The notes under the pieces: model-generated | Database searches by the model: none | What the model was told of the DNA's origin: nothing | Seen by the model: the letters and a program-made list of their open reading frames with translations, nothing else | Made by a program: the position numbers and the translations under genes | Shown here: positions 1-64,000 of the stretch, in pieces | How the letters are laid out: every line of letters begins with the position of its first letter | Position numbering within the stretch: the stretch's first letter is position 1 | Assembly (NCBI GenBank): GCA_017411805.1 | Contig: JAFQPI010000019.1 | Location: 81,660-145,659, forward strand | Length of the DNA: 64,000 bases | DNA from: Clostridia bacterium | GTDB lineage: Bacteria > Bacillota > Clostridia > Oscillospirales > CAG-272 | Direction of reading: 5' to 3'

Positions 1-546
1 CTCGCACTCTTCGGCAACAAATTCTCCCGACACGGTTGTTTCTTCCTCTCCCAAATATTCCATCCAACCTTCGATAATGCACATCTCACCGCTCAGATCA
101 ACTTCAATAATATCGCCGACGGAAGATGTGTTACCCTCGGATTGATACAGTATATCGTCTATTTTTACGGGACATACAACTTCTGCACTAAACGATATAT
201 TTGTTGCAGAAGCTTCTGTCAATTGTTTCGGGTTTTCCAATACGGTTGCAACAACTATCATTGCGTTGTCCATGCCTCGGATCTTACTTTCAATTTCTTC
301 GAAACTCAATGACAGCTCATTAACCTCGTAACCTCTTTCCCGAACGCTCATTTGGTCAAGGCAAAATTCCGTACCTTTATACTCAATTATCGGCAAATAA
401 GTATAATTTTCCGTATATTTCGGAGGCAACGGTAGGCTGATATCGAGATTTGTGCGCTCCGGAAACTCGCCAAATTCATGAAAGCAGGAGGTGAAGCCTG
501 CCAATGAGCACAATATGAGAATTATACAAGCTACTCGTTTCTTCAT
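1..546 (-). CDS. putative lipoprotein, partial (C-terminus outside window)
   Basis: The first 182 residues are visible, and the frame is open to the left edge. The N-terminus MKKRVACIILILCSLAG is a lipoprotein signal peptide; the lipobox FTSC puts the lipidated Cys at residue 21. A GGTGG ribosome site lies about 6 nt upstream of the ATG. The mature part is acidic, with no motif I recognise. It reads as an extracellular protein anchored to the outer face of the membrane. It is transcribed away from the phage-like block and has its own promoter at 576-605. Function unknown. Confidence 0.75.
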   Translation of the reverse strand, partial: MKKRVACIILILCSLAGFTSCFHEFGEFPERTNLDISLPLPPKYTENYTYLPIIEYKGTEFCLDQMSVRERGYEVNELSLSFEEIESKIRGMDNAMIVVATVLENPKQLTEASATNISFSAEVVCPVKIDDILYQSEGNTSSVGDIIEVDLSGEMCIIEGWMEYLGEEETTVSGEFVAEECE

Positions 547-575
547 AATATCCACCTTATTGATTCAGTATTTTA

Positions 576-605
576 ATTATAACACAAATTATACCAATAA
601 GTCAA
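576..605 (-). promoter_or_regulatory. SigA-type promoter for the partial lipoprotein
   Basis: On the minus strand TTGACT (600-605) and TATAAT (576-581) are separated by 18 bp, 30 nt upstream of the lipoprotein ATG. Confidence 0.65.
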
Positions 606-665
606 GATATTTGCTCCCCATCTTGGAGAGTTTTTTTCTTGAGTTATTTACAAATAAATGCAGGT

Positions 666-707
666 TTTTGAGACTCCCGTAGACTCTCGGTATCGTTTTG
701 AGACTCC
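666..707. repeat. three AGACTC repeats in helical register upstream of terS
   Basis: AGACTC occurs at 671-676, 681-686 and 701-706, i.e. spaced by 10 and 20 bp, so all three face the same side of the helix. The first and third lie in a longer direct repeat TTTTGAGACTCC (666-677 and 696-707). The array ends 48 bp before the terminase small-subunit start. It could be an operator, or a recognition (pac-like) site for the terminase small subunit. I see no good SigA promoter between it and the gene. Confidence 0.5.
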
Positions 708-754
708 GCTCGGCGGTAAAATGATTACGGTACAGACGGGAAAGCGAGGTTACG

Positions 755-1171
755 ATGTCCGCAAGCGACACTACACCGCCAAATACCCCAAGCCGCACCC
801 TGCTTGAATACTTAGCAGACGAGGACAAGATCATCGATGCGATCAGCGATTACGTTCTACGCTGCCGACAAGAAACGGGCGGCAACCCCAAAAGTGCGGG
901 CAGAATACCGAATGTCGCAGGCTTTTGCAGATTTCTCGGCGTGACGCTTTCCGATTTTGATCGGATGAAGTCGACACGTCCCGAGCATCACGGCGCGATC
1001 TGCGCCGCACTTGAGGATGAAGCTCTTAACTCACAGATGACGGCGACCATCCTCTCGATCTATCTCAAGCACCGTCTCGGTTACGGGGAGGATCGCGAGG
1101 AGGTCGGCGTCACCGATTCGGGTCAGCTCCGACTGATCTTCGATCATGACGCATTCGAAGACGGCGGATAG
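755..1171 (+). CDS. phage terminase small subunit-like protein
   Basis: Its 138 residues are the first gene of the phage block and sit directly before a clear terminase large subunit, the usual place of the small (DNA-recognition) subunit. The protein is helical, with a region around residues 50-75 (VAGFCRFLGVTLSDFDRM) that looks like the DNA-binding helix-turn-helix of Firmicutes phage small terminases. The acidic C-terminal end would contact the ATPase. The start is the ATG after AAAGCGAGG. The 3' end overlaps the large subunit by 26 bp, suggesting coupled translation. Role inferred mostly from position and size; sequence match is only moderate. Confidence 0.7.
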   Translation: MSASDTTPPNTPSRTLLEYLADEDKIIDAISDYVLRCRQETGGNPKSAGRIPNVAGFCRFLGVTLSDFDRMKSTRPEHHGAICAALEDEALNSQMTATILSIYLKHRLGYGEDREEVGVTDSGQLRLIFDHDAFEDGG

Positions 1172-2498
1172 CGCGCCCGAGCGCGCCCTTCACATTCCCG
1201 GCTCCCCGAACGAACGCCAGCGCGAATTCTTCTCCTGCAAAAAGAAGTACATCGCCTACGGCGGCGCTCGCGGAGGCGGAAAATCCTGGGCGCTGCGAAG
1301 GAAGCTCATCCTCATGTGTCTGCGGTATCCGGGTCTTCGCTGTCTGCTCATAAGGCGGACTCTCCCCGAGCTCCGCTCAAACCATCTCGCGCCGCTTCTT
1401 GCGGAATACGGCGCGATACTCTCCTACAGCGAGCGTGACCGCGAGCTCACTCTCGAAAACGGAAGCCGTATAATCCTCGGTTACTGCGCCGCCGAGCGCG
1501 ACGCACTCCGATATCAGGGTCAGGAATACGATATCATAGCCATCGACGAGGCAACGCAGCTGAGCGAATATCAGTTTTCTATCTTCAAGGCCTGTCTGCG
1601 TGGCACCTCGGACGTTCCGAGGCGTATTTATCTGACCTGCAACCCCGGAGGCATCGGTCACGCATGGGTCAAAAGGCTCTTCATCGACCGCGATTACCGT
1701 CTCGGCGAGGACCCCGAGGATTACGCCTTCATCCCCGCCACGGTTTTTGACAACGGCATTCTCACCCGCGCCGATCCCGACTATGTGCGCAGGCTCGAGA
1801 CTCTGCCGCCGAAGCTCCGTGACGCCTGGCTCTACGGCAGATGGGATATTTTCGAGGGTCAGTTCTTCACCGAATTCGACGAGGCACGCCACGTCTGCGC
1901 AGACAACGCCATCCCCCGCGCAGACCACACAGTTGCCGCGATCGACTACGGCTTCGACATGCTCGCCGCCTATATCTGCATCTGTGACGCGGAAGGTCGC
2001 GTATACGTCACCGACGAATTCTGCGCACCAAATCTGACTCTCGGAGAAGCCGCCGCAAGGATCGCGGAGCTTTGCCGAGGGAAGAACGTGGAATTTGCCG
2101 TCGCCTCTCCCGACCTATGGAACCGCCGTCAGGACAGCGGCAAAAGCGGCTTTGAGATCATGCAATCTGCTCCCGGCATGCCGCCTATGCGCCCCGCCGA
2201 TGACAGGCGAGTGCCGGGTTGGCGTGTCGTCCGCGAGTATCTGCGTGACCGCGAGGACGGCAAGCCGGGACTTCTCATCAGCCGCCGTTGCCGCGAGCTG
2301 ATACGCTGTCTTCCCGCGCTCCTCTTTGACAAGAACCGTCCCGAGGATGCCGCAGGCGAGCCGCACTCGATCACTCATTCGCCCGAGGCACTCCGCTACG
2401 CGCTGATGAGCCGCTTTACCGCCGAAAGCGAGCTTCCACGGCAAGAAGGGCACGAATTCAGATTCCGCAAAAACAATAAGGATCCCTTCTTTGACTAA
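1146..2498 (+). CDS. phage terminase large subunit (ATPase/nuclease)
   Basis: This is the DNA-packaging motor, which cuts concatemeric DNA and pumps it through the portal into a procapsid. At 450 residues it is a normal length for the family. The Walker A motif GGARGGGKS is at residues 39-47 and Walker B IAIDEA at 131-136 (D134, E135). The C-terminal RNase H-like nuclease begins near AAIDYGFDM (about residue 262), with a second acidic site near FAVASPDLW. Both the ATPase and nuclease halves look intact. No clear ribosome site precedes the ATG, so expression probably depends on coupling to the overlapping upstream gene. Confidence 0.93.
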   Translation: MTHSKTADSAPERALHIPGSPNERQREFFSCKKKYIAYGGARGGGKSWALRRKLILMCLRYPGLRCLLIRRTLPELRSNHLAPLLAEYGAILSYSERDRELTLENGSRIILGYCAAERDALRYQGQEYDIIAIDEATQLSEYQFSIFKACLRGTSDVPRRIYLTCNPGGIGHAWVKRLFIDRDYRLGEDPEDYAFIPATVFDNGILTRADPDYVRRLETLPPKLRDAWLYGRWDIFEGQFFTEFDEARHVCADNAIPRADHTVAAIDYGFDMLAAYICICDAEGRVYVTDEFCAPNLTLGEAAARIAELCRGKNVEFAVASPDLWNRRQDSGKSGFEIMQSAPGMPPMRPADDRRVPGWRVVREYLRDREDGKPGLLISRRCRELIRCLPALLFDKNRPEDAAGEPHSITHSPEALRYALMSRFTAESELPRQEGHEFRFRKNNKDPFFD

Positions 2499-2551
2499 AA
2501 AACGCGTCTGTACCCTGTCATTGAGGGGAAATACAAACGAAAGGAAATAGA

Positions 2552-4279
2552 ATGGCATCGATCAAATTCAAAAATGCACTCGGCGTCGAGCGTGGCTTTG
2601 AGGAAGGCTTCGGCGGAATAGACTCGAGTGCCGCGCAAAAAGCAACCGACAGCCTTTCATCTCTGGTCAACCTGCTCCCCGCTGCAGACGGTTCGCTTCG
2701 TCTGCGTCCCGGATACTGCGAAAAGCTTACGTTATCCGCGCCGCTCAGAGCATCCTTCTCGGTAGGAGAAAAATTCTACGCCTTGGCGGGAAGCAAGCTG
2801 ACGCTTACCGACACCGAAAGCGGCGAAACCACTCTTTTGGCAGAGGTTGCAACCACCTCGGGCACAGCCGAGATATTCCGCTTCGGCGGAGAGCTTTACG
2901 TTCATGATTCGGAAAAGCTCTACCGATATGACGGCAATTTGCTTTCCGAATGCGACGGATACGCTCCGCTTTACGGAAAGAATTGGCATGCTTACGACTG
3001 CGGTGAGGTATTTGAGGATATTAACCTCGTATCCGACCGCATCAGGATCTCCTATCTCGTTTCAGAAGGAGACCGCAACTACAATATCGGGATCAGAGCA
3101 GTCTCGCTCGAACGTATTGAGGTTGACGGAAAAGAGTACGGCGTAGAAGAAAACGGTATCACCTTGAAGGACAACACCGTGCGCTTTACAAACAACATTG
3201 AGGTCTCGGACGGACAGATTGTCACGTTATGGCTAACGATAGCTCCGGAATACTCCAAAAGGCATCTGATCTCAAAGCCCGTAAGTACCTTTGTCTTTTC
3301 AAACAGCGGCGGAGAAAGACTTTGCATGTATTCCTCGGGTGAATCCTCAGAGCTTCTCTGTTCGCTGGCGCCTTCCAAACAAGAGATCTCAGAATCAAGA
3401 AAGAGCTCCGCTTCATCCTCCCCGCTGTATTTTTCAAGCGAAAATTCCATCCGCATAGGTAACGGCGGATATCCGATCACGGGAATGGCACATCATTTCG
3501 ACCGTGCTCTTCTCTTCACAGACGCCAACACCTGGTGCGTTGATTTTGAAGGAGAAGAAGCCGATCCCAAAAGAATCTTCCCCAAGATCTTTCTTCTTAA
3601 TTCCGCAATAGGTTTCGAAGGCTCAGGGAGCACGGCGTACTGCCAAAATGATCCTCTGACATATTACCGCGGAAGGCTCTTCCGTTGGCATTCTCAATCG
3701 GGTGTCCGAGATGAATGCAGCGCGGATATGATCTCCGAACCCGTTTCCCATCTCATCCCCAAGGACGGCGAAAATCTCTCCATGCTTTCGATACCGCATA
3801 TGGGTCTCGTACTCATTTCGGACTCCGAGAGTGATGACGGAAGGATCATCGTTTACAGCACCGAGCGTAAAGCCTGGACGCAATACAGCGGCATATTTGC
3901 CGAGCGTCTCTTCCTTTTCGGCACGTACCCCGCATTTTCACGTTCGGAAAAGATCTACGTATTCGATGACAAACTCAAGGCGGATTTCGAAGACGGAGAA
4001 GAGTTCCCGATAGAGGCGAGGCTGGTTTCGCATTTCACCGATTTCGGCTGTCCCGAGCTCACCAAACGATCGGTAAGAATCTTAATAAACGGTGAGCTCG
4101 GAGAGGATGCAACTCTTGAACTCGAAAACGAAATCGGTGAGAAAAGGAAGATCGGACTTTTGAAAACAGGCGGGGACTTATCCGAAAGGCTGACAATGCC
4201 TCGGTTTAAAAAGCTAAGATATACGATAGAAAGCCGCGATGCCATCTGCCTTGAAAACATCATTCTATCGGCAAAATAA
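2552..4279 (+). CDS. phage tail nozzle/stabilisation-like beta-propeller protein
   Basis: This 575-residue protein is rich in beta strands. Its N-terminal LLPAADGSLRLRPGY matches the opening of podovirus nozzle proteins (P22 gp10 and tubular protein B type), which plug the exit of the short tail. Other family-like stretches are GMAHHFDRALLFTDANTW, GRLFRWHSQSG and a late EARLVSHFTDFG...TKRSVR segment, typical of beta-propeller blades. AAAGGAAA precedes the ATG. In P22 this gene follows the connector; here it lies between terminase and portal. It could instead be another tail propeller protein. Nothing looks truncated. Confidence 0.6.
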   Translation: MASIKFKNALGVERGFEEGFGGIDSSAAQKATDSLSSLVNLLPAADGSLRLRPGYCEKLTLSAPLRASFSVGEKFYALAGSKLTLTDTESGETTLLAEVATTSGTAEIFRFGGELYVHDSEKLYRYDGNLLSECDGYAPLYGKNWHAYDCGEVFEDINLVSDRIRISYLVSEGDRNYNIGIRAVSLERIEVDGKEYGVEENGITLKDNTVRFTNNIEVSDGQIVTLWLTIAPEYSKRHLISKPVSTFVFSNSGGERLCMYSSGESSELLCSLAPSKQEISESRKSSASSSPLYFSSENSIRIGNGGYPITGMAHHFDRALLFTDANTWCVDFEGEEADPKRIFPKIFLLNSAIGFEGSGSTAYCQNDPLTYYRGRLFRWHSQSGVRDECSADMISEPVSHLIPKDGENLSMLSIPHMGLVLISDSESDDGRIIVYSTERKAWTQYSGIFAERLFLFGTYPAFSRSEKIYVFDDKLKADFEDGEEFPIEARLVSHFTDFGCPELTKRSVRILINGELGEDATLELENEIGEKRKIGLLKTGGDLSERLTMPRFKKLRYTIESRDAICLENIILSAK

Positions 4280-4288
4280 GGAGTAAAA

Positions 4289-5854
4289 ATGATTACCGAA
4301 TCTCAAAAAAAGACCTGGCGGCAGTATGAAGCCGGCAGAAATTACAAAAGACAGATCGGGCTCTACTCACGCGTCGAAGAAAACGAACGCTTTTACCGAG
4401 GAGACCAATGGCGCGGCGGCGCAGGATTGCCCAAGCCCGTCTTCAACATCGTCAGCCGAATCGTTGATTATCTCGTTTCAACTGCCGCGGTCGGCGACGT
4501 TAAGATAACGTATCTTGATGAAAACCTCCCGTTCGCTCCAAACACGGCAGAAGCTGACGTTATCAGAAAAGCCGTCGAGCTCATGAGCCAAAACGCCGCT
4601 TACCGTTGGGAGCACTCGCGCCTGCAGAGCCTAATCTACCGTCTTCTTTATGACGCTGCGCTGACGGGCGACGGTCTTCTCTATTGCTCGTGGGATCCCG
4701 ATTCCGACGGCGGAGGCGGTTGGCGCGGTGATATCGTGACCGAGGCGATCGACTCTACGAATATCTTCCCCGCGGACACCTCAAATCCCGATATTCAATC
4801 TCAGGATTACATCATCATTTCGGGCAGAGCAAGCGTTGATTCCTTACGCCGCGAAGCCAAGGAAGCGGGCATGAGTGAGCAGGATATCTCAAAAATCCAC
4901 CCCGACTCTTCCACAGAATTCAACGAGCGCGGTGCAGGTGAGCTTGCCAAGATCGAACCCGAATATGAGGACGGAGAAGCACGCGCTACCTATCTGATCA
5001 AATTCTTCCGTGAAAACGGACTGGTAGTGTTTGAAAAATCTACACGCGACTGTCTCATTCGCCGTGCTGTAACGCCCTGTAAGCTCTATCCCGTAGCTCA
5101 TTTTTCATGGCAGGCGGCAAAGAATTGCTTTTTCGGAAACTCTCCCGTCAGCTCTATGATAGCCAATCAGAAATATATCAACCGTGCGTACGCTATGGTC
5201 ATGAAGCATATGACAGACACGGCTTTCTCAAAGGTCATCTACGACCGCACGAGAATTCCCGAATGGACAAACGAGGTCGGAGAAGCGATCGCCGCAGTTG
5301 GCGGCGGAAATCTTGCAGATGCCGTCACGGTTGTGGGCACGGGAAAGCTTGAGGAAGGCTACCTCGCGCTTATCGAAAACGCGGTCACTTTGACCAAAGA
5401 GCTTTCAGGAGCAACCGAAACCGCGCTCGGAAACGTAAATCCGACCAACACCAGCGCGATCCTCGCCCTCCGAGAGGCTTCAATGCAGGCTCTCGAACGC
5501 GTTCAGAGCGAGCTTTACCTTTGCCTTGAGCAAATGGCTTGCATCTGGGCGGACATGACTCTCGCCTTCTGCCCCGACGGCAGACCGCTTCGCACGTCAA
5601 ACGGCTTCGGAAAGCTTTTCCCCTCGCGTCTGCACTCGCTCCTTCTCCGCGCAAAGATCGACATCTGCGATTCCGCGAGATATTCCGCATCGGGAACGCA
5701 AAGCGTTCTTGACCGTCTGCTCGACGGCGGGCATATCACTCTCGCCGAATACCTTGACCGACTCCCCGAAGGACTTGTACCCGACCGCTTGATGCTTGCG
5801 GAGGCTCACAGAAAGGAGAAGAATAATGGACGAAACGATCGAGATGACGATTGA
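4289..5854 (+). CDS. phage portal protein (P22-like)
   Basis: The dodecameric ring through which DNA enters and leaves the head. The N-terminus (RQYEAGRNYKRQIGLYSRVEENERFYRGDQW...PVFNIVSRIVDYLVS) is characteristic of P22-type podovirus portals: an arginine-rich helix, then the FYRGDQW and NI motifs. Its 521 residues are in the usual range. Stem/crown helices run through roughly residues 290-420 (KYINRAYAMVMKHMTD; LSGATETALGNVNPTNTSAILALREAS). It starts 9 bp after the nozzle-like gene with a GGAG ribosome site and overlaps the scaffold gene by 29 bp. It appears complete. Confidence 0.9.
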   Translation: MITESQKKTWRQYEAGRNYKRQIGLYSRVEENERFYRGDQWRGGAGLPKPVFNIVSRIVDYLVSTAAVGDVKITYLDENLPFAPNTAEADVIRKAVELMSQNAAYRWEHSRLQSLIYRLLYDAALTGDGLLYCSWDPDSDGGGGWRGDIVTEAIDSTNIFPADTSNPDIQSQDYIIISGRASVDSLRREAKEAGMSEQDISKIHPDSSTEFNERGAGELAKIEPEYEDGEARATYLIKFFRENGLVVFEKSTRDCLIRRAVTPCKLYPVAHFSWQAAKNCFFGNSPVSSMIANQKYINRAYAMVMKHMTDTAFSKVIYDRTRIPEWTNEVGEAIAAVGGGNLADAVTVVGTGKLEEGYLALIENAVTLTKELSGATETALGNVNPTNTSAILALREASMQALERVQSELYLCLEQMACIWADMTLAFCPDGRPLRTSNGFGKLFPSRLHSLLLRAKIDICDSARYSASGTQSVLDRLLDGGHITLAEYLDRLPEGLVPDRLMLAEAHRKEKNNGRNDRDDD

Positions 5855-6287
5855 CGAGATCGCTGAAGATGTGATCGAACCCGAAGAAACAGAAGCGAAC
5901 GATAACGCCGATCTGATCGCAGAACTCGACACCCTGCGCCAACGTGTTGAAGTCGCCGAGCGCACAGCGCGAGAGATCTCTGCGGCTTGGCGCGAATTCT
6001 CCGAGCTTTATCCCGACGCAGACTTATCCTCCCTCCCCGATTCATTCAATTCCGCGATCGAGCGCGGGATCCCTCCCGCGGCGGCATACGCCCTTGAGCT
6101 TCGCCGCCGTGAGGTAACAAAACTTCGTATCGAGGCGGCAGATAAACGTGCCCGGGAGCTTTCCGCGGGCAAGGTTCAGCCCACCGAAGATTCACTATAT
6201 TCGCCCGAGGAAGTCCGAGCTATGCCTCCCTCCGAGGTAAGAAAAAACATCGAAAAAATACGCCGCTCAATGAAGAGCTGGCGCTGA
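5826..6287 (+). CDS. putative phage scaffolding protein
   Basis: This 153-residue protein between portal and coat is where tailed phages carry the scaffold that guides procapsid assembly and is then released or degraded. The first 40 residues are strongly acidic, followed by a predicted coiled coil (LIAELDTLRQRVEVAERTA). The end is basic and helical (NIEKIRRSMKSWR), as expected of the coat-binding hook of scaffolds. The ATG at 5826 is chosen because AAAGGAG lies 9 nt upstream; the longer frame from 5796 has no ribosome site. The start lies inside the portal gene. No sequence family is recognised beyond composition and position. Confidence 0.7.
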   Translation: MDETIEMTIDEIAEDVIEPEETEANDNADLIAELDTLRQRVEVAERTAREISAAWREFSELYPDADLSSLPDSFNSAIERGIPPAAAYALELRRREVTKLRIEAADKRARELSAGKVQPTEDSLYSPEEVRAMPPSEVRKNIEKIRRSMKSWR

Positions 6288-6320
6288 CAAAACATTTAAA
6301 AAAAGAAAGGATTAAAAACT

Positions 6321-7139
6321 ATGTCTCTTAAAAACTTTATCTCTACCGTATGGAGCGAAACGCTCTACTCCCAGATGGACAAGAAGTACATCGCCGTCGC
6401 AAACTGCAACCGTGAATTCGAAGGTGATATCAAAGGCCGCGGCGACAGAGTCAAGATTTGCGGTGTCGGCGATATCAATATCTTCGACTACACCAAGAAC
6501 ACAGACTTTGACAACGCAGCTCAGGAGCTTTCCGATTCCGTAAAGACCCTCATCATCGATCAGGCAAAGGCATTCAATTTCCAGATCGACGATATCGAGC
6601 GCGCTCAGACAAACCCCAAGCTCATGGATGCTGCTGTACGAAATGCCGCTTCCGCGCTCGCAAACACCGCGGACAAGTACATCTTCGGACTCTGCAACAA
6701 GGCGGGCAGCAATATCGAAAGCACCGCAACCGTCGATAATATCATCTCCACTCTCATCGACGCACGCACAAAGCTCCTTAAAAACAACGTCTGTGATCCC
6801 GGCGAGATCGTAATCGAGGTCTCTCCCGAGATCAGCAACCTCATTCTCAAGAGCAAGATCAACACCTCGAACGAGGATACCGCGCTTGAGACCGGATGTA
6901 TCGGCAATATCGCGGGCTGCAAGGTATTTGTATCCAATAATATCGTCGTAGAAAACGGCGTACATAAGTGCATCGCCCGCTCCAAGCGCGCCATCGCATT
7001 TGCGGAACAGCTTTCCGAGATGGATGCATACCGTCCCGAAAAGAGATTTGCCGACGCTGTCAAGGGTCTGCACCTTTACGGTGCGGAGGTAATTTACCCC
7101 TCCGAGATGGTAAGACTCGACCTTACCCTCGCCGCGTAA
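6321..7139 (+). CDS. phage major capsid protein
   Basis: Coat protein of 272 residues, probably HK97-fold. It begins MSLKNFISTVWSETLYSQMDKKYIAVANCNREFEGDIKGRGDRVKI, the pattern of small podovirus/siphovirus coats (N-arm, then a glycine-rich GDRV strand). The remaining core has the spine helix (LMDAAVRNAASALANTADKYI) and an A-domain beta segment (GNIAGCKVFVSNNIV). It is shorter than P22 coat (about 430 residues), so the P22 insertion domain is probably missing. AAAGGA precedes the ATG. The position after the scaffold and before the connector supports the call. Confidence 0.85.
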   Translation: MSLKNFISTVWSETLYSQMDKKYIAVANCNREFEGDIKGRGDRVKICGVGDINIFDYTKNTDFDNAAQELSDSVKTLIIDQAKAFNFQIDDIERAQTNPKLMDAAVRNAASALANTADKYIFGLCNKAGSNIESTATVDNIISTLIDARTKLLKNNVCDPGEIVIEVSPEISNLILKSKINTSNEDTALETGCIGNIAGCKVFVSNNIVVENGVHKCIARSKRAIAFAEQLSEMDAYRPEKRFADAVKGLHLYGAEVIYPSEMVRLDLTLAA

Positions 7140-7157
7140 TTTTGAGGAGGGCGAAAA

Positions 7158-7547
7158 ATGAAGCTTCGCTCTGTATACGAAACCGCGCTTAAGCTTATCG
7201 GCGAGGTGGAATGCACCGCATCAGAGGCTGAGCTTTCCGATCGCGCACCCTACATAGGTGCCGCGCTCTGCCGCGAAGCATCCGCGCTTGACCGCGCATA
7301 CCGACAGGCATTCGGTATGGAAAAGGGAGTTGATTTCGAGGAATTGTACCTTGATCTCGAAGAAAAATTCCCCCTTGCGGACAGATTCGCTCCCGCCGCC
7401 GCGTACTACATGGCAGCAATGCTCATACTCGACGAAGATTTCGACCTCTACGAAACGCTCTTTGAGAGATGGTGCGATGCCCTCGCCGCCATCTCTGCTG
7501 AGATCCCCTTCGTCAAGGGCTCAACAGCCGACGTGTATCCCGAATAA
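7158..7547 (+). CDS. phage head-tail connector/adaptor (P22 gp4-like)
   Basis: This 129-residue, mostly helical acidic protein starts 18 bp after the coat gene with a perfect GAGGAGGG ribosome site. The region following the coat gene normally encodes the adaptor that binds below the portal and closes the filled head. The sequence (YETALKLIGE..., LADRFAPAAAYYMAAMLILDEDFDLYETLFERWCDAL) fits the four-helix gp4/gp6-type adaptors. It is the last gene of the block and is followed at once by a terminator, so no further tail genes are co-transcribed. Confidence 0.7.
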   Translation: MKLRSVYETALKLIGEVECTASEAELSDRAPYIGAALCREASALDRAYRQAFGMEKGVDFEELYLDLEEKFPLADRFAPAAAYYMAAMLILDEDFDLYETLFERWCDALAAISAEIPFVKGSTADVYPE

Positions 7548-7555
7548 ATAATCTG

Positions 7556-7601
7556 AAAACGGATACTCAATTTCCGAAAAGGGGTTGAGTATCCGTTTTT
7601 T
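7556..7601 (+). terminator. Rho-independent terminator closing the phage block
   Basis: A long stem AAAACGGATACTCAA (7556-7570) pairs with TTGAGTATCCGTTTT (from 7585), followed by a T run. It sits 9 nt after the connector stop codon. Confidence 0.9.
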
Positions 7602-7607
7602 ATGCTA

Positions 7608-7636
7608 TTGCAAAACCGCAGTATTTATGCTATAAT
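7608..7636 (+). promoter_or_regulatory. SigA-type promoter of the M48 peptidase gene
   Basis: TTGCAA (7608-7613), 17-bp spacer, TATAAT (7631-7636), 38 nt upstream of the ATG. It lies directly after the phage terminator, so the peptidase is a separate transcription unit. Confidence 0.75.
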
Positions 7637-7673
7637 ATAAATATGAAAGATTCTCTCTCAAAAGGAGGTTATT

Positions 7674-9956
7674 ATGAAAGGCAAAATCACAAAAAAGCAC
7701 ATTCTGCTGTTCGTCTGCATGGGCTTGATGTTCGGCTTGATCTTTCTTACCGTTTTTTTGACGGGAGGAAGGGAGATCGGCGAGTTCACCGATACCGATC
7801 GAATCATCTTCACAGCATTTATCATCATTGAGATCGTCAATATCGTCGTTATGATGATCGTAGCAAACATGATAGGGAAAGCTAATCCTCCGCCCGAGCC
7901 TATCGCTCTGCCTCAAAGTATTTATCAAAAGACCTTGCGCCGGCGCGGGATAATTATTCTTGTTGCGTCAATCGTCTCGGCACTCGGCTTCAGGATACTC
8001 GGCATAGTCCTTTATAAGTTTATTCCCGCGCTCAATTGCACCGAGACTTTGATCATATGGTGCATAGCAATGCTTCTTCCGATAGTCTTCTTTATCTCTA
8101 GCATCGTCCTGCAAAAGCTTTACGTCCGCAAATTTGCCAATCAAAGCGTCGCGCAGATCCAAAGCTTTATGATCTCGCATCGCGAGCGTGCGGAAGAAAC
8201 CGCGGCAGAAAAGCTTGCTTATTTAAAGAAATTAAAGTCGCTTTGCGATATTTACGCGATCCTTTTCGGAATACTCGGCGCGATATGTTCTCTTTTCTTA
8301 GGAAGCGTTACGTCATCATCAAGCGGTTCCGGATATTTGCTATACCCCACGTTTCTCTTCCTTTGCGCTTTCTCCCGTATCCGTTTCCGCACCCTCGAAA
8401 TCTTTTTTGACGAGGACGAAAGCTGTATTTCCGAGGATTCTTTTCCCGCTCTTTTCGCCCTTGCCGAAAAAGCCGCGCGCAAGCAGGGATGCGAGGAAAA
8501 GATCAAGATCATTCTCGCACCCGATTATGGCGCAGGCATCGCAAAGGAATCGGGTATGTATTGCATAAGTCTCGGTGTCATGCTGCTTAATATCCTTTCA
8601 GATGACGAGCTTTATCAGATACTTCTGCACGAATTTGCTCACGTCACAAAAGAAAATATTGACGGCATGCGCGAACGCCGCTACGGCAGTTGGCTTGAAA
8701 ACGGAAACCAACATTTTCTGTCCGCGCTCACCTCAAAAATGTACGCATTTGCAGATTGCATTTACGCACTTCAATTCTCGCTATATCTCTACGCCGCATC
8801 GATTCAGCTCGAGACCGAAGCCGACCGCGCAATGGCACTCCACGGCGACTCAAAAATCGCGGCAAGTGCCCTCACGAAGCTCAAATACCGCGATCTTTAC
8901 GAATGGGAGATCGGCACTCATGATGATGAATCTGCCTTCATGACGGAGGCACCGGATCCGACAATTCTGAAAAAAGATATCGACGACTTCCTCTCGCAAA
9001 TCGAAAAGAGGAAGGATTTCTGGGATTCTCTCATAGACAAGGAGATCATTTCAAGGCAAGCTTCCCACCCGACTCTAAAAATGCGCCTTGAAACTCTCGG
9101 CGTTTCGGAATACCGGGTTCTACCCGCGGAAGCCGCGGGCAGCTTTGCCGATGAGCGTATCCGCGCGCTTGAGCTAATGTCAGAGCTCGTGCGCAAAGCA
9201 AACGAAGAAAATTATGAGGAAAACAGAAAATACAGATACCTCGAGCCTCTTGAAAAGATCAAAGAATGGGAAGAAGCCGGTAGACCCGTCATTTCTGAGG
9301 AATATGCCGACATCTGCCTTTACCTTCGAGCTCTCGGCAGACATATCGAATCAGACGAACTCTGCAAAAAGGCAATCGAGGAGCTTCCCTCCCCCGCAAA
9401 TCTCCACGGCTACTATATGCACGGTTGCTTCCTGCTTCATACATATGACCCCTCGGGACTTGATTACATCTATCACGCTATCGAAAACAACACCAACTAT
9501 ATTGAAGAAGGTCTTCAGATAATCGGTGAATACTGTTGCATAGTCGGAGACCAAGAGGAGCTTGACACCTACCGCGAAAAGGCTCTTCAGATCGCACAAA
9601 AGGACAAGGATATCTACAGCAAGATCAACGTCCTCGATAAAGGCGACGATCTCACGGCGGAAAAGCTGCCCGAAGGAATGCTTGAGGGTATTATCGACTT
9701 TATCAAGTCGATCGACGGAGACAAGGTCAGCAAGGTTTATCTCGTAAGAAAGACAATCACCCCGGATTTCTTCACAAGCGCCGTGATCGTTGATTTCAAG
9801 GAAGGCGCCGCAGATGATGACCAAAACGAAATAATGCACAAGATCTTCCGCTATCTCGACACCTCAACCGATTGGCAATTCTCGCTGTTTGATTACAGAA
9901 GTGTTGCAAAGATCAAAGTCGAGAACATACCGAACAGTTTGGTTTACAAAGCATAA
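7674..9956 (+). CDS. membrane-bound M48-family metallopeptidase with C-terminal helical extension
   Basis: A 760-residue integral membrane zinc protease. The N-terminal third has several membrane segments (about residues 10-30, 43-65, 91-113, 121-145, 190-230). The catalytic HEFAH motif is at residues 319-323, and the third zinc ligand is E382 in ETEADR; both are diagnostic of M48 (HtpX/CAAX-protease-like) enzymes. After about residue 500 the protein is soluble and helical with TPR-like character (CLYLRALGRHIESDELCKKAI). It has a perfect AAAAGGAGG ribosome site and is monocistronic. A role in membrane protein quality control is family knowledge; the substrate is unknown. Confidence 0.85.
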   Translation: MKGKITKKHILLFVCMGLMFGLIFLTVFLTGGREIGEFTDTDRIIFTAFIIIEIVNIVVMMIVANMIGKANPPPEPIALPQSIYQKTLRRRGIIILVASIVSALGFRILGIVLYKFIPALNCTETLIIWCIAMLLPIVFFISSIVLQKLYVRKFANQSVAQIQSFMISHRERAEETAAEKLAYLKKLKSLCDIYAILFGILGAICSLFLGSVTSSSSGSGYLLYPTFLFLCAFSRIRFRTLEIFFDEDESCISEDSFPALFALAEKAARKQGCEEKIKIILAPDYGAGIAKESGMYCISLGVMLLNILSDDELYQILLHEFAHVTKENIDGMRERRYGSWLENGNQHFLSALTSKMYAFADCIYALQFSLYLYAASIQLETEADRAMALHGDSKIAASALTKLKYRDLYEWEIGTHDDESAFMTEAPDPTILKKDIDDFLSQIEKRKDFWDSLIDKEIISRQASHPTLKMRLETLGVSEYRVLPAEAAGSFADERIRALELMSELVRKANEENYEENRKYRYLEPLEKIKEWEEAGRPVISEEYADICLYLRALGRHIESDELCKKAIEELPSPANLHGYYMHGCFLLHTYDPSGLDYIYHAIENNTNYIEEGLQIIGEYCCIVGDQEELDTYREKALQIAQKDKDIYSKINVLDKGDDLTAEKLPEGMLEGIIDFIKSIDGDKVSKVYLVRKTITPDFFTSAVIVDFKEGAADDDQNEIMHKIFRYLDTSTDWQFSLFDYRSVAKIKVENIPNSLVYKA

Positions 9957-9957
9957 C

Positions 9958-9981
9958 AAAAAGCCCCGAAAGGGGCTTTTG
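9958..9981. terminator. bidirectional terminator
   Basis: AAAAGCCCC-GAAA-GGGGCTTTT between the convergent ends of the M48 gene and the MerR operon. It has A/T runs on both sides, so it can serve both strands. Confidence 0.9.
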
Positions 9982-10527
9982 TTATCTTTCAATTCTTTCC
10001 TTATCCCAAGTCAACAACACATATGTTTTGCCTATTAGCTGTATCGCAAAGAACAAAACTCCAGTAAGTATCATTCCGAGATATTCTGAACCGATAAGCT
10101 CATATATTCCCGCATCCATAACAAAGGGATACTCGATCGGCATTGTTTCGTCGTGGCTGTACCCCCATTTCGAATAGAGCAAACAGTACGGAAGCTGACC
10201 GAGCGTATAAATCGCGGCAAATATCAAGGTCTCGCGTAAATTCACTTTGCAGAAATCGACAAGTCCGAGATTCTTTCCCTTTGTTTCTGTAAGAAAAACA
10301 CGTCTCTTTTCACCGTTGCGTGCGAATTCAACTACAAGGTAAGCGTTAAATATTACGAATATTACTATCGCAAACACTCCGATTATTCCGCGAGCGGTTG
10401 AAAAGTCCTTTTGATTTGCCGCTGTTCCCGCCATATTCGAAAGAAGTATACCGTATACAAGCGCGCTTATCAAATGAACGAGAACCAGCTCAAAATAAAA
10501 GAAAAAGTAATTTTTGATCTTATTCAT
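9982..10527 (-). CDS. small polytopic membrane protein, co-transcribed with MerR regulator
   Basis: A 181-residue protein with about four hydrophobic segments (roughly 8-30, 48-70, 100-120, 148-170) and a basic C-terminus. No family recognised. Its start overlaps the stop of the MerR gene by 4 bp (ATGA), so the two are translated together. It is the likely output of the MerR-controlled promoter at 11663-11693, perhaps a transport or resistance protein or a signal receiver. That role is inference only. Confidence 0.7.
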   Translation of the reverse strand: MNKIKNYFFFYFELVLVHLISALVYGILLSNMAGTAANQKDFSTARGIIGVFAIVIFVIFNAYLVVEFARNGEKRRVFLTETKGKNLGLVDFCKVNLRETLIFAAIYTLGQLPYCLLYSKWGYSHDETMPIEYPFVMDAGIYELIGSEYLGMILTGVLFFAIQLIGKTYVLLTWDKERIER

Positions 10528-11633
10528 ATCGTCGTCTCCCTCTCAAAAACATAATATGACGGTTTCCATCCGCCGTAAATGTAATCACCGCTCTTCCATT
10601 CGATGAAGAGATATTCCTCGCCGTCGATCTCGCGCAGTTCATAAGCCGATGCGGTAACATTCAGCTTATCAAGAACGAATCCCTTTGTCCATGTGCGCAT
10701 TTCGGGATCGCTGATCCTTCGATTGCCGTAAGTAACACTCAACGCACCGTCATTGCCGAAAACGACTTCCGAAAAATACGGTTTTACCGACGGTTTGTTC
10801 TTACGACGAAAATCTGTGGGCGTACTGCAAAAGCCACAGGCAATCCACCGTCCAAGAACTCTGTTGTCCTTCGCAAACGGAATATCAATATTGTCCTTAT
10901 GCGCGATCTGGGCAACCGTATAGGATTTGTTATCCTCACGTTGAAGAACAAGAGTAGTCGTTTTTCCGCTCCTAAAATATTCATAGGACTTGAAATCCAC
11001 AAACATATACTCTACTCCGTTATACTCTACGATCGCATAATTATTGACGGTTGAGCTTGTTGCTGTTTCGATCAAGAGTTTGCCATTTGTCCATGCATAA
11101 CACCAATATTCCCCACCCTTCGGAAGAAAATAGATCTCCTTCATGACAGAAGCAAATTCACTATCCATTGAACGATCCTCGGTAAAGAAATCTTCTTTAT
11201 TCAGATATTCACCGACTATCTTCCATTTTCCAACGGCTCGCGGATCGTCCACAAAAGGCAAATTGAGGTTTTCTCTGGGGAATTCATGTCTTTTCGGACT
11301 CGGCAGAGCTGTAGCGGAATCGACAAGCATCATGCGCTTGGATTCTTCAAGATTATCGAGCTTTTTTATATGCTCGATCTTCTTTTTTTCAAAAAGCTCT
11401 ATTATATCCCAATCGCTCTTTGCCTCTGCAAGAATATCCTTGATCTCGCTCAACGAAAAACCCGCCTTTTTGAGCGCGCTTATTCGGACGAAAACGGCTA
11501 TCTGCTCCTCCGAATAATATCGGTAACCCGTAAACGCGTCAATATATTCTGGAACGAGCAGTCCTTCTTTGTCATAATACCGAAGCACGGATATTTGTGT
11601 TTTGCATATCCGCGCAAATTCACCGATCTGCAT
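10524..11633 (-). CDS. MerR-family transcriptional regulator with duplicated C-terminal beta domain
   Basis: Residues 1-70 are a clear MerR winged helix (MQIGEFARICKTQISVLRYYDKEGLLVPEYIDAFTGYRYYSEEQI), followed by a dimerisation coiled coil to about residue 105. The rest (369 in total) is unusual. Two similar beta-rich modules, about 135-235 and 250-368, both begin G(K/R)W and both contain a Y/L-F-x-x-G...W...Y-x-x-(V/E)-x-G-x-EY(M/L)F(V/I)-x-(F/W)KS pattern. They resemble calycin-like ligand pockets and are probably the sensor. AAGGAG precedes the ATG. It is likely autoregulated through the 19-bp-spacer promoter immediately upstream. Confidence 0.85.
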   Translation of the reverse strand: MQIGEFARICKTQISVLRYYDKEGLLVPEYIDAFTGYRYYSEEQIAVFVRISALKKAGFSLSEIKDILAEAKSDWDIIELFEKKKIEHIKKLDNLEESKRMMLVDSATALPSPKRHEFPRENLNLPFVDDPRAVGKWKIVGEYLNKEDFFTEDRSMDSEFASVMKEIYFLPKGGEYWCYAWTNGKLLIETATSSTVNNYAIVEYNGVEYMFVDFKSYEYFRSGKTTTLVLQREDNKSYTVAQIAHKDNIDIPFAKDNRVLGRWIACGFCSTPTDFRRKNKPSVKPYFSEVVFGNDGALSVTYGNRRISDPEMRTWTKGFVLDKLNVTASAYELREIDGEEYLFIEWKSGDYIYGGWKPSYYVFERETTI

Positions 11634-11662
11634 TTTTATCTCCTTATGAATCTTGTGTCATA

Positions 11663-11693
11663 ATTATACACCTAAAGTTAGGTTGAGAGTCAA
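11663..11693 (-). promoter_or_regulatory. MerR-type promoter with 19-bp spacer and internal palindrome
   Basis: On the minus strand TTGACT (11688-11693) and TATAAT (11663-11668) are 19 bp apart, the over-long spacing that MerR proteins correct by distorting DNA. The spacer holds a perfect palindrome ACCTAA-CT-TTAGGT (11670-11683). Most other promoters in this window have 17-bp spacers. It lies 30 nt before the MerR start, so it is almost certainly the regulator's own operator. Confidence 0.85.
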
Positions 11694-11703
11694 TAGTTTT
11701 TTG

Positions 11704-11730
11704 CAAAAAAACCAGCCCTGAAGGGCTGAT
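11704..11730 (-). terminator. terminator of the M55 peptidase gene
   Basis: CAGCCC-loop-GGGCTG hairpin (11713-11728) followed on the minus strand by a run of seven T. It lies 2 nt beyond the M55 stop. Confidence 0.85.
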
Positions 11731-11731
11731 T

Positions 11732-12556
11732 TTATATGCAGTAAATAAATTCTTCGATATTGTGAACCGTGGAAACGACGGTATGGGCGTCTTTGCCGAG
11801 GACTTCATCGGTGAGGTATTCAGCTTCGATGCCTCTTTTTTGCAAGCGGGCAAGATACTTTGCCGTGTCCTCGACTCGTTTGAAGGATTTTTCAAATCTT
11901 GCGGGGAAAGCAAGAGTCCTATATGCGTGTTCCGATTTCACGGCTTCGGTGATCTTTTTGCCTATTTCGGCAAAGAGCTCCTTGTTATCGCGGAATTCGG
12001 CTTCATTTCTCGATATTTCGTGCTTTGTTGTGACGGTAATGATCGACTCAACCGCGCGTTTTGCCTGTGAGCACGCGATATCACCGCCCGCGAAAAAGAC
12101 CGAAGGCTTCGAGTGCGACGCCGCGATATAGGCATCCATATCGATCTCGCCGATATATTTTCCGTCAAGCTTATAGAACTGCACCGTTTTACTGCTCATT
12201 GTATGCGCAAGCACACCGCCGAGCGTGCCCTCCATAGCGTGATAGCCGAAGTAGCAGACGCAATCGTAATCGTCGGCGAAGTACATACGGGGCAAGGTCA
12301 GATCGGGGTCGAGCAGATCAACGCGCGGATCAAGGTCAGCCTTATCGATATTATGACCGCCGCCGTGGTTATCCCAGAGATCGACCTTCTCCGCGCCTGC
12401 GGCAAAAAGCGCACGCGCCGCGGCATTGATCTCAAGCGCGCCCTGCACCTTTGCGATCTTCCATTCGTCGGTGCCCTTCGAGAGAGCCTCGTAAGGAACG
12501 CCCTTGACGTTATTTACGCCCTCCAGATCGAGAGCGATTAGGATTCTTTTATACAT
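11732..12556 (-). CDS. M55-family D-aminopeptidase (DppA-like)
   Basis: A 274-residue zinc aminopeptidase of the DppA type, cytoplasmic (no signal peptide), which releases D-amino acids from short peptides such as wall-derived D-Ala peptides. Family signatures are the N-terminal IALDLEGV (metal-binding DxEG), WDNHGGGHN, CYFGYHAMEGT and the VLAHTMSS segment. It has no dipeptide transporter next to it, unlike Bacillus dpp. A good ribosome site (CGAGGTG) precedes the ATG. It has its own terminator and is separated from the isomerase gene upstream by a repeat-filled gap. Confidence 0.85.
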   Translation of the reverse strand: MYKRILIALDLEGVNNVKGVPYEALSKGTDEWKIAKVQGALEINAAARALFAAGAEKVDLWDNHGGGHNIDKADLDPRVDLLDPDLTLPRMYFADDYDCVCYFGYHAMEGTLGGVLAHTMSSKTVQFYKLDGKYIGEIDMDAYIAASHSKPSVFFAGGDIACSQAKRAVESIITVTTKHEISRNEAEFRDNKELFAEIGKKITEAVKSEHAYRTLAFPARFEKSFKRVEDTAKYLARLQKRGIEAEYLTDEVLGKDAHTVVSTVHNIEEFIYCI

Positions 12557-12589
12557 AGTAACACCTCGTAAAAAAGAGTGAAGGAGCGA

Positions 12590-12614
12590 AAACCACCCGA
12601 AAAGGGTGGTTTTA
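12590..12614. terminator. hairpin terminator between isomerase and M55 genes
   Basis: AAAACCACCC-GAAAA-GGGTGGTTTT, a perfect stem with flanking A/T. It probably ends the leftward isomerase transcript. Confidence 0.75.
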
Positions 12615-12838
12615 CTCCTTCCAAGCGGGTACCGGGGACGGCACCCGCTTGAAGCGCGGGGAAGTTTCGCACTCTGCGGAGTGCGACTTAAGGCTCTGCC
12701 TTAAGAATCCGCGAACTTTTGAAAAAGTTCGATCAAAACTTTAACCTTTTAATTAGATGAAAATTTCCGAGCAAAGCGAGGAAATTCACCTCAACTTTTC
12801 ACTTTACACTTTCCACTTTTCACTACGCCGAAGGCGTC
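12615..12838. repeat. dispersed intergenic repeat, copy 1
   Basis: No gene here. Read on the minus strand it contains GAAAAGTGGAAAGTGTAAAG, then TTGAGGTGAATTTCC, a CGCTTTGCTCGG arm, GGAAATTTTCAT, then TTTTGATCGAACTTTTT, a CTTAAGG/CCTTAAG hairpin and CGCACTCC...GAGTGCG. The same modules, in the same order, occur at 22067-22230 and in part at 44295-44360 and 44570-44660. It is a family of hairpin-rich mobile or amplified intergenic sequences. Confidence 0.7.
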
Positions 12839-13807
12839 TTACGCCCACGAAATCGTTCTGGGCTTATCCTCTGTCATAACGATCGGTCCGAGAACCGAGA
12901 TAGCCTTGCGAAGTCCCTCGTCAACCGTCATGATGCTGTCCTCGTGCTCGATGGAGATAGCTCCGTCGTAGCCGCAGAGGCGGAGGTTGGAAATAATGTC
13001 TCTCCAATAAGACTCGTTGTTACCGAATCCGACTGCGCGGAATACCCACGCGCGGTTGAGCTCGTCGCTGTAATGCTTGGTATCGAGAACGCCGTTCTTC
13101 GCGGTGTTGTACTTGTCGACCTTGGTATCCTTCGCGTGGAAGTGATAGATCGCGCCCTTCAGCTCGCGGATAGCCGCAACGGGATCCATTCCCTGCCAGA
13201 TAAGGTGGGAGGGGTCAACGTTTGCGCCGATAACGGGACCTACTGCCGCACGGAGCTTGAGCAGAGTCTCGGGATTGTATACGCAGAAGCCGGGATGCAT
13301 CTCGAACGCGATGTGCTCAACGCCGTGTGCGGTCGCGAACGCGCCCATCTCCTGCCAGTAAGGAATCACCTTTTCGTTCCACTGCCATTCGAGAATGGTG
13401 AGGAAGTCATCGGGCCAGGGGCAGGTTACCCAGTTCGGGTACTTCGAACCCTCGCTGTCGCCGGGACAGCCCGAGAAGCCGATAATGGTCTTAACTCCAA
13501 GCTTCTCAGCGAGAAGGATAGCCTCGCGGAAGTCCTTGTCAAAGCTCTCTGCGGTAGCCTTATCGGGATGCAGAGGGTTGCCGTGACAAGCAAGAGCAGC
13601 GATCTCAACGTCGAACTTCTTGAAGGTATCAACGAATGCGTTGTACTTTGCCTCGTCGGCAAGAAGCTCTGCGGGGTTGCAATGAGCCTTTCCGGGATAA
13701 CCGCCCGCGCCAACCTCAACGGTATGTACGCCAAGCGAGGTGAGAATCGACAAGGACTCTTCAAGAGTCTTGTTGCCGTAAAGATTTTCAAGAACACAAA
13801 GTTTCAT
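12839..13807 (-). CDS. sugar phosphate isomerase/epimerase-family TIM-barrel protein
   Basis: A 322-residue AP-endonuclease-2/xylose-isomerase-like barrel. Metal ligands are visible in order: Glu in AFEMHPG, Asp-His in NVDPSHL, His in YHFHAKD, and Glu in AISIEHED at the C-terminus. The segment CPGDSEGSKYPNWVTCPWPDD is typical of the gut-bacterial subfamily found beside Gfo/Idh/MocA dehydrogenases, one of which lies nearby. It probably interconverts a keto sugar or sugar acid; the substrate is not predictable. AGGAGA precedes the ATG. Confidence 0.88.
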   Translation of the reverse strand: MKLCVLENLYGNKTLEESLSILTSLGVHTVEVGAGGYPGKAHCNPAELLADEAKYNAFVDTFKKFDVEIAALACHGNPLHPDKATAESFDKDFREAILLAEKLGVKTIIGFSGCPGDSEGSKYPNWVTCPWPDDFLTILEWQWNEKVIPYWQEMGAFATAHGVEHIAFEMHPGFCVYNPETLLKLRAAVGPVIGANVDPSHLIWQGMDPVAAIRELKGAIYHFHAKDTKVDKYNTAKNGVLDTKHYSDELNRAWVFRAVGFGNNESYWRDIISNLRLCGYDGAISIEHEDSIMTVDEGLRKAISVLGPIVMTEDKPRTISWA

Positions 13808-13853
13808 GGTTATTTCTCCTAAAAGTTTTTTATGTATGAGGAATTGCGTAATG

Positions 13854-14441
13854 TCAATAGCCAGTAATCGACACTATGATAACTAACAGCCAGTATGGAA
13901 AAAACATGATCGCGGCTGTCATCAACCAGGCACATATAGCAAAAGCCACGCTCCAAAAGATCTTTTGAAGCTTTGTCCTGATCGGAGACGTTAAATTTGA
14001 AAACGTCAAAAACGTCCACAGCACAATCATAATAGTTGTTAGACAATTAAACAAAAAACCGGGCGGAATCGGAGCTATCGAGTTGAGCCACGGAATTCCC
14101 ACAATCGCCGAAAGCGTAAGTATCATCAGTATGATACTGACCGCTAAAGGCAACTTTTCCTGCGGGTTATACTCACGCTCGTTCCCGACAAGCATACCGC
14201 GGTGAACAATATCAATATCTTTGCCGTGCACAACAAGCTTAAGTGTTTCGTTACCGCACGCGAAATCATGTTCCAAATCGGGAATCAGCTTACTTCCCGA
14301 AGGCTGTAGCGTTGCGACTTGTGTGCAGTCAACGTAAATTTCTATCGGGTCAACAATAGATCGGCGCAAATTCAACTGCCTTATTACTTTAATGTTGTGT
14401 TTTCCGTCGGAGGTTTCGATCTGCCAAAAATACTCTTTCAT
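13854..14441 (-). CDS. membrane protein with N-terminal FAIM-like beta domain (tentative)
   Basis: 195 residues from the ATG preceded by AAAGGAGGG (a longer frame from 14483 lacks a ribosome site). Residues 1-90 are a soluble beta domain (FWQIETSDGKHNIKVI...IEIYVDC...GNETLKLVVHGKDIDIVHRG) whose spacing recalls the FAIM/beta-sandwich pattern W-x-DG-x-H-I. Two or three hydrophobic segments follow (about 101-125, 135-155, 165-192). Cytoplasmic N-domain anchored to the membrane is inferred. It lies between two sugar-metabolism genes with no clear link to them. Confidence 0.65.
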   Translation of the reverse strand: MKEYFWQIETSDGKHNIKVIRQLNLRRSIVDPIEIYVDCTQVATLQPSGSKLIPDLEHDFACGNETLKLVVHGKDIDIVHRGMLVGNEREYNPQEKLPLAVSIILMILTLSAIVGIPWLNSIAPIPPGFLFNCLTTIMIVLWTFLTFSNLTSPIRTKLQKIFWSVAFAICAWLMTAAIMFFPYWLLVIIVSITGY

Positions 14442-14483
14442 TCGTACGATTTTCCCTCCTTTAAATGAGGTCGCTATGCACAA

Positions 14484-14559
14484 ATTATCACAATCCGTAG
14501 GGACCGACGTCCTCGGCGGTCCGTGGGCATTAAATTATTTATTTGGCGAAATATTTCAC
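14484..14559. repeat. short palindromic intergenic repeat
   Basis: ATCCGTAGGGACCGACG...CGGCGGTCCGTGGGCATT forms an imperfect hairpin of the kind scattered between genes in gut Clostridia. No gene; it separates the Gfo/Idh/MocA gene from the next. Confidence 0.5.
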
Positions 14560-15645
14560 TTAAAAGCGGTATATATCTCCCGTCTTAGCAGAAGTATAAA
14601 TGCCTTCAAGAATTCTTGTTACAGTATACGCCTGCTCGGGAGTGACGAGGGGAGTGGTATCGTTGACGACAGCCTCGATCCAGAGTCTTGCCTCTCGGTC
14701 TGCGGGGGACTCGTTGCCGTGGCCGTCGAAGAACGCCGCGCCCTTTGCGTCAAGATTGGGCTTGAACTCATACTGCGCGTTGTGCGCAACTCCGTTGATG
14801 CGCAGACCATGGTCCATATCCGCGCCTGCGAGAGTTCCGCAGAAGGAGGTCACAGCCTCGCGGGGATCAGCCACGTTGAGCGCCCAGGCGGATTCAAGAT
14901 TGATGGTCGCGCCGTTTTCCATAACTACGAAGCCAAACGCGGAATCCTCGACGGTAAATTTCTCGGGATCCCAGTTGCCCCAGGCGTTGCCCTGATGCTC
15001 GGGGTCGCCCTGCGAGAGCTTGTGGTATGCGGTACCTACGCAGTACTTGGGCTTGTAGTTATTCAGCATATAGAGAGTGAGGTCGAGAGCGTGGGTTCCG
15101 ATGTCGATCAGAGGACCGCCTCCCTGCTCGTACTCGTTGAGGAATACGCCCCAGGTGGGAACTGCGCGGCGGCGAAGAGCGGTTGCCTTCGCATAGTAGA
15201 TATCGCCAAACATACCGTCGTCAACGAGCTTCTTGAGGTAAACGGCATCCGCGCGGTTACGGGTCTGATAGCCGATCGTGAGCTTCTTTCCGGTTCTCTC
15301 AGCGGCATCGAGCATCTTCTTTGCCTCTTCAGAGTTGATCGCCATCGGCTTCTCGCACATAACGTGCTTGCCTGCCTCGAGAGCGTCAACCGAAATGAAA
15401 GAATGCGAACGGTTGGGAGTGCAGACGTGAACGACGTCGATAGTCTCGTCCGCGAGGAGCTCCTTGTAGTTTTCGTAGTACTTTGCATCGGGTGTGCCAA
15501 ACTTTGCGGCAGCCTTCTGTGCCTTTTCAAGGATGATATCGCAGAAAGCGACCATCTCTACGTTCTTGAGCTTAGCGAGAGAGGGCATATGCTTGCTCGT
15601 GGCGATCCCGCCACAGCCGATAATACCTATTCTTACCTTTTCCAT
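14560..15645 (-). CDS. Gfo/Idh/MocA-family oxidoreductase
   Basis: An NAD(P)-dependent sugar or inositol dehydrogenase of 361 residues. The Rossmann GxGxxA/G is at the start (VRIGIIGCGGIATSKHMPSL), the family EKP motif follows (HVMCEKPMAINSEEAKKML), then the putative catalytic region GGPLIDIGTHALDLTLYML, with the conserved Asp/His of the family. The start is the ATG of MEKVRIG; the frame extends 10 codons upstream but without a ribosome site. It probably works with the TIM-barrel isomerase two genes downstream on a sugar or sugar-acid substrate. Confidence 0.9.
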   Translation of the reverse strand: MEKVRIGIIGCGGIATSKHMPSLAKLKNVEMVAFCDIILEKAQKAAAKFGTPDAKYYENYKELLADETIDVVHVCTPNRSHSFISVDALEAGKHVMCEKPMAINSEEAKKMLDAAERTGKKLTIGYQTRNRADAVYLKKLVDDGMFGDIYYAKATALRRRAVPTWGVFLNEYEQGGGPLIDIGTHALDLTLYMLNNYKPKYCVGTAYHKLSQGDPEHQGNAWGNWDPEKFTVEDSAFGFVVMENGATINLESAWALNVADPREAVTSFCGTLAGADMDHGLRINGVAHNAQYEFKPNLDAKGAAFFDGHGNESPADREARLWIEAVVNDTTPLVTPEQAYTVTRILEGIYTSAKTGDIYRF

Positions 15646-15693
15646 AATTATTACCGTCCTAAAAAATGTATTCACGCAGTTTTACAATTGGTA

Positions 15694-17004
15694 TCAATTG
15701 CCCGAAACTGAAATATCCGAGAACATAACGTCGGGTGCGCCGAAGCTCGAGCCTGTGCCGAAGCTGAGGTTGTTTGCGATAGCGGTCACCTTGAAGAGGA
15801 GCTTATAGTAGTTGTCCGCTACGGTGATATTCTTGACCGCGCGGGTCTTCTTACCGCCCTCAACGAGGAAGCCCGAAGCCTGAAGCGAGAAGTCGCCGCT
15901 GACGGCATTTACGCCCGCGTGGAGACCCTGCAGACCCGTGATATAGAGTCCGTCGCCGAGCTTTTCGAGGAGCTCTTCCTCGGTAAGCTCACCCGGCTTG
16001 AGATAGAGCCCCTGAACGCCGATGCCCTTTGCGCTCGTTGCGTTACCCGTGGTCTCGGTATCAAACTTCTTTGCGTACATACGGTTGTAGAGGAGGGTCT
16101 TGAGAACGCCGTCCTCGATTACGCTCTTGGTGTAAACTGCCACGCCCTCTGCATCGAAGGGGCAATGACCGAACTTCTTCTCGTGGAATGGGTCGTCGAT
16201 GAGGGTGACGATATCAGAGGCAACCTTCTCGCCTTCCTTGCCCGCGAAGAGAGTGGTCTTGAGGAATGCGGAACGAGCCGAGAATACGCCCGAGAATACG
16301 GAGAGGATCGAACGCATTGCGCCGTTCTCGAGAATGATATTGTACTTCCCCGAGTCAACGGGCTTGCCGCCGAGCTTTGCAACCGCGCCGTCATAGGCGA
16401 GCTTGACGAGCTCATCGTTCGAGATCTCATCGGCGAACTTCATTTCGTAGTTCTCTTCAGCGTCGTCGCCGTCCTTAACAGCAGCAACCGCGCCCTTTGC
16501 AACGTAACCCGACTCATAATCGAGATCGAGTCCCGCAGAGTTGAAGAAGCTCGACTCGGATGCAGAGACCTGCATGAAGCTCTGCGAGCCCTCAACGACC
16601 TTTTCACAAGCCATGATCTTGGTCTGGAGATCCATAGTCTCCTTGATCATTTCTTCAGCGGAAGGAATAACTACTTCCTTCTTTTCGACTTCCTTATATT
16701 CGGGCGAGCCCTCGAAGAGGGGAACTTCGTCCGCGTCGTCAACGACGAGCGCGCTCTCGCAAGCACGGCGAACAAGCTCAGCCGCTTCCTCGGGAGTTAC
16801 GATATTGCCAGAAGCGTATCCGCTCTTACCGCCCTTAACGCATCTTACGCTGATGCTCTTGCTCTTATCATATGTAACAGAGGAAATGTCATCCTTGAGC
16901 GCCTCAACAGCCGCGCTTGTGGACGAGCCCATCTTAACCTCATAGCCTTCCGCGCCGTAAGCCTTTGCAGCCTCTGCTACGGCATTCTTAATAGCATTTT
17001 TCAT
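15694..17004 (-). CDS. pmbA: TldE/PmbA-family protein (TldD partner)
   Basis: 436 residues, the non-catalytic half of the TldD-TldE peptidase. N-terminal MKNAIKNAVAEAAKAYGAEGYEVKMGSSTSAAVEALKDDISSV is typical, and no HExxxH motif is present, as expected for PmbA/TldE. It lies 18 bp downstream of tldD, in the usual operon order. In E. coli the heterodimer trims unfolded peptides and matures microcin B17; no peptide antibiotic precursor is visible here, so a housekeeping peptidase role is more likely. Confidence 0.9.
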   Translation of the reverse strand: MKNAIKNAVAEAAKAYGAEGYEVKMGSSTSAAVEALKDDISSVTYDKSKSISVRCVKGGKSGYASGNIVTPEEAAELVRRACESALVVDDADEVPLFEGSPEYKEVEKKEVVIPSAEEMIKETMDLQTKIMACEKVVEGSQSFMQVSASESSFFNSAGLDLDYESGYVAKGAVAAVKDGDDAEENYEMKFADEISNDELVKLAYDGAVAKLGGKPVDSGKYNIILENGAMRSILSVFSGVFSARSAFLKTTLFAGKEGEKVASDIVTLIDDPFHEKKFGHCPFDAEGVAVYTKSVIEDGVLKTLLYNRMYAKKFDTETTGNATSAKGIGVQGLYLKPGELTEEELLEKLGDGLYITGLQGLHAGVNAVSGDFSLQASGFLVEGGKKTRAVKNITVADNYYKLLFKVTAIANNLSFGTGSSFGAPDVMFSDISVSGN

Positions 17005-17022
17005 CGTCTGTTCTCCTTTCGC

Positions 17023-18411
17023 TTACTTGCTTCCGCCGACCGTGATATCCGAAACGCGGATGAGGGGCTGACCGACGTCTGTCGGAACAGAGCCGCTCGA
17101 CGAGCCGCACATACCCTGTGCGGTCTCCATATTCTGACCGACCATGTCGATATTCATAAGGATCTCGCTGCCGGTACCGATCAGCGACGCACCCTTGACG
17201 GGCTCGCAGATCTCACCGTTACGAACGATGTAGCCCTCTCTTACGGCAAAGTTGAACGCGCCTGTGAAGGGGTTGACAGATCCGCCGCCCATTGCAGCAG
17301 CATAGATACCGTTATCGATCGACTTGATGATGTCCTCGTTCTTGTCGGGACCGTTTGCGATGTAAGTATTTGTCATACGGGAGGTGGGCTCGTAGGAATA
17401 ATCCTCGCGGCGTCCGCTTGCCGTAGAGGGCATACCCATTCTGCGCGAGCCGAGACGGTCGATCATATAAGAGGTGAGGATACCGTCCTTGATGAGGGTG
17501 CGCTTGATCATAGGCATACCCTCGTCATCGATATTGCAGGAGCCCCAGCCGTTCGGGATGGTTCCGTCGTCGATTGCGGTGACCTTGGGGTTCGCGATCT
17601 GCTGACCCATCCTGCCCGCCATCTGCGACATGCCGATACCAACGCTTGTTGCCTCGAGAGAGTGACCGCAAGCCTCGTGGAAGATAACGCCGCCGAAGCC
17701 GTTGCCGATAGCAACGGTCATCTTGCCCGAAGGACAGGGGACTGCCCTCAGGTTGACCATAGCCTGACGAGCCGCTTCCTTACCGACTTCCTCGGGATTT
17801 ACAACGCTGTCGAAGAGCTCCCAACCCATGCTTCTGCCGGGGTTCGAGCCGCCGGTCTGGTTTTCCTTACCGTCGGATGCTACAGCGGAGACGCTGATTC
17901 TTGTACGAACCTGACGGTCGCCGGTGTAAAGTCCTTCGCTGTTTGCAACGATGAAGTTCTTTTCATTCGAGGAGATACCGCCCTGGACCTGAACGATCTC
18001 GGGAGCGTACTCATAAGCCTTAGTACAAGCCGCGCGGAGAAGTTCAGCGCGAACAGCCGCGGGAACGTCGGAGGGGATCGTCTTAATGGGGTGAATATTT
18101 GTTGGTATTCTTTCAGTCAGATAAAAATCGGGAATTCTCTGTACGGGGCTGCCAACAGCCTGCGCAACTCTCTCGGCGCACTCGCGCAGTCCCGAGGGAG
18201 TGAGATCGGACGTACATCCGAAGTATGTCTTTGTTCCAACGAAGGCACGGATTCCGACGCCGCCGTGAACGCTGTCTGCGACCGTTTCGATCTTCTTGTT
18301 GGAGTAGCTTACACTGTTTGCCTTGGAGTATTCCGAGTAGACTTCAACGAAGTCTGCGCCGCCGTGAAGCACGATGGCGATAAGCTCGGACATTGTTTTC
18401 TTATCAAGCAT
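17023..18411 (-). CDS. tldD: TldD-family metallopeptidase
   Basis: 462 residues with the zinc motif HEACGH at residues 245-250 within GGVIFHEACGHSLEATSV, the hallmark of TldD. The downstream DDEGMPMIKRTLIKDGILTSYMIDRLGSRRMG stretch is also characteristic. With the TldE gene immediately downstream it should form the active heterodimer, with the cleft between subunits accepting unfolded peptide. Cytoplasmic. Promoter at 18454-18482. Confidence 0.95.
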   Translation of the reverse strand: MLDKKTMSELIAIVLHGGADFVEVYSEYSKANSVSYSNKKIETVADSVHGGVGIRAFVGTKTYFGCTSDLTPSGLRECAERVAQAVGSPVQRIPDFYLTERIPTNIHPIKTIPSDVPAAVRAELLRAACTKAYEYAPEIVQVQGGISSNEKNFIVANSEGLYTGDRQVRTRISVSAVASDGKENQTGGSNPGRSMGWELFDSVVNPEEVGKEAARQAMVNLRAVPCPSGKMTVAIGNGFGGVIFHEACGHSLEATSVGIGMSQMAGRMGQQIANPKVTAIDDGTIPNGWGSCNIDDEGMPMIKRTLIKDGILTSYMIDRLGSRRMGMPSTASGRREDYSYEPTSRMTNTYIANGPDKNEDIIKSIDNGIYAAAMGGGSVNPFTGAFNFAVREGYIVRNGEICEPVKGASLIGTGSEILMNIDMVGQNMETAQGMCGSSSGSVPTDVGQPLIRVSDITVGGSK

Positions 18412-18453
18412 TTTTCGTGGTTCCTTTCTTGATTATATATAATATATAGAATA

Positions 18454-18482
18454 ATTATATCACAATCTTTGGCGATTGTAAA
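18454..18482 (-). promoter_or_regulatory. SigA-type promoter for tldD-pmbA
   Basis: TTTACA (18477-18482), 17-bp spacer, TATAAT (18454-18459) on the minus strand, 42 nt before tldD. Confidence 0.75.
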
Positions 18483-18532
18483 TATATATTCGGAAATTTG
18501 TTATATACTTATTAAAACTTGCGACAAGCCCA

Positions 18533-18561
18533 TTGACAACGGCAAAGCTATATGATATAAT
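18533..18561 (+). promoter_or_regulatory. SigA-type promoter for the small lipoprotein
   Basis: TTGACA (18533-18538), 17-bp spacer, TATAAT (18556-18561), both perfect consensus. Confidence 0.85.
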
Positions 18562-18608
18562 CAATTTGGATAAATATAAAAATACAATAACTTTCAAAGA
18601 GGTACGAC

Positions 18609-19007
18609 ATGAAAAAAACATTTTGTTTTGTACTCGCGGTTATTATGATTGTCTCGCTCATCTCATGCTCAAAGACCGGAAGCGCCAAAATCGATTACGG
18701 TGAATCCGAGTTATATACTATGGAGGAGCGTGAGACAATCGTCAATATGATAATTGAAGAAATTGAAGAAGGGGAATCAAATGTCAAGCTCAAAAGTCTC
18801 GAATTTGCGGGGGACTCATCATGTTCCTACCATCTTGAACAGTTCAAAAAAGACTATGATATAGAATATGAGAAATGCATAGTTTTTATCGCCAATATGA
18901 AAACACCTGACGCAATTAAATACTTTAATCAACCTGAAAGAACATTTTGCTACTTCTATGTAAAAGAGCCGGACGGTGAATGGTATTTGAAGGGTAGAGG
19001 TTGGTAA
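18609..19007 (+). CDS. small secreted lipoprotein, function unknown
   Basis: 132 residues. Signal peptide with lipobox LISC places the lipidated Cys at residue 20. The mature domain starts with an acidic helix (YTMEERETIVNMIIEEIEE) and ends in strands with aromatic residues (RTFCYFYVKEPDGEWYLKGRGW), the shape of small lipoproteins with a C-terminal beta face. No family recognised. It stands alone behind a perfect-consensus promoter, so it may be well expressed. Confidence 0.75.
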   Translation: MKKTFCFVLAVIMIVSLISCSKTGSAKIDYGESELYTMEERETIVNMIIEEIEEGESNVKLKSLEFAGDSSCSYHLEQFKKDYDIEYEKCIVFIANMKTPDAIKYFNQPERTFCYFYVKEPDGEWYLKGRGW

Positions 19008-19614
19008 AACAACTGCGCTGATATTTTCGTATATTTTTCCGCAGGTCGCCCGAGCGACTTGCGATCTGAATGCATTAATAAATAATTACATACCTAATAT
19101 CGCAAAATTCAGGAAGCTATGTTCGCACTCGCGATGCAGGGGTGAAGGGGGCGGCAGCCCCCTTCAAAAGAAGCGATGTCATCCTGAGGAGCGCCCGCAG
19201 GCCGCTCGGCGACGAAGGATCTCGCGACGCCCGAGTTGTTCCTCGGGCGTCGCGGTGCTGGCGAAGTGGTCTGCACAGCACCGACCCAACTAAATGTATA
19301 TGAATATGGAAAATCACTGTGTAGTATCAAAATTACACAGTGATTTTGTTTTATTTTGCCTTTCAAAAGTGCGAACAACTACGTTTGACTTTAGTTTTAC
19401 GATTATGCACATCAAACCACTCCGTACAGGCACCGCGCCGCCTCTTGTAAATGGGAGGCGGCACGAGATCCTTCGGTGCCAAGCGGCCTGCGGGCGCACC
19501 TCAGGATGACATCGTTTCTTTTGTGCATTATTCCCAATTTGCAAATACGCGCAAAATAAAAGTAAAAGTATAACGCCGAAATTGCAAATTTCTTCTTTTT
19601 TATTAAATAAATAC
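19008..19614. repeat. gene-free region with inverted and palindromic repeats
   Basis: No convincing gene in about 600 bp. It holds a GGGGGCGGC/GCCCCC hairpin (about 19147-19166); GCGACGCCCGAG/CTCGGGCGTCGC (about 19221-19252); the widespread ATCCTGAGG...CGAAGGATC element at 19178-19222 and again inverted at about 19470-19512; a terminator-like AATCACTGTGTA/TACACAGTGATT stem (19312-19343); and exact 10-bp inverted ends TGTTCGCACT (19120-19129) and AGTGCGAACA (19368-19377) that bracket a 258-bp segment. Confidence 0.6.
19312..19348 (+). terminator. terminator-like hairpin inside the repeat region
   Basis: AAAATCACTGTGTA pairs with TACACAGTGATTTT, followed by T-rich sequence. It could end the small lipoprotein transcript, though it is 300 nt from its stop. 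Confidence 0.55.
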
Positions 19615-19643
19615 TTGCAAAATTAATTAAATAATGGTATAAT
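19615..19643 (+). promoter_or_regulatory. SigA-type promoter for the dehydrogenase/malic enzyme pair
   Basis: TTGCAA (19615-19620), 17-bp spacer, TATAAT (19638-19643), 61 nt upstream of the start. Confidence 0.75.
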
Positions 19644-19704
19644 ATTTCTGTGTGAAAATACGAATAAAATAAAAAAATATATAAAAAGAAAGGTGCTATC
19701 AATC

Positions 19705-20811
19705 ATGGCAAAACACATCGTCGATTGGACCACAATCACAAACTTTGTAGTTGACTCTTTCGTAGGCTACGGCATTCCCCGCGAGGACGCGGAGATCTGC
19801 GCAGACGTTCTTCTCGAATCCGACAAGCGCGGTATCGAGTCCCACGGTTGCAACCGTTTCAAGCCGATCTACCTTGACAGAATCGAGGCAGGTATTCAGA
19901 ACCCCGTAACCAATTTTGAGATCATCAAGGAGACCGAGACCACCGCTGTTGTTGACGGACATGACGGTATGGGTCAGGTTATCGGTTACAAGGCTATGCA
20001 GATGGCTATCGATAAAGCTAAGAAGTACGGTATGGGTATGGTTGCTGTTCGTAACTCCTGCCACTACGGTATCGCAGGCTACTACACCTCCATGGCTGCT
20101 AAGGCAGGCTGTATCGGTCTTACCGGTACCAACGCTCGTCCTACCGTTGCTCCTACCTTCGGCGTAGAGGGTATGTTCGGTACCAACCCCCTCACTCTCG
20201 GCGTTCCCACCGATGAGCCCTTCGACTTCAACTTTGACGGCGCTACCTCCACCTACCAGAACGGTAAGCTCGAGTACTACGCTCGTCTTGACAAGGACGC
20301 TCCCGCAGGCGCACTTGTAACCAAAGAGGGTACCGCTTACGTTGGCAAGGCTGCTGACGCACTCAAGGATATGGCACGCGGCGAGTGCGCACTCTGCACT
20401 CTCGGCGGCCCCGGCGAAGAGGGCGCAGGCTACAAGGGCTACGGCTACGCAATGTTCGTAGAGCTCCTTTCCGCAGTTCTTCAGGACGGTTCCTACGGTA
20501 AGGCTCTTACCGGTCTTAAGGACGGCAAGAAGGTTCCCTTCCACCTCGGTCACTTCTTCATCGCTATCGACACAGACCACTTCCTCGGCGAGGACGTTTG
20601 CCGTAAGAAGGCAGGCGACATCATCCGTGAAGTTCGCGGCGCAAGAAAGGCTCCCGGAGCTGAGCGCATCTACTCCGCAGGCGAGAAGGAATACGAGATC
20701 CGTCTCTCCCGTGAGTCCGGTGTTCCGATCAACGAGTCTGTTCAGGGCGAAATGTCCGCAGTTCGCGACAAGCTCGGTCTTACCCAGTACGTATTCCCCT
20801 GGGAAAAGTAA
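19705..20811 (+). CDS. Ldh_2-family malate/L-lactate-type dehydrogenase
   Basis: 368 residues of the YlbC/ComC type (not the classical Rossmann LDH/MDH). Signatures are the N-terminal ESDKRGIESHGCNRF, DGHDGMGQVIGYKAMQMAI, VRNSCHYGIAGYYTSMAA and the PTFGVEGMFGTNPLTLGVPT substrate/NADH loop; the GYKGYGYAMFVELLSAVL helix is also conserved. It oxidises a 2-hydroxy acid (malate, lactate, sulfolactate or ureidoglycolate) with NAD(P). The start is the ATG at 19705 after AAAGAAAGG; a GTG four codons earlier overlaps that ribosome site. Codon use is strongly biased, suggesting high expression. The malic enzyme gene 24 bp later favours malate. Confidence 0.9.
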   Translation: MAKHIVDWTTITNFVVDSFVGYGIPREDAEICADVLLESDKRGIESHGCNRFKPIYLDRIEAGIQNPVTNFEIIKETETTAVVDGHDGMGQVIGYKAMQMAIDKAKKYGMGMVAVRNSCHYGIAGYYTSMAAKAGCIGLTGTNARPTVAPTFGVEGMFGTNPLTLGVPTDEPFDFNFDGATSTYQNGKLEYYARLDKDAPAGALVTKEGTAYVGKAADALKDMARGECALCTLGGPGEEGAGYKGYGYAMFVELLSAVLQDGSYGKALTGLKDGKKVPFHLGHFFIAIDTDHFLGEDVCRKKAGDIIREVRGARKAPGAERIYSAGEKEYEIRLSRESGVPINESVQGEMSAVRDKLGLTQYVFPWEK

Positions 20812-20835
20812 TCCTAAAAAGGCATCTTAACGAAT

Positions 20836-22014
20836 ATGAATTACAGAGAAGAATCCCTTAAGAAGCATGCCGAATGGAACGGTAAGATAGAAGTTACCGC
20901 TCGCATTCCCGTTAACACCCGCGATGACCTCTCTCTTGCTTACACCCCCGGAGTTGCGGAACCCTGCCTCGCTATTCAGGCAGACTACAATAAGTCCTTC
21001 GAGCTCACCCGCCGCTCGAACCTCGTAGCCGTTATCACAGACGGTACCGCGGTTCTCGGTCTCGGTGACATCGGTCCCGAGGCGGGTATGCCCGTTATGG
21101 AAGGCAAGTGCCTTCTCTTCAAGGAGTTCGGCGACGTTGACGCATTCCCGCTCTGCATCCGTTCCAAGGATGTAGACGAGATCGTCCGCACCATCTATCT
21201 CCTTTCGGGCTCCTTCGGAGGAATCAACCTCGAGGATATCGGAGCCCCCCGCTGCTTCGAGATCGAGCGCAGATTGATCGAGATGTGCGACATCCCGATC
21301 TTCCACGACGACCAGCACGGCACTGCTATCGTAGTTGCAGCCGCTCTTCTCAACGCTCTCAAGATCGTTAAGAAGGATATGGCAGAGATCAAGATCGCAA
21401 TGAACGGTGCGGGCGCGGCAGGCGTTTCAATCGCTAAGCACCTCATCAATATGGGCGCAACCGCAGGCAACATTATCATGTGCAACAGCCGCGGCTCCAT
21501 CTATGAGGGCAAGCCCGGACTCAACTCCGAAATTCAGGAAATGGCTAAGATCACCAACAAGGACAAGCTCGACGGCACTATCGCAGACGCTCTTCGCGGT
21601 GCGGACGTGTTCATCGGCGTATCCGCTCCCGGCACCGTTACCGCCGAGATGGTATCGAAAATGGCAAAGGACGCTATAGTATTCCCGATGGCAAACCCCA
21701 CTCCCGAGATCATGCCCGACGAGGCAAAGGCCGGCGGCGCGCGCATCGTTGGTACAGGGCGTTCAGACTTTCCCAACCAGATCAACAACCTCCTCGCATT
21801 CCCCGGCATCTTCCGCGGTGCGCTTGACGTCCGCGCGTCGGTGATCAACGAGGAAATGAAGGTCGCAACCTCCCGTGCACTCGCTTCTCTCATCAGCGAC
21901 GAAGACCTGAGTGAGGAGAATATCATCCCCTCCGCGCTCGACAAGAACGTCGGCAAGGTCGTCGCCAAGGCTGTTGCAGAGGCTGCAAGAGCTACAGGCG
22001 TTGCAAGGATCTAA
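20836..22014 (+). CDS. NAD(P)-dependent malic enzyme
   Basis: 392 residues, the short bacterial malic enzyme, converting malate to pyruvate and CO2. Motifs: LAYTPGVAEPCL, the catalytic VITDGTAVLGLGDIG, IGAPRCFEIE, IPIFHDDQHGTAIV (metal-binding DDQHG) and the NAD fold IAMNGAGAAGVSIAKHL. Length and motifs are complete. The ribosome site is weak (AAAAAGG well upstream), so it is probably translated from the shared transcript with the dehydrogenase. Together they would use malate by two routes, or exchange reducing power between lactate/malate and pyruvate. Confidence 0.95.
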   Translation: MNYREESLKKHAEWNGKIEVTARIPVNTRDDLSLAYTPGVAEPCLAIQADYNKSFELTRRSNLVAVITDGTAVLGLGDIGPEAGMPVMEGKCLLFKEFGDVDAFPLCIRSKDVDEIVRTIYLLSGSFGGINLEDIGAPRCFEIERRLIEMCDIPIFHDDQHGTAIVVAAALLNALKIVKKDMAEIKIAMNGAGAAGVSIAKHLINMGATAGNIIMCNSRGSIYEGKPGLNSEIQEMAKITNKDKLDGTIADALRGADVFIGVSAPGTVTAEMVSKMAKDAIVFPMANPTPEIMPDEAKAGGARIVGTGRSDFPNQINNLLAFPGIFRGALDVRASVINEEMKVATSRALASLISDEDLSEENIIPSALDKNVGKVVAKAVAEAARATGVARI

Positions 22015-22024
22015 ATTCAACAAT

Positions 22025-22056
22025 AAAACCGAGTCACTCAGGTGGCTCGGTTTTTT
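22025..22056 (+). terminator. terminator after malic enzyme
   Basis: AAAACCGAGTCAC-loop-GTGGCTCGGTTTT followed by T. An almost identical hairpin (22485-22517) ends the MORN gene from the other side. Confidence 0.9.
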
Positions 22057-22484
22057 CGTTGTAGTGTAAAGTTAAAAGTGGAAAGTGTAAAGTTGTGGTG
22101 AATTTCCGAGCCGACGGCTCGGAAATTTTCATTTTATTGAAGAACAACAGCTGAAAAATTTTGATTGAACTTTTTGTAACGGAGTTCAAAAAGCCAAACC
22201 AAGAGGTCCGCACTCTTAAACTCCCCTTCCCGGGACACGTAGCGAAGCGTCGTCGCGGTATTGAATGATTTTCAAGAATTCCGCCTCAATGTTCAGGAAG
22301 ATGAATAAATGGGCTCGCAGACTAAAGCTCCCCTTCCCGGTTTACGGGTAGCGAAGCGGCGCCGCGGTATTGAATGACGGTCCGGGGGACCGTCAGACCC
22401 GCGGCGTGACCGAGCCACAGCGAGACGGGGGTGGGGGATGGGTCCCTCTTGGAGGCGCGCAGATTTTCTCTTTTACAGTTCATC
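22057..22484. repeat. gene-free region: dispersed repeat copy 2 and a local duplicated element
   Basis: No gene in about 430 bp. 22067-22230 carries the same modules as 12615-12838 (AAAAGTGGAAAGTGTAAAG, TTGTGGTGAATTTCCGAGC...GCTCGGAAATTTTCAT, TTTTGATTGAACTTTTT, CGCACTC). Next come two direct copies of a second element, CTCCCCTTCCCGG...TAGCGAAGCG...CGCGGTATTGAATGA (about 22221-22269 and 22329-22378), the later one followed by GACGGTCCGGGGGACCGTC, a perfect palindrome. Confidence 0.65.
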
Positions 22485-22517
22485 AAAAAACCGAGTCACT
22501 TACGTGGCTCGGTTTTT
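22485..22517 (-). terminator. terminator of the MORN-repeat gene
   Basis: AAAAACCGAGTCAC-TTAC-GTGGCTCGGTTTTT. A/T runs on both sides; ends the leftward MORN transcript 18 nt past its stop. Confidence 0.85.
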
Positions 22518-22535
22518 GAGTAAGAACTATCCAAT

Positions 22536-24215
22536 TCAGTCTGTATTTGTTTCTTCATCCAACTCTGAGGGCGCAGGGTTATGATCTTTCTCAATACCAA
22601 TAAATACATCTTTTTCAAACCATCCCGATTGACAAGTTCCGTCAGACAAAGTCAGCACTCCTTTTCCATTACGGCATCCAATCTCAAACTCACCTTCATA
22701 ACGACTGCCATCGGCAGATTCCATAATACCTGTACCGTGCGGAAGGCCGTCGTGACTAAGTTCTCCTTTGTACACACCGCCGTCGGCATAGTATTTTTCG
22801 CCTTCACCTACGATATTTCCGTTTTCATAAGTGCAAATCATACGCGTCCCCGTGGCAAAAAGATACGTAGCCTTGCCGTGCTGTTTATTGTTTTTATAAG
22901 GACCTTCATAAACGTCACCATTGGCAAATAGGTATCTCCCTTTACCGTGTTTTTTGTCGTTTTCATAGGTACCTTCATAAACCGCCCCGTCTTTAAAGCG
23001 GGTAACTCCATAGCCGTGACGCTTTCCGCAAACAAATTCACCTTCGAAATCAGATTTAGAACAACCATATTTGCCGTGGCCGTGCGGTCTGTCATATTCC
23101 CACTCGCCTTCATAGTAAGTCCCATCGGGATATGTCATTTTTCCGAAACCGTGACACATATCATTTTTCCATTCGCCCTCGTAATGCTTCCCGTTATTCC
23201 AATCCGCAATGCCATAGCCTTCCCATATGCCGTCGCGAAATTCTCCCTCATAACGATAATTGACGTATTCACGCTTCCCTTTACCGCTAAAATAGAATTG
23301 ACTGCCGGGAACGGGAGCTTTCTTGTTAAAAAGCAAGTGTCCTTTGATCCAAAAACCTCTGTAACGATGTTCGCTTGTATCCGTGTATGTGCCAAATCCG
23401 GTATATTCTCCTTTGCGGCGTGTTCCGACATAAGATTCTCCGTTTGGCCAGGTGGTTATACCGTAACCGTGCGCCACCCCTTTACGCCATCTTCCGTCAT
23501 ATGTAGAAAAATCCAGACGACGCTCGTGTCCTTTTCCCCACAACATATCTTTTTTCCACTGACCTTCATAGCGAGTGCCTCTAAAATCGGTAAAAACTCC
23601 GTAGCCACAGCGCACATCATTTTTGTATGCACCTTCATAATACGATCCGTCCTTCCATTTGAAAACGCCGCGTCCGCATATTTTGCCATTGCGGAATTCA
23701 CCCTCATAGTGTTGCCCGTCATTGCAAGAAAGAGTCCCCTGACCATGTGGCTTATAGTCCTGAAACTTGCCCTGATAGCATGTACCGTCCGCAGTGGTGA
23801 GCGTACCGTGACCATTGAACATATTATTACACCAATATCCGGTGTAAACAGCACCGTCAGGTAAGCGCAAAGTTCCAAAGCCATGGCGCAATCCGTCAGA
23901 ATAGCTTCCCTCAAAGACACTGCCATTTGGCTCTCGTTCAATTACTTCACCGTGCGGCTTGCCATCGCGAAGATTGCCTTCAAAATAGTATCCGTTAGGA
24001 TTATTCATAACTGTGTGCCCTTGCATCGTACCTAAATAGTAGCTCGTAGACACACGGGTGCCATCACGGGTGGTAACGGTCATCTTTCCATTTGGAATAC
24101 CGTCAAACCATTCTCCTTCAAAGATCGTGCCGTCCGAGTTTTCCCATTTTTCAAAGCCATTCAATAGACCGTTACCATTTGTTGCGGGCAGATTGGTTTT
24201 TGGGAAACGAAACAT
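22536..24215 (-). CDS. MORN-repeat protein
   Basis: 559 residues made almost wholly of about 22 MORN repeats (consensus Y-x-G-x-(W/F)-x-x-G-x-x-HG-x-G-x-x-x-x-x-(D/N)G), e.g. GSVFEGSYSDGLRHGFG and GTYYEGEWEYDRPHGHG. One interruption occurs around residues 285-315 (KAPVPGSQFYFSGKGKREY). No signal peptide or membrane segment, so cytoplasmic. MORN arrays form an elongated beta-sheet that binds proteins or lipids, but a bacterial partner cannot be inferred. The array is bracketed by only short unique ends. AAGGAGAGG precedes the ATG. Confidence 0.93.
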   Translation of the reverse strand: MFRFPKTNLPATNGNGLLNGFEKWENSDGTIFEGEWFDGIPNGKMTVTTRDGTRVSTSYYLGTMQGHTVMNNPNGYYFEGNLRDGKPHGEVIEREPNGSVFEGSYSDGLRHGFGTLRLPDGAVYTGYWCNNMFNGHGTLTTADGTCYQGKFQDYKPHGQGTLSCNDGQHYEGEFRNGKICGRGVFKWKDGSYYEGAYKNDVRCGYGVFTDFRGTRYEGQWKKDMLWGKGHERRLDFSTYDGRWRKGVAHGYGITTWPNGESYVGTRRKGEYTGFGTYTDTSEHRYRGFWIKGHLLFNKKAPVPGSQFYFSGKGKREYVNYRYEGEFRDGIWEGYGIADWNNGKHYEGEWKNDMCHGFGKMTYPDGTYYEGEWEYDRPHGHGKYGCSKSDFEGEFVCGKRHGYGVTRFKDGAVYEGTYENDKKHGKGRYLFANGDVYEGPYKNNKQHGKATYLFATGTRMICTYENGNIVGEGEKYYADGGVYKGELSHDGLPHGTGIMESADGSRYEGEFEIGCRNGKGVLTLSDGTCQSGWFEKDVFIGIEKDHNPAPSELDEETNTD

Positions 24216-24245
24216 GTGATACCTCTCCTTACATTTGATATAAAT

Positions 24246-24274
24246 ATTATATCATACGCATTATTGCTTGTCAA
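24246..24274 (-). promoter_or_regulatory. SigA-type promoter for the MORN-repeat gene
   Basis: Minus strand TTGACA (24269-24274), 17-bp spacer, TATAAT (24246-24251), perfect consensus. Confidence 0.85.
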
Positions 24275-24377
24275 CATCAATTCTTGGCGCTATGTTTAGA
24301 GTGACAATAATAATATGAATAAAGCCAAGAGATATTGCATATATTTTAGCGAAATATACTATCACGGAGGAAAAAGA

Positions 24378-25967
24378 ATGAATGAAAATTTAAACGGAAG
24401 ATTTGACTTCACCGCGCGCATTTTCGACCGCGCGGAAACATGCGATCTTTCCGATGACTACACTTTGCCGGATTACATGCCGGCGATCGGGCGCGTCATT
24501 TCCTGCACCGCAACAGTCGCTCCCCCCACACTTTATCTCGGCGGAGGCAATCTCGAATTTGCCGGCGGTATTCGATACCGTCTGCTCTATGAATCGGCAG
24601 AAGATTCATCCCTATGGTGTTACGAGTTGCCCGGTGAATATGATTTTCTTATCCCCGCTGACCGTCTCTGCGATCTTCCCGAAGATCTCTCCGAACTTTC
24701 CGGCATTTCCGATGCAAAAGCGGAAAACATCTCCGCCAGAATAACAGCCCCTCGACGTCTCACTATCAAATCGAAAATTCGACTGAAATCTGCGCTTTGC
24801 TGCAGATCTGTTTTTGAAACCAAGTTCAGAGGAGATCTGAACAATACAGATGCCATCCGAACCCTTGAGGGTGTCGCAGCGTGCGGTATCGTAATCGGAG
24901 GGTCAAGCACCCCCGTCGTATGCCACGATAAGATCACTTTCTCCGAGGCGGGATTTACCGATAACAGCAACTACCGTCTGATCTCATCGCGCGGAAACGT
25001 CATGATCAGCCGTATGGAGAAATCCACGTCGTCCTTGGATTGCCGCGGCGAACTGAATGCTACAATAATTTTATCATCCGAAAACCCTGAAGACCGCCCG
25101 CGCAAGATCACGCGAAAGATTCCATTTTCCGTAGAGATCCCATTCGGCGACTATCACGATTCTGCAGCTAATCACATAGGGCTGCGTGCGAGTGGCGTAT
25201 GTCCGAATATTTCAATGTCTACAGATGAGGAAGGAATCAACCTCGAAGCAACAATAATAATTTCTGCCGAGGCAGCCGCAACGTCGCGGATTACTTACCT
25301 GAAAGATATATATTCGAGAAAAGCAGACTGCGAAACCTCGCGTACTTCCCTCGTGCTTCCTATACCGCAGGCATGTTTCAATGGAAATGTTACTATAAGC
25401 TCTTCTGCCAACCTCTCCGATATTGGGCTTGACAGCGGCATGAGAATTCTCGATTGCATTGCTCATGCTACGCCAACGATTGAAAAAGAGATCACAACGG
25501 ACGGCAAGCTTATTATAAGCGGAAAACTGAAGATCAACGTCATCGCAGACAACGGTGCAGAACTGATTCCGTCAGAATTCGAATCTCCCTTTAAGTATGT
25601 CACCGAAATTCAAAACTGTAAAAATATCCATAATCCCGTAATTGACGTTATTACAGCTATATCCGATATAAAATGCCGTATCGACGGCGGCAAGCTTACT
25701 TCGGATTGCGAGCTCTGCTTTGCAATTCTTCTTGAGAATGAAGTGTCAATAAACGCAATTTCCGAAGTAAATTTCACTTCAGCAGAGGAGCAAAGCATAT
25801 CTCTCTCAAAAATTTTAATATGCTATCCAACACTCGGCGAGACGCTATGGGATGTTGCTAAAAAATATCGCTCCGATGCCTTTGAGATAGCGGAAAAGAA
25901 TTCTCTGAGTGTCACAGAGTATGACGATCCAAATTCGCTCTCAAATTCGAAATTCATCATCATATAA
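24378..25967 (+). CDS. SPOCS (DUF3794) domain protein with C-terminal LysM-like domain
   Basis: 529 residues from the ATG after CACGGAGG. Repeated SPOCS-type beta modules can be seen, e.g. around residues 30-130, 170-290 and 350-480 (KEITTDGKLIISGKLKINVIA). The last 50 residues (YPTLGETLWDVAKKYRSDAFEIAEKNSL) form a LysM-like module. This architecture is that of SpoVID/SafA-related spore-coat morphogenetic proteins found across sporulating Clostridia. No clear SigA promoter precedes it, compatible with a sporulation sigma factor. A role in spore envelope assembly is family-based inference. Confidence 0.85.
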   Translation: MNENLNGRFDFTARIFDRAETCDLSDDYTLPDYMPAIGRVISCTATVAPPTLYLGGGNLEFAGGIRYRLLYESAEDSSLWCYELPGEYDFLIPADRLCDLPEDLSELSGISDAKAENISARITAPRRLTIKSKIRLKSALCCRSVFETKFRGDLNNTDAIRTLEGVAACGIVIGGSSTPVVCHDKITFSEAGFTDNSNYRLISSRGNVMISRMEKSTSSLDCRGELNATIILSSENPEDRPRKITRKIPFSVEIPFGDYHDSAANHIGLRASGVCPNISMSTDEEGINLEATIIISAEAAATSRITYLKDIYSRKADCETSRTSLVLPIPQACFNGNVTISSSANLSDIGLDSGMRILDCIAHATPTIEKEITTDGKLIISGKLKINVIADNGAELIPSEFESPFKYVTEIQNCKNIHNPVIDVITAISDIKCRIDGGKLTSDCELCFAILLENEVSINAISEVNFTSAEEQSISLSKILICYPTLGETLWDVAKKYRSDAFEIAEKNSLSVTEYDDPNSLSNSKFIII

Positions 25968-25995
25968 AAAATGCCCTCCGTTCGGAGGGCATTTC
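25966..25995. terminator. bidirectional terminator
   Basis: AAATGCCCTCCG-TTCG-type hairpin with GGAGGGCATTT, between the convergent SPOCS gene and GLUG-type surface protein. Confidence 0.9.
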
Positions 25996-26005
25996 ATTAT
26001 GTAAA

Positions 26006-27478
26006 TTAGTTTTCTCTCTTCTTTGCTACGATGCCGGTAGCTGCAATTGCAACGATTGCAATAACAAGATAGAATATTGCGGAGTCACCGGTGGGAGTTG
26101 ACGAACCGGGCTCAGTGGTCTCGGGAGCGGGCTCGGTTGTTTCGGGAGCGGGCTCGGTTGTTTCGGGAGCGGGCTCGGTTGTTTCGGGAGCGGGCTCAGT
26201 GGTTTCGGGAGCGGGCTCAGTGGTCTCGGGAACTTCGGGCTCGGTAGATTCTACCTGACCTGCGGTTGCAACGATCTTGAGTGTAAGTACGCCGTCAACG
26301 AGAGCGTAAGCCTCACCGAGAGCGGTTACGGTTGCGTCGCTGTTAATATCTGCAATTGCCTTAGCCTCGCCGGCAACATAACCGGGAGCAGTATCGGGAG
26401 CAAGTGCATTGCTTGCACAGCCTTCAAGATAGATAGAGTTCTTTACGGAACCTTCAGTTGTAATCAGGCCGGCAAGATGACCGTACTGAGCTGCATTCTT
26501 GTTATCAATATTAATGGTTACCTTACCGACACTTACACAATTTTCGATAACGCCATTTCCATAAAGTCTGCCGGTAATACCACCGGAGAGACGCTGACCG
26601 GAAACATCAGCATAGTTAATGCAGTTTGAAATCTTTACAAGCGTGCCATCTCCTGCTTTATTGCTCGAACCGCCTGTCTGAGCTACGATACCTCCGCTCA
26701 GAGGAGTGGTAGAAGATACGGTACCGAAGTTAGCGCAGTTTTCAACGATAATTTCGCGTCCGTTGAGCTGACCTGCAATACCACCTATAATGGAATTGCC
26801 GCTGGTGCTATTATATGAAACAGAACCGTAGTTTACACATCCGGAGATGGTCAGAATAATCTGATTCTTTCTGTTAGCACCACCAAAAATACCTCCGGAA
26901 TAGCCGTTTCCGCTGGTAACTTCGATGTCAGCATAGTTTACGCAGTTCTCAACAACAAGATAACGTACAAAATCTGTATCCTTCTGCTCATCTGTGAAGT
27001 CAGTGATTTTACCGACGATACCGCCAACATTGGTCTTACCCTTGAAATAAGAATCCTTAACGGTAAGATTCTTTACCGAACCATCAGCATATGCAAAGAA
27101 GCCAACGCCCTCAGCATCGGAAACTACGCAAAGACCCGAAACAGTCTTGCCGTTACCATCAAAATTACCGTTAAAAGGAATGGGATTCCAGTTAGATTCT
27201 GTGGGGAGCTCAGAACCCTTGGTGTAAGAAGACCATACGATATCGTTTGTCAGCTTATAGCTTGCATTGTCAACGGGATTTGCAGCAAAATAAGCAAGAT
27301 CCGCACCGTTTGCGATCAGATAAGGATCAGCTTCTGTACCAGAGCCCGAAAGGGACGCAGATACGCTTGTTCCATCATATACCTCTGCTGCAGAGATATA
27401 CATTGCAACCATACCGATTGCGGAAAGACCCATAAGAATTGCCAGAACTGCGGCAACTACACGTACTGTCTTTGTCAT
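26006..27478 (-). CDS. secreted beta-helix (GLUG-motif) surface protein with PT-rich stalk and TGD-KKREN anchor
   Basis: 490 residues. A signal/membrane segment (about 5-30) is followed by SGSGTEADPYLIANGADLAYFA, the usual lead-in to GLUG beta-helix proteins. At least five GLUG-like turns follow (VGGIVGKITD, SGGIFGGANR, IGGIAGQLNG, SGGIVAQTGG, SGGITGRLYG). A stalk of six PAPETTE repeats (about 425-460) leads to the terminus STPTGDSAIFYLVIAIVAIA...KKREN, a sorting-signal-like TGD, membrane span and basic end. Probably exposed on the cell surface as an adhesin or matrix protein. Same anchor type as the next gene and as 58986-59660. Confidence 0.85.
   Translation of the reverse strand: MTKTVRVVAAVLAILMGLSAIGMVAMYISAAEVYDGTSVSASLSGSGTEADPYLIANGADLAYFAANPVDNASYKLTNDIVWSSYTKGSELPTESNWNPIPFNGNFDGNGKTVSGLCVVSDAEGVGFFAYADGSVKNLTVKDSYFKGKTNVGGIVGKITDFTDEQKDTDFVRYLVVENCVNYADIEVTSGNGYSGGIFGGANRKNQIILTISGCVNYGSVSYNSTSGNSIIGGIAGQLNGREIIVENCANFGTVSSTTPLSGGIVAQTGGSSNKAGDGTLVKISNCINYADVSGQRLSGGITGRLYGNGVIENCVSVGKVTINIDNKNAAQYGHLAGLITTEGSVKNSIYLEGCASNALAPDTAPGYVAGEAKAIADINSDATVTALGEAYALVDGVLTLKIVATAGQVESTEPEVPETTEPAPETTEPAPETTEPAPETTEPAPETTEPAPETTEPGSSTPTGDSAIFYLVIAIVAIAATGIVAKKREN
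26108..26233. repeat. 21-bp tandem repeat encoding the PAPETTE stalk
   Basis: About six copies of a GGGCTCGGTTGTTTCGGGAGC-like unit in the coding strand's complement, giving seven-residue steps. Prone to copy-number change; not a CRISPR (no spacers). Confidence 0.85.
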
Positions 27479-27523
27479 TTGTTTTATACCTCACATTTTT
27501 GGCTTTCGCCGTTTTATAAATAT

Positions 27524-27552
27524 ATTATACTATATATTGAAAAAAAAAGCAA
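27524..27552 (-). promoter_or_regulatory. SigA-type promoter for the GLUG surface protein
   Basis: TTGCTT (27547-27552), 17-bp spacer, TATAAT (27524-27529) on the minus strand. Confidence 0.7.
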
Positions 27553-27575
27553 TAAGTTTATCAAAATTTTTTTAA

Positions 27576-27612
27576 AAAACAATCAGCTCCCCGAGGGGAG
27601 CTGATTGTTTAT
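27576..27612 (-). terminator. terminator of the Cys-repeat surface protein gene
   Basis: AAACAATCAGCTCCCC-GAG-GGGGAGCTGATTGTTT hairpin followed on the minus strand by T-rich sequence. Confidence 0.9.
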
Positions 27613-27635
27613 GTAAGAATTTAATCTATTTCAGA

Positions 27636-30248
27636 TTAGTTCTCTCTCTTCTTGAAGCTAACTGCAGCAACGCCGAGGGTTGCAACAGCAACGATAGCTA
27701 CTACGAAGAATACAGCGTTGTCACCGGTGCCGGGGTTCTCGGGCTGAGTGGGTTCGCCGGTTGCGGGAAGAATAACAGCCTTGAGGTTGGTATTCTTGGT
27801 GCAGAGCTCATCAAGCCATGCATATCCGCAATCCTTGCAGTACCAGTACTCGATGTTACCGTTCTCGGTAGCGGTGGGTGCTACTGCTGCTACGTGCTCT
27901 ACGTTGTGAGATACGGGAAGAATTACAGACTTAAGGTTGGTGTTCTGCTGGCAGAGCTCGTCAAGCCATGCAAATCCGCACTTCTCGCAGTACCAGTACT
28001 CAATGTTGCCTTCCTCGAAGCATGTGGGAGCCTTAGCCTCTACGTGCTTGATCTCGTGAGTAATGGGAAGAATTACAGACTTGAGGTTGGTGTTCAGATG
28101 GCAAAGCTCATCGAGCCATGCGTATCCGCACTTCTCACAGTACCAGTACTCTACGTTACCTTCCTCGAAGCATGTGGGAGCCTTTGCTTCTACATGTACG
28201 AGCTCGTGTGCAACGGGAAGTACTACTGCAAGCATGTTGGTGTTGAGTGTGCACTCTGCATCAAGCCATGCCTGACCGCATACTGCACAGTACCAATATT
28301 CGATGTTACCGATATCGGTGCAGCTGGGTGCCTTAGCCTCTACGTGAATGATCTCGCCGTGTGCCATGGGAAGTACTACTGCAAGAAGGTTGGTGTTGAG
28401 TGTGCACTCTGCATCAAGCCATGCCTGACCGCATACTGCACAGTACCAGTATTCGATATTACCGTTCTCGAAGCAAGCAGGAGCCTTAGCCTCTACGTGA
28501 GTTGCCTCTGCGTGTGCCATGGGAAGAATTACTGCCTTGAGGTTGGTGTTGCGTGTGCACTCTGCATCAAGCCATGCATATCCACAGTCTACACAGTACC
28601 AGTACTCAATGTTACCGTCCTCGAAGCAAGCGGGAGCCTTAGCCTCTACGTGAATGATCTCACCGTGTGCCATGGGAAGAATTACGTTCTTGAAGTTGGT
28701 AAGCTGAGTGCGTGCCTCATCCTGCCATACCTTCTCACACTCTTCGCAGTACCAGTACTCGATGTTACCGTCCTCGAAGCAAGCGGGAGCCTTAGCCTCT
28801 ACGTGTACTACTTCTCCGCCGAGTTCGGGGAGGATTACGTTCTTGGAGTTGCTGATTTCTCTGAGGAGCTCGTCAGTCCATACGGTCTCACAAGTGTAGC
28901 ATACCCAATACTCAATGTTGCCTTCGTAGTGGCAGCCGGGAGCTACTGCTTCGAAGTGAGTAAGAGTTGCATGGTTTACAGGAAGAATTACGTTCTTGAA
29001 GTTGGTAAGCTGGGTGAGAGCCTCATCCTGCCATACCTGCTCGCACTCTGCGCAGTACCAGTACTCAATGTTGCCTTCCTCGTAGCAGTTAGGAGCCTTA
29101 GCCTCTACATGTACTACTTCGCCGCCGAGTGCGGGAAGAATTACTGCGAGGTGATTGGTAATCTGCATCTGTGTCTCATCTGCCCATACCATATCACAAT
29201 CTGCGCAGTACCAGTGCTCGATGTTACCTGTGTAGTGGCAACCGGGAGCTACTGCATCAATGTGAACTATGTTGTTGTGAGTTGCGGGAAGAATTACGTT
29301 CTTGAAGTTGGTAAGCTGAGTGCGTGCCTCATCCTGCCATACCTGCTCGCACTTCTCACAGTACCAGTACTCGATGTTGCCTTCCTCGAAGCATGCGGGT
29401 GCCTTTGCTTCTACGTGAATAACATCACCGCCTACCTCGGGAAGAATTACTGCGAGGTGGTTGGTAATCTGCATCTGTGCCTCATCTGCCCATACCATAT
29501 CACAATCTGCGCAGTACCAATGCTCGATGTTACCAGTATAGTGGCAATCGGGAGCTACTGCATCGATGTGAACGATGTTGTTGTGAGTTGCGGGAAGAAT
29601 TACGTTCTTGAAGTTGGTAAGCTGAGTGCGTGCCTCATCCTGCCATACCTGCTCACACTTCTCGCAGTACCAATGCTCGATGTTGCCTTCCTCGAAGCAT
29701 GCGGGTGCCTTTGCTTCTACGTGAACAACTTCGCCGCCTACCTCGGGAAGAATTACTGCGAGGTGGTTGGTAATCTGCATCTGTGCCTCATCTGCCCATA
29801 CCATGTCACAATCTGCGCAGTACCAGTGCTCGATGTTACCTGTGTAGTGGCAATCGGGAGCTACTGCTTCTACGTAAATCACGTTTTCATGGACGATAGG
29901 AAGAATTACGTTCTTGAGGTTGGTCATGCTCCAAGCCTCGCAAGATTCATCCAGCCATGCTGCACCGCAAGTCTTGCAGTACCAATACTCAACGTTGCCC
30001 TCGTTATCGCAGCCGGGCTTAACTGCTGCTACGTGCTCAACGTCGTGGAACTCACCGTACTCGATTCCTTCGCCACAAGAGCACTCACGGTACTTGTAGC
30101 AGGGAATGTCATTTACAGTGGTCCATGCGGTCCAATGATGGCCTTCGCCTTCGTGGAGTGTATCTGCTGCTGATACGCCAACTGCAATAGCAACCATTAC
30201 AGAAAGGCACATAACCAAAGCAAATACAATTGCTGTAAACTTTCTCAT
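27636..30248 (-). CDS. large secreted repeat protein: 15 Cys-pair repeats and TGD-KKREN anchor
   Basis: 870 residues from the ATG after AAAAGGAG. A signal peptide (MRKFTAIVFALVMCLSVMVAIAVGVSA) and a short N-region (WTAWTTVNDIPCYKYRECSCG) precede 15 consecutive repeats of about 51 residues: (A/S)C-x-E-x-GNIEYWYCxxCxxxWxDE...NxxxVILP...HVEAKAP. Each has a CxxC pair plus a Cys upstream, so each may bind zinc or form a disulfide. The end is PENPGTGDNAVFFVVAIVAVATLGVAAVSFKKREN, an NPxTG-like sorting signal. Likely a surface stalk or adhesin. Repeats 2-7 alternate in two subtypes, showing duplication of a two-repeat block. Confidence 0.88.
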   Translation of the reverse strand: MRKFTAIVFALVMCLSVMVAIAVGVSAADTLHEGEGHHWTAWTTVNDIPCYKYRECSCGEGIEYGEFHDVEHVAAVKPGCDNEGNVEYWYCKTCGAAWLDESCEAWSMTNLKNVILPIVHENVIYVEAVAPDCHYTGNIEHWYCADCDMVWADEAQMQITNHLAVILPEVGGEVVHVEAKAPACFEEGNIEHWYCEKCEQVWQDEARTQLTNFKNVILPATHNNIVHIDAVAPDCHYTGNIEHWYCADCDMVWADEAQMQITNHLAVILPEVGGDVIHVEAKAPACFEEGNIEYWYCEKCEQVWQDEARTQLTNFKNVILPATHNNIVHIDAVAPGCHYTGNIEHWYCADCDMVWADETQMQITNHLAVILPALGGEVVHVEAKAPNCYEEGNIEYWYCAECEQVWQDEALTQLTNFKNVILPVNHATLTHFEAVAPGCHYEGNIEYWVCYTCETVWTDELLREISNSKNVILPELGGEVVHVEAKAPACFEDGNIEYWYCEECEKVWQDEARTQLTNFKNVILPMAHGEIIHVEAKAPACFEDGNIEYWYCVDCGYAWLDAECTRNTNLKAVILPMAHAEATHVEAKAPACFENGNIEYWYCAVCGQAWLDAECTLNTNLLAVVLPMAHGEIIHVEAKAPSCTDIGNIEYWYCAVCGQAWLDAECTLNTNMLAVVLPVAHELVHVEAKAPTCFEEGNVEYWYCEKCGYAWLDELCHLNTNLKSVILPITHEIKHVEAKAPTCFEEGNIEYWYCEKCGFAWLDELCQQNTNLKSVILPVSHNVEHVAAVAPTATENGNIEYWYCKDCGYAWLDELCTKNTNLKAVILPATGEPTQPENPGTGDNAVFFVVAIVAVATLGVAAVSFKKREN
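27763..30010. repeat. array of 153-bp tandem repeats (15 copies) with 306-bp higher-order unit
   Basis: The DNA repeats every 153 bp through most of the gene. Near-identical segments at 29281 and 29587 are 306 bp (two units) apart, matching the alternating ADCDMVWADE and EKCEQVWQDE protein subtypes. This indicates recent block duplication. Confidence 0.85.
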
Positions 30249-30290
30249 TATTTGTTTTCTCCTTTTCTTATTTTGAAAGTTTTCGTGAAT

Positions 30291-30319
30291 ATTATACCAC
30301 ATATGCTTATATAAGTCAA
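30291..30319 (-). promoter_or_regulatory. SigA-type promoter for the Cys-repeat surface protein
   Basis: TTGACT (30314-30319), 17-bp spacer, TATAAT (30291-30296) on the minus strand, 43 nt before the start. The rest of the 30320-30505 gap is very AT-rich with nothing else recognisable. Confidence 0.8.
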
Positions 30320-30505
30320 TGCTTTTTCAAAAATCTTTCCTTCCAAACGATTGTTTTTTTGAAATTTATTTTTTGTAAATTTTTATACTTGTCATTTTTT
30401 CCATAAAAATACCTTGACTTCTGCATTTTCTTTGTACATTTTTTAATCTATTACTATTTATTTCCATAATTGTTTATTTAATGTTTCCTAAATTTTCTTT
30501 ACCCC

Positions 30506-30534
30506 TTTACAATGTCAAAGAAATGTGCTATAAT
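30506..30534 (+). promoter_or_regulatory. SigA-type promoter for the CHAP protein
   Basis: TTTACA (30506-30511), 17-bp spacer, TATAAT (30529-30534), 43 nt before the ATG. Confidence 0.75.
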
Positions 30535-30576
30535 ATTCCTACAGAACTCAAAATCCGGAGGTCAAAATTACAAAAA

Positions 30577-32100
30577 ATGACTACAAAACGAACCCTCTCG
30601 GCGATCTTATCGCTCATACTGATTTTTACCTTTTTGACGGCTTTTTCAGTCCCCGCTGCAGCTTCGATCAAGCCAAATTACTCGGCTTACGAATACGGTG
30701 ACGCATACAAAACGAGCAATTATTACGATCAGCTTCTTAAAGCAAAAAAGCAGCTCACGGGCGATCACAGATATGACGTAATACTCATCGCGCTTTCACA
30801 GGTTGGCTACCACGAAGGAGACAGCGACGCCGACATGGACGGCTGGAATCTCTCGGGAAGCAATAACTACGTCGAATACAACCGCCTTTTCTGCAAGCTT
30901 GACGGGATCTGGGGATACGCCTGGTGTGCCGCATTCGTCTCTTGGTGTCAATTCCAGGCCGACATTCCAGCGCAGATCGATTGCTCTGAGGTCAGCTGTC
31001 CCAGAATGATCAACGAGATACTTACTCCTCAAGGACTTTATAAGACCCGCGAATCGGGATACATACCATTGATCGGCGATCTGATCTATTTCAAAAGCGC
31101 GACGTCGAACGCAGTCTCTACCCACGTCGGACTCGTTGTCGGAGTCAAAGATGGATATGTATATACCGTTGAAGGAAACGGCGGCGACCGTGTCGGAAAA
31201 CACAAGTACGCGCTAAACGACAGCTACATTGTCGGCTACGGCGCGCTACAATATGAAACCAAAGAAGGAACAGACTATTCCGTATTCTCTCTCGAGGAAG
31301 ACACCAAGCCCGGCGAATACATAGTCACCGCCGACTCGTTAAACGTCCGTGCAGGTGCCGGAACCTCCTTCTCCATCCTCGGCACTCTTTCAAAAGATGA
31401 CCGAGTCGAGGTCCTCAAATTCAACGAAAGCTGGGGACGCATTGATTTTGGCGGAAAAGAGGGTTGGATTTCGGTCTCTTATCTCCGATCCGCCGATATG
31501 AACGTACACACTATATATTATAAGGTAGGAGAAGGAAAATTTTCTCTGACACAGCAAAGAAAACATCCCGGTAAGGACATGATCATTCCGGAAGAATCTC
31601 CTACGCTTACCGGTCACACCTTCCTCGGTTGGGCAACCGAAAGCAAGGGCGACGTCGTCTACAAGCCGGGTGACAAATACACCGCCGACGAGGATGCCAA
31701 ACTCTACGCGGTCTGGGAACCCGAGAAATTGACCGTCACCTTCCTTGACTACGACGGAAGCGTCCTTGCAACAACTCAATGCGACTATGGTACGCAAGTA
31801 AAATATCCCATCGAAACCGAGCCCACACGCGAGAACGATGGCGAAAACGCATATGAATTTGCGGGCTGGGACGTTGAGCTTTCGCGCTATCTCAAGCGTG
31901 ACACGACCTACACCGCGACCTACACCTCACGCCCGCTGACGGATGCGGAAAAAGAAGAATTCCTTGCCGCTCAGGCAACCGAGGAGATAACCGAAGCACC
32001 TGCAAATAACGGATGCGGAGCCTCTGTTTCTGTTATACCTCTCACCCTTATCATTCTACCCATCTCCCTTATCATCAAGAAAAACAAAAAGTCTTCCTAA
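30577..32100 (+). CDS. secreted CHAP-domain peptidoglycan hydrolase with SH3b and InlB-type repeats
   Basis: 507 residues. Signal peptide 1-30 (...FLTAFSVPAAAS). The CHAP amidase/endopeptidase domain spans about 60-230: catalytic Cys in GYAWCAAFVSWC and His in STHVGLVVG. An SH3b wall-binding domain (about 245-300, TADSLNVRAGAGTSFSILGTL), two Listeria-type beta repeats (GHTFLGWATES...YAVWEP and YEFAGWDVE...YTATYTS) and a C-terminal membrane span follow, preceded by NNGCGASVS and ending KKNKKSS. This anchor differs from the TGD-KKREN type. The ATG is chosen although GGAGG is a longish 16 nt upstream; the earlier in-frame ATGs lie before the promoter. Confidence 0.88.
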   Translation: MTTKRTLSAILSLILIFTFLTAFSVPAAASIKPNYSAYEYGDAYKTSNYYDQLLKAKKQLTGDHRYDVILIALSQVGYHEGDSDADMDGWNLSGSNNYVEYNRLFCKLDGIWGYAWCAAFVSWCQFQADIPAQIDCSEVSCPRMINEILTPQGLYKTRESGYIPLIGDLIYFKSATSNAVSTHVGLVVGVKDGYVYTVEGNGGDRVGKHKYALNDSYIVGYGALQYETKEGTDYSVFSLEEDTKPGEYIVTADSLNVRAGAGTSFSILGTLSKDDRVEVLKFNESWGRIDFGGKEGWISVSYLRSADMNVHTIYYKVGEGKFSLTQQRKHPGKDMIIPEESPTLTGHTFLGWATESKGDVVYKPGDKYTADEDAKLYAVWEPEKLTVTFLDYDGSVLATTQCDYGTQVKYPIETEPTRENDGENAYEFAGWDVELSRYLKRDTTYTATYTSRPLTDAEKEEFLAAQATEEITEAPANNGCGASVSVIPLTLIILPISLIIKKNKKSS

Positions 32101-32106
32101 TATATA

Positions 32107-32134
32107 TGCGGCATCTGCTTTCGCAGATGCCGCA
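32107..32134. terminator. bidirectional terminator
   Basis: GCGGCATCTGC-loop-GCAGATGCCGC between the convergent CHAP gene and the end of the ten-gene rod-shape operon. Confidence 0.85.
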
Positions 32135-32142
32135 ATATTATT

Positions 32143-33960
32143 TTAGTTGATATCGAAATCAACCATTACGGGACAATGGTCGCTTGAGAGAAGCGTATAC
32201 TCATGAAGAAGTACGCTGAAGAGCTTGGGAGTCATGTTGCTCTTATTATAAACGAGCGCGTGGTCGATAGCCGAAGAATACGTCTTGCTCGGATAGACCG
32301 ACTCAAGATAGAGACCAAGCTCTGCGTTATAGGGAGCATACGCATGATGTGTTGTAATATCAACGGTTTCGGGTGAGATCTTCTGCAGATTCTCAAAGCC
32401 CGCGGTATAAAGATTCTTTATCGGATCGGACGAGATATTACAGTTGAAGTCACCGCCAACGATGAAGGGACATCCGTGCTTATCCGTGATCTGCTTTACG
32501 AGCTCGGCAAGCTGTGCTGCATCCTTGATTCTCGCAGATTTACCGAGTTCGTCACTCGTCCAGTAGAAATGCGTAGAACCTACGGCAAATACGTCACCCG
32601 TAGTCTTATCCTTAAAAACAGCCCATGTCACAGACTTCGACTTGTCGCCCGCGCCGTCGTCATAGAGATAATAGCCACTGTCAATGACGTCAAGCTTATC
32701 CTTAAGATAAAGCAAGGGGGTATAGTTGACCTTATTGGAATTCGTGACGTTAACGGTAACCTCGGCATAGCCGTACTTTTTGATAAAGGCATGGTAGGTG
32801 GCTACGCATGATGCACTCTCCTGAAGTCCGATAACGTCGGGAAGATACTCGAGATGAAGCTCGGCTTGCATAATATTTCTCGATGCGATCGGGTATTCGT
32901 CAATGTGCGCGCCGTGTACGTTGTTAAATATAACGCGATATTCGCCCGATCTGTTCTCGACATGATTCTTATCATCCGGCTCTGCAACTCCGCTGTAGGT
33001 GAAGCCGTCCGCTATCTCGACCTTATCGCCCTTGAAAAGGGTTTCCGTCAGATAATCATAAAGAGCGGAATATCCATCCATACATTCTGCCGAAACATAA
33101 AGCTTATTGCCAGATGCGCGCACGGAGAAGCCATGCTTTGATTCCACGGTGTCGCCGCCGTGCATAGTCTTACCGAATATGATCTCGCGGCGGCTCGCGT
33201 CATCCTTTCCCGCAGAACTGTCAGACTTTATCTCAAGCTCAAAGCCCGCATTCTTGGAAAGCTCATAGCGGAAAAGGCGCGCCGTTCTTTCTGCGGAATA
33301 AATATCGCTCTTGCCGTAAACGATGGTATATTCGGTAATATCCGCGCCAAGGAGATTGCATTCACCGATCGAATACTTGCCGTAAGTATAGCTGAACTTG
33401 TTATCCTCGGTCAGCTCGATTGTGGCACTGCCGATACTATCCCTTCCCTGCTTGATCAGCACGTCGTTAATAAAGCGATCGCATGCCTTCTCGACAGACG
33501 AGAGACTGATTCCGGCAAGGACGATCTTGTCGCCCTCATAGGTAACTGCATAATCGCGCGAGCGCATACCTTTGACGACGTTCTGGGAAGCTTCACGATC
33601 GGTCGGACCGAGCAGGATCTCGTACTGATGCTCAACTCCGTAATCACCAACAGGGCTATCGAGTATCTCATCGCTGACGAGCTTGAGCTCAACACCCGTA
33701 TATTTCGAGATCTGCTTGCGCAGGCTGAGCGCAACGTCCTTGATGCTGCTGTCGAAGCCCTGGGGGTATACTATGTAAAACGCGCATTTGCCGCCCTCGC
33801 TGAATTTCAGCGTCGTGGGGACAGGCTCAGTCTCTTCGGGAAGGGTTGAGGTGTTCTCGCTGCCGTCGACAGGCGGTTGCTCATTGCCCTTGCAGGACGA
33901 AAGAAGAACTGCAAAAGCAAAAATGCAGATCAAAATGGTCAAAAAACGTGTTTTTTTCAT
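32143..33960 (-). CDS. lipoprotein with endonuclease/exonuclease/phosphatase domain
   Basis: 605 residues. Lipobox LSSC, lipidated Cys at residue 23. Two tandem N-terminal modules (about 55-185 and 200-310) each have a (Y/F)-I-V-Y...L(R/S)K...E-(L/I)-(K/E)-(L/I)-(V/K)-SD...(Y/R)EI(L/I)(L/F)G pattern like the small domains before glycosidase barrels. The C-terminal part (about 325-605) is an EEP-fold phosphodiesterase: Glu in VIGLQES, His in STHFYW, GGDFNCN, and the final SSDHCPVMVDF. Catalytic residues all present. Anchored outside the cell, it may cleave a phosphodiester in lipid, nucleic acid or glycan. Last gene of the operon, overlapping its neighbour by 4 bp. Confidence 0.85.
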   Translation of the reverse strand: MKKTRFLTILICIFAFAVLLSSCKGNEQPPVDGSENTSTLPEETEPVPTTLKFSEGGKCAFYIVYPQGFDSSIKDVALSLRKQISKYTGVELKLVSDEILDSPVGDYGVEHQYEILLGPTDREASQNVVKGMRSRDYAVTYEGDKIVLAGISLSSVEKACDRFINDVLIKQGRDSIGSATIELTEDNKFSYTYGKYSIGECNLLGADITEYTIVYGKSDIYSAERTARLFRYELSKNAGFELEIKSDSSAGKDDASRREIIFGKTMHGGDTVESKHGFSVRASGNKLYVSAECMDGYSALYDYLTETLFKGDKVEIADGFTYSGVAEPDDKNHVENRSGEYRVIFNNVHGAHIDEYPIASRNIMQAELHLEYLPDVIGLQESASCVATYHAFIKKYGYAEVTVNVTNSNKVNYTPLLYLKDKLDVIDSGYYLYDDGAGDKSKSVTWAVFKDKTTGDVFAVGSTHFYWTSDELGKSARIKDAAQLAELVKQITDKHGCPFIVGGDFNCNISSDPIKNLYTAGFENLQKISPETVDITTHHAYAPYNAELGLYLESVYPSKTYSSAIDHALVYNKSNMTPKLFSVLLHEYTLLSSDHCPVMVDFDIN

Positions 33961-34457
33961 GATATGCCTCCGTTAGTGGGATTGTTTTCTATGTATTCAT
34001 CCAGGATCCGTGCCGCGAGTCTGACAGCCTCAAGGCAGGGCCTTTTTGCATAATATTCGGGAGTTCTCTCCTCCGGAGAGGGATCGCTCGAAACCGCTCC
34101 CGCTCCCATGCGGGATGCGAGGATGTCCCGGCAGACCACGCTTCCCCATCTTTCGGAAAATCGCGCGCCGAGTTCTTGTATTCTTTTATAATGAAGACTT
34201 TTTTCACCGCGCTCGGGCGGAATCGTAAATCCGTAGATAAGGCCTGCCGCCATTACCGCGCCCGAAAATGCTCCGCAAACCTCGCGCATACGCCCGACAC
34301 CGCCTCCCATGGAGGAAGATAGCCGCGCCGCAGTATCATATTCAAGTCCGTGAATATCACAGAAGGCGCAGAATACCGCTTGTGCGCAGACAGCTCCCGA
34401 AAGGAACAACTCGGATGCACGCGCCTCATGGGGCGTCATAATCTGGTCGTTGATCAT
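33957..34457 (-). CDS. C_GCAxxG_C_C family putative redox protein
   Basis: 166 residues with the spaced Cys pattern of this family: CAQAVF, then GGGVGRMREVCGAFSGAVMAAGL, VCRDIL, and a late RPCLEAV. These proteins are predicted to be membrane-associated redox or metal proteins of anaerobes; biochemical function is not established. Starts 4 bp inside the preceding gene and stops 4 bp inside the next, so it is tightly coupled in the rod-shape operon. Confidence 0.85.
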   Translation of the reverse strand: MINDQIMTPHEARASELFLSGAVCAQAVFCAFCDIHGLEYDTAARLSSSMGGGVGRMREVCGAFSGAVMAAGLIYGFTIPPERGEKSLHYKRIQELGARFSERWGSVVCRDILASRMGAGAVSSDPSPEERTPEYYAKRPCLEAVRLAARILDEYIENNPTNGGIS

Positions 34458-34813
34458 CTTCCCGCCTCGCGATTTCTCTCAAACCGAATATAACGCGTTC
34501 CCTGCAAAGTCAGCAAACCAACGTCGCCGACAACAAGTAATCCGTATTCATTGCTCGGTACGTAAAGCTCGGCTCTGTCACCGCTTTCAAATTCAAAGGT
34601 AACGTAGCAGGAATAGATATCCGAGTAATGGTTACCGCGTCCATGGGATGCCGTACGCTTATCAACGATTTTAGCTTCGACAGTCAGGCGGGGGGATCTG
34701 TCGTTTTGCTTTTTCTCCTTGATCATTCTCACAAAAACGAAAGCAAATATTCCCCCTACGAGCAAGAAAACAAGAGGAACTAATATAAAAGGAATAATAA
34801 ACAAAAATCCCAT
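34454..34813 (-). CDS. DUF2500-family membrane protein
   Basis: 119 residues from the ATG after GAAAGGAG (an 18-codon longer frame has no ribosome site). One membrane span (about 3-30) followed by a basic cytoplasmic loop and a small beta domain (LTVEAKIVDKRTASHGRGN...YYVTFEFESGDRAELYVPSNEYGLLVVGDVGLLTLQGTRYIRFER), the DUF2500 pattern. Function unknown. It starts 2 bp after pdxK and overlaps the next gene by 4 bp. Confidence 0.85.
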   Translation of the reverse strand: MGFLFIIPFILVPLVFLLVGGIFAFVFVRMIKEKKQNDRSPRLTVEAKIVDKRTASHGRGNHYSDIYSCYVTFEFESGDRAELYVPSNEYGLLVVGDVGLLTLQGTRYIRFERNREAGR

Positions 34814-34815
34814 TC

Positions 34816-35712
34816 TTACTCTCCTTTCATAATACCGTTCATATCTTCTATCAGCCTTCCAAGGCAACCCTCAAGAAGCACGCCGTCACGCCTCGGTTCA
34901 TCCGCGCCGTACTCGAGCGAATAATCGATCACATCGGCTGTGAAGCGCGAGGCGTATTCCGCGCCCTTTTGCAGAGCCGTACGGTCGCAAGGCGCACCCG
35001 ACTTCAGAATATATCCGAGGAGTACCGAAGCGAAAAGATCGCCGGTACCGGGATAGTCGTTCCTTCTCGCGCGCTCCGAATGCATCGCGCCAAGACAGTA
35101 AGTTCCGACTCCGCCATTAAAATGAATACCCGTTATGATGCACTCGGCATCGGTAAATTGCTTTAGCTTCTCCGCTATCAAGTCTACGACCGCCCAAGCC
35201 TCATCGGCCGAGAGGGATGAAAGGTCGGGATACGCCGTATCCGTCATCAGGCACGCCTCGGTGAGATTCGGTGTAATGATATCGGCTCTTGCGCAGAGGC
35301 GGCGCATCTCGGCAATAAGCTCGGGGTAGCATGCCGAATAAAGCTTTCCGTCGTCTCCCATAACGGGATCGACAAAAATCACGGTATCCTCACCTGCCGT
35401 ACAGTCGATAAAATTCTCCACAGTCTTGACCTGTTTTTCACTTCCGAGGAAGCCCGTATAGATTGCGTCAAGCTTGAGATCGAGCCGTGAAAAATGCTTT
35501 CCGATCGCCTCAATGGAATCATCAAGATCACGGAAATACATATCGGTAAATCCACCCGTATGCGTGGACAGAAGCGCTGTCGGAACCGGTATTGTCTGAA
35601 CTCCCGCCGCAGAGAGCGCGGGAATTATCACCGTCAGTGCGCATCTGCCAAAGCAGGAAAGATCGTGTAATGCCGCAACGCGCGGCAGTTTGCGTTGTTT
35701 ATCTGTTCTCAT
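34816..35712 (-). CDS. pdxK: pyridoxal/pyridoxamine kinase
   Basis: 298 residues of the PfkB-like PdxK/PdxY family; phosphorylates vitamin B6 vitamers with ATP. Opening VAALHDLSCFGRCALTVIIPALSAAG is the substrate-binding signature; FVDPVMGDDGKLY and ITPNLTEA precede the anion hole YPGTGDLFASVLLGYIL with catalytic Asp. Lies 17 bp after mrdA. A weak ribosome site suggests coupling. Why B6 salvage sits in the elongation operon is unclear; PLP-dependent alanine racemase feeding the wall is one idea, inference only. Confidence 0.92.
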   Translation of the reverse strand: MRTDKQRKLPRVAALHDLSCFGRCALTVIIPALSAAGVQTIPVPTALLSTHTGGFTDMYFRDLDDSIEAIGKHFSRLDLKLDAIYTGFLGSEKQVKTVENFIDCTAGEDTVIFVDPVMGDDGKLYSACYPELIAEMRRLCARADIITPNLTEACLMTDTAYPDLSSLSADEAWAVVDLIAEKLKQFTDAECIITGIHFNGGVGTYCLGAMHSERARRNDYPGTGDLFASVLLGYILKSGAPCDRTALQKGAEYASRFTADVIDYSLEYGADEPRRDGVLLEGCLGRLIEDMNGIMKGE

Positions 35713-35729
35713 TGCTGTACTCTTGAAAA

Positions 35730-37880
35730 TTATTCTGTTGGGGTCTCTTCCTCTTTGACGATTCCGAAATATCTGTCAAGGATCTCTCTGGCCGCCCAGG
35801 AAGCATTGTATCCGTTTGCGCCGCGCTCGATCACGCAGGCAACAACGATCTCGGGATCTTTGAGAGGTGCGAAAGAAACGAATACGGCGTTGTTGCTCGC
35901 ATTTGAGCTCGTCTGCGCGGTACCCGTCTTGCCTCCCGCACCGATCTCTGCGGGGAAGTCGCCGAACGCCTTACGAAGATCGCTCGAGGAAGAAAGCACG
36001 CCGTGCATTCCCTCTATGATCGCGTCGTATGCCGCGTCCTCGATCTCAACCTTGGCAAGTATCTCCGGCTCTGTCACGTGCACGGTCTCGCCCGAAAAGG
36101 TCTTGACCTCCTTGAGAAGATGTGCGGAATAGCGCGTACCGCCGTTGACCATCATCGAAATATAATTCGAGATCTGGAGCGGCGTATGCTCGCTGTAACC
36201 AACCCCAATGGAGCTTCGAAGAGTATCACCCGGCATCCAGGCCTTATCGTTTATCGGAATATTGAGTGTCTGCTTATATGCAGCGTCACCGAGCACTCCA
36301 ATGTTCTCGGCGAGCTCGATTCCCGTATGCTGCTCCATTCCGAAGAGGGAAAAATACCTGTTTATACGGTCGATACCCATGATCCTGCCGAGCTCATAAT
36401 AGAAATAGTTGCAGGAAACAGTAATCGCACGCGAGACGTTTATCGGTCCGTGCGAGGAATTATAGTCTGTATAAAGCCAACACTCGGGCTGATAGTCTTC
36501 ATAAAAGGTGTAAATACCCTTCGTATCTATCTTATGCGAGCTTGTAAAGAGCGTACCGTCAAGATAGAGCGGCTCGGCAAGTGCCGCAACCGACATACCT
36601 ATCTTCGCGGTCGAACCGGGTCGGTACTGACCCATCAGCGCACGGTTGGTATAGACCATTCGCGGATCGTTTACAAGATCTGCAAAATCCTTATTAAAGG
36701 TAGAGAGGTCGAAAGTGGGATAAGATCCGATTGCGAGAATCTCTCCGCCCGTGGCACTCTGAACGATGATCGCACCCGCATCGCAGTCCTCTCCGTCAAG
36801 ATCGCCTTCAATCGTCGCGGAACGGTCAACGATGTACTGAATGTTATCGGCAAGCGCGTCCTCGGATGCCATTTGCAGATTGATATCTATTGTAAGATAT
36901 ATATCGTTTCCCGCGATAGGCTCTTTGGTTATCTCCCGGCTGACGATATTACCCGCCTCGTCCTCAACTATCTTCATCTCCCCGTCCATACCTCTGAGAT
37001 ATTCCTCAAAGGCGAGCTCGCAGCCGCTGATTCCGACCTTTGCTGTGATCGGGTAGCCGAGAGAGGTATAGTATTCTGCGTCCTCGGCAAGAATGCCGCT
37101 TATTCTGCCGAGAATATGCGATGCATATCCCGGATAATGGTATACCCGCGAATAATCGATCTTGATATCAACGCCGCGCACTCCAAGCTCTCGGACAGCC
37201 GTAACCAACGCGATATCAAAGCCCTCTCCGAAAATATACGGCTCAACCGCAGAGAAACGCATTGCGTCCATTTCATATCTGACTCTGATAAGCTCGGTCA
37301 TCTCCTCGGACGTAAACAGAACCTCGTCTTCATTGATCATGCGGTATCTGTGTGCGATCGCGTTTGCAATATCCGAGGCGGACGCATCCTCAGAGAGCCC
37401 GTATTCACCCTTGATCCTCTCGAGTCTTGCCTTTACGGTCGCGCTCTTGAGCACGTCAACGTCATAGGTAATATCGGGATAATCCCCCTTGAACGGGCAT
37501 TGCTTTTCCGCACGGTATTCGGTTCCTTCAAGAAGATCTATTATTACAAGGATATCTCTGTTCTGTTCCTCGTAAGTTTTTGACATAGCAGAGTAGTCGT
37601 AAATCAAAGAATAGGTATATTTATTGCTTACAAGAATCTTCCCGTTTCTGTCATATATTTCACCGCGCATCGCCTGTATAACTGCGGTGCGGGTCGTATA
37701 TCCGTCGCCGACGACCTCTTCCTTGCCTCCGTAGAGGCTTTGTATGCGGAAGGCGGAAACGATATATACAAGACAAACGATCACAAAGAAAGCGGATATG
37801 ATGATATATCTGTAAAGATACTCTCGCCGTCCGTATTCGTTTACCGCTTCTTTGCCTGTTTCATTTTGATGGACGTTCAT
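35730..37880 (-). CDS. mrdA: penicillin-binding protein 2 (elongation transpeptidase)
   Basis: 716 residues, class B PBP of the MreBCD elongasome. One N-terminal membrane anchor (about 25-48), a pedestal domain, then the transpeptidase: catalytic S423 in GSTAK, S489-x-N491 in VSCNYFY, and K651-T-G-T in GGKTGTAQ. All three active-site motifs are intact. The gene follows mreD by 25 bp with a perfect AAAGGAGG site, in the standard mreBCD-mrdA order. It cross-links new peptidoglycan along the rod cylinder. Confidence 0.96.
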   Translation of the reverse strand: MNVHQNETGKEAVNEYGRREYLYRYIIISAFFVIVCLVYIVSAFRIQSLYGGKEEVVGDGYTTRTAVIQAMRGEIYDRNGKILVSNKYTYSLIYDYSAMSKTYEEQNRDILVIIDLLEGTEYRAEKQCPFKGDYPDITYDVDVLKSATVKARLERIKGEYGLSEDASASDIANAIAHRYRMINEDEVLFTSEEMTELIRVRYEMDAMRFSAVEPYIFGEGFDIALVTAVRELGVRGVDIKIDYSRVYHYPGYASHILGRISGILAEDAEYYTSLGYPITAKVGISGCELAFEEYLRGMDGEMKIVEDEAGNIVSREITKEPIAGNDIYLTIDINLQMASEDALADNIQYIVDRSATIEGDLDGEDCDAGAIIVQSATGGEILAIGSYPTFDLSTFNKDFADLVNDPRMVYTNRALMGQYRPGSTAKIGMSVAALAEPLYLDGTLFTSSHKIDTKGIYTFYEDYQPECWLYTDYNSSHGPINVSRAITVSCNYFYYELGRIMGIDRINRYFSLFGMEQHTGIELAENIGVLGDAAYKQTLNIPINDKAWMPGDTLRSSIGVGYSEHTPLQISNYISMMVNGGTRYSAHLLKEVKTFSGETVHVTEPEILAKVEIEDAAYDAIIEGMHGVLSSSSDLRKAFGDFPAEIGAGGKTGTAQTSSNASNNAVFVSFAPLKDPEIVVACVIERGANGYNASWAAREILDRYFGIVKEEETPTE

Positions 37881-37905
37881 ACCGCGCCTCCTTTCGTTGG
37901 TATTT

Positions 37906-38460
37906 TTATTCCATTTCGATCTTCTTATGGAAGGGACGAACCGTCATTCTTACAATAAAATACATCGGAATAGAGCATAACAGCGTAAGAAAATATTCGG
38001 GTATAACGATCTCCGTGAAGATCAGATAGAGATTGATATCGTTTTCGGCAAACATCGAATGAATGATGCTGAGCGAGGATCGGAAAGCCGCTCCTATCAG
38101 AATATACAGCATCCATGATATAAAATTTCTGTTCAGAAATACTCGGCTGACCACTCCGAAGAAGTATCCGCAGAGCATATAAAAGAGAGGGAAAAAGAGT
38201 ATATGCGCTCCGCCGCCGAAGGCCTCCGCTAACACGCCTGCGGATATTCCCGCTACAGCCCCGCTCCTCTCTCCGTCATAAACCGCAAGTCCGATCACCG
38301 ATATCAGAAGCAGATCCGGCGTTGCGGGAATAAATACGATTGCAGAAAACAACGAGCTTTGAAGCACTCCCGAAAGGAATATCAGTACCGAAAACAGCAG
38401 TATTCTGCCCACTGTCTGCGAGGAAAACAGCCCGTGATGCTTTTGTTCCTTGAATTCCAT
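37906..38460 (-). CDS. mreD: rod shape-determining protein MreD
   Basis: 184 residues, about five or six membrane spans (FSVLIFLSGVLQSSLFSAI..., LLISVIGLAVYDG..., LFFPLFYMLCGYFFGVV). The position between mreC (1 bp away) and mrdA and the general pattern fit MreD, whose sequence is weakly conserved. Links MreC to the cytoskeleton and wall synthases. Confidence 0.92.
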   Translation of the reverse strand: MEFKEQKHHGLFSSQTVGRILLFSVLIFLSGVLQSSLFSAIVFIPATPDLLLISVIGLAVYDGERSGAVAGISAGVLAEAFGGGAHILFFPLFYMLCGYFFGVVSRVFLNRNFISWMLYILIGAAFRSSLSIIHSMFAENDINLYLIFTEIVIPEYFLTLLCSIPMYFIVRMTVRPFHKKIEME

Positions 38461-38461
38461 A

Positions 38462-39319
38462 TCATTCCTCCCGCTCGGAGATGATCTGATACTCTGTAAT
38501 TATCATGAGCTTCGAGATCGACTCAAGATCCGCCGAGGGCTCGATAAGTGCCGTCAGCATGCGCGAGTTTTCATCCATCGTGATCTCGGTCACCTTGCCG
38601 ATCACTATACCTCTCGGATAGACCTCGCCGATGCCGGAGGTCAGGACCTTGTCGCCGACGCGAATATCCGAATCGGGCTCGATATATACCATTCGGCAGA
38701 TCCCCTCTGTGCGAAGCTCGTACGTTCCCTCCACAATTCCGAGGACTCCCGAACGCTCGATGTATGCGCCTACAGCCGACGCAGTCTCGGTTATCAGCAC
38801 CGCCTTCGACCAGGTTGCCCCGACCTCCGTAATATGGCCGACGAGACCCGTATCGGTTATTATAGGCATATTTACCTTGATCCCGTGCAGAGTTCCCTTT
38901 GAGAGGGTATATACCGTGCGGTAATTCGTTGACTCGCGTCCAACGACTGTCGCATCCTCAAAGAGGAAATCCACGTGCTCCTCCTTGATGCCGAGGAAGG
39001 AAGAAAGGAATTCGTTCTCTTCCCCGATAAGCTCGGCGTCGTAGACAAGATTTTTGTATCCTTCAAGCTCATCGCGCAGGGCATTGTTTTCTTCGCGCAG
39101 CTCATCAAGCGTTCTGAAATACAACGAAAAGCCCGAAATACCCTCGCCGATCTTTGTAAACGCCCAACGGAATGGCGTTGAGACGGTAACAAGCGCAGAA
39201 CGGACATAGGAACCCTGCCCCATCGCGCAGAGTACTCCCGGCACGATCGATAAAAGCAGAGCGACAGCGAGCGATATTAAGAAAAATCTACTCTTGATCA
39301 GTTTCAGAATGAATCCCAT
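38462..39319 (-). CDS. mreC: rod shape-determining protein MreC
   Basis: 285 residues: N-terminal membrane segment (about 10-30), a coiled coil (FRTLDELREENNALRDELEGYKNLV) and an extracytoplasmic double beta-barrel with the family stretch LSKGTLHGIKVNMPIITDTGLVGHITEVGATWSKAVLIT and DKVLTSGIGEVYPRGIVIGKV. It bridges MreB to PBP2 outside the membrane. 23 bp after mreB. Confidence 0.95.
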   Translation of the reverse strand: MGFILKLIKSRFFLISLAVALLLSIVPGVLCAMGQGSYVRSALVTVSTPFRWAFTKIGEGISGFSLYFRTLDELREENNALRDELEGYKNLVYDAELIGEENEFLSSFLGIKEEHVDFLFEDATVVGRESTNYRTVYTLSKGTLHGIKVNMPIITDTGLVGHITEVGATWSKAVLITETASAVGAYIERSGVLGIVEGTYELRTEGICRMVYIEPDSDIRVGDKVLTSGIGEVYPRGIVIGKVTEITMDENSRMLTALIEPSADLESISKLMIITEYQIISEREE

Positions 39320-39342
39320 ATCCGTTTTCCTTGAATCATTTT

Positions 39343-40344
39343 TTATCTTGCGCGGTATTTTGCCACGCCGTTGTAATTTCCTTCAATAATGCGTCCGATT
39401 CCGAGAGCAACGCTGTCAAGCGGTCTCTTGGCAACCGTAACGCGGACGCCGGTGCGCTCCGTTATAAGTGCAGGCAGACCTCCGAGAAGCGCGCCGCCTC
39501 CCGCAAGCATGATACCAAAATCAAATATATCGGCTGAAAGCTCGGGGGGAGTATTCTCGAGCGCAAGCTTGATAGTATCTATGATCTGATCAACCGATTC
39601 GCGCATAGCCTCCCTGACCTGCGCCGAGGTCACGGTCATTACCGCGGGAAGTCCCGTGCGCAGATTTCTTCCGCGGATCTCTCTCTCACCGCGATCCATT
39701 GAGGGATGAACCGATCCGATATCCTTCTTGAGTGCCTCGGCAGTTCCATCGCCTATCAATATCTTATGCTCGCGTTTCATATACTGCACGATCGACTCGT
39801 CGAGTATATTACCCGCGGTACGCAGGCTGTGCGAAATTACGATACCGCCAAGGCTGATGACCGCAACCTCGGTCGTTCCGCCGCCGATATCAACTATCAT
39901 CGATCCGCGCGCGCCCGCAATCTTGAGTCCCGAACCGATGGCGGAAGCTATCGGTTCCTCTATAAGCGCAACACTCTTAGCCCCCGCCTCAAATGTCGCG
40001 TCCTCTACCGCACGGCGTTCAACCTCGGTAACGCCGTAGGGTATGCAGATCATGACCGTCGGACGCGAAAGCACTCCGCCCGCCGAAACTTTTGAAAAGA
40101 AGGAATGGAGCATATTTGCGGTCTTATCAAAATCCGCTATTACTCCGTCCTTGAGCGGTCTTTGCGCAACGATATTACCGGGAGTCTTGCCTATCATGCG
40201 CTTTGCGTCGCCGCCAACTGCAACGACTCTCTTGCGAACCTGATCGACCGCCACGACGGACGGCTCACGCAGGACTATTCCCTTTCCCTTCATGTATACC
40301 AGGGTATTTGCCGTACCCAGGTCTATTCCCAGATGCTTTGACAT
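39343..40344 (-). CDS. mreB: rod shape-determining protein MreB (actin homologue)
   Basis: 333 residues, full-length. Phosphate-1 loop GIDLGTANTLVYMKGKGIVLREPSVVA, phosphate-2 loop VDIGGGTTEVAVISLGGIV, and adenosine motif GIMLAGGGALLGGLP are all present. It forms membrane-bound ATP filaments that orient wall synthesis. Third gene of the operon, 13 bp after maf. Confidence 0.97.
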   Translation of the reverse strand: MSKHLGIDLGTANTLVYMKGKGIVLREPSVVAVDQVRKRVVAVGGDAKRMIGKTPGNIVAQRPLKDGVIADFDKTANMLHSFFSKVSAGGVLSRPTVMICIPYGVTEVERRAVEDATFEAGAKSVALIEEPIASAIGSGLKIAGARGSMIVDIGGGTTEVAVISLGGIVISHSLRTAGNILDESIVQYMKREHKILIGDGTAEALKKDIGSVHPSMDRGEREIRGRNLRTGLPAVMTVTSAQVREAMRESVDQIIDTIKLALENTPPELSADIFDFGIMLAGGGALLGGLPALITERTGVRVTVAKRPLDSVALGIGRIIEGNYNGVAKYRAR

Positions 40345-40357
40345 CTTCTATTCTCCG

Positions 40358-40945
40358 TTAATCTATTTCTTTGATGCGGATACCATACTCTTCATCAAGA
40401 AGATTTTTCACCGCATGGATCGGAAGTCCAACGACCGAATACCAATCGCCCGTCACTCCCGCAATATACAGTGCCGCGCGTCCCTGAACGGCGTAACCGC
40501 CTGCCTTATCATAAGGCTCGTCGGTTGAAATATAATCCTCGATCTCCTCCGCGCTCATTTCGTCGAAGGTGACGTACGCGGTCTCGAGAGTTGTCGCAAA
40601 TTTCCCCTTGTAAGCAATGCAAACGCCCGTATGCACTGCGCTTCCGCAGCCGCAGAGCATTGTCAGCATGCGTCTTGCGTCCTCCTTGTCCTCGGGCTTG
40701 CCGAGGATCTCGCCAAAGCACTCAACCAGAGTGTCCGCCGCGAGAATGACCGAATCCGAAAGCTCGGGATGCGCATCGAGAAGTGCCTTTGCCTTTCTGC
40801 GTGCAAGGAGAGTGACCGCATCGGCAGCCTCAATACCCTCGGGCAGAGTTTCGTCGGCATCTACGGGCATGACCTCAAAATTCAAGCCAACGCTATTTAG
40901 GATCTCCTTACGTCTGGGCGACTGTGATGCAAGAATCAGCTTCAT
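40358..40945 (-). CDS. maf: Maf-family nucleotide pyrophosphatase
   Basis: 195 residues. LILASQSPRRKEIL (Maf signature), ILAADTLVECFGEILGKPEDKEDARRML (catalytic Asp region) and HTGVCIAYKG match the family, which hydrolyses dTTP/UTP or modified nucleotides and was first named for inhibiting septum formation. One base separates it from dut; dut and maf together sanitise pyrimidine nucleotides at the head of the operon. Confidence 0.95.
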   Translation of the reverse strand: MKLILASQSPRRKEILNSVGLNFEVMPVDADETLPEGIEAADAVTLLARRKAKALLDAHPELSDSVILAADTLVECFGEILGKPEDKEDARRMLTMLCGCGSAVHTGVCIAYKGKFATTLETAYVTFDEMSAEEIEDYISTDEPYDKAGGYAVQGRAALYIAGVTGDWYSVVGLPIHAVKNLLDEEYGIRIKEID

Positions 40946-40946
40946 C

Positions 40947-41393
40947 TCAGTTTACCCCCGTTGATCCAAAGCCGCCCGTACCGCGCTCCGTTTCATCAAG
41001 CTCGTCCGCCTCAATGAAGGACGCCTGAAGAACCGGCATAAACATAAGCTGAGCGATTCTGTCACCGTCGCACACCTTAAAAGGCTCGCTGCCCTTGTTG
41101 ATAAGTGTCGCGCGAAGCTCACCGCGATAGTCCGAGTCGATAATTCCGATCCCATTTGCAAGAGTAACGCCGTGCTTCGCGCCGAGACCGCTTCTTCCCG
41201 CCATGACGGCAACGATATCGTCGCGTTCCGTTGAGATAGCAATACCCGTGGGGATCATTGCTCTCTCGCCGGGATTGATGATGACCTCGCCGCCCTCAAG
41301 AGCCGCACGGATATCAACCGCCGCAGAGCCGTCGGTCGCGTATTCGGGGATCTTAGCCCCGCGTGTCAATTTTATTTTAACGTCTATTTTCAT
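40947..41393 (-). CDS. dut: dUTP diphosphatase
   Basis: 148 residues of the trimeric dUTPase. Motifs: AAVDIRA, AGRSGLGAKHG, NGIGIIDSDYRGE (catalytic Asp), GDRIAQLMF, and the C-terminal RGTGGFGSTG arm. Converts dUTP to dUMP. The ATG at 41393 is preceded by GAGG at a good distance; five more codons upstream lack a ribosome site. First gene of the ten-gene operon. Confidence 0.96.
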   Translation of the reverse strand: MKIDVKIKLTRGAKIPEYATDGSAAVDIRAALEGGEVIINPGERAMIPTGIAISTERDDIVAVMAGRSGLGAKHGVTLANGIGIIDSDYRGELRATLINKGSEPFKVCDGDRIAQLMFMPVLQASFIEADELDETERGTGGFGSTGVN

Positions 41394-41435
41394 TTTTCGA
41401 TACCTCAACGGTTTATTTAAATACAGTTATTTAAT

Positions 41436-41464
41436 ATTATATCATATATCTTAAGTCTAATCAA
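41436..41464 (-). promoter_or_regulatory. SigA-type promoter for the dut-to-EEP operon
   Basis: TTGATT (41459-41464), 17-bp spacer, TATAAT (41436-41441) on the minus strand, 43 nt upstream of dut. No other strong promoter or terminator was seen down to 32143. Confidence 0.75.
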
Positions 41465-41496
41465 GAGGATAAATATTAAATTGAGCTATCATTATG

Positions 41497-41535
41497 AAAA
41501 AAATCTGCCGGCAAAAGATCTGCCGGCAGATTTTC
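41497..41535 (-). terminator. terminator of the solute-binding protein gene
   Basis: AAAATCTGCCGG-loop-CCGGCAGATTTT, 9 nt after the stop. The unit ATCTGCCGGCA also occurs twice directly. Confidence 0.85.
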
Positions 41536-41543
41536 AATATATT

Positions 41544-43073
41544 TTATTTACTATTAAGCTTCTCAAGATCGGCATTAAGAGTCTTTAATAGTCTGTTGAT
41601 CGCATTAGCCTTCTGCTTGAAAACAGCACTCGAATTCTTCATATTGTTTCCGACAATGGTACGGAAAATCTGGTGAGGCTTTTCGATAGCGTTGCAGTAA
41701 AGAACACCCGCATCGATCCATACGTTCTGAGTAATGAGATCAAGCATACGAACCGACTGCGGGTCGTTTGCGTATCTTCCCTTGAGAGCCTGCTCATAGT
41801 AAGCGGGAGTAATTGTATTGAAGCTGGTCGAAGCCATGACCTCAAGAACCGCGCCGATCATCTCGAGCTCTTCTTCGCTGAAATTGAAATTCGGAACCGA
41901 ATATGCGGAGAAGGAGTCGTGGATAGCAGAGCGATAGGTCTGCTGATTTGTATCAAGGCGGGGCAGAGGAACGATTCCGTAATCATCCATACCTACAAGA
42001 TCGTTCTCGACCTCGATCAGACGAAGAGTTACCATTGCAGCCTCTTCGTTTGCAAAGCTCTGAGCGATATCGTCCTGCTCATAGTCGCCGCTGGTGTGAG
42101 CTACTCTCATGGTACCGGCAGCTTCCCAGAAGAGCTGTGTCATAAGCTCAGCCGCCTTAACCGTACGGTCAAGATCCAGAGAATAAGTATAATAGCCCTC
42201 GTCGTTTCTTGTGAGAATGGGAAGCTCGCAGGATGCCCAATATCCGTCAACGCCTATCATATTATGATTGCTCATAAATCCGAATACGTCGCCATCATCG
42301 GTCTCGCCGTTTCCGTTCGTGTCCTTATAAAGCTGTTCCGTGAGGATAAACTGCTTTTCAAGAGTCCACTCACCGCTCTCGACGGTATCGTAAAGGAGCT
42401 CGATATTGGCATTCCGGAACATTGTGATATTGAAGAAGGTTACGAAAATAAAACGGTAGTAGGAAAGAAGGACCGCACCCGAGCAGATATACTGAGAGTC
42501 TCCCACAAGCATAGCCTCGTTAAGGCCCTGCGACCAATAGGGCTTGGAAAGATCGAGGTTCGGTACGTCCTTCAGGTCATAGTAAAGACCGCTTGAGGTG
42601 GTGGAAGCTGCTACGTATGCGGCATTGACGACAAGATCAACGTCCTCGGCACCCGAATCGATAAGGAGCTGAAGCTGATTGCGAACGGCATAGTTATCCG
42701 TACCCTCAACGCCTCTGAGTGTGATATTGATACCAAGGCGGTCGTTCGCCTCTTCGTTTCTCTTATAAACGGCATCGTTTACAATAGTACCATTCTCCTC
42801 GGTACAGATCTCGTCCGCGACCCAATCACGGTTACGCGCCAGAATAACGATATCCTCGCCCTTGAAATCGAGCTCGGGAACGTCATCCGTGACGATGGTA
42901 ACATCGGGATCCTCTTCGGGCAGAGTAGTTGCGGCTGCCTCGTTTGATACGGTAGTGTCAGCAGTATCCGAGCCCGCTCCCTCTCCCGATTCGGCACAAG
43001 CCGCAAACATTGAAAGCAGAGTAACAAGCACCAAAAATGCGGAAATCAGTCTTGCGATCTTTCTTGTGTTCAT
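41544..43073 (-). CDS. extracellular solute-binding lipoprotein (ABC sugar family)
   Basis: 509 residues. Lipobox FAAC with lipidated Cys26, then an acidic Ser/Thr-rich linker and a two-lobe binding domain typical of family 1 solute-binding proteins (DFKGEDIVILARNRDWVADEICTEENGTIVNDAVYKRNEEANDRLG). Probable ligand is a sugar or oligosaccharide. No permease or ATPase gene is nearby, so it must share another transporter or act as a sensor. Own promoter and terminator. Confidence 0.88.
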   Translation of the reverse strand: MNTRKIARLISAFLVLVTLLSMFAACAESGEGAGSDTADTTVSNEAAATTLPEEDPDVTIVTDDVPELDFKGEDIVILARNRDWVADEICTEENGTIVNDAVYKRNEEANDRLGINITLRGVEGTDNYAVRNQLQLLIDSGAEDVDLVVNAAYVAASTTSSGLYYDLKDVPNLDLSKPYWSQGLNEAMLVGDSQYICSGAVLLSYYRFIFVTFFNITMFRNANIELLYDTVESGEWTLEKQFILTEQLYKDTNGNGETDDGDVFGFMSNHNMIGVDGYWASCELPILTRNDEGYYTYSLDLDRTVKAAELMTQLFWEAAGTMRVAHTSGDYEQDDIAQSFANEEAAMVTLRLIEVENDLVGMDDYGIVPLPRLDTNQQTYRSAIHDSFSAYSVPNFNFSEEELEMIGAVLEVMASTSFNTITPAYYEQALKGRYANDPQSVRMLDLITQNVWIDAGVLYCNAIEKPHQIFRTIVGNNMKNSSAVFKQKANAINRLLKTLNADLEKLNSK

Positions 43074-43123
43074 TGCGATACTCCTTTATGGTAGTGATAA
43101 TGGGACATAGTATCCAATGAATA

Positions 43124-43152
43124 ATTATACCAAATATTCGCTTATTTGTCAA
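43124..43152 (-). promoter_or_regulatory. SigA-type promoter for the solute-binding protein
   Basis: TTGACA (43147-43152), 17-bp spacer, extended TGG-TATAAT (43124-43129), minus strand. Confidence 0.85.
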
Positions 43153-43178
43153 CAGGTAAAAGAATATTCGGCTTTTTC

Positions 43179-43207
43179 TTGACAATCCAATTTCGTTATG
43201 CTATAAT
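43179..43207 (+). promoter_or_regulatory. SigA-type promoter for the PHP-domain gene
   Basis: TTGACA (43179-43184), 17-bp spacer, TATAAT (43202-43207), perfect consensus. Back-to-back with the previous promoter, only 26 bp between their -35 boxes. Confidence 0.85.
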
Positions 43208-43237
43208 TAACAAAAATAACCACTCCGGAGGTAAGTC

Positions 43238-44287
43238 ATGCACGCTACAGATAAAGATATTGCTCACGTCGCCGCGCTATACGAAGGCAGACGCGCATTT
43301 TTCGGTGAGCTCCACGACCACGCCGCTACCGGCGGTACTGCCGACGGCAAGCGAAATCTCGATCATTGGAAGGGCGCGATGGAGGCTTTCGGCATGGATT
43401 TTGCCGCCATCCTCGACCATAAGCAGGTACGCCACATGTATCTTCCCGAATGGGAGGACGGTGTTTTCATCGGCGGTACCGAGCCCGGCACGGGCATCAT
43501 CGACATCGAATGCGAAAAGAATTCCGTCCATTACAACATGATCTTCCCGGGTCCCAAATCAACAGAGGAGTTACTCCATTCCTTCCCTGAGTATCAGTTT
43601 GAGGGAGGCGAGGAAGGTCATTTCATATACCCAAAATTCAAACGCGAACGCTTCATCGAGCTGATCGAAAAGGTACTTTCTCTCGGCGGCTTCTTCGTTC
43701 ATCCGCACCCCAAGCAGCTTATGATCTCGGATAATCCCCTCGACTACTGGTTCCGCGACTACACGGGCATCGAGGTAATCTACCGCTCGCTCGAATCGAA
43801 GCATACCGAAAACAATTACAAGCTCTACTGCGACATTCTTGCCGAGGGCAAGCGGCTTTATTGCTGTGCGGGCGGTGACGGACACGCCTGCTGCTCCGAC
43901 CGCGCGCTGACCACGATCTACTCGGCAGAGCGCAAGAACGTCGCGTACATATCCCACCTCCGCGAGGGCGACTTCGTCTGCGGTCCCGTCGGGATCAAGA
44001 TGTGCGTCGGCGATACGCGCATGGGCGGACACCTTCCCTTTGAGGGCGAAAGACTCGTTCTTTCAGTCTCTGACTTCCATAAGAGCGTAAAGAACCCCGA
44101 GCACAGCTACCGCCTCGATCTGATCAGTGACAAGGGCTTGGTCGAAAGCGTCGAATTCTCCTGCGAGGAAGGCGTCACTATCGCGATCGACTGCGATCCT
44201 TCGGTCTCCTTCTACCGCGCCGAGGTCTTTGACGTCAACCGCGATCTCCGTCTCGCGCTCGGAAATCCGATCTGGAACGATAAGTAA
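43238..44287 (+). CDS. PHP-domain-type metal-dependent hydrolase
   Basis: 349 residues. The first metal motif is FGELHDHAATGGTADG, a variant of the PHP GDLHxHS; later AAILDHKQ, FVHPHPKQ and GGDGHACCSD supply further His/Asp ligands, in PHP order. The C-terminal 90 residues form a beta domain (LVLSVSDFHKSVKNPEHSYRLDLISDKGLVESVEF). Probably a phosphoesterase or other hydrolase; substrate unknown. GGAGG precedes the ATG. Divergent from the solute-binding lipoprotein. Confidence 0.8.
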   Translation: MHATDKDIAHVAALYEGRRAFFGELHDHAATGGTADGKRNLDHWKGAMEAFGMDFAAILDHKQVRHMYLPEWEDGVFIGGTEPGTGIIDIECEKNSVHYNMIFPGPKSTEELLHSFPEYQFEGGEEGHFIYPKFKRERFIELIEKVLSLGGFFVHPHPKQLMISDNPLDYWFRDYTGIEVIYRSLESKHTENNYKLYCDILAEGKRLYCCAGGDGHACCSDRALTTIYSAERKNVAYISHLREGDFVCGPVGIKMCVGDTRMGGHLPFEGERLVLSVSDFHKSVKNPEHSYRLDLISDKGLVESVEFSCEEGVTIAIDCDPSVSFYRAEVFDVNRDLRLALGNPIWNDK

Positions 44288-44697
44288 GTGCAGAGGGCAG
44301 AGCATAAATAGTGCAAAATGCAGAATGCAAAATGCAAAATTGAGGTAGCTTTTCGAGCGTTGATCGAAAAGCATACTGCAATAATTCTGTTTTGACTTAA
44401 TAATCCTTTGTTAGACTTAAACCTATAACAATTTAAAAAATCGAGATGTAATGAAGATCAAGCTTCAAAACATCTCGATTTTGTTATTCATTTTTTTGCA
44501 AAACTTCAGATTATATCAATGCAATAAGCTATCACGCAGAAACAAAATTATCAGTATAATAATTTCCTCGCAAAGCGACGGAAATTTTCCTTAATTTTGC
44601 ATTTTGCATTTTGCATTCTGCACTTTTATGCTTTGCACTCTGCACTCTGCACTTTTTTGTGCTCTGCACTCAAACGAATGTCTGTCCTTCGCCCGCT
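44288..44697. repeat. gene-free region: dispersed repeat copies 3 and 4 in inverted orientation
   Basis: No gene in 410 bp. It begins with GCAAAATGCAGAATGCAAAATGC and TTGAGGTAGC (about 44311-44350) and ends with the inverted partner (about 44578-44660: CGCAAAGCG...GGAAATTTTCC, then ATTTTGCATTTTGCATTTTGC and GCACTCTGCACTCTGCAC). The middle holds a separate AAAATCGAGATGT/ACATCTCGATTTT terminator-like stem (about 44439-44483). The arms belong to the same family as 12615-12838 and 22067-22230, with a 7-bp TGCAAAA tandem unit in place of AAAGTGG. Confidence 0.6.
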
Positions 44698-45504
44698 TTA
44701 TTCTTCCTTGCTCTCCTCCGTCGTCTCCTCCGTCGTCTCTTCCTTCATCGCCTGCTTTTCCTTCTTCGGCAGCTTGATCTTCACTCCCGCGCCGATAAGA
44801 GCGGTGAATTGATAAAGCACAAAAGTACCGACTATGGAAAGAATGAGCCTGACGATATCCCACGTGGGGTTTTCAAGCTGAGTTTCGCCCTGTATGATCG
44901 GCCAGACGATGTTTCCGAAAATCGAAACAAGCATGGCAAGAGAAACGTAAACGGTATAAATGATCTTTCCACTGCGGTCGCGCACGCAAACCCGCGCATA
45001 GATCGCGATCGCTATCGGACAGATGATGCAGGAGATGATCGCGGTATGCAGATGTCCCGAAAGAAACGCGCTGAAATATGCAGCGGTGATAATTACTGCA
45101 AGCCCGAAGAAAAGCGGAACGTACCATACGTCAGCCTTCTTTTCTCCCTTTCCGGCAAGTCCGAGAAACGCCCACATTTCAGCCCATACGTAAAGCAGAA
45201 CGAGCACCATCCAGACTTCAATATTGACAAAAAGCCAAAATACCATCGGCAGAATGATCATCGCTGAATTGTAGAATGAGAGCAGTATGCGCTCCCTCTC
45301 GCTCGCAAGGACCTTTCTGGTGTAGATCATTGAAAGCGCAGGCAAAGCAATAAAGAACCATATTCCCATGCTGATCATCGTATAAATATGATTCGTCATC
45401 GAGTTGTCATCGGTAATCAGCGCGTTGACACAAATAGCGATAACAACAAATATCGCTGAGATCAAAGCAAATACCGCAGGCATCCACCACTTCTTATACT
45501 TCAT
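44698..45504 (-). CDS. polytopic membrane protein, function unknown
   Basis: 268 residues with about seven hydrophobic spans (roughly 10-30, 40-62, 80-110, 128-150, 155-172, 185-205, 220-240) and a charged tail KKEKQAMKEETTEETTEESKEE. No family recognised. GGAGG precedes the ATG, and it has its own promoter. It reads as a small transporter-like or sensor membrane protein. Confidence 0.75.
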   Translation of the reverse strand: MKYKKWWMPAVFALISAIFVVIAICVNALITDDNSMTNHIYTMISMGIWFFIALPALSMIYTRKVLASERERILLSFYNSAMIILPMVFWLFVNIEVWMVLVLLYVWAEMWAFLGLAGKGEKKADVWYVPLFFGLAVIITAAYFSAFLSGHLHTAIISCIICPIAIAIYARVCVRDRSGKIIYTVYVSLAMLVSIFGNIVWPIIQGETQLENPTWDIVRLILSIVGTFVLYQFTALIGAGVKIKLPKKEKQAMKEETTEETTEESKEE

Positions 45505-45536
45505 ATCGCACCTCCGAAAAGAATTGTGATAAATCT

Positions 45537-45565
45537 ATTATATCACACATAGATATGCTTGTCAA
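45537..45565 (-). promoter_or_regulatory. SigA-type promoter for the membrane protein
   Basis: TTGACA (45560-45565), 17-bp spacer, TATAAT (45537-45542), minus strand, perfect consensus. Confidence 0.85.
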
Positions 45566-45576
45566 TATGAAAATGA

Positions 45577-45619
45577 CAAAAGGTGATGAGTCACAATTAA
45601 TGACTCATCACCTTTTTTA
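45577..45619 (-). terminator. terminator of the GH2 glycosidase gene
   Basis: AAAAGGTGATGAGTCA-loop-TGACTCATCACCTTTT, a 16-bp perfect stem beyond the GH2 stop. Confidence 0.9.
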
Positions 45620-45628
45620 TATCACTGA

Positions 45629-47911
45629 TCACTTATTCTTCGGCTTTTTGATCCTTGTCAGCTGCTTATGCATCTTAAGGAGCTCTTCCTTGGTGAAGGT
45701 AACTCCCATCATGCCCATCATGGAAGAGAGACGGAGCACGCTGAAGCCGCCGAGCATTTCCATCATGCCGCCCATATTGCCGCCCTTAAGGTCAACGTCA
45801 AAGCCGCCCGACTTCTTGCCGCCCTTTTCCTGCTTCTTCTTGGCGTCCATCTTCTTCTTGATCTTCAGACCAACGCCCAGGAACCACATCTTACCGCGCT
45901 TCGACTGCATAATGTCAGAGATCTTGTCGTTGATGGAGAATCTGCCTTCCTTTTCAACAACGTCGAACCAGTTGAGGACCGCGCCGACTTCACGGAGAAC
46001 GTAGTCCATATTTCTCTCTGCAACCTTGCGGATCTTACCCTCGTCGGTAAACTTGCCCGCCTTTGCAACGATGGTGGTCTCACCCTCGTTCTTGACGTCG
46101 AAGTAGAAGAAATGATCGGGAGCGGTCTTCTTGCCGATGCTCACACCGTTGACGAAGAGCTCAACCTCGGGAAGGTTCGAGTAAACGGTAACCTTGGTAA
46201 CGTCCTCAACGCGGTCAATGTATCTCTTCGAGCAGAGGTGAACGAAGGGATCGACCTCGGGAGATACAAGCCATGCCTTATAAGCATAGAAGGAGTCCTT
46301 CTTGTACTTACGGTCCATGGTAACGAGACCCTTGTGGTTCTGTCCGTTCTCGCCGCCCTCCGCTCTTGCATCTGCGCCGAAGTCGAACATGTTCCATACG
46401 TGGGTCGCCCACATGAACTTACGGGTAAAGAGCTGCTTGATGAGCTCCTCGTGATAGTAGGACTGATATTCCTCGGTGTAGTCGCCCTGACGGGGCTCGG
46501 AGGTATGCCAGTTGAGAGCCTCGCATCCGTACTCGGAGCAGCCGATCGGGATGGTGGGATGCATTGCGTGGAACTTATCAAACCAGGGGCCGTTCATAGT
46601 GGTATCGCCTCCGTACCAACCGAAATAGTGGTTGTAGGAAACAACGTCGGGGATCCGGAGATAGGGATCGTCCATCTTGCACATCGAAACAGCCGCGATG
46701 GTAGTCAGACGGGTCTTGTCCATTTCATGGCAGAGATCGTTGAGGATGCGGTGGTTCTCAAGAAGATCCTCGTCCGCGCCGCCGATACCGATCTCGTTGG
46801 AGAGACCCCAGACTACGATCGAGGGATGGTTATAGTTCTGCGAAACGAGCTCCTTCATCTGCGAGATGGTATTCTCGCGTCCGCCGGGCATGTGCTTCGA
46901 GATATAGGGGATCTCCGCCCAGATAACGAGACCGCGCTCGTCGCAGAGATCGTAGAAATACTGGTCGTGCTGATAGTGAGCAAGACGGATGGTGGTTGCG
47001 CCAACCTCGCAGATGAGGTCGATGTCCTCCTCGTGATGCTCGGGAAGAAGCGCATTACCCACGCCCCATCTGTCCTGGTGACGGGATACGCCGCGCAGAG
47101 GATATTCCTCACCGTTGAGGATAAAGCCGTTATCGGGATCGATCTTGAAGGTACGGCAACCAAAACGGCTGCATACGTTATCAACAACCGTTACGCCTTC
47201 AACGATCTCAGCTTCACAGCAATAGAGATAGGGATCCTTGCGGCCGTTCCAAAGATGAACATTCTTGATTTCGAGGCTCACCTTGGTATCGGTGGTCTCG
47301 GTCTTTGCGATCTCATTGTCTTCCTTATCGTAGATAGTGTAAACGATCTTCTGACCCTCTGCGAGATCCTTTACGTATACCTCAACCTCTACCTTTGCGT
47401 CCTTGCCCTCGATCGCGGGAGTGATCTTGATGCCGGGCGCGCCATAGTAATCAAGGTCAAAGTGAGCCTTATTTACGCAGACGAGGTTTACGTTACGGTA
47501 AAGACCGCCGTAGAAGGTAAAGTCTGCCATCTGGGGATAAACGGTCTCATTGGGAGCATTATCAACGATAACGGCGATCTCGGTTTCATCCTTGATCTCC
47601 TCGGTGATATTCACTCTCCAGGTCGAATAACCGCCGTCATGGTGAGCAAGCTTCTTACCGCCTACGTAAACGTCAGCGGAGGAATTTGCGCCGCGGAATT
47701 CGAGATAATAAAGGTCAGCCTCGGGGAGAGAGGATTTCTCAAGAGTCATTTTGTAGAGGCAGGAGCCTCTGAAATAGTCGTTGCCGCCGTCGAAGCCGTC
47801 TTCGGCGTTCCAGCTGTGGGGAAGGCTTATCATCTCGCCCTCGCGGAGAACGATATCGGTCGTGTTCTTGACAAAAAGCCAATCCGAATTAAGATTAATG
47901 ATGTTTCTCAC
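45629..47911 (-). CDS. glycoside hydrolase family 2 (beta-galactosidase or beta-glucuronidase-like)
   Basis: 760 residues, cytoplasmic (no signal). Sugar-binding domain (about 1-175; YFRGSCLYKMTLEK), immunoglobulin domain, then the GH2 barrel: acid/base E373 in GLSNEIG, nucleophile E460 in GCSEYGCE. An N525-x-K527 pair (QNHKGLVTMDRK) lies where beta-glucuronidases hold the uronate carboxylate, but some beta-galactosidases have NDK there too. The last 110 residues are unusual: NDKISDIM, then a Lys-rich and Met/Gly-rich segment (GGNMGGMMEMLGG) and a final helix. Context (uronate operon) favours a uronidase. Confidence 0.88.
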   Translation of the reverse strand: MRNIINLNSDWLFVKNTTDIVLREGEMISLPHSWNAEDGFDGGNDYFRGSCLYKMTLEKSSLPEADLYYLEFRGANSSADVYVGGKKLAHHDGGYSTWRVNITEEIKDETEIAVIVDNAPNETVYPQMADFTFYGGLYRNVNLVCVNKAHFDLDYYGAPGIKITPAIEGKDAKVEVEVYVKDLAEGQKIVYTIYDKEDNEIAKTETTDTKVSLEIKNVHLWNGRKDPYLYCCEAEIVEGVTVVDNVCSRFGCRTFKIDPDNGFILNGEEYPLRGVSRHQDRWGVGNALLPEHHEEDIDLICEVGATTIRLAHYQHDQYFYDLCDERGLVIWAEIPYISKHMPGGRENTISQMKELVSQNYNHPSIVVWGLSNEIGIGGADEDLLENHRILNDLCHEMDKTRLTTIAAVSMCKMDDPYLRIPDVVSYNHYFGWYGGDTTMNGPWFDKFHAMHPTIPIGCSEYGCEALNWHTSEPRQGDYTEEYQSYYHEELIKQLFTRKFMWATHVWNMFDFGADARAEGGENGQNHKGLVTMDRKYKKDSFYAYKAWLVSPEVDPFVHLCSKRYIDRVEDVTKVTVYSNLPEVELFVNGVSIGKKTAPDHFFYFDVKNEGETTIVAKAGKFTDEGKIRKVAERNMDYVLREVGAVLNWFDVVEKEGRFSINDKISDIMQSKRGKMWFLGVGLKIKKKMDAKKKQEKGGKKSGGFDVDLKGGNMGGMMEMLGGFSVLRLSSMMGMMGVTFTKEELLKMHKQLTRIKKPKNK

Positions 47912-47942
47912 GGTATTTCTCCTGATTTATAGATACGAATTG

Positions 47943-47979
47943 ATTATACAAAACAAATATGAATTGAGTATAAACTCAA
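47943..47979 (-). promoter_or_regulatory. promoter -10 with adjacent 16-bp palindromic operator candidate
   Basis: TATAAT (47943-47948, minus strand) precedes the GH2 start by 31 nt. The -35 area is covered by a perfect palindrome TTGAGT-ATAA-ACTCAA (47964-47979), a likely repressor/activator site. No clean -35 box, as expected for an activated promoter. Confidence 0.6.
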
Positions 47980-47988
47980 AGATAATTT

Positions 47989-48016
47989 CGGTGTCCGACC
48001 GAATGATCGGACACCG
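47989..48016 (-). terminator. hairpin between transporter and GH2 genes
   Basis: CGGTGTCCGA-loop-TCGGACACCG, a perfect 10-bp stem without a T run. Could be a weak terminator or an RNA-stability element separating the two genes. Confidence 0.5.
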
Positions 48017-48032
48017 GAAAATTCGTCAAAAA

Positions 48033-49622
48033 TTATTCTGCGTTGTGTCTTGCAGAGAGCTCCTCTGTCATCTTCGAAAGTGTCTTCTTATCTACGTTGT
48101 AAATAAGAGCAACACCTACGAACTGGCAGATCGCGCTGAACATGTAAAGTCCGCCAACGAGCCAGCAAAGTCTGCCTGCGGTTTCAACAGACTGACCGAT
48201 GGTGCCGAGCGCAGACTCGTAACCGATAAGGGAGGTACCCATAATAGCAATAACTGCTGCGGGACCGATACCCTGAGCAAGCTTTCTGAAGAAGGAGTGG
48301 ATAGCGTAAACAACGCTTTCCTCTCTCTTGCCTGTCTTCCACTCGGAGTAGTCGATCGCGTCACCCATCATAGCCCAGGATACGCAGTTATAGAAGCCCA
48401 TGCCGAGGCCGAAGAATACAAGGCCGATCATGTAAACGATAAGCTGAATGTTCTTGGGGCAGATCGGGAATACGCAAAGGATAGCGCCGCCGATAAGACC
48501 TGCGATAGAACCGATGCTTGCAACTTCCTTCTTACCGAACTTCTTTACAAGCTTGGTAGCAAGAGGCATAAAGAGGAACATGGGGAGGAATCCAACCATC
48601 TGCACAAGGCCGGAGAGCGAAGCCTGTCCGAAATGTGTAGCGAACATGATGGTATTAGCGGTGGATGCAGACTGCATACCGAGGAACATACCCATAGCCG
48701 CAATGGTACATCCGACTGCGGGACGGTTCTTCATAAACGCGCCCATAGACTTGAAAAGGTTGACCTTTTCGCCGCCTTCCTGGTTGAGCATAGCGTATTC
48801 ATTGCCGCGGATGGTGATGGTCTTGATCATGAACATAAATGCGATGAAGCCGAGAACACCCATGATAAGAGCAGCAAAGAATACCTTCTCACCGAGAAGG
48901 ATCTCGAGCTGGCTGCCTGTCAGAGGGCTGAGGACCTTATCGCCGATCTCGTAAGCCTCGCCTGTTAAGGGATTGCTATGGAAGTTTTCGGGAGCAAAAG
49001 CGCTTTCTGCACCCTCGGGGATCTCGATCTTATCAAGGAAGGCGGTGGTTCCGTCGTAAGTAACCTTCTGCCAGATAAGCATAGGAAGAATGATACCGGG
49101 GATCATTCCGCCGACTGCGCCGCCGATGGATCTGAAAACGGAAAGCTGCGCTCTCTCGCCCGCATCCTCGGTAACTATGTTGAGCATGGTGCCGTAGGGC
49201 ACGTTAGCCATGGTGTAAGCTGCGTCCCAGATAACATAGCCGAGAATGAAAAGTACTGCCTTGAGAACGGTACCCGCATTCGGGAAAGGAAGGAAAACTG
49301 CAGCGCCGCCTATGAGAAGTCCGAGCGCGCCGATAAGTATGTAAGTCTTGTACTTGCCGAGCTTGTACTTTCTCTTGTCGCTATCGATGAGAGACCCGAT
49401 AAGCGGATCGTTGATCGCGTCCCATGCCTGAACGAGCAGGAGAAGGAGCGAGAAGAGCCCTGTTTCCATCATCATGAAAACAAGCCAGAAGGTCTGAACC
49501 GTACCCTTGAGCGAGAAGCTCATGTTACAGCCAAAGTCGCCTGCGGCATAAGCGAGCTTATCGCGTATACCGAACTTGCGATAGCCCTTAGCATCAAGCT
49601 GCGGAGTCTTTTGCTTTTTCAT
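48033..49622 (-). CDS. GPH-family sugar:cation symporter (MFS)
   Basis: 529 residues with about 12 membrane spans. Opens RDKLAYAAGDFGCNMSFSLKGT, the GPH signature, and includes AWDAINDPLIGSLIDSDKRKYKLGKYKTYILIGA (the family D-P-x-x-G loop) and YTMANVPYGTMLNIVTEDAGERAQLSVFRSIGG. These import glucuronides, galactosides, xylosides or hexuronates with H+ or Na+. A long extra loop (residues about 195-245) is present. Divergent from the regulator and uronate genes, so it probably imports the uronide that the GH2 cleaves. Confidence 0.93.
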   Translation of the reverse strand: MKKQKTPQLDAKGYRKFGIRDKLAYAAGDFGCNMSFSLKGTVQTFWLVFMMMETGLFSLLLLLVQAWDAINDPLIGSLIDSDKRKYKLGKYKTYILIGALGLLIGGAAVFLPFPNAGTVLKAVLFILGYVIWDAAYTMANVPYGTMLNIVTEDAGERAQLSVFRSIGGAVGGMIPGIILPMLIWQKVTYDGTTAFLDKIEIPEGAESAFAPENFHSNPLTGEAYEIGDKVLSPLTGSQLEILLGEKVFFAALIMGVLGFIAFMFMIKTITIRGNEYAMLNQEGGEKVNLFKSMGAFMKNRPAVGCTIAAMGMFLGMQSASTANTIMFATHFGQASLSGLVQMVGFLPMFLFMPLATKLVKKFGKKEVASIGSIAGLIGGAILCVFPICPKNIQLIVYMIGLVFFGLGMGFYNCVSWAMMGDAIDYSEWKTGKREESVVYAIHSFFRKLAQGIGPAAVIAIMGTSLIGYESALGTIGQSVETAGRLCWLVGGLYMFSAICQFVGVALIYNVDKKTLSKMTEELSARHNAE

Positions 49623-49794
49623 TTTTAAAAATCCTCTTTCTGAGTTTTTATGCGGTCAATTGTCGTTTTTTCAAAAAATTGCGCGAAAAAACGCGGCAAA
49701 AACCGTTACATTAAGTATATAGGATTTCTGAAAACTTCGGGAGTATTTTTTTCGCCTGTTTTTGTATTATTTTAATTATTTAGCGAATATTATG

Positions 49795-49823
49795 TTGTAA
49801 TTGCTCAAAACATATGTTATAAT
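49795..49823 (+). promoter_or_regulatory. promoter of the AraC-uronate operon
   Basis: TTGTAA (49795-49800), 17-bp spacer, TATAAT (49818-49823), 65 nt upstream of the AraC start. The 266-bp gap to the divergent transporter gene is AT-rich and also contains GCGCGAAAAAACGCG. Confidence 0.65.
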
Positions 49824-49888
49824 AATAATGGATATTTAGATGATTTGTTCATTCGCGCACCCATCATAAAAATGAAAGAGGCGCCCAG

Positions 49889-51130
49889 ATGTTTGACGCA
49901 AACGAATTACGCTTTCTCTGCGAGGTGTTTGAAAAATGCAGAGTGCAGGTCTCGGTTCACAGCCCCGACGATCCGATATCGAACGTTGCCAACGAGCAAT
50001 TCCGCACATTTCTTACCCTCCCGCAGACGGATTCCGTCACGATCGGTGAGTTTATCGGCGAGCTTGCGCCGCAGACTCTCTATAAAACGACAAACCGCTT
50101 TTCCCTTTGCTATAATTATCTCAGCTTCAACGTAGAAGGCGAAACGCGCATCCTTATCGTAGGACCCTATCTTTCCGCTCCGCTTTCGTCTTCCGACATA
50201 CTCGAGATCGCGGAAAAGAACGGAGCCCCCATCGGCTCAATAAAATATGTCAATGAATTTTATGCGGGAATACAGGTGCTCCCGCCCGATGATCATCTTT
50301 TCATATTCCTCGGTGCTTTCTGCGAGCATCTTTGGGGCACAAATAATTACTCCGTCGCAGATCTGACCGAAACTCAGGAGGCCGCGCTTATCCCCGAGGC
50401 GGGCGAGGGCGAGAAACGTGACGACTTTGACTCGGTGCTCATTAATATGAAGTTGATGGAGAAGCGATACCGTTTTGAAAACGAGATAATGGATGCGGTG
50501 GCACAGGGACAGATCCACAAGGAGGCTCAGCTGTTTTCAGCCTTCTCGGAACAGCATTTTGAAAAGCGTGTTGCCGACCCTCTGCGGAACGCAAAAAATT
50601 ACTCGATCATTATGAATACTCTTCTCCGCAAGGCGGCGGAAAAGGGCGGCGTGCATCCTATGCACCTTGATAACCTCTCATCCTCCTTCGCGGTCAGGAT
50701 CGAGTCTTTGGCATCGCACACCGATCATTTTGAACTCATGCTCGAAATGTTCCGCGCATATTGCCGTCTCGTCCGCAAGCATACGATGCAGGGCCTGTCT
50801 CCAATCGTACGAAAAACGGTTCTGATGATCGAATCCGATCTTTCGGCAAATCTCACGCTTGCAACTCTTGCCGAGGCGCAGAACGTAAGCTCGGGCTATC
50901 TTGCCACGATCTTCAAAAAGGAGACCGAAAAGACCGTCTCGGAATATATCCGGAAAAAAAGAATCAAGCAGGCAAAGCACCTGCTTGCAACAACGCATCT
51001 TCAGGTCCAGACCATAGCACTCCACTGCGGCATCATGGACGTTCAGTACTTTACCAAGATCTTCAAAAAAGAGACGGGAAAAACGCCCAAGGAATACCGC
51101 GAATATATAACTCAAACACAAAATATTTAA
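49889..51130 (+). CDS. AraC-family transcriptional regulator
   Basis: 413 residues. The C-terminal 100 residues hold two helix-turn-helix motifs: LATLAEAQNVSSGYLATIFKKETEKTVSEYIRKKRI and VQTIALHCGIMDVQYFTKIFKKETGKTPKEYR. The long N-terminal part is a ligand/dimerisation region of the YesN-related type without a recognised receiver domain. First gene of the uronate operon and divergent from the transporter; presumably induced by a uronate or uronide. It is read with the operon, so it is probably autoregulated. Confidence 0.9.
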   Translation: MFDANELRFLCEVFEKCRVQVSVHSPDDPISNVANEQFRTFLTLPQTDSVTIGEFIGELAPQTLYKTTNRFSLCYNYLSFNVEGETRILIVGPYLSAPLSSSDILEIAEKNGAPIGSIKYVNEFYAGIQVLPPDDHLFIFLGAFCEHLWGTNNYSVADLTETQEAALIPEAGEGEKRDDFDSVLINMKLMEKRYRFENEIMDAVAQGQIHKEAQLFSAFSEQHFEKRVADPLRNAKNYSIIMNTLLRKAAEKGGVHPMHLDNLSSSFAVRIESLASHTDHFELMLEMFRAYCRLVRKHTMQGLSPIVRKTVLMIESDLSANLTLATLAEAQNVSSGYLATIFKKETEKTVSEYIRKKRIKQAKHLLATTHLQVQTIALHCGIMDVQYFTKIFKKETGKTPKEYREYITQTQNI

Positions 51131-51142
51131 GGAGAACAAAGC

Positions 51143-52543
51143 ATGCAGGCTTTTTTAACCGAGGATTTTCTTCTCTCAACCGATTCGGCAAAGCAGCTTT
51201 ATCATAAGTTTGCCGAAGATCAGCCGATCATCGACTATCATTGCCACGTTTCGCCCAAGGAGATCTACGAGGACAATCGTTTTTCCGACATGACGGAGAT
51301 CTGGCTCGGCGGCGATCACTATAAGTGGCGTCTGATGCGCTCGAACGGTATTGACGAATACTACATCACAGGCGGTGCTCCCGCTTATGAAAAATTCCTC
51401 AAATTCGCCGAGACACTTCCGAAGGCTATCGGCAATCCCATGTACCATTGGTGTCATCTTGAGCTGAAGCGTTACTTCGGCTACGACGGAATCCTGAATG
51501 CCGAGACCGCACCCGCAGTATGGGAGCTTTGCAACAAGAAGCTCGCCGAGCCCTCTATGAGCGCGCGCGGCATCATAAAGCAGAGCGGGGTTGCCTTCAT
51601 CGGCACGACAGACGATCCGATCGACAGCCTTGAATACCACAAGCTGATCGCGGCAGATGAGTCCTTCGATACCGTTGTTGCGCCCTCTTTCCGCCCCGAT
51701 AAGGCACTCAATATCGACAAAGCGGGCTGGCTTGAATATATCGGCAAGCTCTCCGAGGTCTGCGGCTATAAGATCGATTCACTCGAGTCGCTCAAAAAGG
51801 CTCTTTCGGACAGGATCGAGTATTTCGCATCCTGCGGATGTCGCGCAAGCGACCACGGACTTGATTTTATGGTCTACGCCGAAAGAAGTGAGGATGAGAT
51901 AAACGACGTCATCCGCCGCGCTCTTGCAGGAGAGAAAATTTCTCCCTTTGAAGCCGGTCCTCTCAAAACCGAGCTTCTCGTTCATTGCGCGAAGGAATAC
52001 GTCCGCGTCGGCTTTGCAATGCAGCTTCATTACAACTGCCTGCGTAACCCGAACTCGGCAATGTTTCGGGAGATCGGTCCCGACACGGGCTTTGACTGCA
52101 TAGGTCCCGATAACGGAAGCCGCAGACTTTCGATGCTTCTTGACAGACTTTACCGCGAGGAAAGCCTGCCGAGAACGATCATCTACAGCCTTGACGCATC
52201 CGACAACGCCTTTATCGACACCATAATCGGTGCGTTCCAGGGCACCGAAGTTGCAGGAAAACTCCAGCACGGAAGCGCTTGGTGGTTCAACGATAACAAG
52301 CAGGGTATGCGCGATCAGCTCATCAGCCTCGCGAATCTCTCGCTCCTCGGCAACTTCATCGGTATGCTGACCGACTCGCGCTCCTTCCTCTCCTACACCC
52401 GCCACGAATATTTCCGCCGCATCCTCTGCTGCCTCGTCGGCGAGTGGGTTGAGAACGGTGAATACCCGAACGACGAGAGTACGCTCTCCGAGATCATCCG
52501 CGGTATCTGCTATGAAAACGCAAAAAGATATTTTGAATTATAA
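51143..52543 (+). CDS. uxaC: uronate isomerase
   Basis: 466 residues, an amidohydrolase-fold glucuronate/galacturonate isomerase (D-glucuronate to D-fructuronate, D-galacturonate to D-tagaturonate). Metal/substrate motifs: IDYHCHVSPKEIYED near residue 30, FIGTTDDPIDSLEYHK, and YSLDASDNAFIDTIIGAFQG / WWFNDNKQGMRDQ late in the protein. Full length. 12 bp after the AraC gene. Confidence 0.96.
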   Translation: MQAFLTEDFLLSTDSAKQLYHKFAEDQPIIDYHCHVSPKEIYEDNRFSDMTEIWLGGDHYKWRLMRSNGIDEYYITGGAPAYEKFLKFAETLPKAIGNPMYHWCHLELKRYFGYDGILNAETAPAVWELCNKKLAEPSMSARGIIKQSGVAFIGTTDDPIDSLEYHKLIAADESFDTVVAPSFRPDKALNIDKAGWLEYIGKLSEVCGYKIDSLESLKKALSDRIEYFASCGCRASDHGLDFMVYAERSEDEINDVIRRALAGEKISPFEAGPLKTELLVHCAKEYVRVGFAMQLHYNCLRNPNSAMFREIGPDTGFDCIGPDNGSRRLSMLLDRLYREESLPRTIIYSLDASDNAFIDTIIGAFQGTEVAGKLQHGSAWWFNDNKQGMRDQLISLANLSLLGNFIGMLTDSRSFLSYTRHEYFRRILCCLVGEWVENGEYPNDESTLSEIIRGICYENAKRYFEL

Positions 52544-52573
52544 TAAGATTTTCAATAAATCGGAGGTAGAAAA

Positions 52574-53659
52574 ATGCCAATGCAAATGACATTCCGCTGG
52601 TACGGCGAGGGTAACGACCGTATCAAACTCTCGGATATCAAGCAGATTCCCGGCGTTACAGGCATCGTATGGGCTCTGCATCACAAGATGCCGGGCGAGA
52701 TCTGGGAGATCGATGAAATCGCAGAGGTCAAGCGTCAGCTCGACGAATACGGCTTCAATATGGACGTCGTTGAGTCGGTCAACGTCCACGACGACATCAA
52801 GATCGGACTTCCCTCCCGCGACGCCTACATCGAAAACTACAAGCAGACCATCCGTAACCTCTCGCAGTTCGGAGTCAAGGTCATCTGCTACAACTTCATG
52901 CCCATCTTTGACTGGACAAGATCTAATCTCTTCCATCCCGTCGGCGACGGCTCGACCGCTCTCTTCTATGAAAAGAATATGATCCAGGACGACTACAACG
53001 CTATGGCGAAGTACATCCTTGATTTCACCGAAAAATACAATATGTCCTTCCCCGGTTGGGAGCCCGAGAGAATGGCAAAGCTCGACGAGCTCTTCAAGGC
53101 TTACGCTGACGTTGACCACGAAAAGCTCTGGGCAAACCTCAAGTACTTCCTCGAGGCGATCATGCCCACCTGCCGCGAATGCGACATCAAGATGGCTATC
53201 CATATGGACGATCCGCCCTGGGATATCTTCGGTCTGCCCCGTCTTCTCATCAACGAGGAAAACATCGACCGCTTCCTCCGTATGGTTGACGACGAGTACA
53301 ACTGTCTGACTCTCTGCTCGGGCAGCCTTGGCGCAGATCTCTCGAACAACGTAGCCGATATAGTCCGCAAGCATTGCGACCGTATAGCTTTCGCTCACAT
53401 CCGTAACGTAAAGCATTTTGAAAACGGCGACTTCTCCGAGGCAAGCCACCGCGATTGCGACGGCGACACGGGTATCCTTGAGATCCTCAAGGCTTACCAC
53501 GATTGCGGCTTCGAGGGCTACATCCGTCCCGACCACGGTCGTCATCTCTGGGGCGAGGGCCCCGGCACAGTCCGTCCCGGCTATGGTCTGTACGACCGCG
53601 CGCTCGGCATTATGTATATGCTCGGCGTTTGGGATTCCCTTGAAAAATTCGATAAATAA
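52574..53659 (+). CDS. uxuA: mannonate dehydratase
   Basis: 361 residues; converts D-mannonate to 2-keto-3-deoxygluconate. Opening MQMTFRWYGEGNDRIKLSDIKQIPGVTGIVWALH and VVESVNVHDDIKIGLPSRD, FDWTRSNLFHPVGDGSTALFYE, MAIHMDDPPWDIFGLPR and RPDHGRHLWGE all match UxuA, including its Mn-binding His/Cys residues. CGGAGG ribosome site. Full length. Confidence 0.97.
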   Translation: MPMQMTFRWYGEGNDRIKLSDIKQIPGVTGIVWALHHKMPGEIWEIDEIAEVKRQLDEYGFNMDVVESVNVHDDIKIGLPSRDAYIENYKQTIRNLSQFGVKVICYNFMPIFDWTRSNLFHPVGDGSTALFYEKNMIQDDYNAMAKYILDFTEKYNMSFPGWEPERMAKLDELFKAYADVDHEKLWANLKYFLEAIMPTCRECDIKMAIHMDDPPWDIFGLPRLLINEENIDRFLRMVDDEYNCLTLCSGSLGADLSNNVADIVRKHCDRIAFAHIRNVKHFENGDFSEASHRDCDGDTGILEILKAYHDCGFEGYIRPDHGRHLWGEGPGTVRPGYGLYDRALGIMYMLGVWDSLEKFDK

Positions 53660-53676
53660 TAAAGAGGTAAATAGAA

Positions 53677-54522
53677 ATGATCAATCTTCCCATCAATATT
53701 GATTACACCGGCAAGGTAGTTGTCGTTACAGGCGCGGGTGGACTCATCTGCGGCGCTATGGCACGCGCTTTCGCTCAGTCGGGCGCAAAGGTTGCGGCTC
53801 TCGACCTCAACGAAGAGGCTGTAAAGAAGCTCGCTGACGAGCTCAAGGCAGAGGGTTTTGTCTGCGAGGGCTACAAGGCAAACGTACTTGATCCCGTAAT
53901 GCTCGAAGAGGTACATCAGGCTGTTATCGCCGACCTCGGCAAGTGCGACATCCTCGTCAACGGCGCTGGCGGTAACAATCCCCGTGCAACCACCGATAAT
54001 GAATATCAGCACGAGGCAAAAGAGGGCGGCAAGTCCTTCTTCGACCTCGATCCCTCGGGCGTTGACTTCGTATTCAAGCTCAACTTCCAGGGCACCCTCC
54101 TCCCCACCCAGGCATTTGCAAAGGATCTCGTCCAGAAGAAGGGCGGATGCATCCTCAACATCTCCTCGATGAACGCATACACTCCCCTCACCAAGATCCC
54201 CGCATATTCCGCGGCTAAGGCTGGTATCTCGAACTTCACGCAGTGGCTCGCTACCCACTTCGCAGGCACCGGCATCCGTTGTAACGCAATCGCTCCCGGC
54301 TTCCTCGTTTCCGCGCAGAACCGCGCTCTTCTCTTCAACGAAGACGGCACTCCCACCGCAAGAAGCGCGAAGATCTTAAACGGCACACCCACAGGCAGAT
54401 ACGTTGACGCTTCCGAGCTTCTCGGCGCAACTCTCTTCCTCTGCGACGACCGTGCGGCTTCGGCTATCACAGGCGTAGTTCTCCCCATCGACTGCGGATT
54501 CGCGGCTTACTCGGGTGTATAA
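53677..54522 (+). CDS. SDR-family mannonate/fructuronate oxidoreductase
   Basis: 281 residues of a short-chain dehydrogenase, in the position of uxuB. NAD loop VVVTGAGGLICGAMARAFAQSGAKVAALDL, NGAGGNNPRAT, and catalytic Ser...Tyr-x-x-x-Lys in ISSMNAYTPLTKIPAYSAAKAG. Between UxaC and UxuA chemistry, fructuronate must be reduced to mannonate; this SDR most likely does that, replacing the classical long-chain UxuB, as in other Firmicutes. Substrate inferred from the operon. Confidence 0.88.
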   Translation: MINLPINIDYTGKVVVVTGAGGLICGAMARAFAQSGAKVAALDLNEEAVKKLADELKAEGFVCEGYKANVLDPVMLEEVHQAVIADLGKCDILVNGAGGNNPRATTDNEYQHEAKEGGKSFFDLDPSGVDFVFKLNFQGTLLPTQAFAKDLVQKKGGCILNISSMNAYTPLTKIPAYSAAKAGISNFTQWLATHFAGTGIRCNAIAPGFLVSAQNRALLFNEDGTPTARSAKILNGTPTGRYVDASELLGATLFLCDDRAASAITGVVLPIDCGFAAYSGV

Positions 54523-54534
54523 GGAGGCAATATA

Positions 54535-55092
54535 ATGGAAAAATTTGTTCCCGTTGTCGTGATCAAGGAGCTTTCCGAGACCGACCGTATACTTACCGCT
54601 CTCAAGCACAGCGGTATCAACACCGCGGAGATCACCTTCCGTACCGCTTGCGCGGCTGAGGCGATTGCATACGCTTGCAAGAACTATCCCGAAATGTCCA
54701 TCGGTGCGGGCACCGTTATCAACGCCGAGCAGTGCGAGGCGGCTCTCGCGGCAGGCGCACAGTTCATCGTTTCCCCCGGCCTCTCGGTTGCAGTCGCAAA
54801 GATCTGCATCGAAAAGGGCATCCCCTACTATCCCGGTTGTGTAACTCCCACCGAGATCATGGCGGCTCTCGAGCTCGGCATCACCACCGTTAAATTCTTC
54901 CCCGCGAACGTTTACGGCGGACTTTCCGCACTCAAAGCTCTCTCGGGCCCCTTCCCGCAGGTAAAATTCATCCCTACGGGCGGAGTTGACCGTTCCAACA
55001 TCGACGAATTCCTCGCTTTCGACAAGATCGTTGCCATCGGCGGCAGCTTCTTCGTCAAGGAAGCACTTGAAAAAATGGAGGCTGACAAATGA
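54535..55092 (+). CDS. eda: KDPG/KHG aldolase
   Basis: 185 residues, a class I aldolase splitting 2-keto-3-deoxy-6-phosphogluconate to pyruvate and glyceraldehyde-3-phosphate. The general-acid Glu lies in TAEITFRTACA, and the Schiff-base Lys in TTVKFFPANVYGG; IGAGTVINAEQ and PYYPGCVTPTE are also characteristic. Shorter than E. coli Eda (213) but with the complete barrel core. AAGGAGGC precedes the ATG. The last 4 bp overlap kdgK. Confidence 0.95.
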   Translation: MEKFVPVVVIKELSETDRILTALKHSGINTAEITFRTACAAEAIAYACKNYPEMSIGAGTVINAEQCEAALAAGAQFIVSPGLSVAVAKICIEKGIPYYPGCVTPTEIMAALELGITTVKFFPANVYGGLSALKALSGPFPQVKFIPTGGVDRSNIDEFLAFDKIVAIGGSFFVKEALEKMEADK

Positions 55093-56111
55093 GCAAGGTT
55101 ATAACTTTCGGCGAGATCATGCTTCGTCTCGCTCCCAACGGATATTATAGATTCTTCCAAAACGACCAGATGCAGGCTACCTTCGGCGGCGGCGAGGCAA
55201 ACGTTGCCGTTTCTCTTGCCAACTTCGGCATTGAGAGCGCGTACGTAACCAAGCTCCCGAAGCACGCTATCGGTCAGGCGGCTGTTGATTCGCTCCGCTA
55301 CTTCGGCGTTGACACCTCGAAGGTTGTTCGCGGCGGTGATCGCGTCGGCATCTACTACCTTGAAAAGGGCGCGTCCCAGAGAGGTTCCGTATGTATCTAC
55401 GATCGTGCACATTCCGCGATCGCAGAGGCACAGCCCTCCGATTTCGATTGGGATCAGATCTTCGACGGCGCCGATTGGTTCCACTTCACGGGCATCACTC
55501 CCGCTCTCGGCGGCAATCTCGTTGACATCTGCCTCGAGGCTTGTAAAGCCGCAAAGGCACGCGGCGTAAAGATCTCCTGCGACCTAAACTACCGCGGCAA
55601 GCTCTGGACAAGAGCCGAGGCGCGCGAGGCTATGACCAAGCTTTGCGAATACGTTGACGTCTGCATCTCGAACGAGGAGGACGCAAAGGACGTATTCGGC
55701 ATCGAGGCTGAGGGCACCGACATTTACGGCGGCAAGCTCAACCACGAGGGTTACAAGTCTGTTGCAAAACAGCTCGCCGACAAGTTCGGATTCGAAAAGG
55801 TTGCCATCACTCTCCGCACCTCGATCTCTGCCTCCGATAATGACTGGGCAGGCATGCTTTACGACGGCGAGAGCTACTGCTTCTCGAAGTCCTACCACCT
55901 CCACATCGTTGACCGCGTTGGCGGCGGCGACTCTTTCGGCGCAGGTCTTATCTACTCCCTCCTCTCGGGCAAGTCCACTCAGGCTGCCATCGAATTCGCA
56001 GTTGCGGCATCCGCGCTCAAGCACTCGATCGAAGGCGACTTCAACCGTGTAAGCGTCTCCGAGGTCGAAAAGCTCGCGGGCGGCGATGGAAGCGGACGCG
56101 TTCAGAGATAA
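55089..56111 (+). CDS. kdgK: 2-keto-3-deoxygluconate kinase
   Basis: 340 residues, PfkB family; phosphorylates KDG to KDPG, the substrate of the Eda encoded just upstream. ITFGEIMLRLAPNGYYRFFQ and GGGEANVAVSLANFG form the N-terminal substrate signature; VDRVGGGDSFGAGLIYSLLSG is the anion hole with catalytic Asp. The ribosome site GGAGG lies inside the end of eda, giving translational coupling. Last gene of the operon. Confidence 0.95.
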   Translation: MSKVITFGEIMLRLAPNGYYRFFQNDQMQATFGGGEANVAVSLANFGIESAYVTKLPKHAIGQAAVDSLRYFGVDTSKVVRGGDRVGIYYLEKGASQRGSVCIYDRAHSAIAEAQPSDFDWDQIFDGADWFHFTGITPALGGNLVDICLEACKAAKARGVKISCDLNYRGKLWTRAEAREAMTKLCEYVDVCISNEEDAKDVFGIEAEGTDIYGGKLNHEGYKSVAKQLADKFGFEKVAITLRTSISASDNDWAGMLYDGESYCFSKSYHLHIVDRVGGGDSFGAGLIYSLLSGKSTQAAIEFAVAASALKHSIEGDFNRVSVSEVEKLAGGDGSGRVQR

Positions 56112-56122
56112 TTAGACCAAAT

Positions 56123-56157
56123 AAAAAATGCAAGTCTTTCACGACTTGCATTTTTTA
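56123..56157. terminator. terminator after kdgK
   Basis: AAAAAATGCAAGTC-loop-GACTTGCATTTTTT, also usable for the convergent membrane protein gene. Confidence 0.9.
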
Positions 56158-56162
56158 TTTAG

Positions 56163-56759
56163 TCAATTAGAAGACGTATAGCCATCAAATTCACTCAAAG
56201 AACGCTCAACGTCGTTAACCGTTTCTTGAGTTGCAAAGAAGGTGGCTTTATCATCGTCCTTGATATCGGCAGGCAGCTCTGCAAAGACCACGCTAACTCT
56301 CACGCTTTCGGCAACGCCCTCTATATCAAGCGTTCCGAATTCGCCTCCCTCTTGGCTGTTGAAAAGCAATGAATAGATCGGGATCTGCTCGCCGCCTATC
56401 TTTGCGGTAAATCTGATACCGCTCATTCCGTCGCCCTGATAAGCCTCAACGCTTATCAGATCGCTGTATGCCATTGGATACTTAAACGTGCAATAGGAGG
56501 TTGAAACCACCATCTGATCGCCCTCCTCCTCGATCGATTCGATCTTCAGCTCGGGAAGATCAAACTCGCCGACAGTACCAAAGTTGCTTTCAGCCGAACT
56601 GATTTGATTAGGGTTTTCGGGACGATCGTTATCCACTTGGAGACCGAGCATGATGATTATCACCACAAGCAAAATCGCCATAACACCGATAGCTGCCAAA
56701 ACAAAATATTTTGCCATAATACTATCGGAAAATTTCATATCATTCTTTTTCATATTCAT
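56163..56759 (-). CDS. membrane-anchored extracytoplasmic protein, end of polysaccharide cluster
   Basis: 198 residues from the ATG after GGAGAG (eight more codons upstream lack support). A cytoplasmic basic head, one membrane span (about 18-40) and an acidic exported beta domain (STSYCTFKYPMAYSDLISVEAYQGDGMSGIRFTAKIGGEQIPIYSLLFNSQEGG). No family recognised. Last gene of the cluster that starts with the capsule length regulator. Confidence 0.75.
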   Translation of the reverse strand: MNMKKNDMKFSDSIMAKYFVLAAIGVMAILLVVIIIMLGLQVDNDRPENPNQISSAESNFGTVGEFDLPELKIESIEEEGDQMVVSTSYCTFKYPMAYSDLISVEAYQGDGMSGIRFTAKIGGEQIPIYSLLFNSQEGGEFGTLDIEGVAESVRVSVVFAELPADIKDDDKATFFATQETVNDVERSLSEFDGYTSSN

Positions 56760-56792
56760 TTTGACTCTCCGTTTTTCTTTCAAAAATACATA

Positions 56793-57881
56793 CTATCGAC
56801 AAAGAATATCCGCGATCAGCTTCGATGCTCCAACCTCGATATCTCCGTGCGCGCGGTGCATAGTTTCGTAAACCTTCTCGTCCTTCAGAACACGGCTTAT
56901 GACGCTATATATCTCGCTCTCGCGTGTTCCGATCACCTTAACGGTTCCGCTCAGAATCTCCTCGCGCCTCTCGCTCAGATCTCTGAGGATAAAGGTTGGC
57001 TTTCCAAGTGCAGCCGCCTCCTCCTGAAGCCCTCCGCTGTCTGTCAGAACAAGATATGATTTATTCAGAATATTATGAAAATCAACAACGCCGAGGGGCT
57101 CGGTCAACATTATCCGATCATGTCCCCCAAGCATCTGCCGCGCAACAGAACCGATCTCGGGGTTCATATGCACGGGATATATAAGCTTAACGTCGGGATG
57201 ATCATCCGCAATCCTTCTGACGGCATTAAAAACGTTTTTCATTGGCTCGCCGATGTTTTCGCGTCTGTGAGTAGTAAGCAAGATCAATCGCGAACCGCGA
57301 GCCCATTCAAGCTCGGGGCAGGAATGATCGACTCTTACGGTGCTTCCGAGCGCGTCAAGGACGGTATTTCCCGTCACGTATATTTTCTCGGGCGACTTTC
57401 CCTCGGATATCAACGCGTACCTTGCAGACTTTGTGGGCGCAAAATCAATATCAGATATCAAAGACACCGACCTTCTGTTGAACTCCTCGGGATAGGGTGA
57501 GAAGATCGAATAGGTTCTGAGTCCCGCCTCAACATGTCCGACGGGTATCTTCATATAAAAGCAAGAAAGTGCCGCCGCAAACGCTGTCGTAGTATCGCCG
57601 TGTACGAGAACGATATCGGGACGCTCGCGTTCAAGGACGGGTCTTATTGCTTGCATAATGCTCTCGGTAATATCAAAAAGACTCTGTTCGCTCTTCATGA
57701 CCGAAAGATCATAGTCCGGAGATACACCGAAGGCTTCAAGCACGGAATCCAACATTTCTCTGTGCTGTCCGCTGACGCAGACGATCGTTTTGACGTCGGG
57801 TCTCGTTTTCAATTCCTTGACAAGAGGACACATTTTTATCGCATCGGGACGTGTCCCGAATACGGCCATGATCTTTTTCAT
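56793..57881 (-). CDS. wecB: UDP-N-acetylglucosamine 2-epimerase (non-hydrolysing)
   Basis: 362 residues. IMAVFGTRPDAIKMCPLVKELK, CVSGQHREML, VHGDTTTAFAAALSCFY, VGHVEAGLRTY, TTHRRENIG and LVLTDSGGLQEEAAALGKP are all family motifs. It makes UDP-ManNAc for capsule or teichoic-acid linkage units. The start is the ATG after AAGGAGGG. Set 84 nt after the LCP gene, with a small hairpin in the gap. Confidence 0.96.
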   Translation of the reverse strand: MKKIMAVFGTRPDAIKMCPLVKELKTRPDVKTIVCVSGQHREMLDSVLEAFGVSPDYDLSVMKSEQSLFDITESIMQAIRPVLERERPDIVLVHGDTTTAFAAALSCFYMKIPVGHVEAGLRTYSIFSPYPEEFNRRSVSLISDIDFAPTKSARYALISEGKSPEKIYVTGNTVLDALGSTVRVDHSCPELEWARGSRLILLTTHRRENIGEPMKNVFNAVRRIADDHPDVKLIYPVHMNPEIGSVARQMLGGHDRIMLTEPLGVVDFHNILNKSYLVLTDSGGLQEEAAALGKPTFILRDLSERREEILSGTVKVIGTRESEIYSVISRVLKDEKVYETMHRAHGDIEVGASKLIADILCR

Positions 57882-57916
57882 ATTGTATCCCTCCTTGTTT
57901 TCCATATAAAGGCATG

Positions 57917-57939
57917 GGGATTCGTATTATCGAATCCCC
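57917..57939 (-). promoter_or_regulatory. hairpin in the LCP-wecB gap
   Basis: GGGGATTCG-TATTAT-CGAATCCCC, a perfect 9-bp stem with no T run, before the wecB ribosome site. Possibly an mRNA-processing or partial-termination signal. Confidence 0.4.
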
Positions 57940-57965
57940 GTCGGTTGAATTATTATTAATTTCGA

Positions 57966-58964
57966 TCAATTCTTCGGAACGTAGAAGAGCTCAACCACGT
58001 TCTTCTTAAGAGACTCAACATCGGGGAAAAACTCCATATGCTGTTCGCCGACAACGTTATCACCCTCGATAGTCTTTATCTCGGTAAACTTATAGTCTAT
58101 GATCGTTTGTGCCAGAGAAGTCAGCTGATTTGTGCTGCAATCCGACACCATATAATCTGCCATCTTAAGCACAGCGTTCAGAACGAAATTCTCATCGCTG
58201 TTCTTGCATTCAACGCTCTTTTTGTAAAGCGCATTGAGATATTGACGCTGACGAACCATTCTTGTGCTGTTCGTGCTGTCGTCAAGTCCTTTTCTCGAAC
58301 GGATATAAGTCAGAGCCTTATCGCCCATCAACGTAACCGTCTCGCCCTTGACCAGATCTTCGTCAATACCCGTGAAATCATCAAGCACCGTAATTTCTAC
58401 GCCGCCCACGAGGTCGTTATATGCCGGAACAGAGTCCATGGTCACCGAAACGTAATGGTCAATGGTGATATTATAGAGCAAAGAGGAAACGGCTTCCGCG
58501 GTATTACGACAGCTCACTTCCTTGCCGTTGCCGTAAGTATGAGCAAGCGCAAGCTGTTTATTTACCATACCGATCTTCTCACCCGCAAGACCCAATACCG
58601 TAATATCCGCCATTGTATCTCGGTTTATATGAAGCGCGGTAACCGTCTTATCGTTATCATCGATAACAAGAAGCATGACGAAATCAGCCTGCCTGTCATT
58701 GGTATAACCCGTATCAACTTCGACTTCGTCGAATTTGTCGAGACCCAATACAAGCAGAGTTCGAACGCCCTCTTTAAGCCCGTACTCTTTTCCGTTATAT
58801 TCAAGCACAGACTGCGGCCCTGCCGTACCCTCGGGAAAACGGGCTGAATCCCTGTTTTCCCAAAGATTTACGATCAGCAAAACGGTAGACAAGAGAAAAA
58901 TAAACAAAAAGACTACAGCTGCTATATGCAAGTAACGCTTTTCAAGTTCTCTTGATCTGCCCAT
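57966..58964 (-). CDS. LytR-CpsA-Psr (LCP) family protein
   Basis: 332 residues: N-terminal membrane anchor (about 10-33) and an extracellular LCP domain with LLVLGLDKFDEVEVDTGYTNDRQADFVMLLVIDDNDKTVTALHINRDTMADI and the late DKALTYIRSRKGLDDSTNSTRMVRQRQYL (conserved Arg/Asp residues). LCP enzymes transfer capsule or teichoic polymers from lipid carriers to peptidoglycan. The ATG is preferred to a TTG two codons earlier by spacing from GGAG. Confidence 0.92.
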   Translation of the reverse strand: MGRSRELEKRYLHIAAVVFLFIFLLSTVLLIVNLWENRDSARFPEGTAGPQSVLEYNGKEYGLKEGVRTLLVLGLDKFDEVEVDTGYTNDRQADFVMLLVIDDNDKTVTALHINRDTMADITVLGLAGEKIGMVNKQLALAHTYGNGKEVSCRNTAEAVSSLLYNITIDHYVSVTMDSVPAYNDLVGGVEITVLDDFTGIDEDLVKGETVTLMGDKALTYIRSRKGLDDSTNSTRMVRQRQYLNALYKKSVECKNSDENFVLNAVLKMADYMVSDCSTNQLTSLAQTIIDYKFTEIKTIEGDNVVGEQHMEFFPDVESLKKNVVELFYVPKN

Positions 58965-58985
58965 CTTCAATTACTCCGCAGATAA

Positions 58986-59660
58986 TCAGTTTTCTCTCTT
59001 CTTGAGATTGTAGGTAATTGCTCCGAGAGCGGATACAGATACTACCATAAGTACAACGTAGATCCACATATTGGAGGAATCACCGGTAGCGGGACCATCG
59101 GGATTGGTGTTGTACACGAGAGCGAAGGGGGAGAGATCATTAACGGTGAAGGTAATGGTCTGCGCTTCATCATCCATAGTATCCTCTACCATTTCCCAAC
59201 CATTCTCACCAAGGTGAATAACGCCTACGATGTTGCCCCATACTTCGGGCTTAAGAGTAATGATAAAGCCGTCATGAGCCTCATGGTGTGTGCAATCAAA
59301 AACACTGATATCAAAAAGCGCACCAATAGCAAGATCCTTATGAGAAATGCCGTGGCTTTCCTCAAACTTCTTCATTTCATCGAAAAGCTGATTGTTGATA
59401 ACCTGAGAATTGATAATATCGTTATATGCCTGCTCAAGACGTGCACGAGTAGCATCATCAAGGGTATGACGCTCAGACCAAGGAGTAATAACGAGCTTAC
59501 CGGTACATTCGGGAGAAAGAGGGGTATAGCTTACAAGCTTGGGTGCGGGAACGCCGGAGGGGCTGGCGATGAACTCACCAAGTGCTGCGAAAGCGGGTAC
59601 GCTCAAAGCAACTACAAGTACGACTGTCATGAAAAATGCAAAGATTCTCTTCATTTTCAT
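58986..59660 (-). CDS. secreted protein with TGD-KKREN anchor inside the capsule cluster
   Basis: 224 residues. Signal peptide MKMKRIFAFFMTVVLVVALSVPAFAA, then a domain with a charged helix (DDATRARLEQAYNDIINSQVINNQLFDEMKKF) and a beta region (GFIITLKPEVWGNIVGVIHLG...TITFTVNDLSPFALVYNTN), and the end NPDGPATGDSSNMWIYVVLMVVSVSALG...LKKREN. The C-terminal signal is the same kind as in the proteins at 26006 and 27636. It lies between CpsB and LCP genes, so it may be linked to surface polysaccharide assembly. Confidence 0.8.
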   Translation of the reverse strand: MKMKRIFAFFMTVVLVVALSVPAFAALGEFIASPSGVPAPKLVSYTPLSPECTGKLVITPWSERHTLDDATRARLEQAYNDIINSQVINNQLFDEMKKFEESHGISHKDLAIGALFDISVFDCTHHEAHDGFIITLKPEVWGNIVGVIHLGENGWEMVEDTMDDEAQTITFTVNDLSPFALVYNTNPDGPATGDSSNMWIYVVLMVVSVSALGAITYNLKKREN

Positions 59661-59691
59661 TCTTCCTTTCTAATGTAGAAAAATTATTAAT

Positions 59692-60399
59692 TTACTGATT
59701 TATATTCGAAATACAAAGGATATCCCTTGTGAATTCGCTGATGTGATCCAAGCACTCACTTCCGAAGCGCTTTTCGATGATCTGTGCCGCCCTTCCGATC
59801 TGAGGAGGCCTTGATGTGATATTGTGGCAATCCGAACCGATAACGTGGATCAAGCCCTGAGAAAGCATTCCGAGTGCACGCCTGCGCGAAAACCTTCCCG
59901 TGAAGAATCCTGCGTTGGCTTGCATCAGCACGCCGCTTTCAAGAAGTCTATACAATGCGTTCGGATCCTGATATGAAGCATATCTTTCGATATGCGCCAA
60001 GACTACCGTAACTCTGCTCGATCTGGAAAGAGTGGCAACCTCTTTAATTGTCATTTCCGACCATTTCTCAAACGGCATTTCAAGCAGAAGCACGCGGCTT
60101 CCTTCGATACAAAGGAGCTCAAGGTCTTCCATATGACGGATGCCGTCATAATATCTGACCTCTGCGCCGAGAAGTATCTGCGGCACCGGACAGGTCTCGG
60201 TCTCGCAAAGCCTTTCAAAAGCCTCTTTTCGCCTTTCGAGAAAGCCCGAAACAGACATTCTGCCGGGATAAAAATGCGGAGTGGCAACGACCGTTTTGAC
60301 TCCTTGCTCTCTCAGCATAGTAAGCAGAGCCGAGCTTTCGCGCACGTCCGCGCTGCCGTCATCGATACCCGGAAGGATATGACTATGAAAATCGATCAT
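59692..60399 (-). CDS. CpsB/YwqE-type PHP tyrosine-protein phosphatase
   Basis: 235 residues beginning MIDFHSHILPGIDDGSAD, the metal-binding opening of the CpsB family, followed by VVATPHFYPG and, near the end, HVIGSDCHN. Dephosphorylates the CpsD kinase in capsule control. Overlaps cpsD by 4 bp. Confidence 0.95.
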   Translation of the reverse strand: MIDFHSHILPGIDDGSADVRESSALLTMLREQGVKTVVATPHFYPGRMSVSGFLERRKEAFERLCETETCPVPQILLGAEVRYYDGIRHMEDLELLCIEGSRVLLLEMPFEKWSEMTIKEVATLSRSSRVTVVLAHIERYASYQDPNALYRLLESGVLMQANAGFFTGRFSRRRALGMLSQGLIHVIGSDCHNITSRPPQIGRAAQIIEKRFGSECLDHISEFTRDILCISNINQ

Positions 60400-61157
60400 T
60401 TAGATGCGGTTTCCTCTGATGAATATTTATAATACTTATAATACTTATACTTCTTATACTTACCGTACGAAGCTCCGTCATGCGTAGCGCCGTTGATTAC
60501 ACAACCGAGAACCTTTACGTTCGAAAGCTTGAGCTGTCTGAAGCAACGCTCAACCTCTCCCTTTTCCGTATAGCCCTCACGAACAACGACCACAAGTCCT
60601 GTAATATGCTCGGAGATAGCCATTGCGTCGGTAACTATATTCACGGGAGGAAGGTCAACGATAATATAATCGAATTCCTCGGACATAGTTTTGAGAAGCG
60701 CACCCATTCTGCGCGAGCCGATAAGCTCGGAGGGGTCGGGAGGAAGCTCTCCCGAGGGCATGATATACCAATTGTCAATAACCGACGATCTGAGAGAGTC
60801 GAGCGGTCTGATCTCGGTCTTCATAAGATAGTTTGTAAGACCGTAATCGCCGCTTATTTCCATCTTCTTGGCGATACTGGGGATTCGGAGGTCTCCGTCT
60901 ATCAGGAGCACCTTCTTTCCGCTTTCCGCCAATACGTATGAGAGGTTTACGGCTGTTGTACTCTTACCCTCGCCTCGCATCGAGCTTGTAATGCCGATGA
61001 TGGGGCATTTAACGCCCTCGGGAAGGGTAAAGCGGAGGTTTGTTCTGAGAACCTTGTACTGCTCCGTGGAGGTGAAGTCAAGGTTTTTATGCAATACAGT
61101 CTTAGGAGCACCCGACGAAAACGGAGTCGGCTTGCGACTTTTTTTCAAAAATCCCAT
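60396..61157 (-). CDS. CpsD/CapB-type bacterial tyrosine kinase
   Basis: 253 residues. Walker A GEGKST at 62-67, Walker A' LLIDGDLR at 84-91, Walker B in YIIVDLPPVNIV. The C-terminal Tyr cluster (GKYKKYKYYKYYKYSSEE) is the autophosphorylation site that controls polymer length. It needs the membrane activator encoded just upstream. Confidence 0.95.
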   Translation of the reverse strand: MGFLKKSRKPTPFSSGAPKTVLHKNLDFTSTEQYKVLRTNLRFTLPEGVKCPIIGITSSMRGEGKSTTAVNLSYVLAESGKKVLLIDGDLRIPSIAKKMEISGDYGLTNYLMKTEIRPLDSLRSSVIDNWYIMPSGELPPDPSELIGSRRMGALLKTMSEEFDYIIVDLPPVNIVTDAMAISEHITGLVVVVREGYTEKGEVERCFRQLKLSNVKVLGCVINGATHDGASYGKYKKYKYYKYYKYSSEETASK

Positions 61158-61173
61158 TTTATTCTACCAACTT

Positions 61174-61923
61174 TCATTTTGCCTTTTTCTTGCTTTGATA
61201 ATAATATCCGTAAGACTTGGAATCGCTTCCGTTGAGATCGGGAATCTTAGCAAGAATCGGGTAATCGTAATTCTGAAGAATATATTCTTCGCTTCTGATA
61301 GTGTCGTCAAGCATATCAAAAACTATGAGTACGAGCACGGAAATGATCGCACCGACAAGCAAGCCGACAACGGTAAATCCGGTTACGCTCGGAGCTACCT
61401 TTTTGAGGTTGACCGCTCCCGAGTCAACGACCTCCATGGAGCTTCCCTCAATAATTTCTCCGATTCGCTCGGGCAGAACGATAGCGATCGCATTTGCGAT
61501 ATCGGCAGCCTCGTAAGGATCGGTGGTTGTTACGGTTATACGCATTACCTCGGTACCGTTGACCGATTCAGCAACGACCATATCCTGAAGCTCTTCAAAA
61601 TCATAAGAAACTTTTGCCTTTTCGATAACCTTATTGTATGTCGTGCGGTTATCAAGCATTACAATATATGTATCGACAAGGCTTCTTGCTCCGTTGATCT
61701 CCGAGATACTGAAAATATCTCCGACCGAGAAGGTTCCGTTATTAACATAGAGCATAACCGAGGAGGAATACTTGGGTGTAATACCGAACGCGGCAATGGA
61801 AAATCCCAATATACCCGCCAAAATGGCACATATAGCGATCACCCAAGCTCTTTTCCAAAGAGATTTGATTATTTGCAATAAATCAACAGAATAATAATCT
61901 CTGTTATTTTGTTTTTTATCCAT
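61174..61923 (-). CDS. CpsC/Wzz-type chain-length regulator and kinase activator
   Basis: 249 residues with two membrane spans (about 28-48 and 198-222), enclosing an extracytoplasmic Wzz domain. Starts YYSVDLLQIIKSLWKRAWVIAICAILAGILG; the final cytoplasmic tail includes SYGYYYQSKKKAK. Activates the CpsD kinase. First gene of this leftward cluster; the glycosyltransferases and polymerase are not in the window. Confidence 0.93.
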   Translation of the reverse strand: MDKKQNNRDYYSVDLLQIIKSLWKRAWVIAICAILAGILGFSIAAFGITPKYSSSVMLYVNNGTFSVGDIFSISEINGARSLVDTYIVMLDNRTTYNKVIEKAKVSYDFEELQDMVVAESVNGTEVMRITVTTTDPYEAADIANAIAIVLPERIGEIIEGSSMEVVDSGAVNLKKVAPSVTGFTVVGLLVGAIISVLVLIVFDMLDDTIRSEEYILQNYDYPILAKIPDLNGSDSKSYGYYYQSKKKAK

Positions 61924-62036
61924 AAATACTTTATCTCCGAGAATTTAACCCTGAAATTGATTGACAATGCAGCCATTTTGTGTGAATAATCACGCAAATC
62001 AGCAAATATAAACACGTCTACTTATACGTCCATTAT

Positions 62037-62065
62037 ATTATACCATATGTCAACACAAATTGCAA
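62037..62065 (-). promoter_or_regulatory. SigA-type promoter for the capsule-control cluster
   Basis: TTGCAA (62060-62065), 17-bp spacer, TATAAT (62037-62042) on the minus strand, about 113 nt upstream of the CpsC start, leaving a leader of about 105 nt. Confidence 0.7.
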
Positions 62066-62099
62066 TACTTTTAGAAAAAAAGATTTATTTTAATAATTA

Positions 62100-62133
62100 T
62101 TTCGGCTCCCCGATGGCAGGGGAGCCGTTTTTT
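62100..62133. terminator. hairpin terminator next to the metallophosphoesterase stop
   Basis: CGGCTCCCC-loop-GGGGAGCCG with a T run on the plus side and A/T on the minus side. Confidence 0.7.
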
Positions 62134-62134
62134 G

Positions 62135-64000
62135 TTATTCGGCATAGCTGACCGCGCGGTCTCTGCCCGTTCCGACGTAGTGCGCGTAGATCATTTTAGT
62201 ATCTCTGTTGACGGTTATTAAACAATAGCTCGTGCCCGCATCTTCGTCGTAAATATACCTGCCGCTCTGAGGATCGTAATAGCACTTTTCATAATAGATC
62301 GGATCGCCGTTTTCATCAAAATCTCCCCATTTCTCCGCGAATGACGATGAAGAAGTCGCGCATTCGTTTTCGCGTCCCGCGCAAATATTCGGCACGCAAA
62401 AACGCCAGAGCCACGGGGTAACGCTCGAGGACGAGCTGATCTTTTCATACCTGAAATTATGCGAGTGGCCGTGAATATTGCAGATGATCTCCGCTCTCTC
62501 TTTATCCGAGAAATCGTATCTTATTCTATATTCCCTTCCCCCCAAAGCATAATTCAAGGAGCCGCTTGCGCCATCCTTATACGCTTCAAACAGCGCGAGC
62601 ATCCTTCCGATTTCACGAGTATAATTCAAGGGAATGTGCGAATTGATAATAATTCCCCATTCGGAAGCATCATTTTTATCCGAAAAATCCAACGCCTCCG
62701 AGGCAATCCACGAAAGCTGAACCGAGCTTACTCCCACAGAGGGCGCATCCTGACCGGGCAGGAAGAAATGCTCGATATACACGTCCGAGGTGTTCAGAAA
62801 TATCATTCTGATCTTGTCCTCCGGGAAATCAATATATCCATATCCGCCCTTCGGATTCTTCGGATCTACAGTCAGCCCCCGGCTGTTCGAATCAATATAT
62901 TTATAAAGCTCTTCATTTGTCGTTGGACGCTCGGCATCAGCCAAATAATTGATCTCATGATTGCCTCTGATCCATGCCACGGGCAGATCGCCGAGATCCG
63001 AAAAGCACTCGTTGATATACTCAAAATCGGAAAAAATCTGTTCTATTGAGTAATTATGCCCCGAAGCGGTATAGTCGCCCAGCAAAGCTACCGTGCTTAT
63101 ATTTGTCAATTTCTGCATAAGAGACAAAGTTTTTACCGCAAATTCGCAGGATTTTTTAGTCGGGATCTGTTTATACCCTGTGCCGACGTTATCGACGTGC
63201 ATATCGGAAAGCGCAGCGAAGGAAAAAGAATTATCCCCTCTGACGGCATTTATCGCCGCGGCAACTCGCTCCGCCTCGGTCAGAGCACGGCTCTTCGTCC
63301 GCTCTTCTGCCATGACAAGATCGCAGTAAATACATCTTTGCTGCTTTACGCTGAATTCGTCGTTGCTGAGCTCCTCTGAAACCATCCACTCGCTCGCAAG
63401 ATGTCCGGTCGCTTCAAGTGTTTCGCTGATGATTATCGCCGTGCATTTTGAACAAATGCGATGCTTGACTCCGTCTGTCGTGCAGGTTGCTTTAATTTCG
63501 GTGATCCATCTGCCCGGATTATGTCCGCGTGCCGAAAGCTCACGGTTTTGCACCTCGCCGCACGAGCATACGCGTTCTTCAAGTCCATTTTCAACGCATC
63601 CCGCACTCTTGATCACTGTCCAAGCGCCGTAGGAATGACCCTTTGCCGCGATCCTTTCCGAATCAAGGACTTCCGAGCATCGCTTACATGTTTTTTGACG
63701 CAAGCCGTCCGTGGTACAGGTCTCCTCGGCAACCGTTACCCATCCGCTTGAGATATGTCCGAGCGCAGAAATATCTCGTTCCTGTTTATCTCCGCACGGG
63801 CATACGCGTTCTTCAAGTCCCTTTTCAACGCATCCCGCGCTCTTGATCACTGTCCAAGCACCGTAGGAATGACCCTTTGCCGCGATCCTTTCCGAATCAA
63901 TGACTTCCGAGCATCGCTTACATGTTTTTTGACGCAAGCCGTCCGTGGTACAGGTCTCCTCGGCAACCGTTACCCATCCGCTTGAGATATGTCCGAGCGC
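62135..64000 (-). CDS. metallophosphoesterase with N-terminal Cys repeats, partial (N-terminus outside window)
   Basis: The frame is open to the right edge; 621 residues are visible. From the left: Cys repeats of about 40 residues (GHSYGAWTVIKSAGCVE-GLEERVCPCG and TCTTDGLRQKTCKRCSE) in tandem through about residue 190, then a calcineurin-type phosphoesterase: FAALSDMHVDN (DxH), LLGDYTASGH, WIRGNHEIN (GNHE), NSHIPLN and NIHGHSHNF (GHxH). All metal ligands are visible. Probably secreted. The repeats resemble those in the 27636-30248 protein in having C-x-(E/T)-x-G-x...C-x-x-C. Confidence 0.88.
   Translation of the reverse strand, partial: ALGHISSGWVTVAEETCTTDGLRQKTCKRCSEVIDSERIAAKGHSYGAWTVIKSAGCVEKGLEERVCPCGDKQERDISALGHISSGWVTVAEETCTTDGLRQKTCKRCSEVLDSERIAAKGHSYGAWTVIKSAGCVENGLEERVCSCGEVQNRELSARGHNPGRWITEIKATCTTDGVKHRICSKCTAIIISETLEATGHLASEWMVSEELSNDEFSVKQQRCIYCDLVMAEERTKSRALTEAERVAAAINAVRGDNSFSFAALSDMHVDNVGTGYKQIPTKKSCEFAVKTLSLMQKLTNISTVALLGDYTASGHNYSIEQIFSDFEYINECFSDLGDLPVAWIRGNHEINYLADAERPTTNEELYKYIDSNSRGLTVDPKNPKGGYGYIDFPEDKIRMIFLNTSDVYIEHFFLPGQDAPSVGVSSVQLSWIASEALDFSDKNDASEWGIIINSHIPLNYTREIGRMLALFEAYKDGASGSLNYALGGREYRIRYDFSDKERAEIICNIHGHSHNFRYEKISSSSSVTPWLWRFCVPNICAGRENECATSSSSFAEKWGDFDENGDPIYYEKCYYDPQSGRYIYDEDAGTSYCLITVNRDTKMIYAHYVGTGRDRAVSYAE
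63571..64000. repeat. 234-bp tandem duplication in the Cys-repeat region
   Basis: CGCGTTCTTC begins near-identical copies at 63571 and 63805, a 234-bp (78-residue) unit holding two Cys repeats. The second copy runs out of the window. Few substitutions separate the copies, so duplication or conversion is recent. Confidence 0.85.

Follow-up and report, generated by a model that had tools for sequence, protein, structure and literature searches.

A podovirus-like head and packaging operon with a four-repeat promoter array, probably domesticated, in a family of Clostridia

The head and packaging block

The window analyzed here, a 64,000-nucleotide stretch of a Clostridia bacterium genome, contains a head and packaging block of seven genes (755-7547), all of which are intact and lie on the forward strand (Table 1). 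The original prediction of a complete and unbroken block was confirmed, with the nozzle supported by structure and the putative scaffold and adaptor by their position, and the block was found to end, as had been proposed, at an intrinsic terminator. The assignment of TerS is marginal: its match to the GP3_package profile (E 1e-6, 29.3 bits) lies next to the cut-off of 29.4 bits, and the top match of a Foldseek fold search, P22 gp3 (3p9a), was not significant (E 2). Family searches gave no match for the putative scaffold and no usable match for the putative adaptor, while the positional counterpart of the adaptor in a type B locus (see below) matched phrog_13046, which has no annotated function (E 1.6e-4). 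The closest annotated phage coat proteins share at most about 43% identity with the block coat, and the nozzle is the fastest-evolving of the large block proteins. A PADLOC search with five proteins yielded no match. Family and structure matches identify the block as a set of caudoviricete-derived particle genes within a cellular genome, which is one of the defining features of gene transfer agents (GTAs).

Table 1. Coordinates of the block, its promoter region and two host genes in the window.
Feature	Position	Strand	Basis or remark
Promoter array, four 7-bp units, 10-bp period	669..705	+	unit TGAGACT
-10-like hexamer TAAAAT	717..722	+	18 bp from unit 4 start
Conserved leader directly ahead of TerS	728..750	+	invariant in the window and three same-genus genomes
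TerS, small terminase subunit, P22 gp3-like (marginal)	755..1171	+	GP3_package profile
TerL, large terminase	1146..2498	+	
Tail nozzle, P22 gp10 / T7 gp12 fold	2552..4279	+	structure
Portal, P22-like	4289..5854	+	
Putative scaffold	5826..6287	+	position alone; start codon uncertain
Major coat protein	6321..7139	+	
Putative head-tail adaptor	7158..7547	+	position alone
Intrinsic terminator	7555..7600	+	
iolE-like sugar isomerase/dehydratase	12839..13807	-	host gene, recurrent block neighbour
Gfo/Idh oxidoreductase	14560..15645	-	host gene, recurrent block neighbour

The promoter array and its unlinked copies

The array upstream of TerS consists of four units (669-675, 679-685, 689-695 and 699-705), of which units 1 and 4 are exact, unit 2 carries two mismatches and unit 3 is degenerate. 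Taken alone, the window array is modest, being matched by 1/200 and 3/200 shuffles; the array of the relative G001 was matched by 0/200. The 100 bp upstream of TerS are conserved between the window and three genomes of its own genus (g1), and RNA folding of 655-770 was not special (z 0.33). Upstream of TerS, 29/55 loci have four direct repeats spaced at a period of 10 bp (reached by at most 2/200 shuffles), compared with 3/287 host-gene control upstreams (at most 1/100 shuffles), and only the period of 10 stood out when periods of 7-15 were compared. With TGNNAC anchors, which were picked after the repeats had been seen, arrays were detected at 28 of 55 TerS loci versus 4 of 1008 control upstreams. 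The -10-like hexamer lies exactly 18 bp from unit 4 in 23 of these 28 arrays; the remaining five have no -10-like box at this distance, and some of them are probably chance occurrences. Sorted by block type, the array was present in 0/8 type B, 0/22 type C and 0/6 type D loci and in 26/47 of the rest, a count that includes G253, a prophage-like locus, whose AT-rich array was taken as chance. The array is compatible with a repressor, an activator or another binder, and we prefer an activator because unit 4 sits where the end of a -35 box would be expected. A LexA-type operator was rejected, with 19 matches versus 21.8 expected. No published description of this four-repeat promoter type was found in the open PMC literature.

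Whole-genome pattern scans (two patterns, at most three mismatches, 31 genomes) revealed 11 matches to the TGAGAC pattern in 16 genomes and 8 matches to the TGGCAC pattern in 15 genomes, whereas the reversed pattern control gave none across all 31. Thirteen of the 19 matches lie at TerS. Another five precede DUF6291 genes that are not linked to the block, of which G336 has three and G275 and G370 have one each; the last, in G369, precedes an ORF with a MuF domain and a barnase-type RNase, followed by barstar, on a contig other than that of the block. A candidate four-repeat operator with a 10-bp period is present upstream of TerS and, in relatives, of unlinked genes, and these sequence matches point to a regulon. 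Owing to the degeneracy of units 2 and 3, the window genome (G000) has no TGAGAC scan match, and no DUF6291 gene was detected in it. DUF6291 (PF19808) was found in 7/36 genomes, comprising 7/29 block-positive versus 0/7 block-negative ones, a co-occurrence that is suggestive only, with too few genomes for proof of linkage. The DUF6291 gene of G003 (L374) has no array by score, and the copy in G067 has a weak one, equalled by 27/200 shuffles; L375, L376 and L378, for which the motif filter yielded no DUF6291 gene, were outside the array scoring. No paper on DUF6291 was found in the open PMC literature.

Distribution in the host family

Related TerL proteins (E <= 1e-60) were detected in 232/395 genomes of the family, the window genome included, and in 51/71 genera; among genomes of at least 90% completeness and at most 5% contamination, 109/171 were positive. 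Most positive genomes gave one match, some two, and one genome three, and the counts at this threshold take in a few prophage-like loci (G367, G253). The latter were recognized by eye from unnamed upstream genes in long same-strand runs. Coat matches were obtained in 21/59 genomes (own included), with a single match per genome.

TerL relatives in named public contigs numbered 173, of which the best 80 were kept, and most of the closer loci among these 80 display the order TerS, TerL, nozzle, portal, scaffold, coat, adaptor. The locus set comprised 85 members, namely 80 stretches chosen by genus, four same-genus contigs and the window. Eleven genera include a genome with all seven genes called in the order of the window, an order that g15 and g55 share with no scaffold detected (type A). 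In the remaining loci the nozzle is last or uncalled, or other compact gene orders are present: type B in g5, g21, g22 and g50, type C in, for example, g58, g61 and g83, and type D in g57 and g81, while in g20 and g78 the nozzle was uncalled within the fetched stretch. Codon-model gene calling missed genes in some GC-rich loci, such as TerL in G063. Simple patterns, applied with incomplete gene calls included, found the TerL Walker A motif in 44/46 members of one set, and Walker A in 75/83 and Walker B in 71/83 members of another.

In IMG/VR, 80 of 224 TerL relatives were kept, and only two of these, L105 and L106, have the block order. A contig end truncates L106, whose proteins are identical to those of the G168 locus; both L105 and L106 carry host oxidoreductase/isomerase genes and therefore look like bacterial DNA. 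No published record of the distribution of this block was found in the open PMC literature.

Inheritance and selection

The TerL tree has 81 rows, and each of the 18 genera represented by two or more of them forms a cluster (g56 with a support of only 79); the number of genus changes, 17, is the minimum possible, compared with a shuffled mean of 48.2. No TerL pair between genera is closer than 0.30. Mantel correlations with RpoB, computed from homology-checked ORFs of 24-28 genomes with RpoB, were 0.69 for TerL, 0.74 for portal, 0.61 for coat, 0.59 for TerS, 0.60 for adaptor, 0.68 for nozzle and 0.54 for scaffold, and the observed value was reached in 0/999 permutations for each of the seven genes. 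The block is inherited with the host genome, as is characteristic of GTAs.

The block genes are also under purifying selection, a further GTA trait. The window was compared with five relatives from its genus, or with four in the case of the nozzle, and dS is near saturation in several of these pairs. Where dS was finite, TerL, portal and coat gave dN/dS values of about 0.08-0.17, similar to the neighbouring hprK. Higher values were obtained for TerS (0.2-0.37), scaffold (0.15-0.30) and nozzle (0.17-0.35), and pN/pS was 0.14-0.30 for hprK and 0.15-0.31 for coat. The dN/dS check and the search for broken genes, both of which had been proposed as ways to expose a simple prophage remnant, gave the opposite outcome: the ratios are far below 1, and internal stops in TerL matches are rare (one row in each of two listings).

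Genomic surroundings

Both within the genus of the window and in other genera, the same block was found with neighbours of host type. The genes hprK (identified as TIGR00679) and a PrsA-like foldase each lie at most six genes from the block in 13 loci, which belong to six genera, and their neighbourhoods combined cover seven genera; the isomerase cluster is near the block in 9 loci and the oxidoreductase cluster in 6. A block neighbour is shared by 15/15 pairs in g1, 3/28 in g52 and 10/55 in g56. The poor conservation of the flanks in g52 and g56 indicates that the block moves inside genomes, yet stays in its lineage. The flanking genes of relatives were assigned to clusters, most of them without individual names, and small phage genes among them may have escaped notice. 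A search of g1 did not find the block in 7/13 genomes (81-94% complete), and the six of these with hprK found have retained the neighbours of the region with no block remnant. We interpret this pattern as a clean loss from a subclade, the alternative being gain in the others.

The absence of mobility and lysis genes from the window was upheld and extended: neither an integrase nor a tail or lysis operon turned up in the window or within 40 kb upstream, the search for integrases covering 45 genes of the window and 33 genes upstream with PHROG. One weak "excisionase" match was seen in these scans. Some relatives do have lysis genes. In g12 and g14, the nozzle gene is succeeded by an XhlA-like gene, a small ORF and genes for an Amidase_3-LysM endolysin and a Gly-rich protein; the families were tested on L247, a g14 locus. 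One g81 locus contains a GH25 lysozyme. Of the models for these families, that for XhlA matched 0/20 genomes and is insensitive, missing even the XhlA-like gene of G025; the Gly-rich model, also insensitive, matched G025 only; and the GH25 model was positive in 5/13 genomes. The lone GH25 gene of G000 was not counted as a phage lysis gene, as it adjoins rpsF/ssb-like genes (named by eye). With these insensitive models, no candidate for a second lysis/fibre operon was found in G000, an 85% complete genome.

Interpretation and alternatives

These findings are probably best explained by a domesticated phage-head operon that hosts have long kept, a GTA-type element with a podovirus-like particle; "gene-transfer-agent-like" is here an inference from genes. 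Among the three readings originally offered, a domesticated capsid is clearly favoured, and a satellite or a decayed prophage fits worse. The evidence suggests that the particle is retained because it serves its hosts, most likely by moving DNA between cells. The seven genes would be expressed on one transcript, after an activator binds the repeats in a fraction of cells. TerS and TerL would pump DNA, probably host DNA by a headful mechanism, into a small scaffold-built head, and portal, adaptor and nozzle would form a short tail that serves as the DNA exit route. Lysis and receptor binding would have to be supplied from elsewhere, by host autolysins or a second operon, and the strongest candidates for a regulator or accessory factor are the DUF6291 proteins.

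A fuller version of this reading is put forward more tentatively, as less likely than not. It envisages an ancient, family-wide podovirus-like particle of gut Clostridia, pared in many genera to head and nozzle and driven by the array (four TGNNAC units, 18 bp from the -10, as TGAGAC, TGGCAC or TGCGAC by lineage). The same array would act at unlinked DUF6291 genes, encoding a candidate activator, and, in one genome, at a MuF-RNase toxin paired with an immunity gene, a possible cargo, so that hosts would move DNA, and sometimes protein, with host-supplied release and receptor binding. GTA-type elements of this kind would constitute a second, far wider podovirus-like case, with related TerL in 51/71 sampled genera and the seven-gene form in at least eleven. 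The operator offers a searchable handle on regulation, with DUF6291 as candidate partner, and it becomes testable whether the Clostridia of rumen and hindgut exchange DNA through capsids as a rule.

The array before the MuF-barnase/barstar pair of G369 also bears on another reading, in which the particle kills or delivers toxin (PBSX-like, or as a MuF toxin carrier) and harms competitors instead of moving genes. MuF toxins of temperate phages have reportedly been described, and the rapid evolution of the nozzle would suit such a role, but only 1/19 arrays, in a single genome, precedes a toxin, and the conserved full packaging motor would be superfluous for a pure toxin shell; we regard this reading as unlikely, though the strongest of the rivals. 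A capsid-forming satellite would make its own heads and exploit the tail and lysis genes of a helper phage. Capsid-forming PICIs have head genes without tails or lysis, and the block likewise holds only heads, terminase and connector, without lysis genes or fibres. Against this stand the failure to find an integrase beside the head genes or elsewhere in the window and 40 kb upstream, the genus-wise descent of TerL, the block's own nozzle gene and the host neighbours that recur in several genera, which together render a satellite decidedly improbable.

Repeated prophage decay that left the late head genes by chance would account for the lysis genes retained in g12, g14 and g81 and for the uncalled nozzle in g20 and g78. 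It is hard to reconcile with a seven-gene order common to eleven genera, and to two more without a detected scaffold, or with the common promoter architecture, and neither the low dN/dS nor the few TerL stops indicate relaxed selection or broken genes; we consider it very unlikely. A shell retained inside the cell to protect or store DNA would agree with a cassette that lacks lysis and adsorption genes; nozzle and portal, however, serve DNA exit, and we know of no system that works as an intracellular DNA-storage shell, which makes this explanation extremely improbable.

Relation to known particles

The block resembles P22-like podoviruses in its P22-type portal, marginal gp3-like TerS, gp10-fold nozzle, coat and putative scaffold, but no tailspike, needle, ejection, lysis, integration or replication genes were found with it. 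Like the alphaproteobacterial GTAs (RcGTA, CcGTA), it is a vertically inherited phage structural cluster retained by the host. The alphaproteobacterial GTAs are siphovirus-like and controlled by GafA/GafYZ, and the block differs from them in head type and probably in regulators. To our knowledge, GTAs are known in few lineages, and the report of a podovirus-like kind, from Faecalibacterium, dates only from 2026. No paper on GTAs in Oscillospirales was found in the open PMC literature. GTAs have been characterized as elements of caudoviricete origin that pass vertically, are induced in small subpopulations of cells and can package no more than a part of their own genome (PMC9662315), and dedicated activators of the Caulobacter GTA were reported to bind the promoters of unlinked accessory genes too (PMC11150451).

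The Faecalibacterium element, FpGTA, was described as a podovirus-like head and packaging operon without replication genes, which includes TerS, TerL, portal, scaffold, coat and others, and was present in 12/12 Faecalibacterium genomes examined by its authors (Borodovich et al. 2026, PMC12946183). The ten ORFs of FpGTA I occupy 10.5 kb, with a separate 5.5-kb fibre and lysis operon in some strains, and FpGTA particles measure ~40 nm and carry ~9 kb of DNA, with host fragments of 8.4-8.9 kb in metagenomes (PMC12946183). By gene content, both are podovirus-like operons, and FpGTA demonstrates that an operon of such a type can yield particles. Unlike FpGTA I, the block comprises seven genes in 7 kb, with no second operon found; in place of one, the unlinked array genes of relatives encode DUF6291 or MuF-barnase proteins. 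The 4 x 10-bp promoter array, shared with DUF6291 genes of relatives, also sets it apart from FpGTA as described there. By analogy, the 7-kb block could fit within an FpGTA-sized head.

Block variants and records filed as viral

Three species of genus g9 carry, in the same host neighbourhood, a short form of the head block (L258, L260, and L265). It consists of a TerS-like gene, TerL, and portal plus two others, one of them small; no coat gene was recognised in it. At the g50 loci, a gene resembling ECF-type sigma factors (named by eye) and its membrane partner lie immediately 3′ of the type B block.

Two IMG/VR contigs classed as viral (L105 and L106), in which host oxidoreductase and isomerase genes adjoin the block, are probably bacterial DNA. 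An unannotated 9588-bp 'Bacteriophage sp.' record from human faeces (MT836592.1; L104), with protein identities of 50% for TerL, 29% for portal, and 37% for coat, may be a related chromosomal block.

Unlinked genes with the block-type promoter

The solitary DUF6291 proteins (L364–L368) were found to have a basic KKGGRP-type motif in common, and most carry a C-terminal DLEEFFEAAL-like motif, which is also present near the C-terminal end of the DUF6291 protein of g1 (L374). In G369 (genus g52), an ORF combining a MuF domain with a barnase-type RNase is preceded by the same type of array as the head block, which lies on a different contig; a barstar gene lies directly downstream of this ORF.

Genes flanking or unlinked to the head block
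Feature	Coordinates	Context
Zinc-ribbon-like ORF, small, cysteine-rich	L217:7475-7651	immediately upstream of TerS, type B
Zinc-ribbon-like ORF, small, cysteine-rich	L247:7464-7700	immediately upstream of TerS, g14
Sigma factor-like gene and membrane partner	L217:15232-16363	g50
DUF6291 gene	L364:15337-16167	solitary, block-type promoter array
DUF6291 gene	L365:5653-6402	solitary, block-type promoter array
DUF6291 gene	L366:2223-2888	solitary, block-type promoter array
DUF6291 gene	L367:9439-10185	solitary, block-type promoter array
DUF6291 gene	L368:192-941	solitary, block-type promoter array
MuF-barnase ORF	L369:14754-15643	G369
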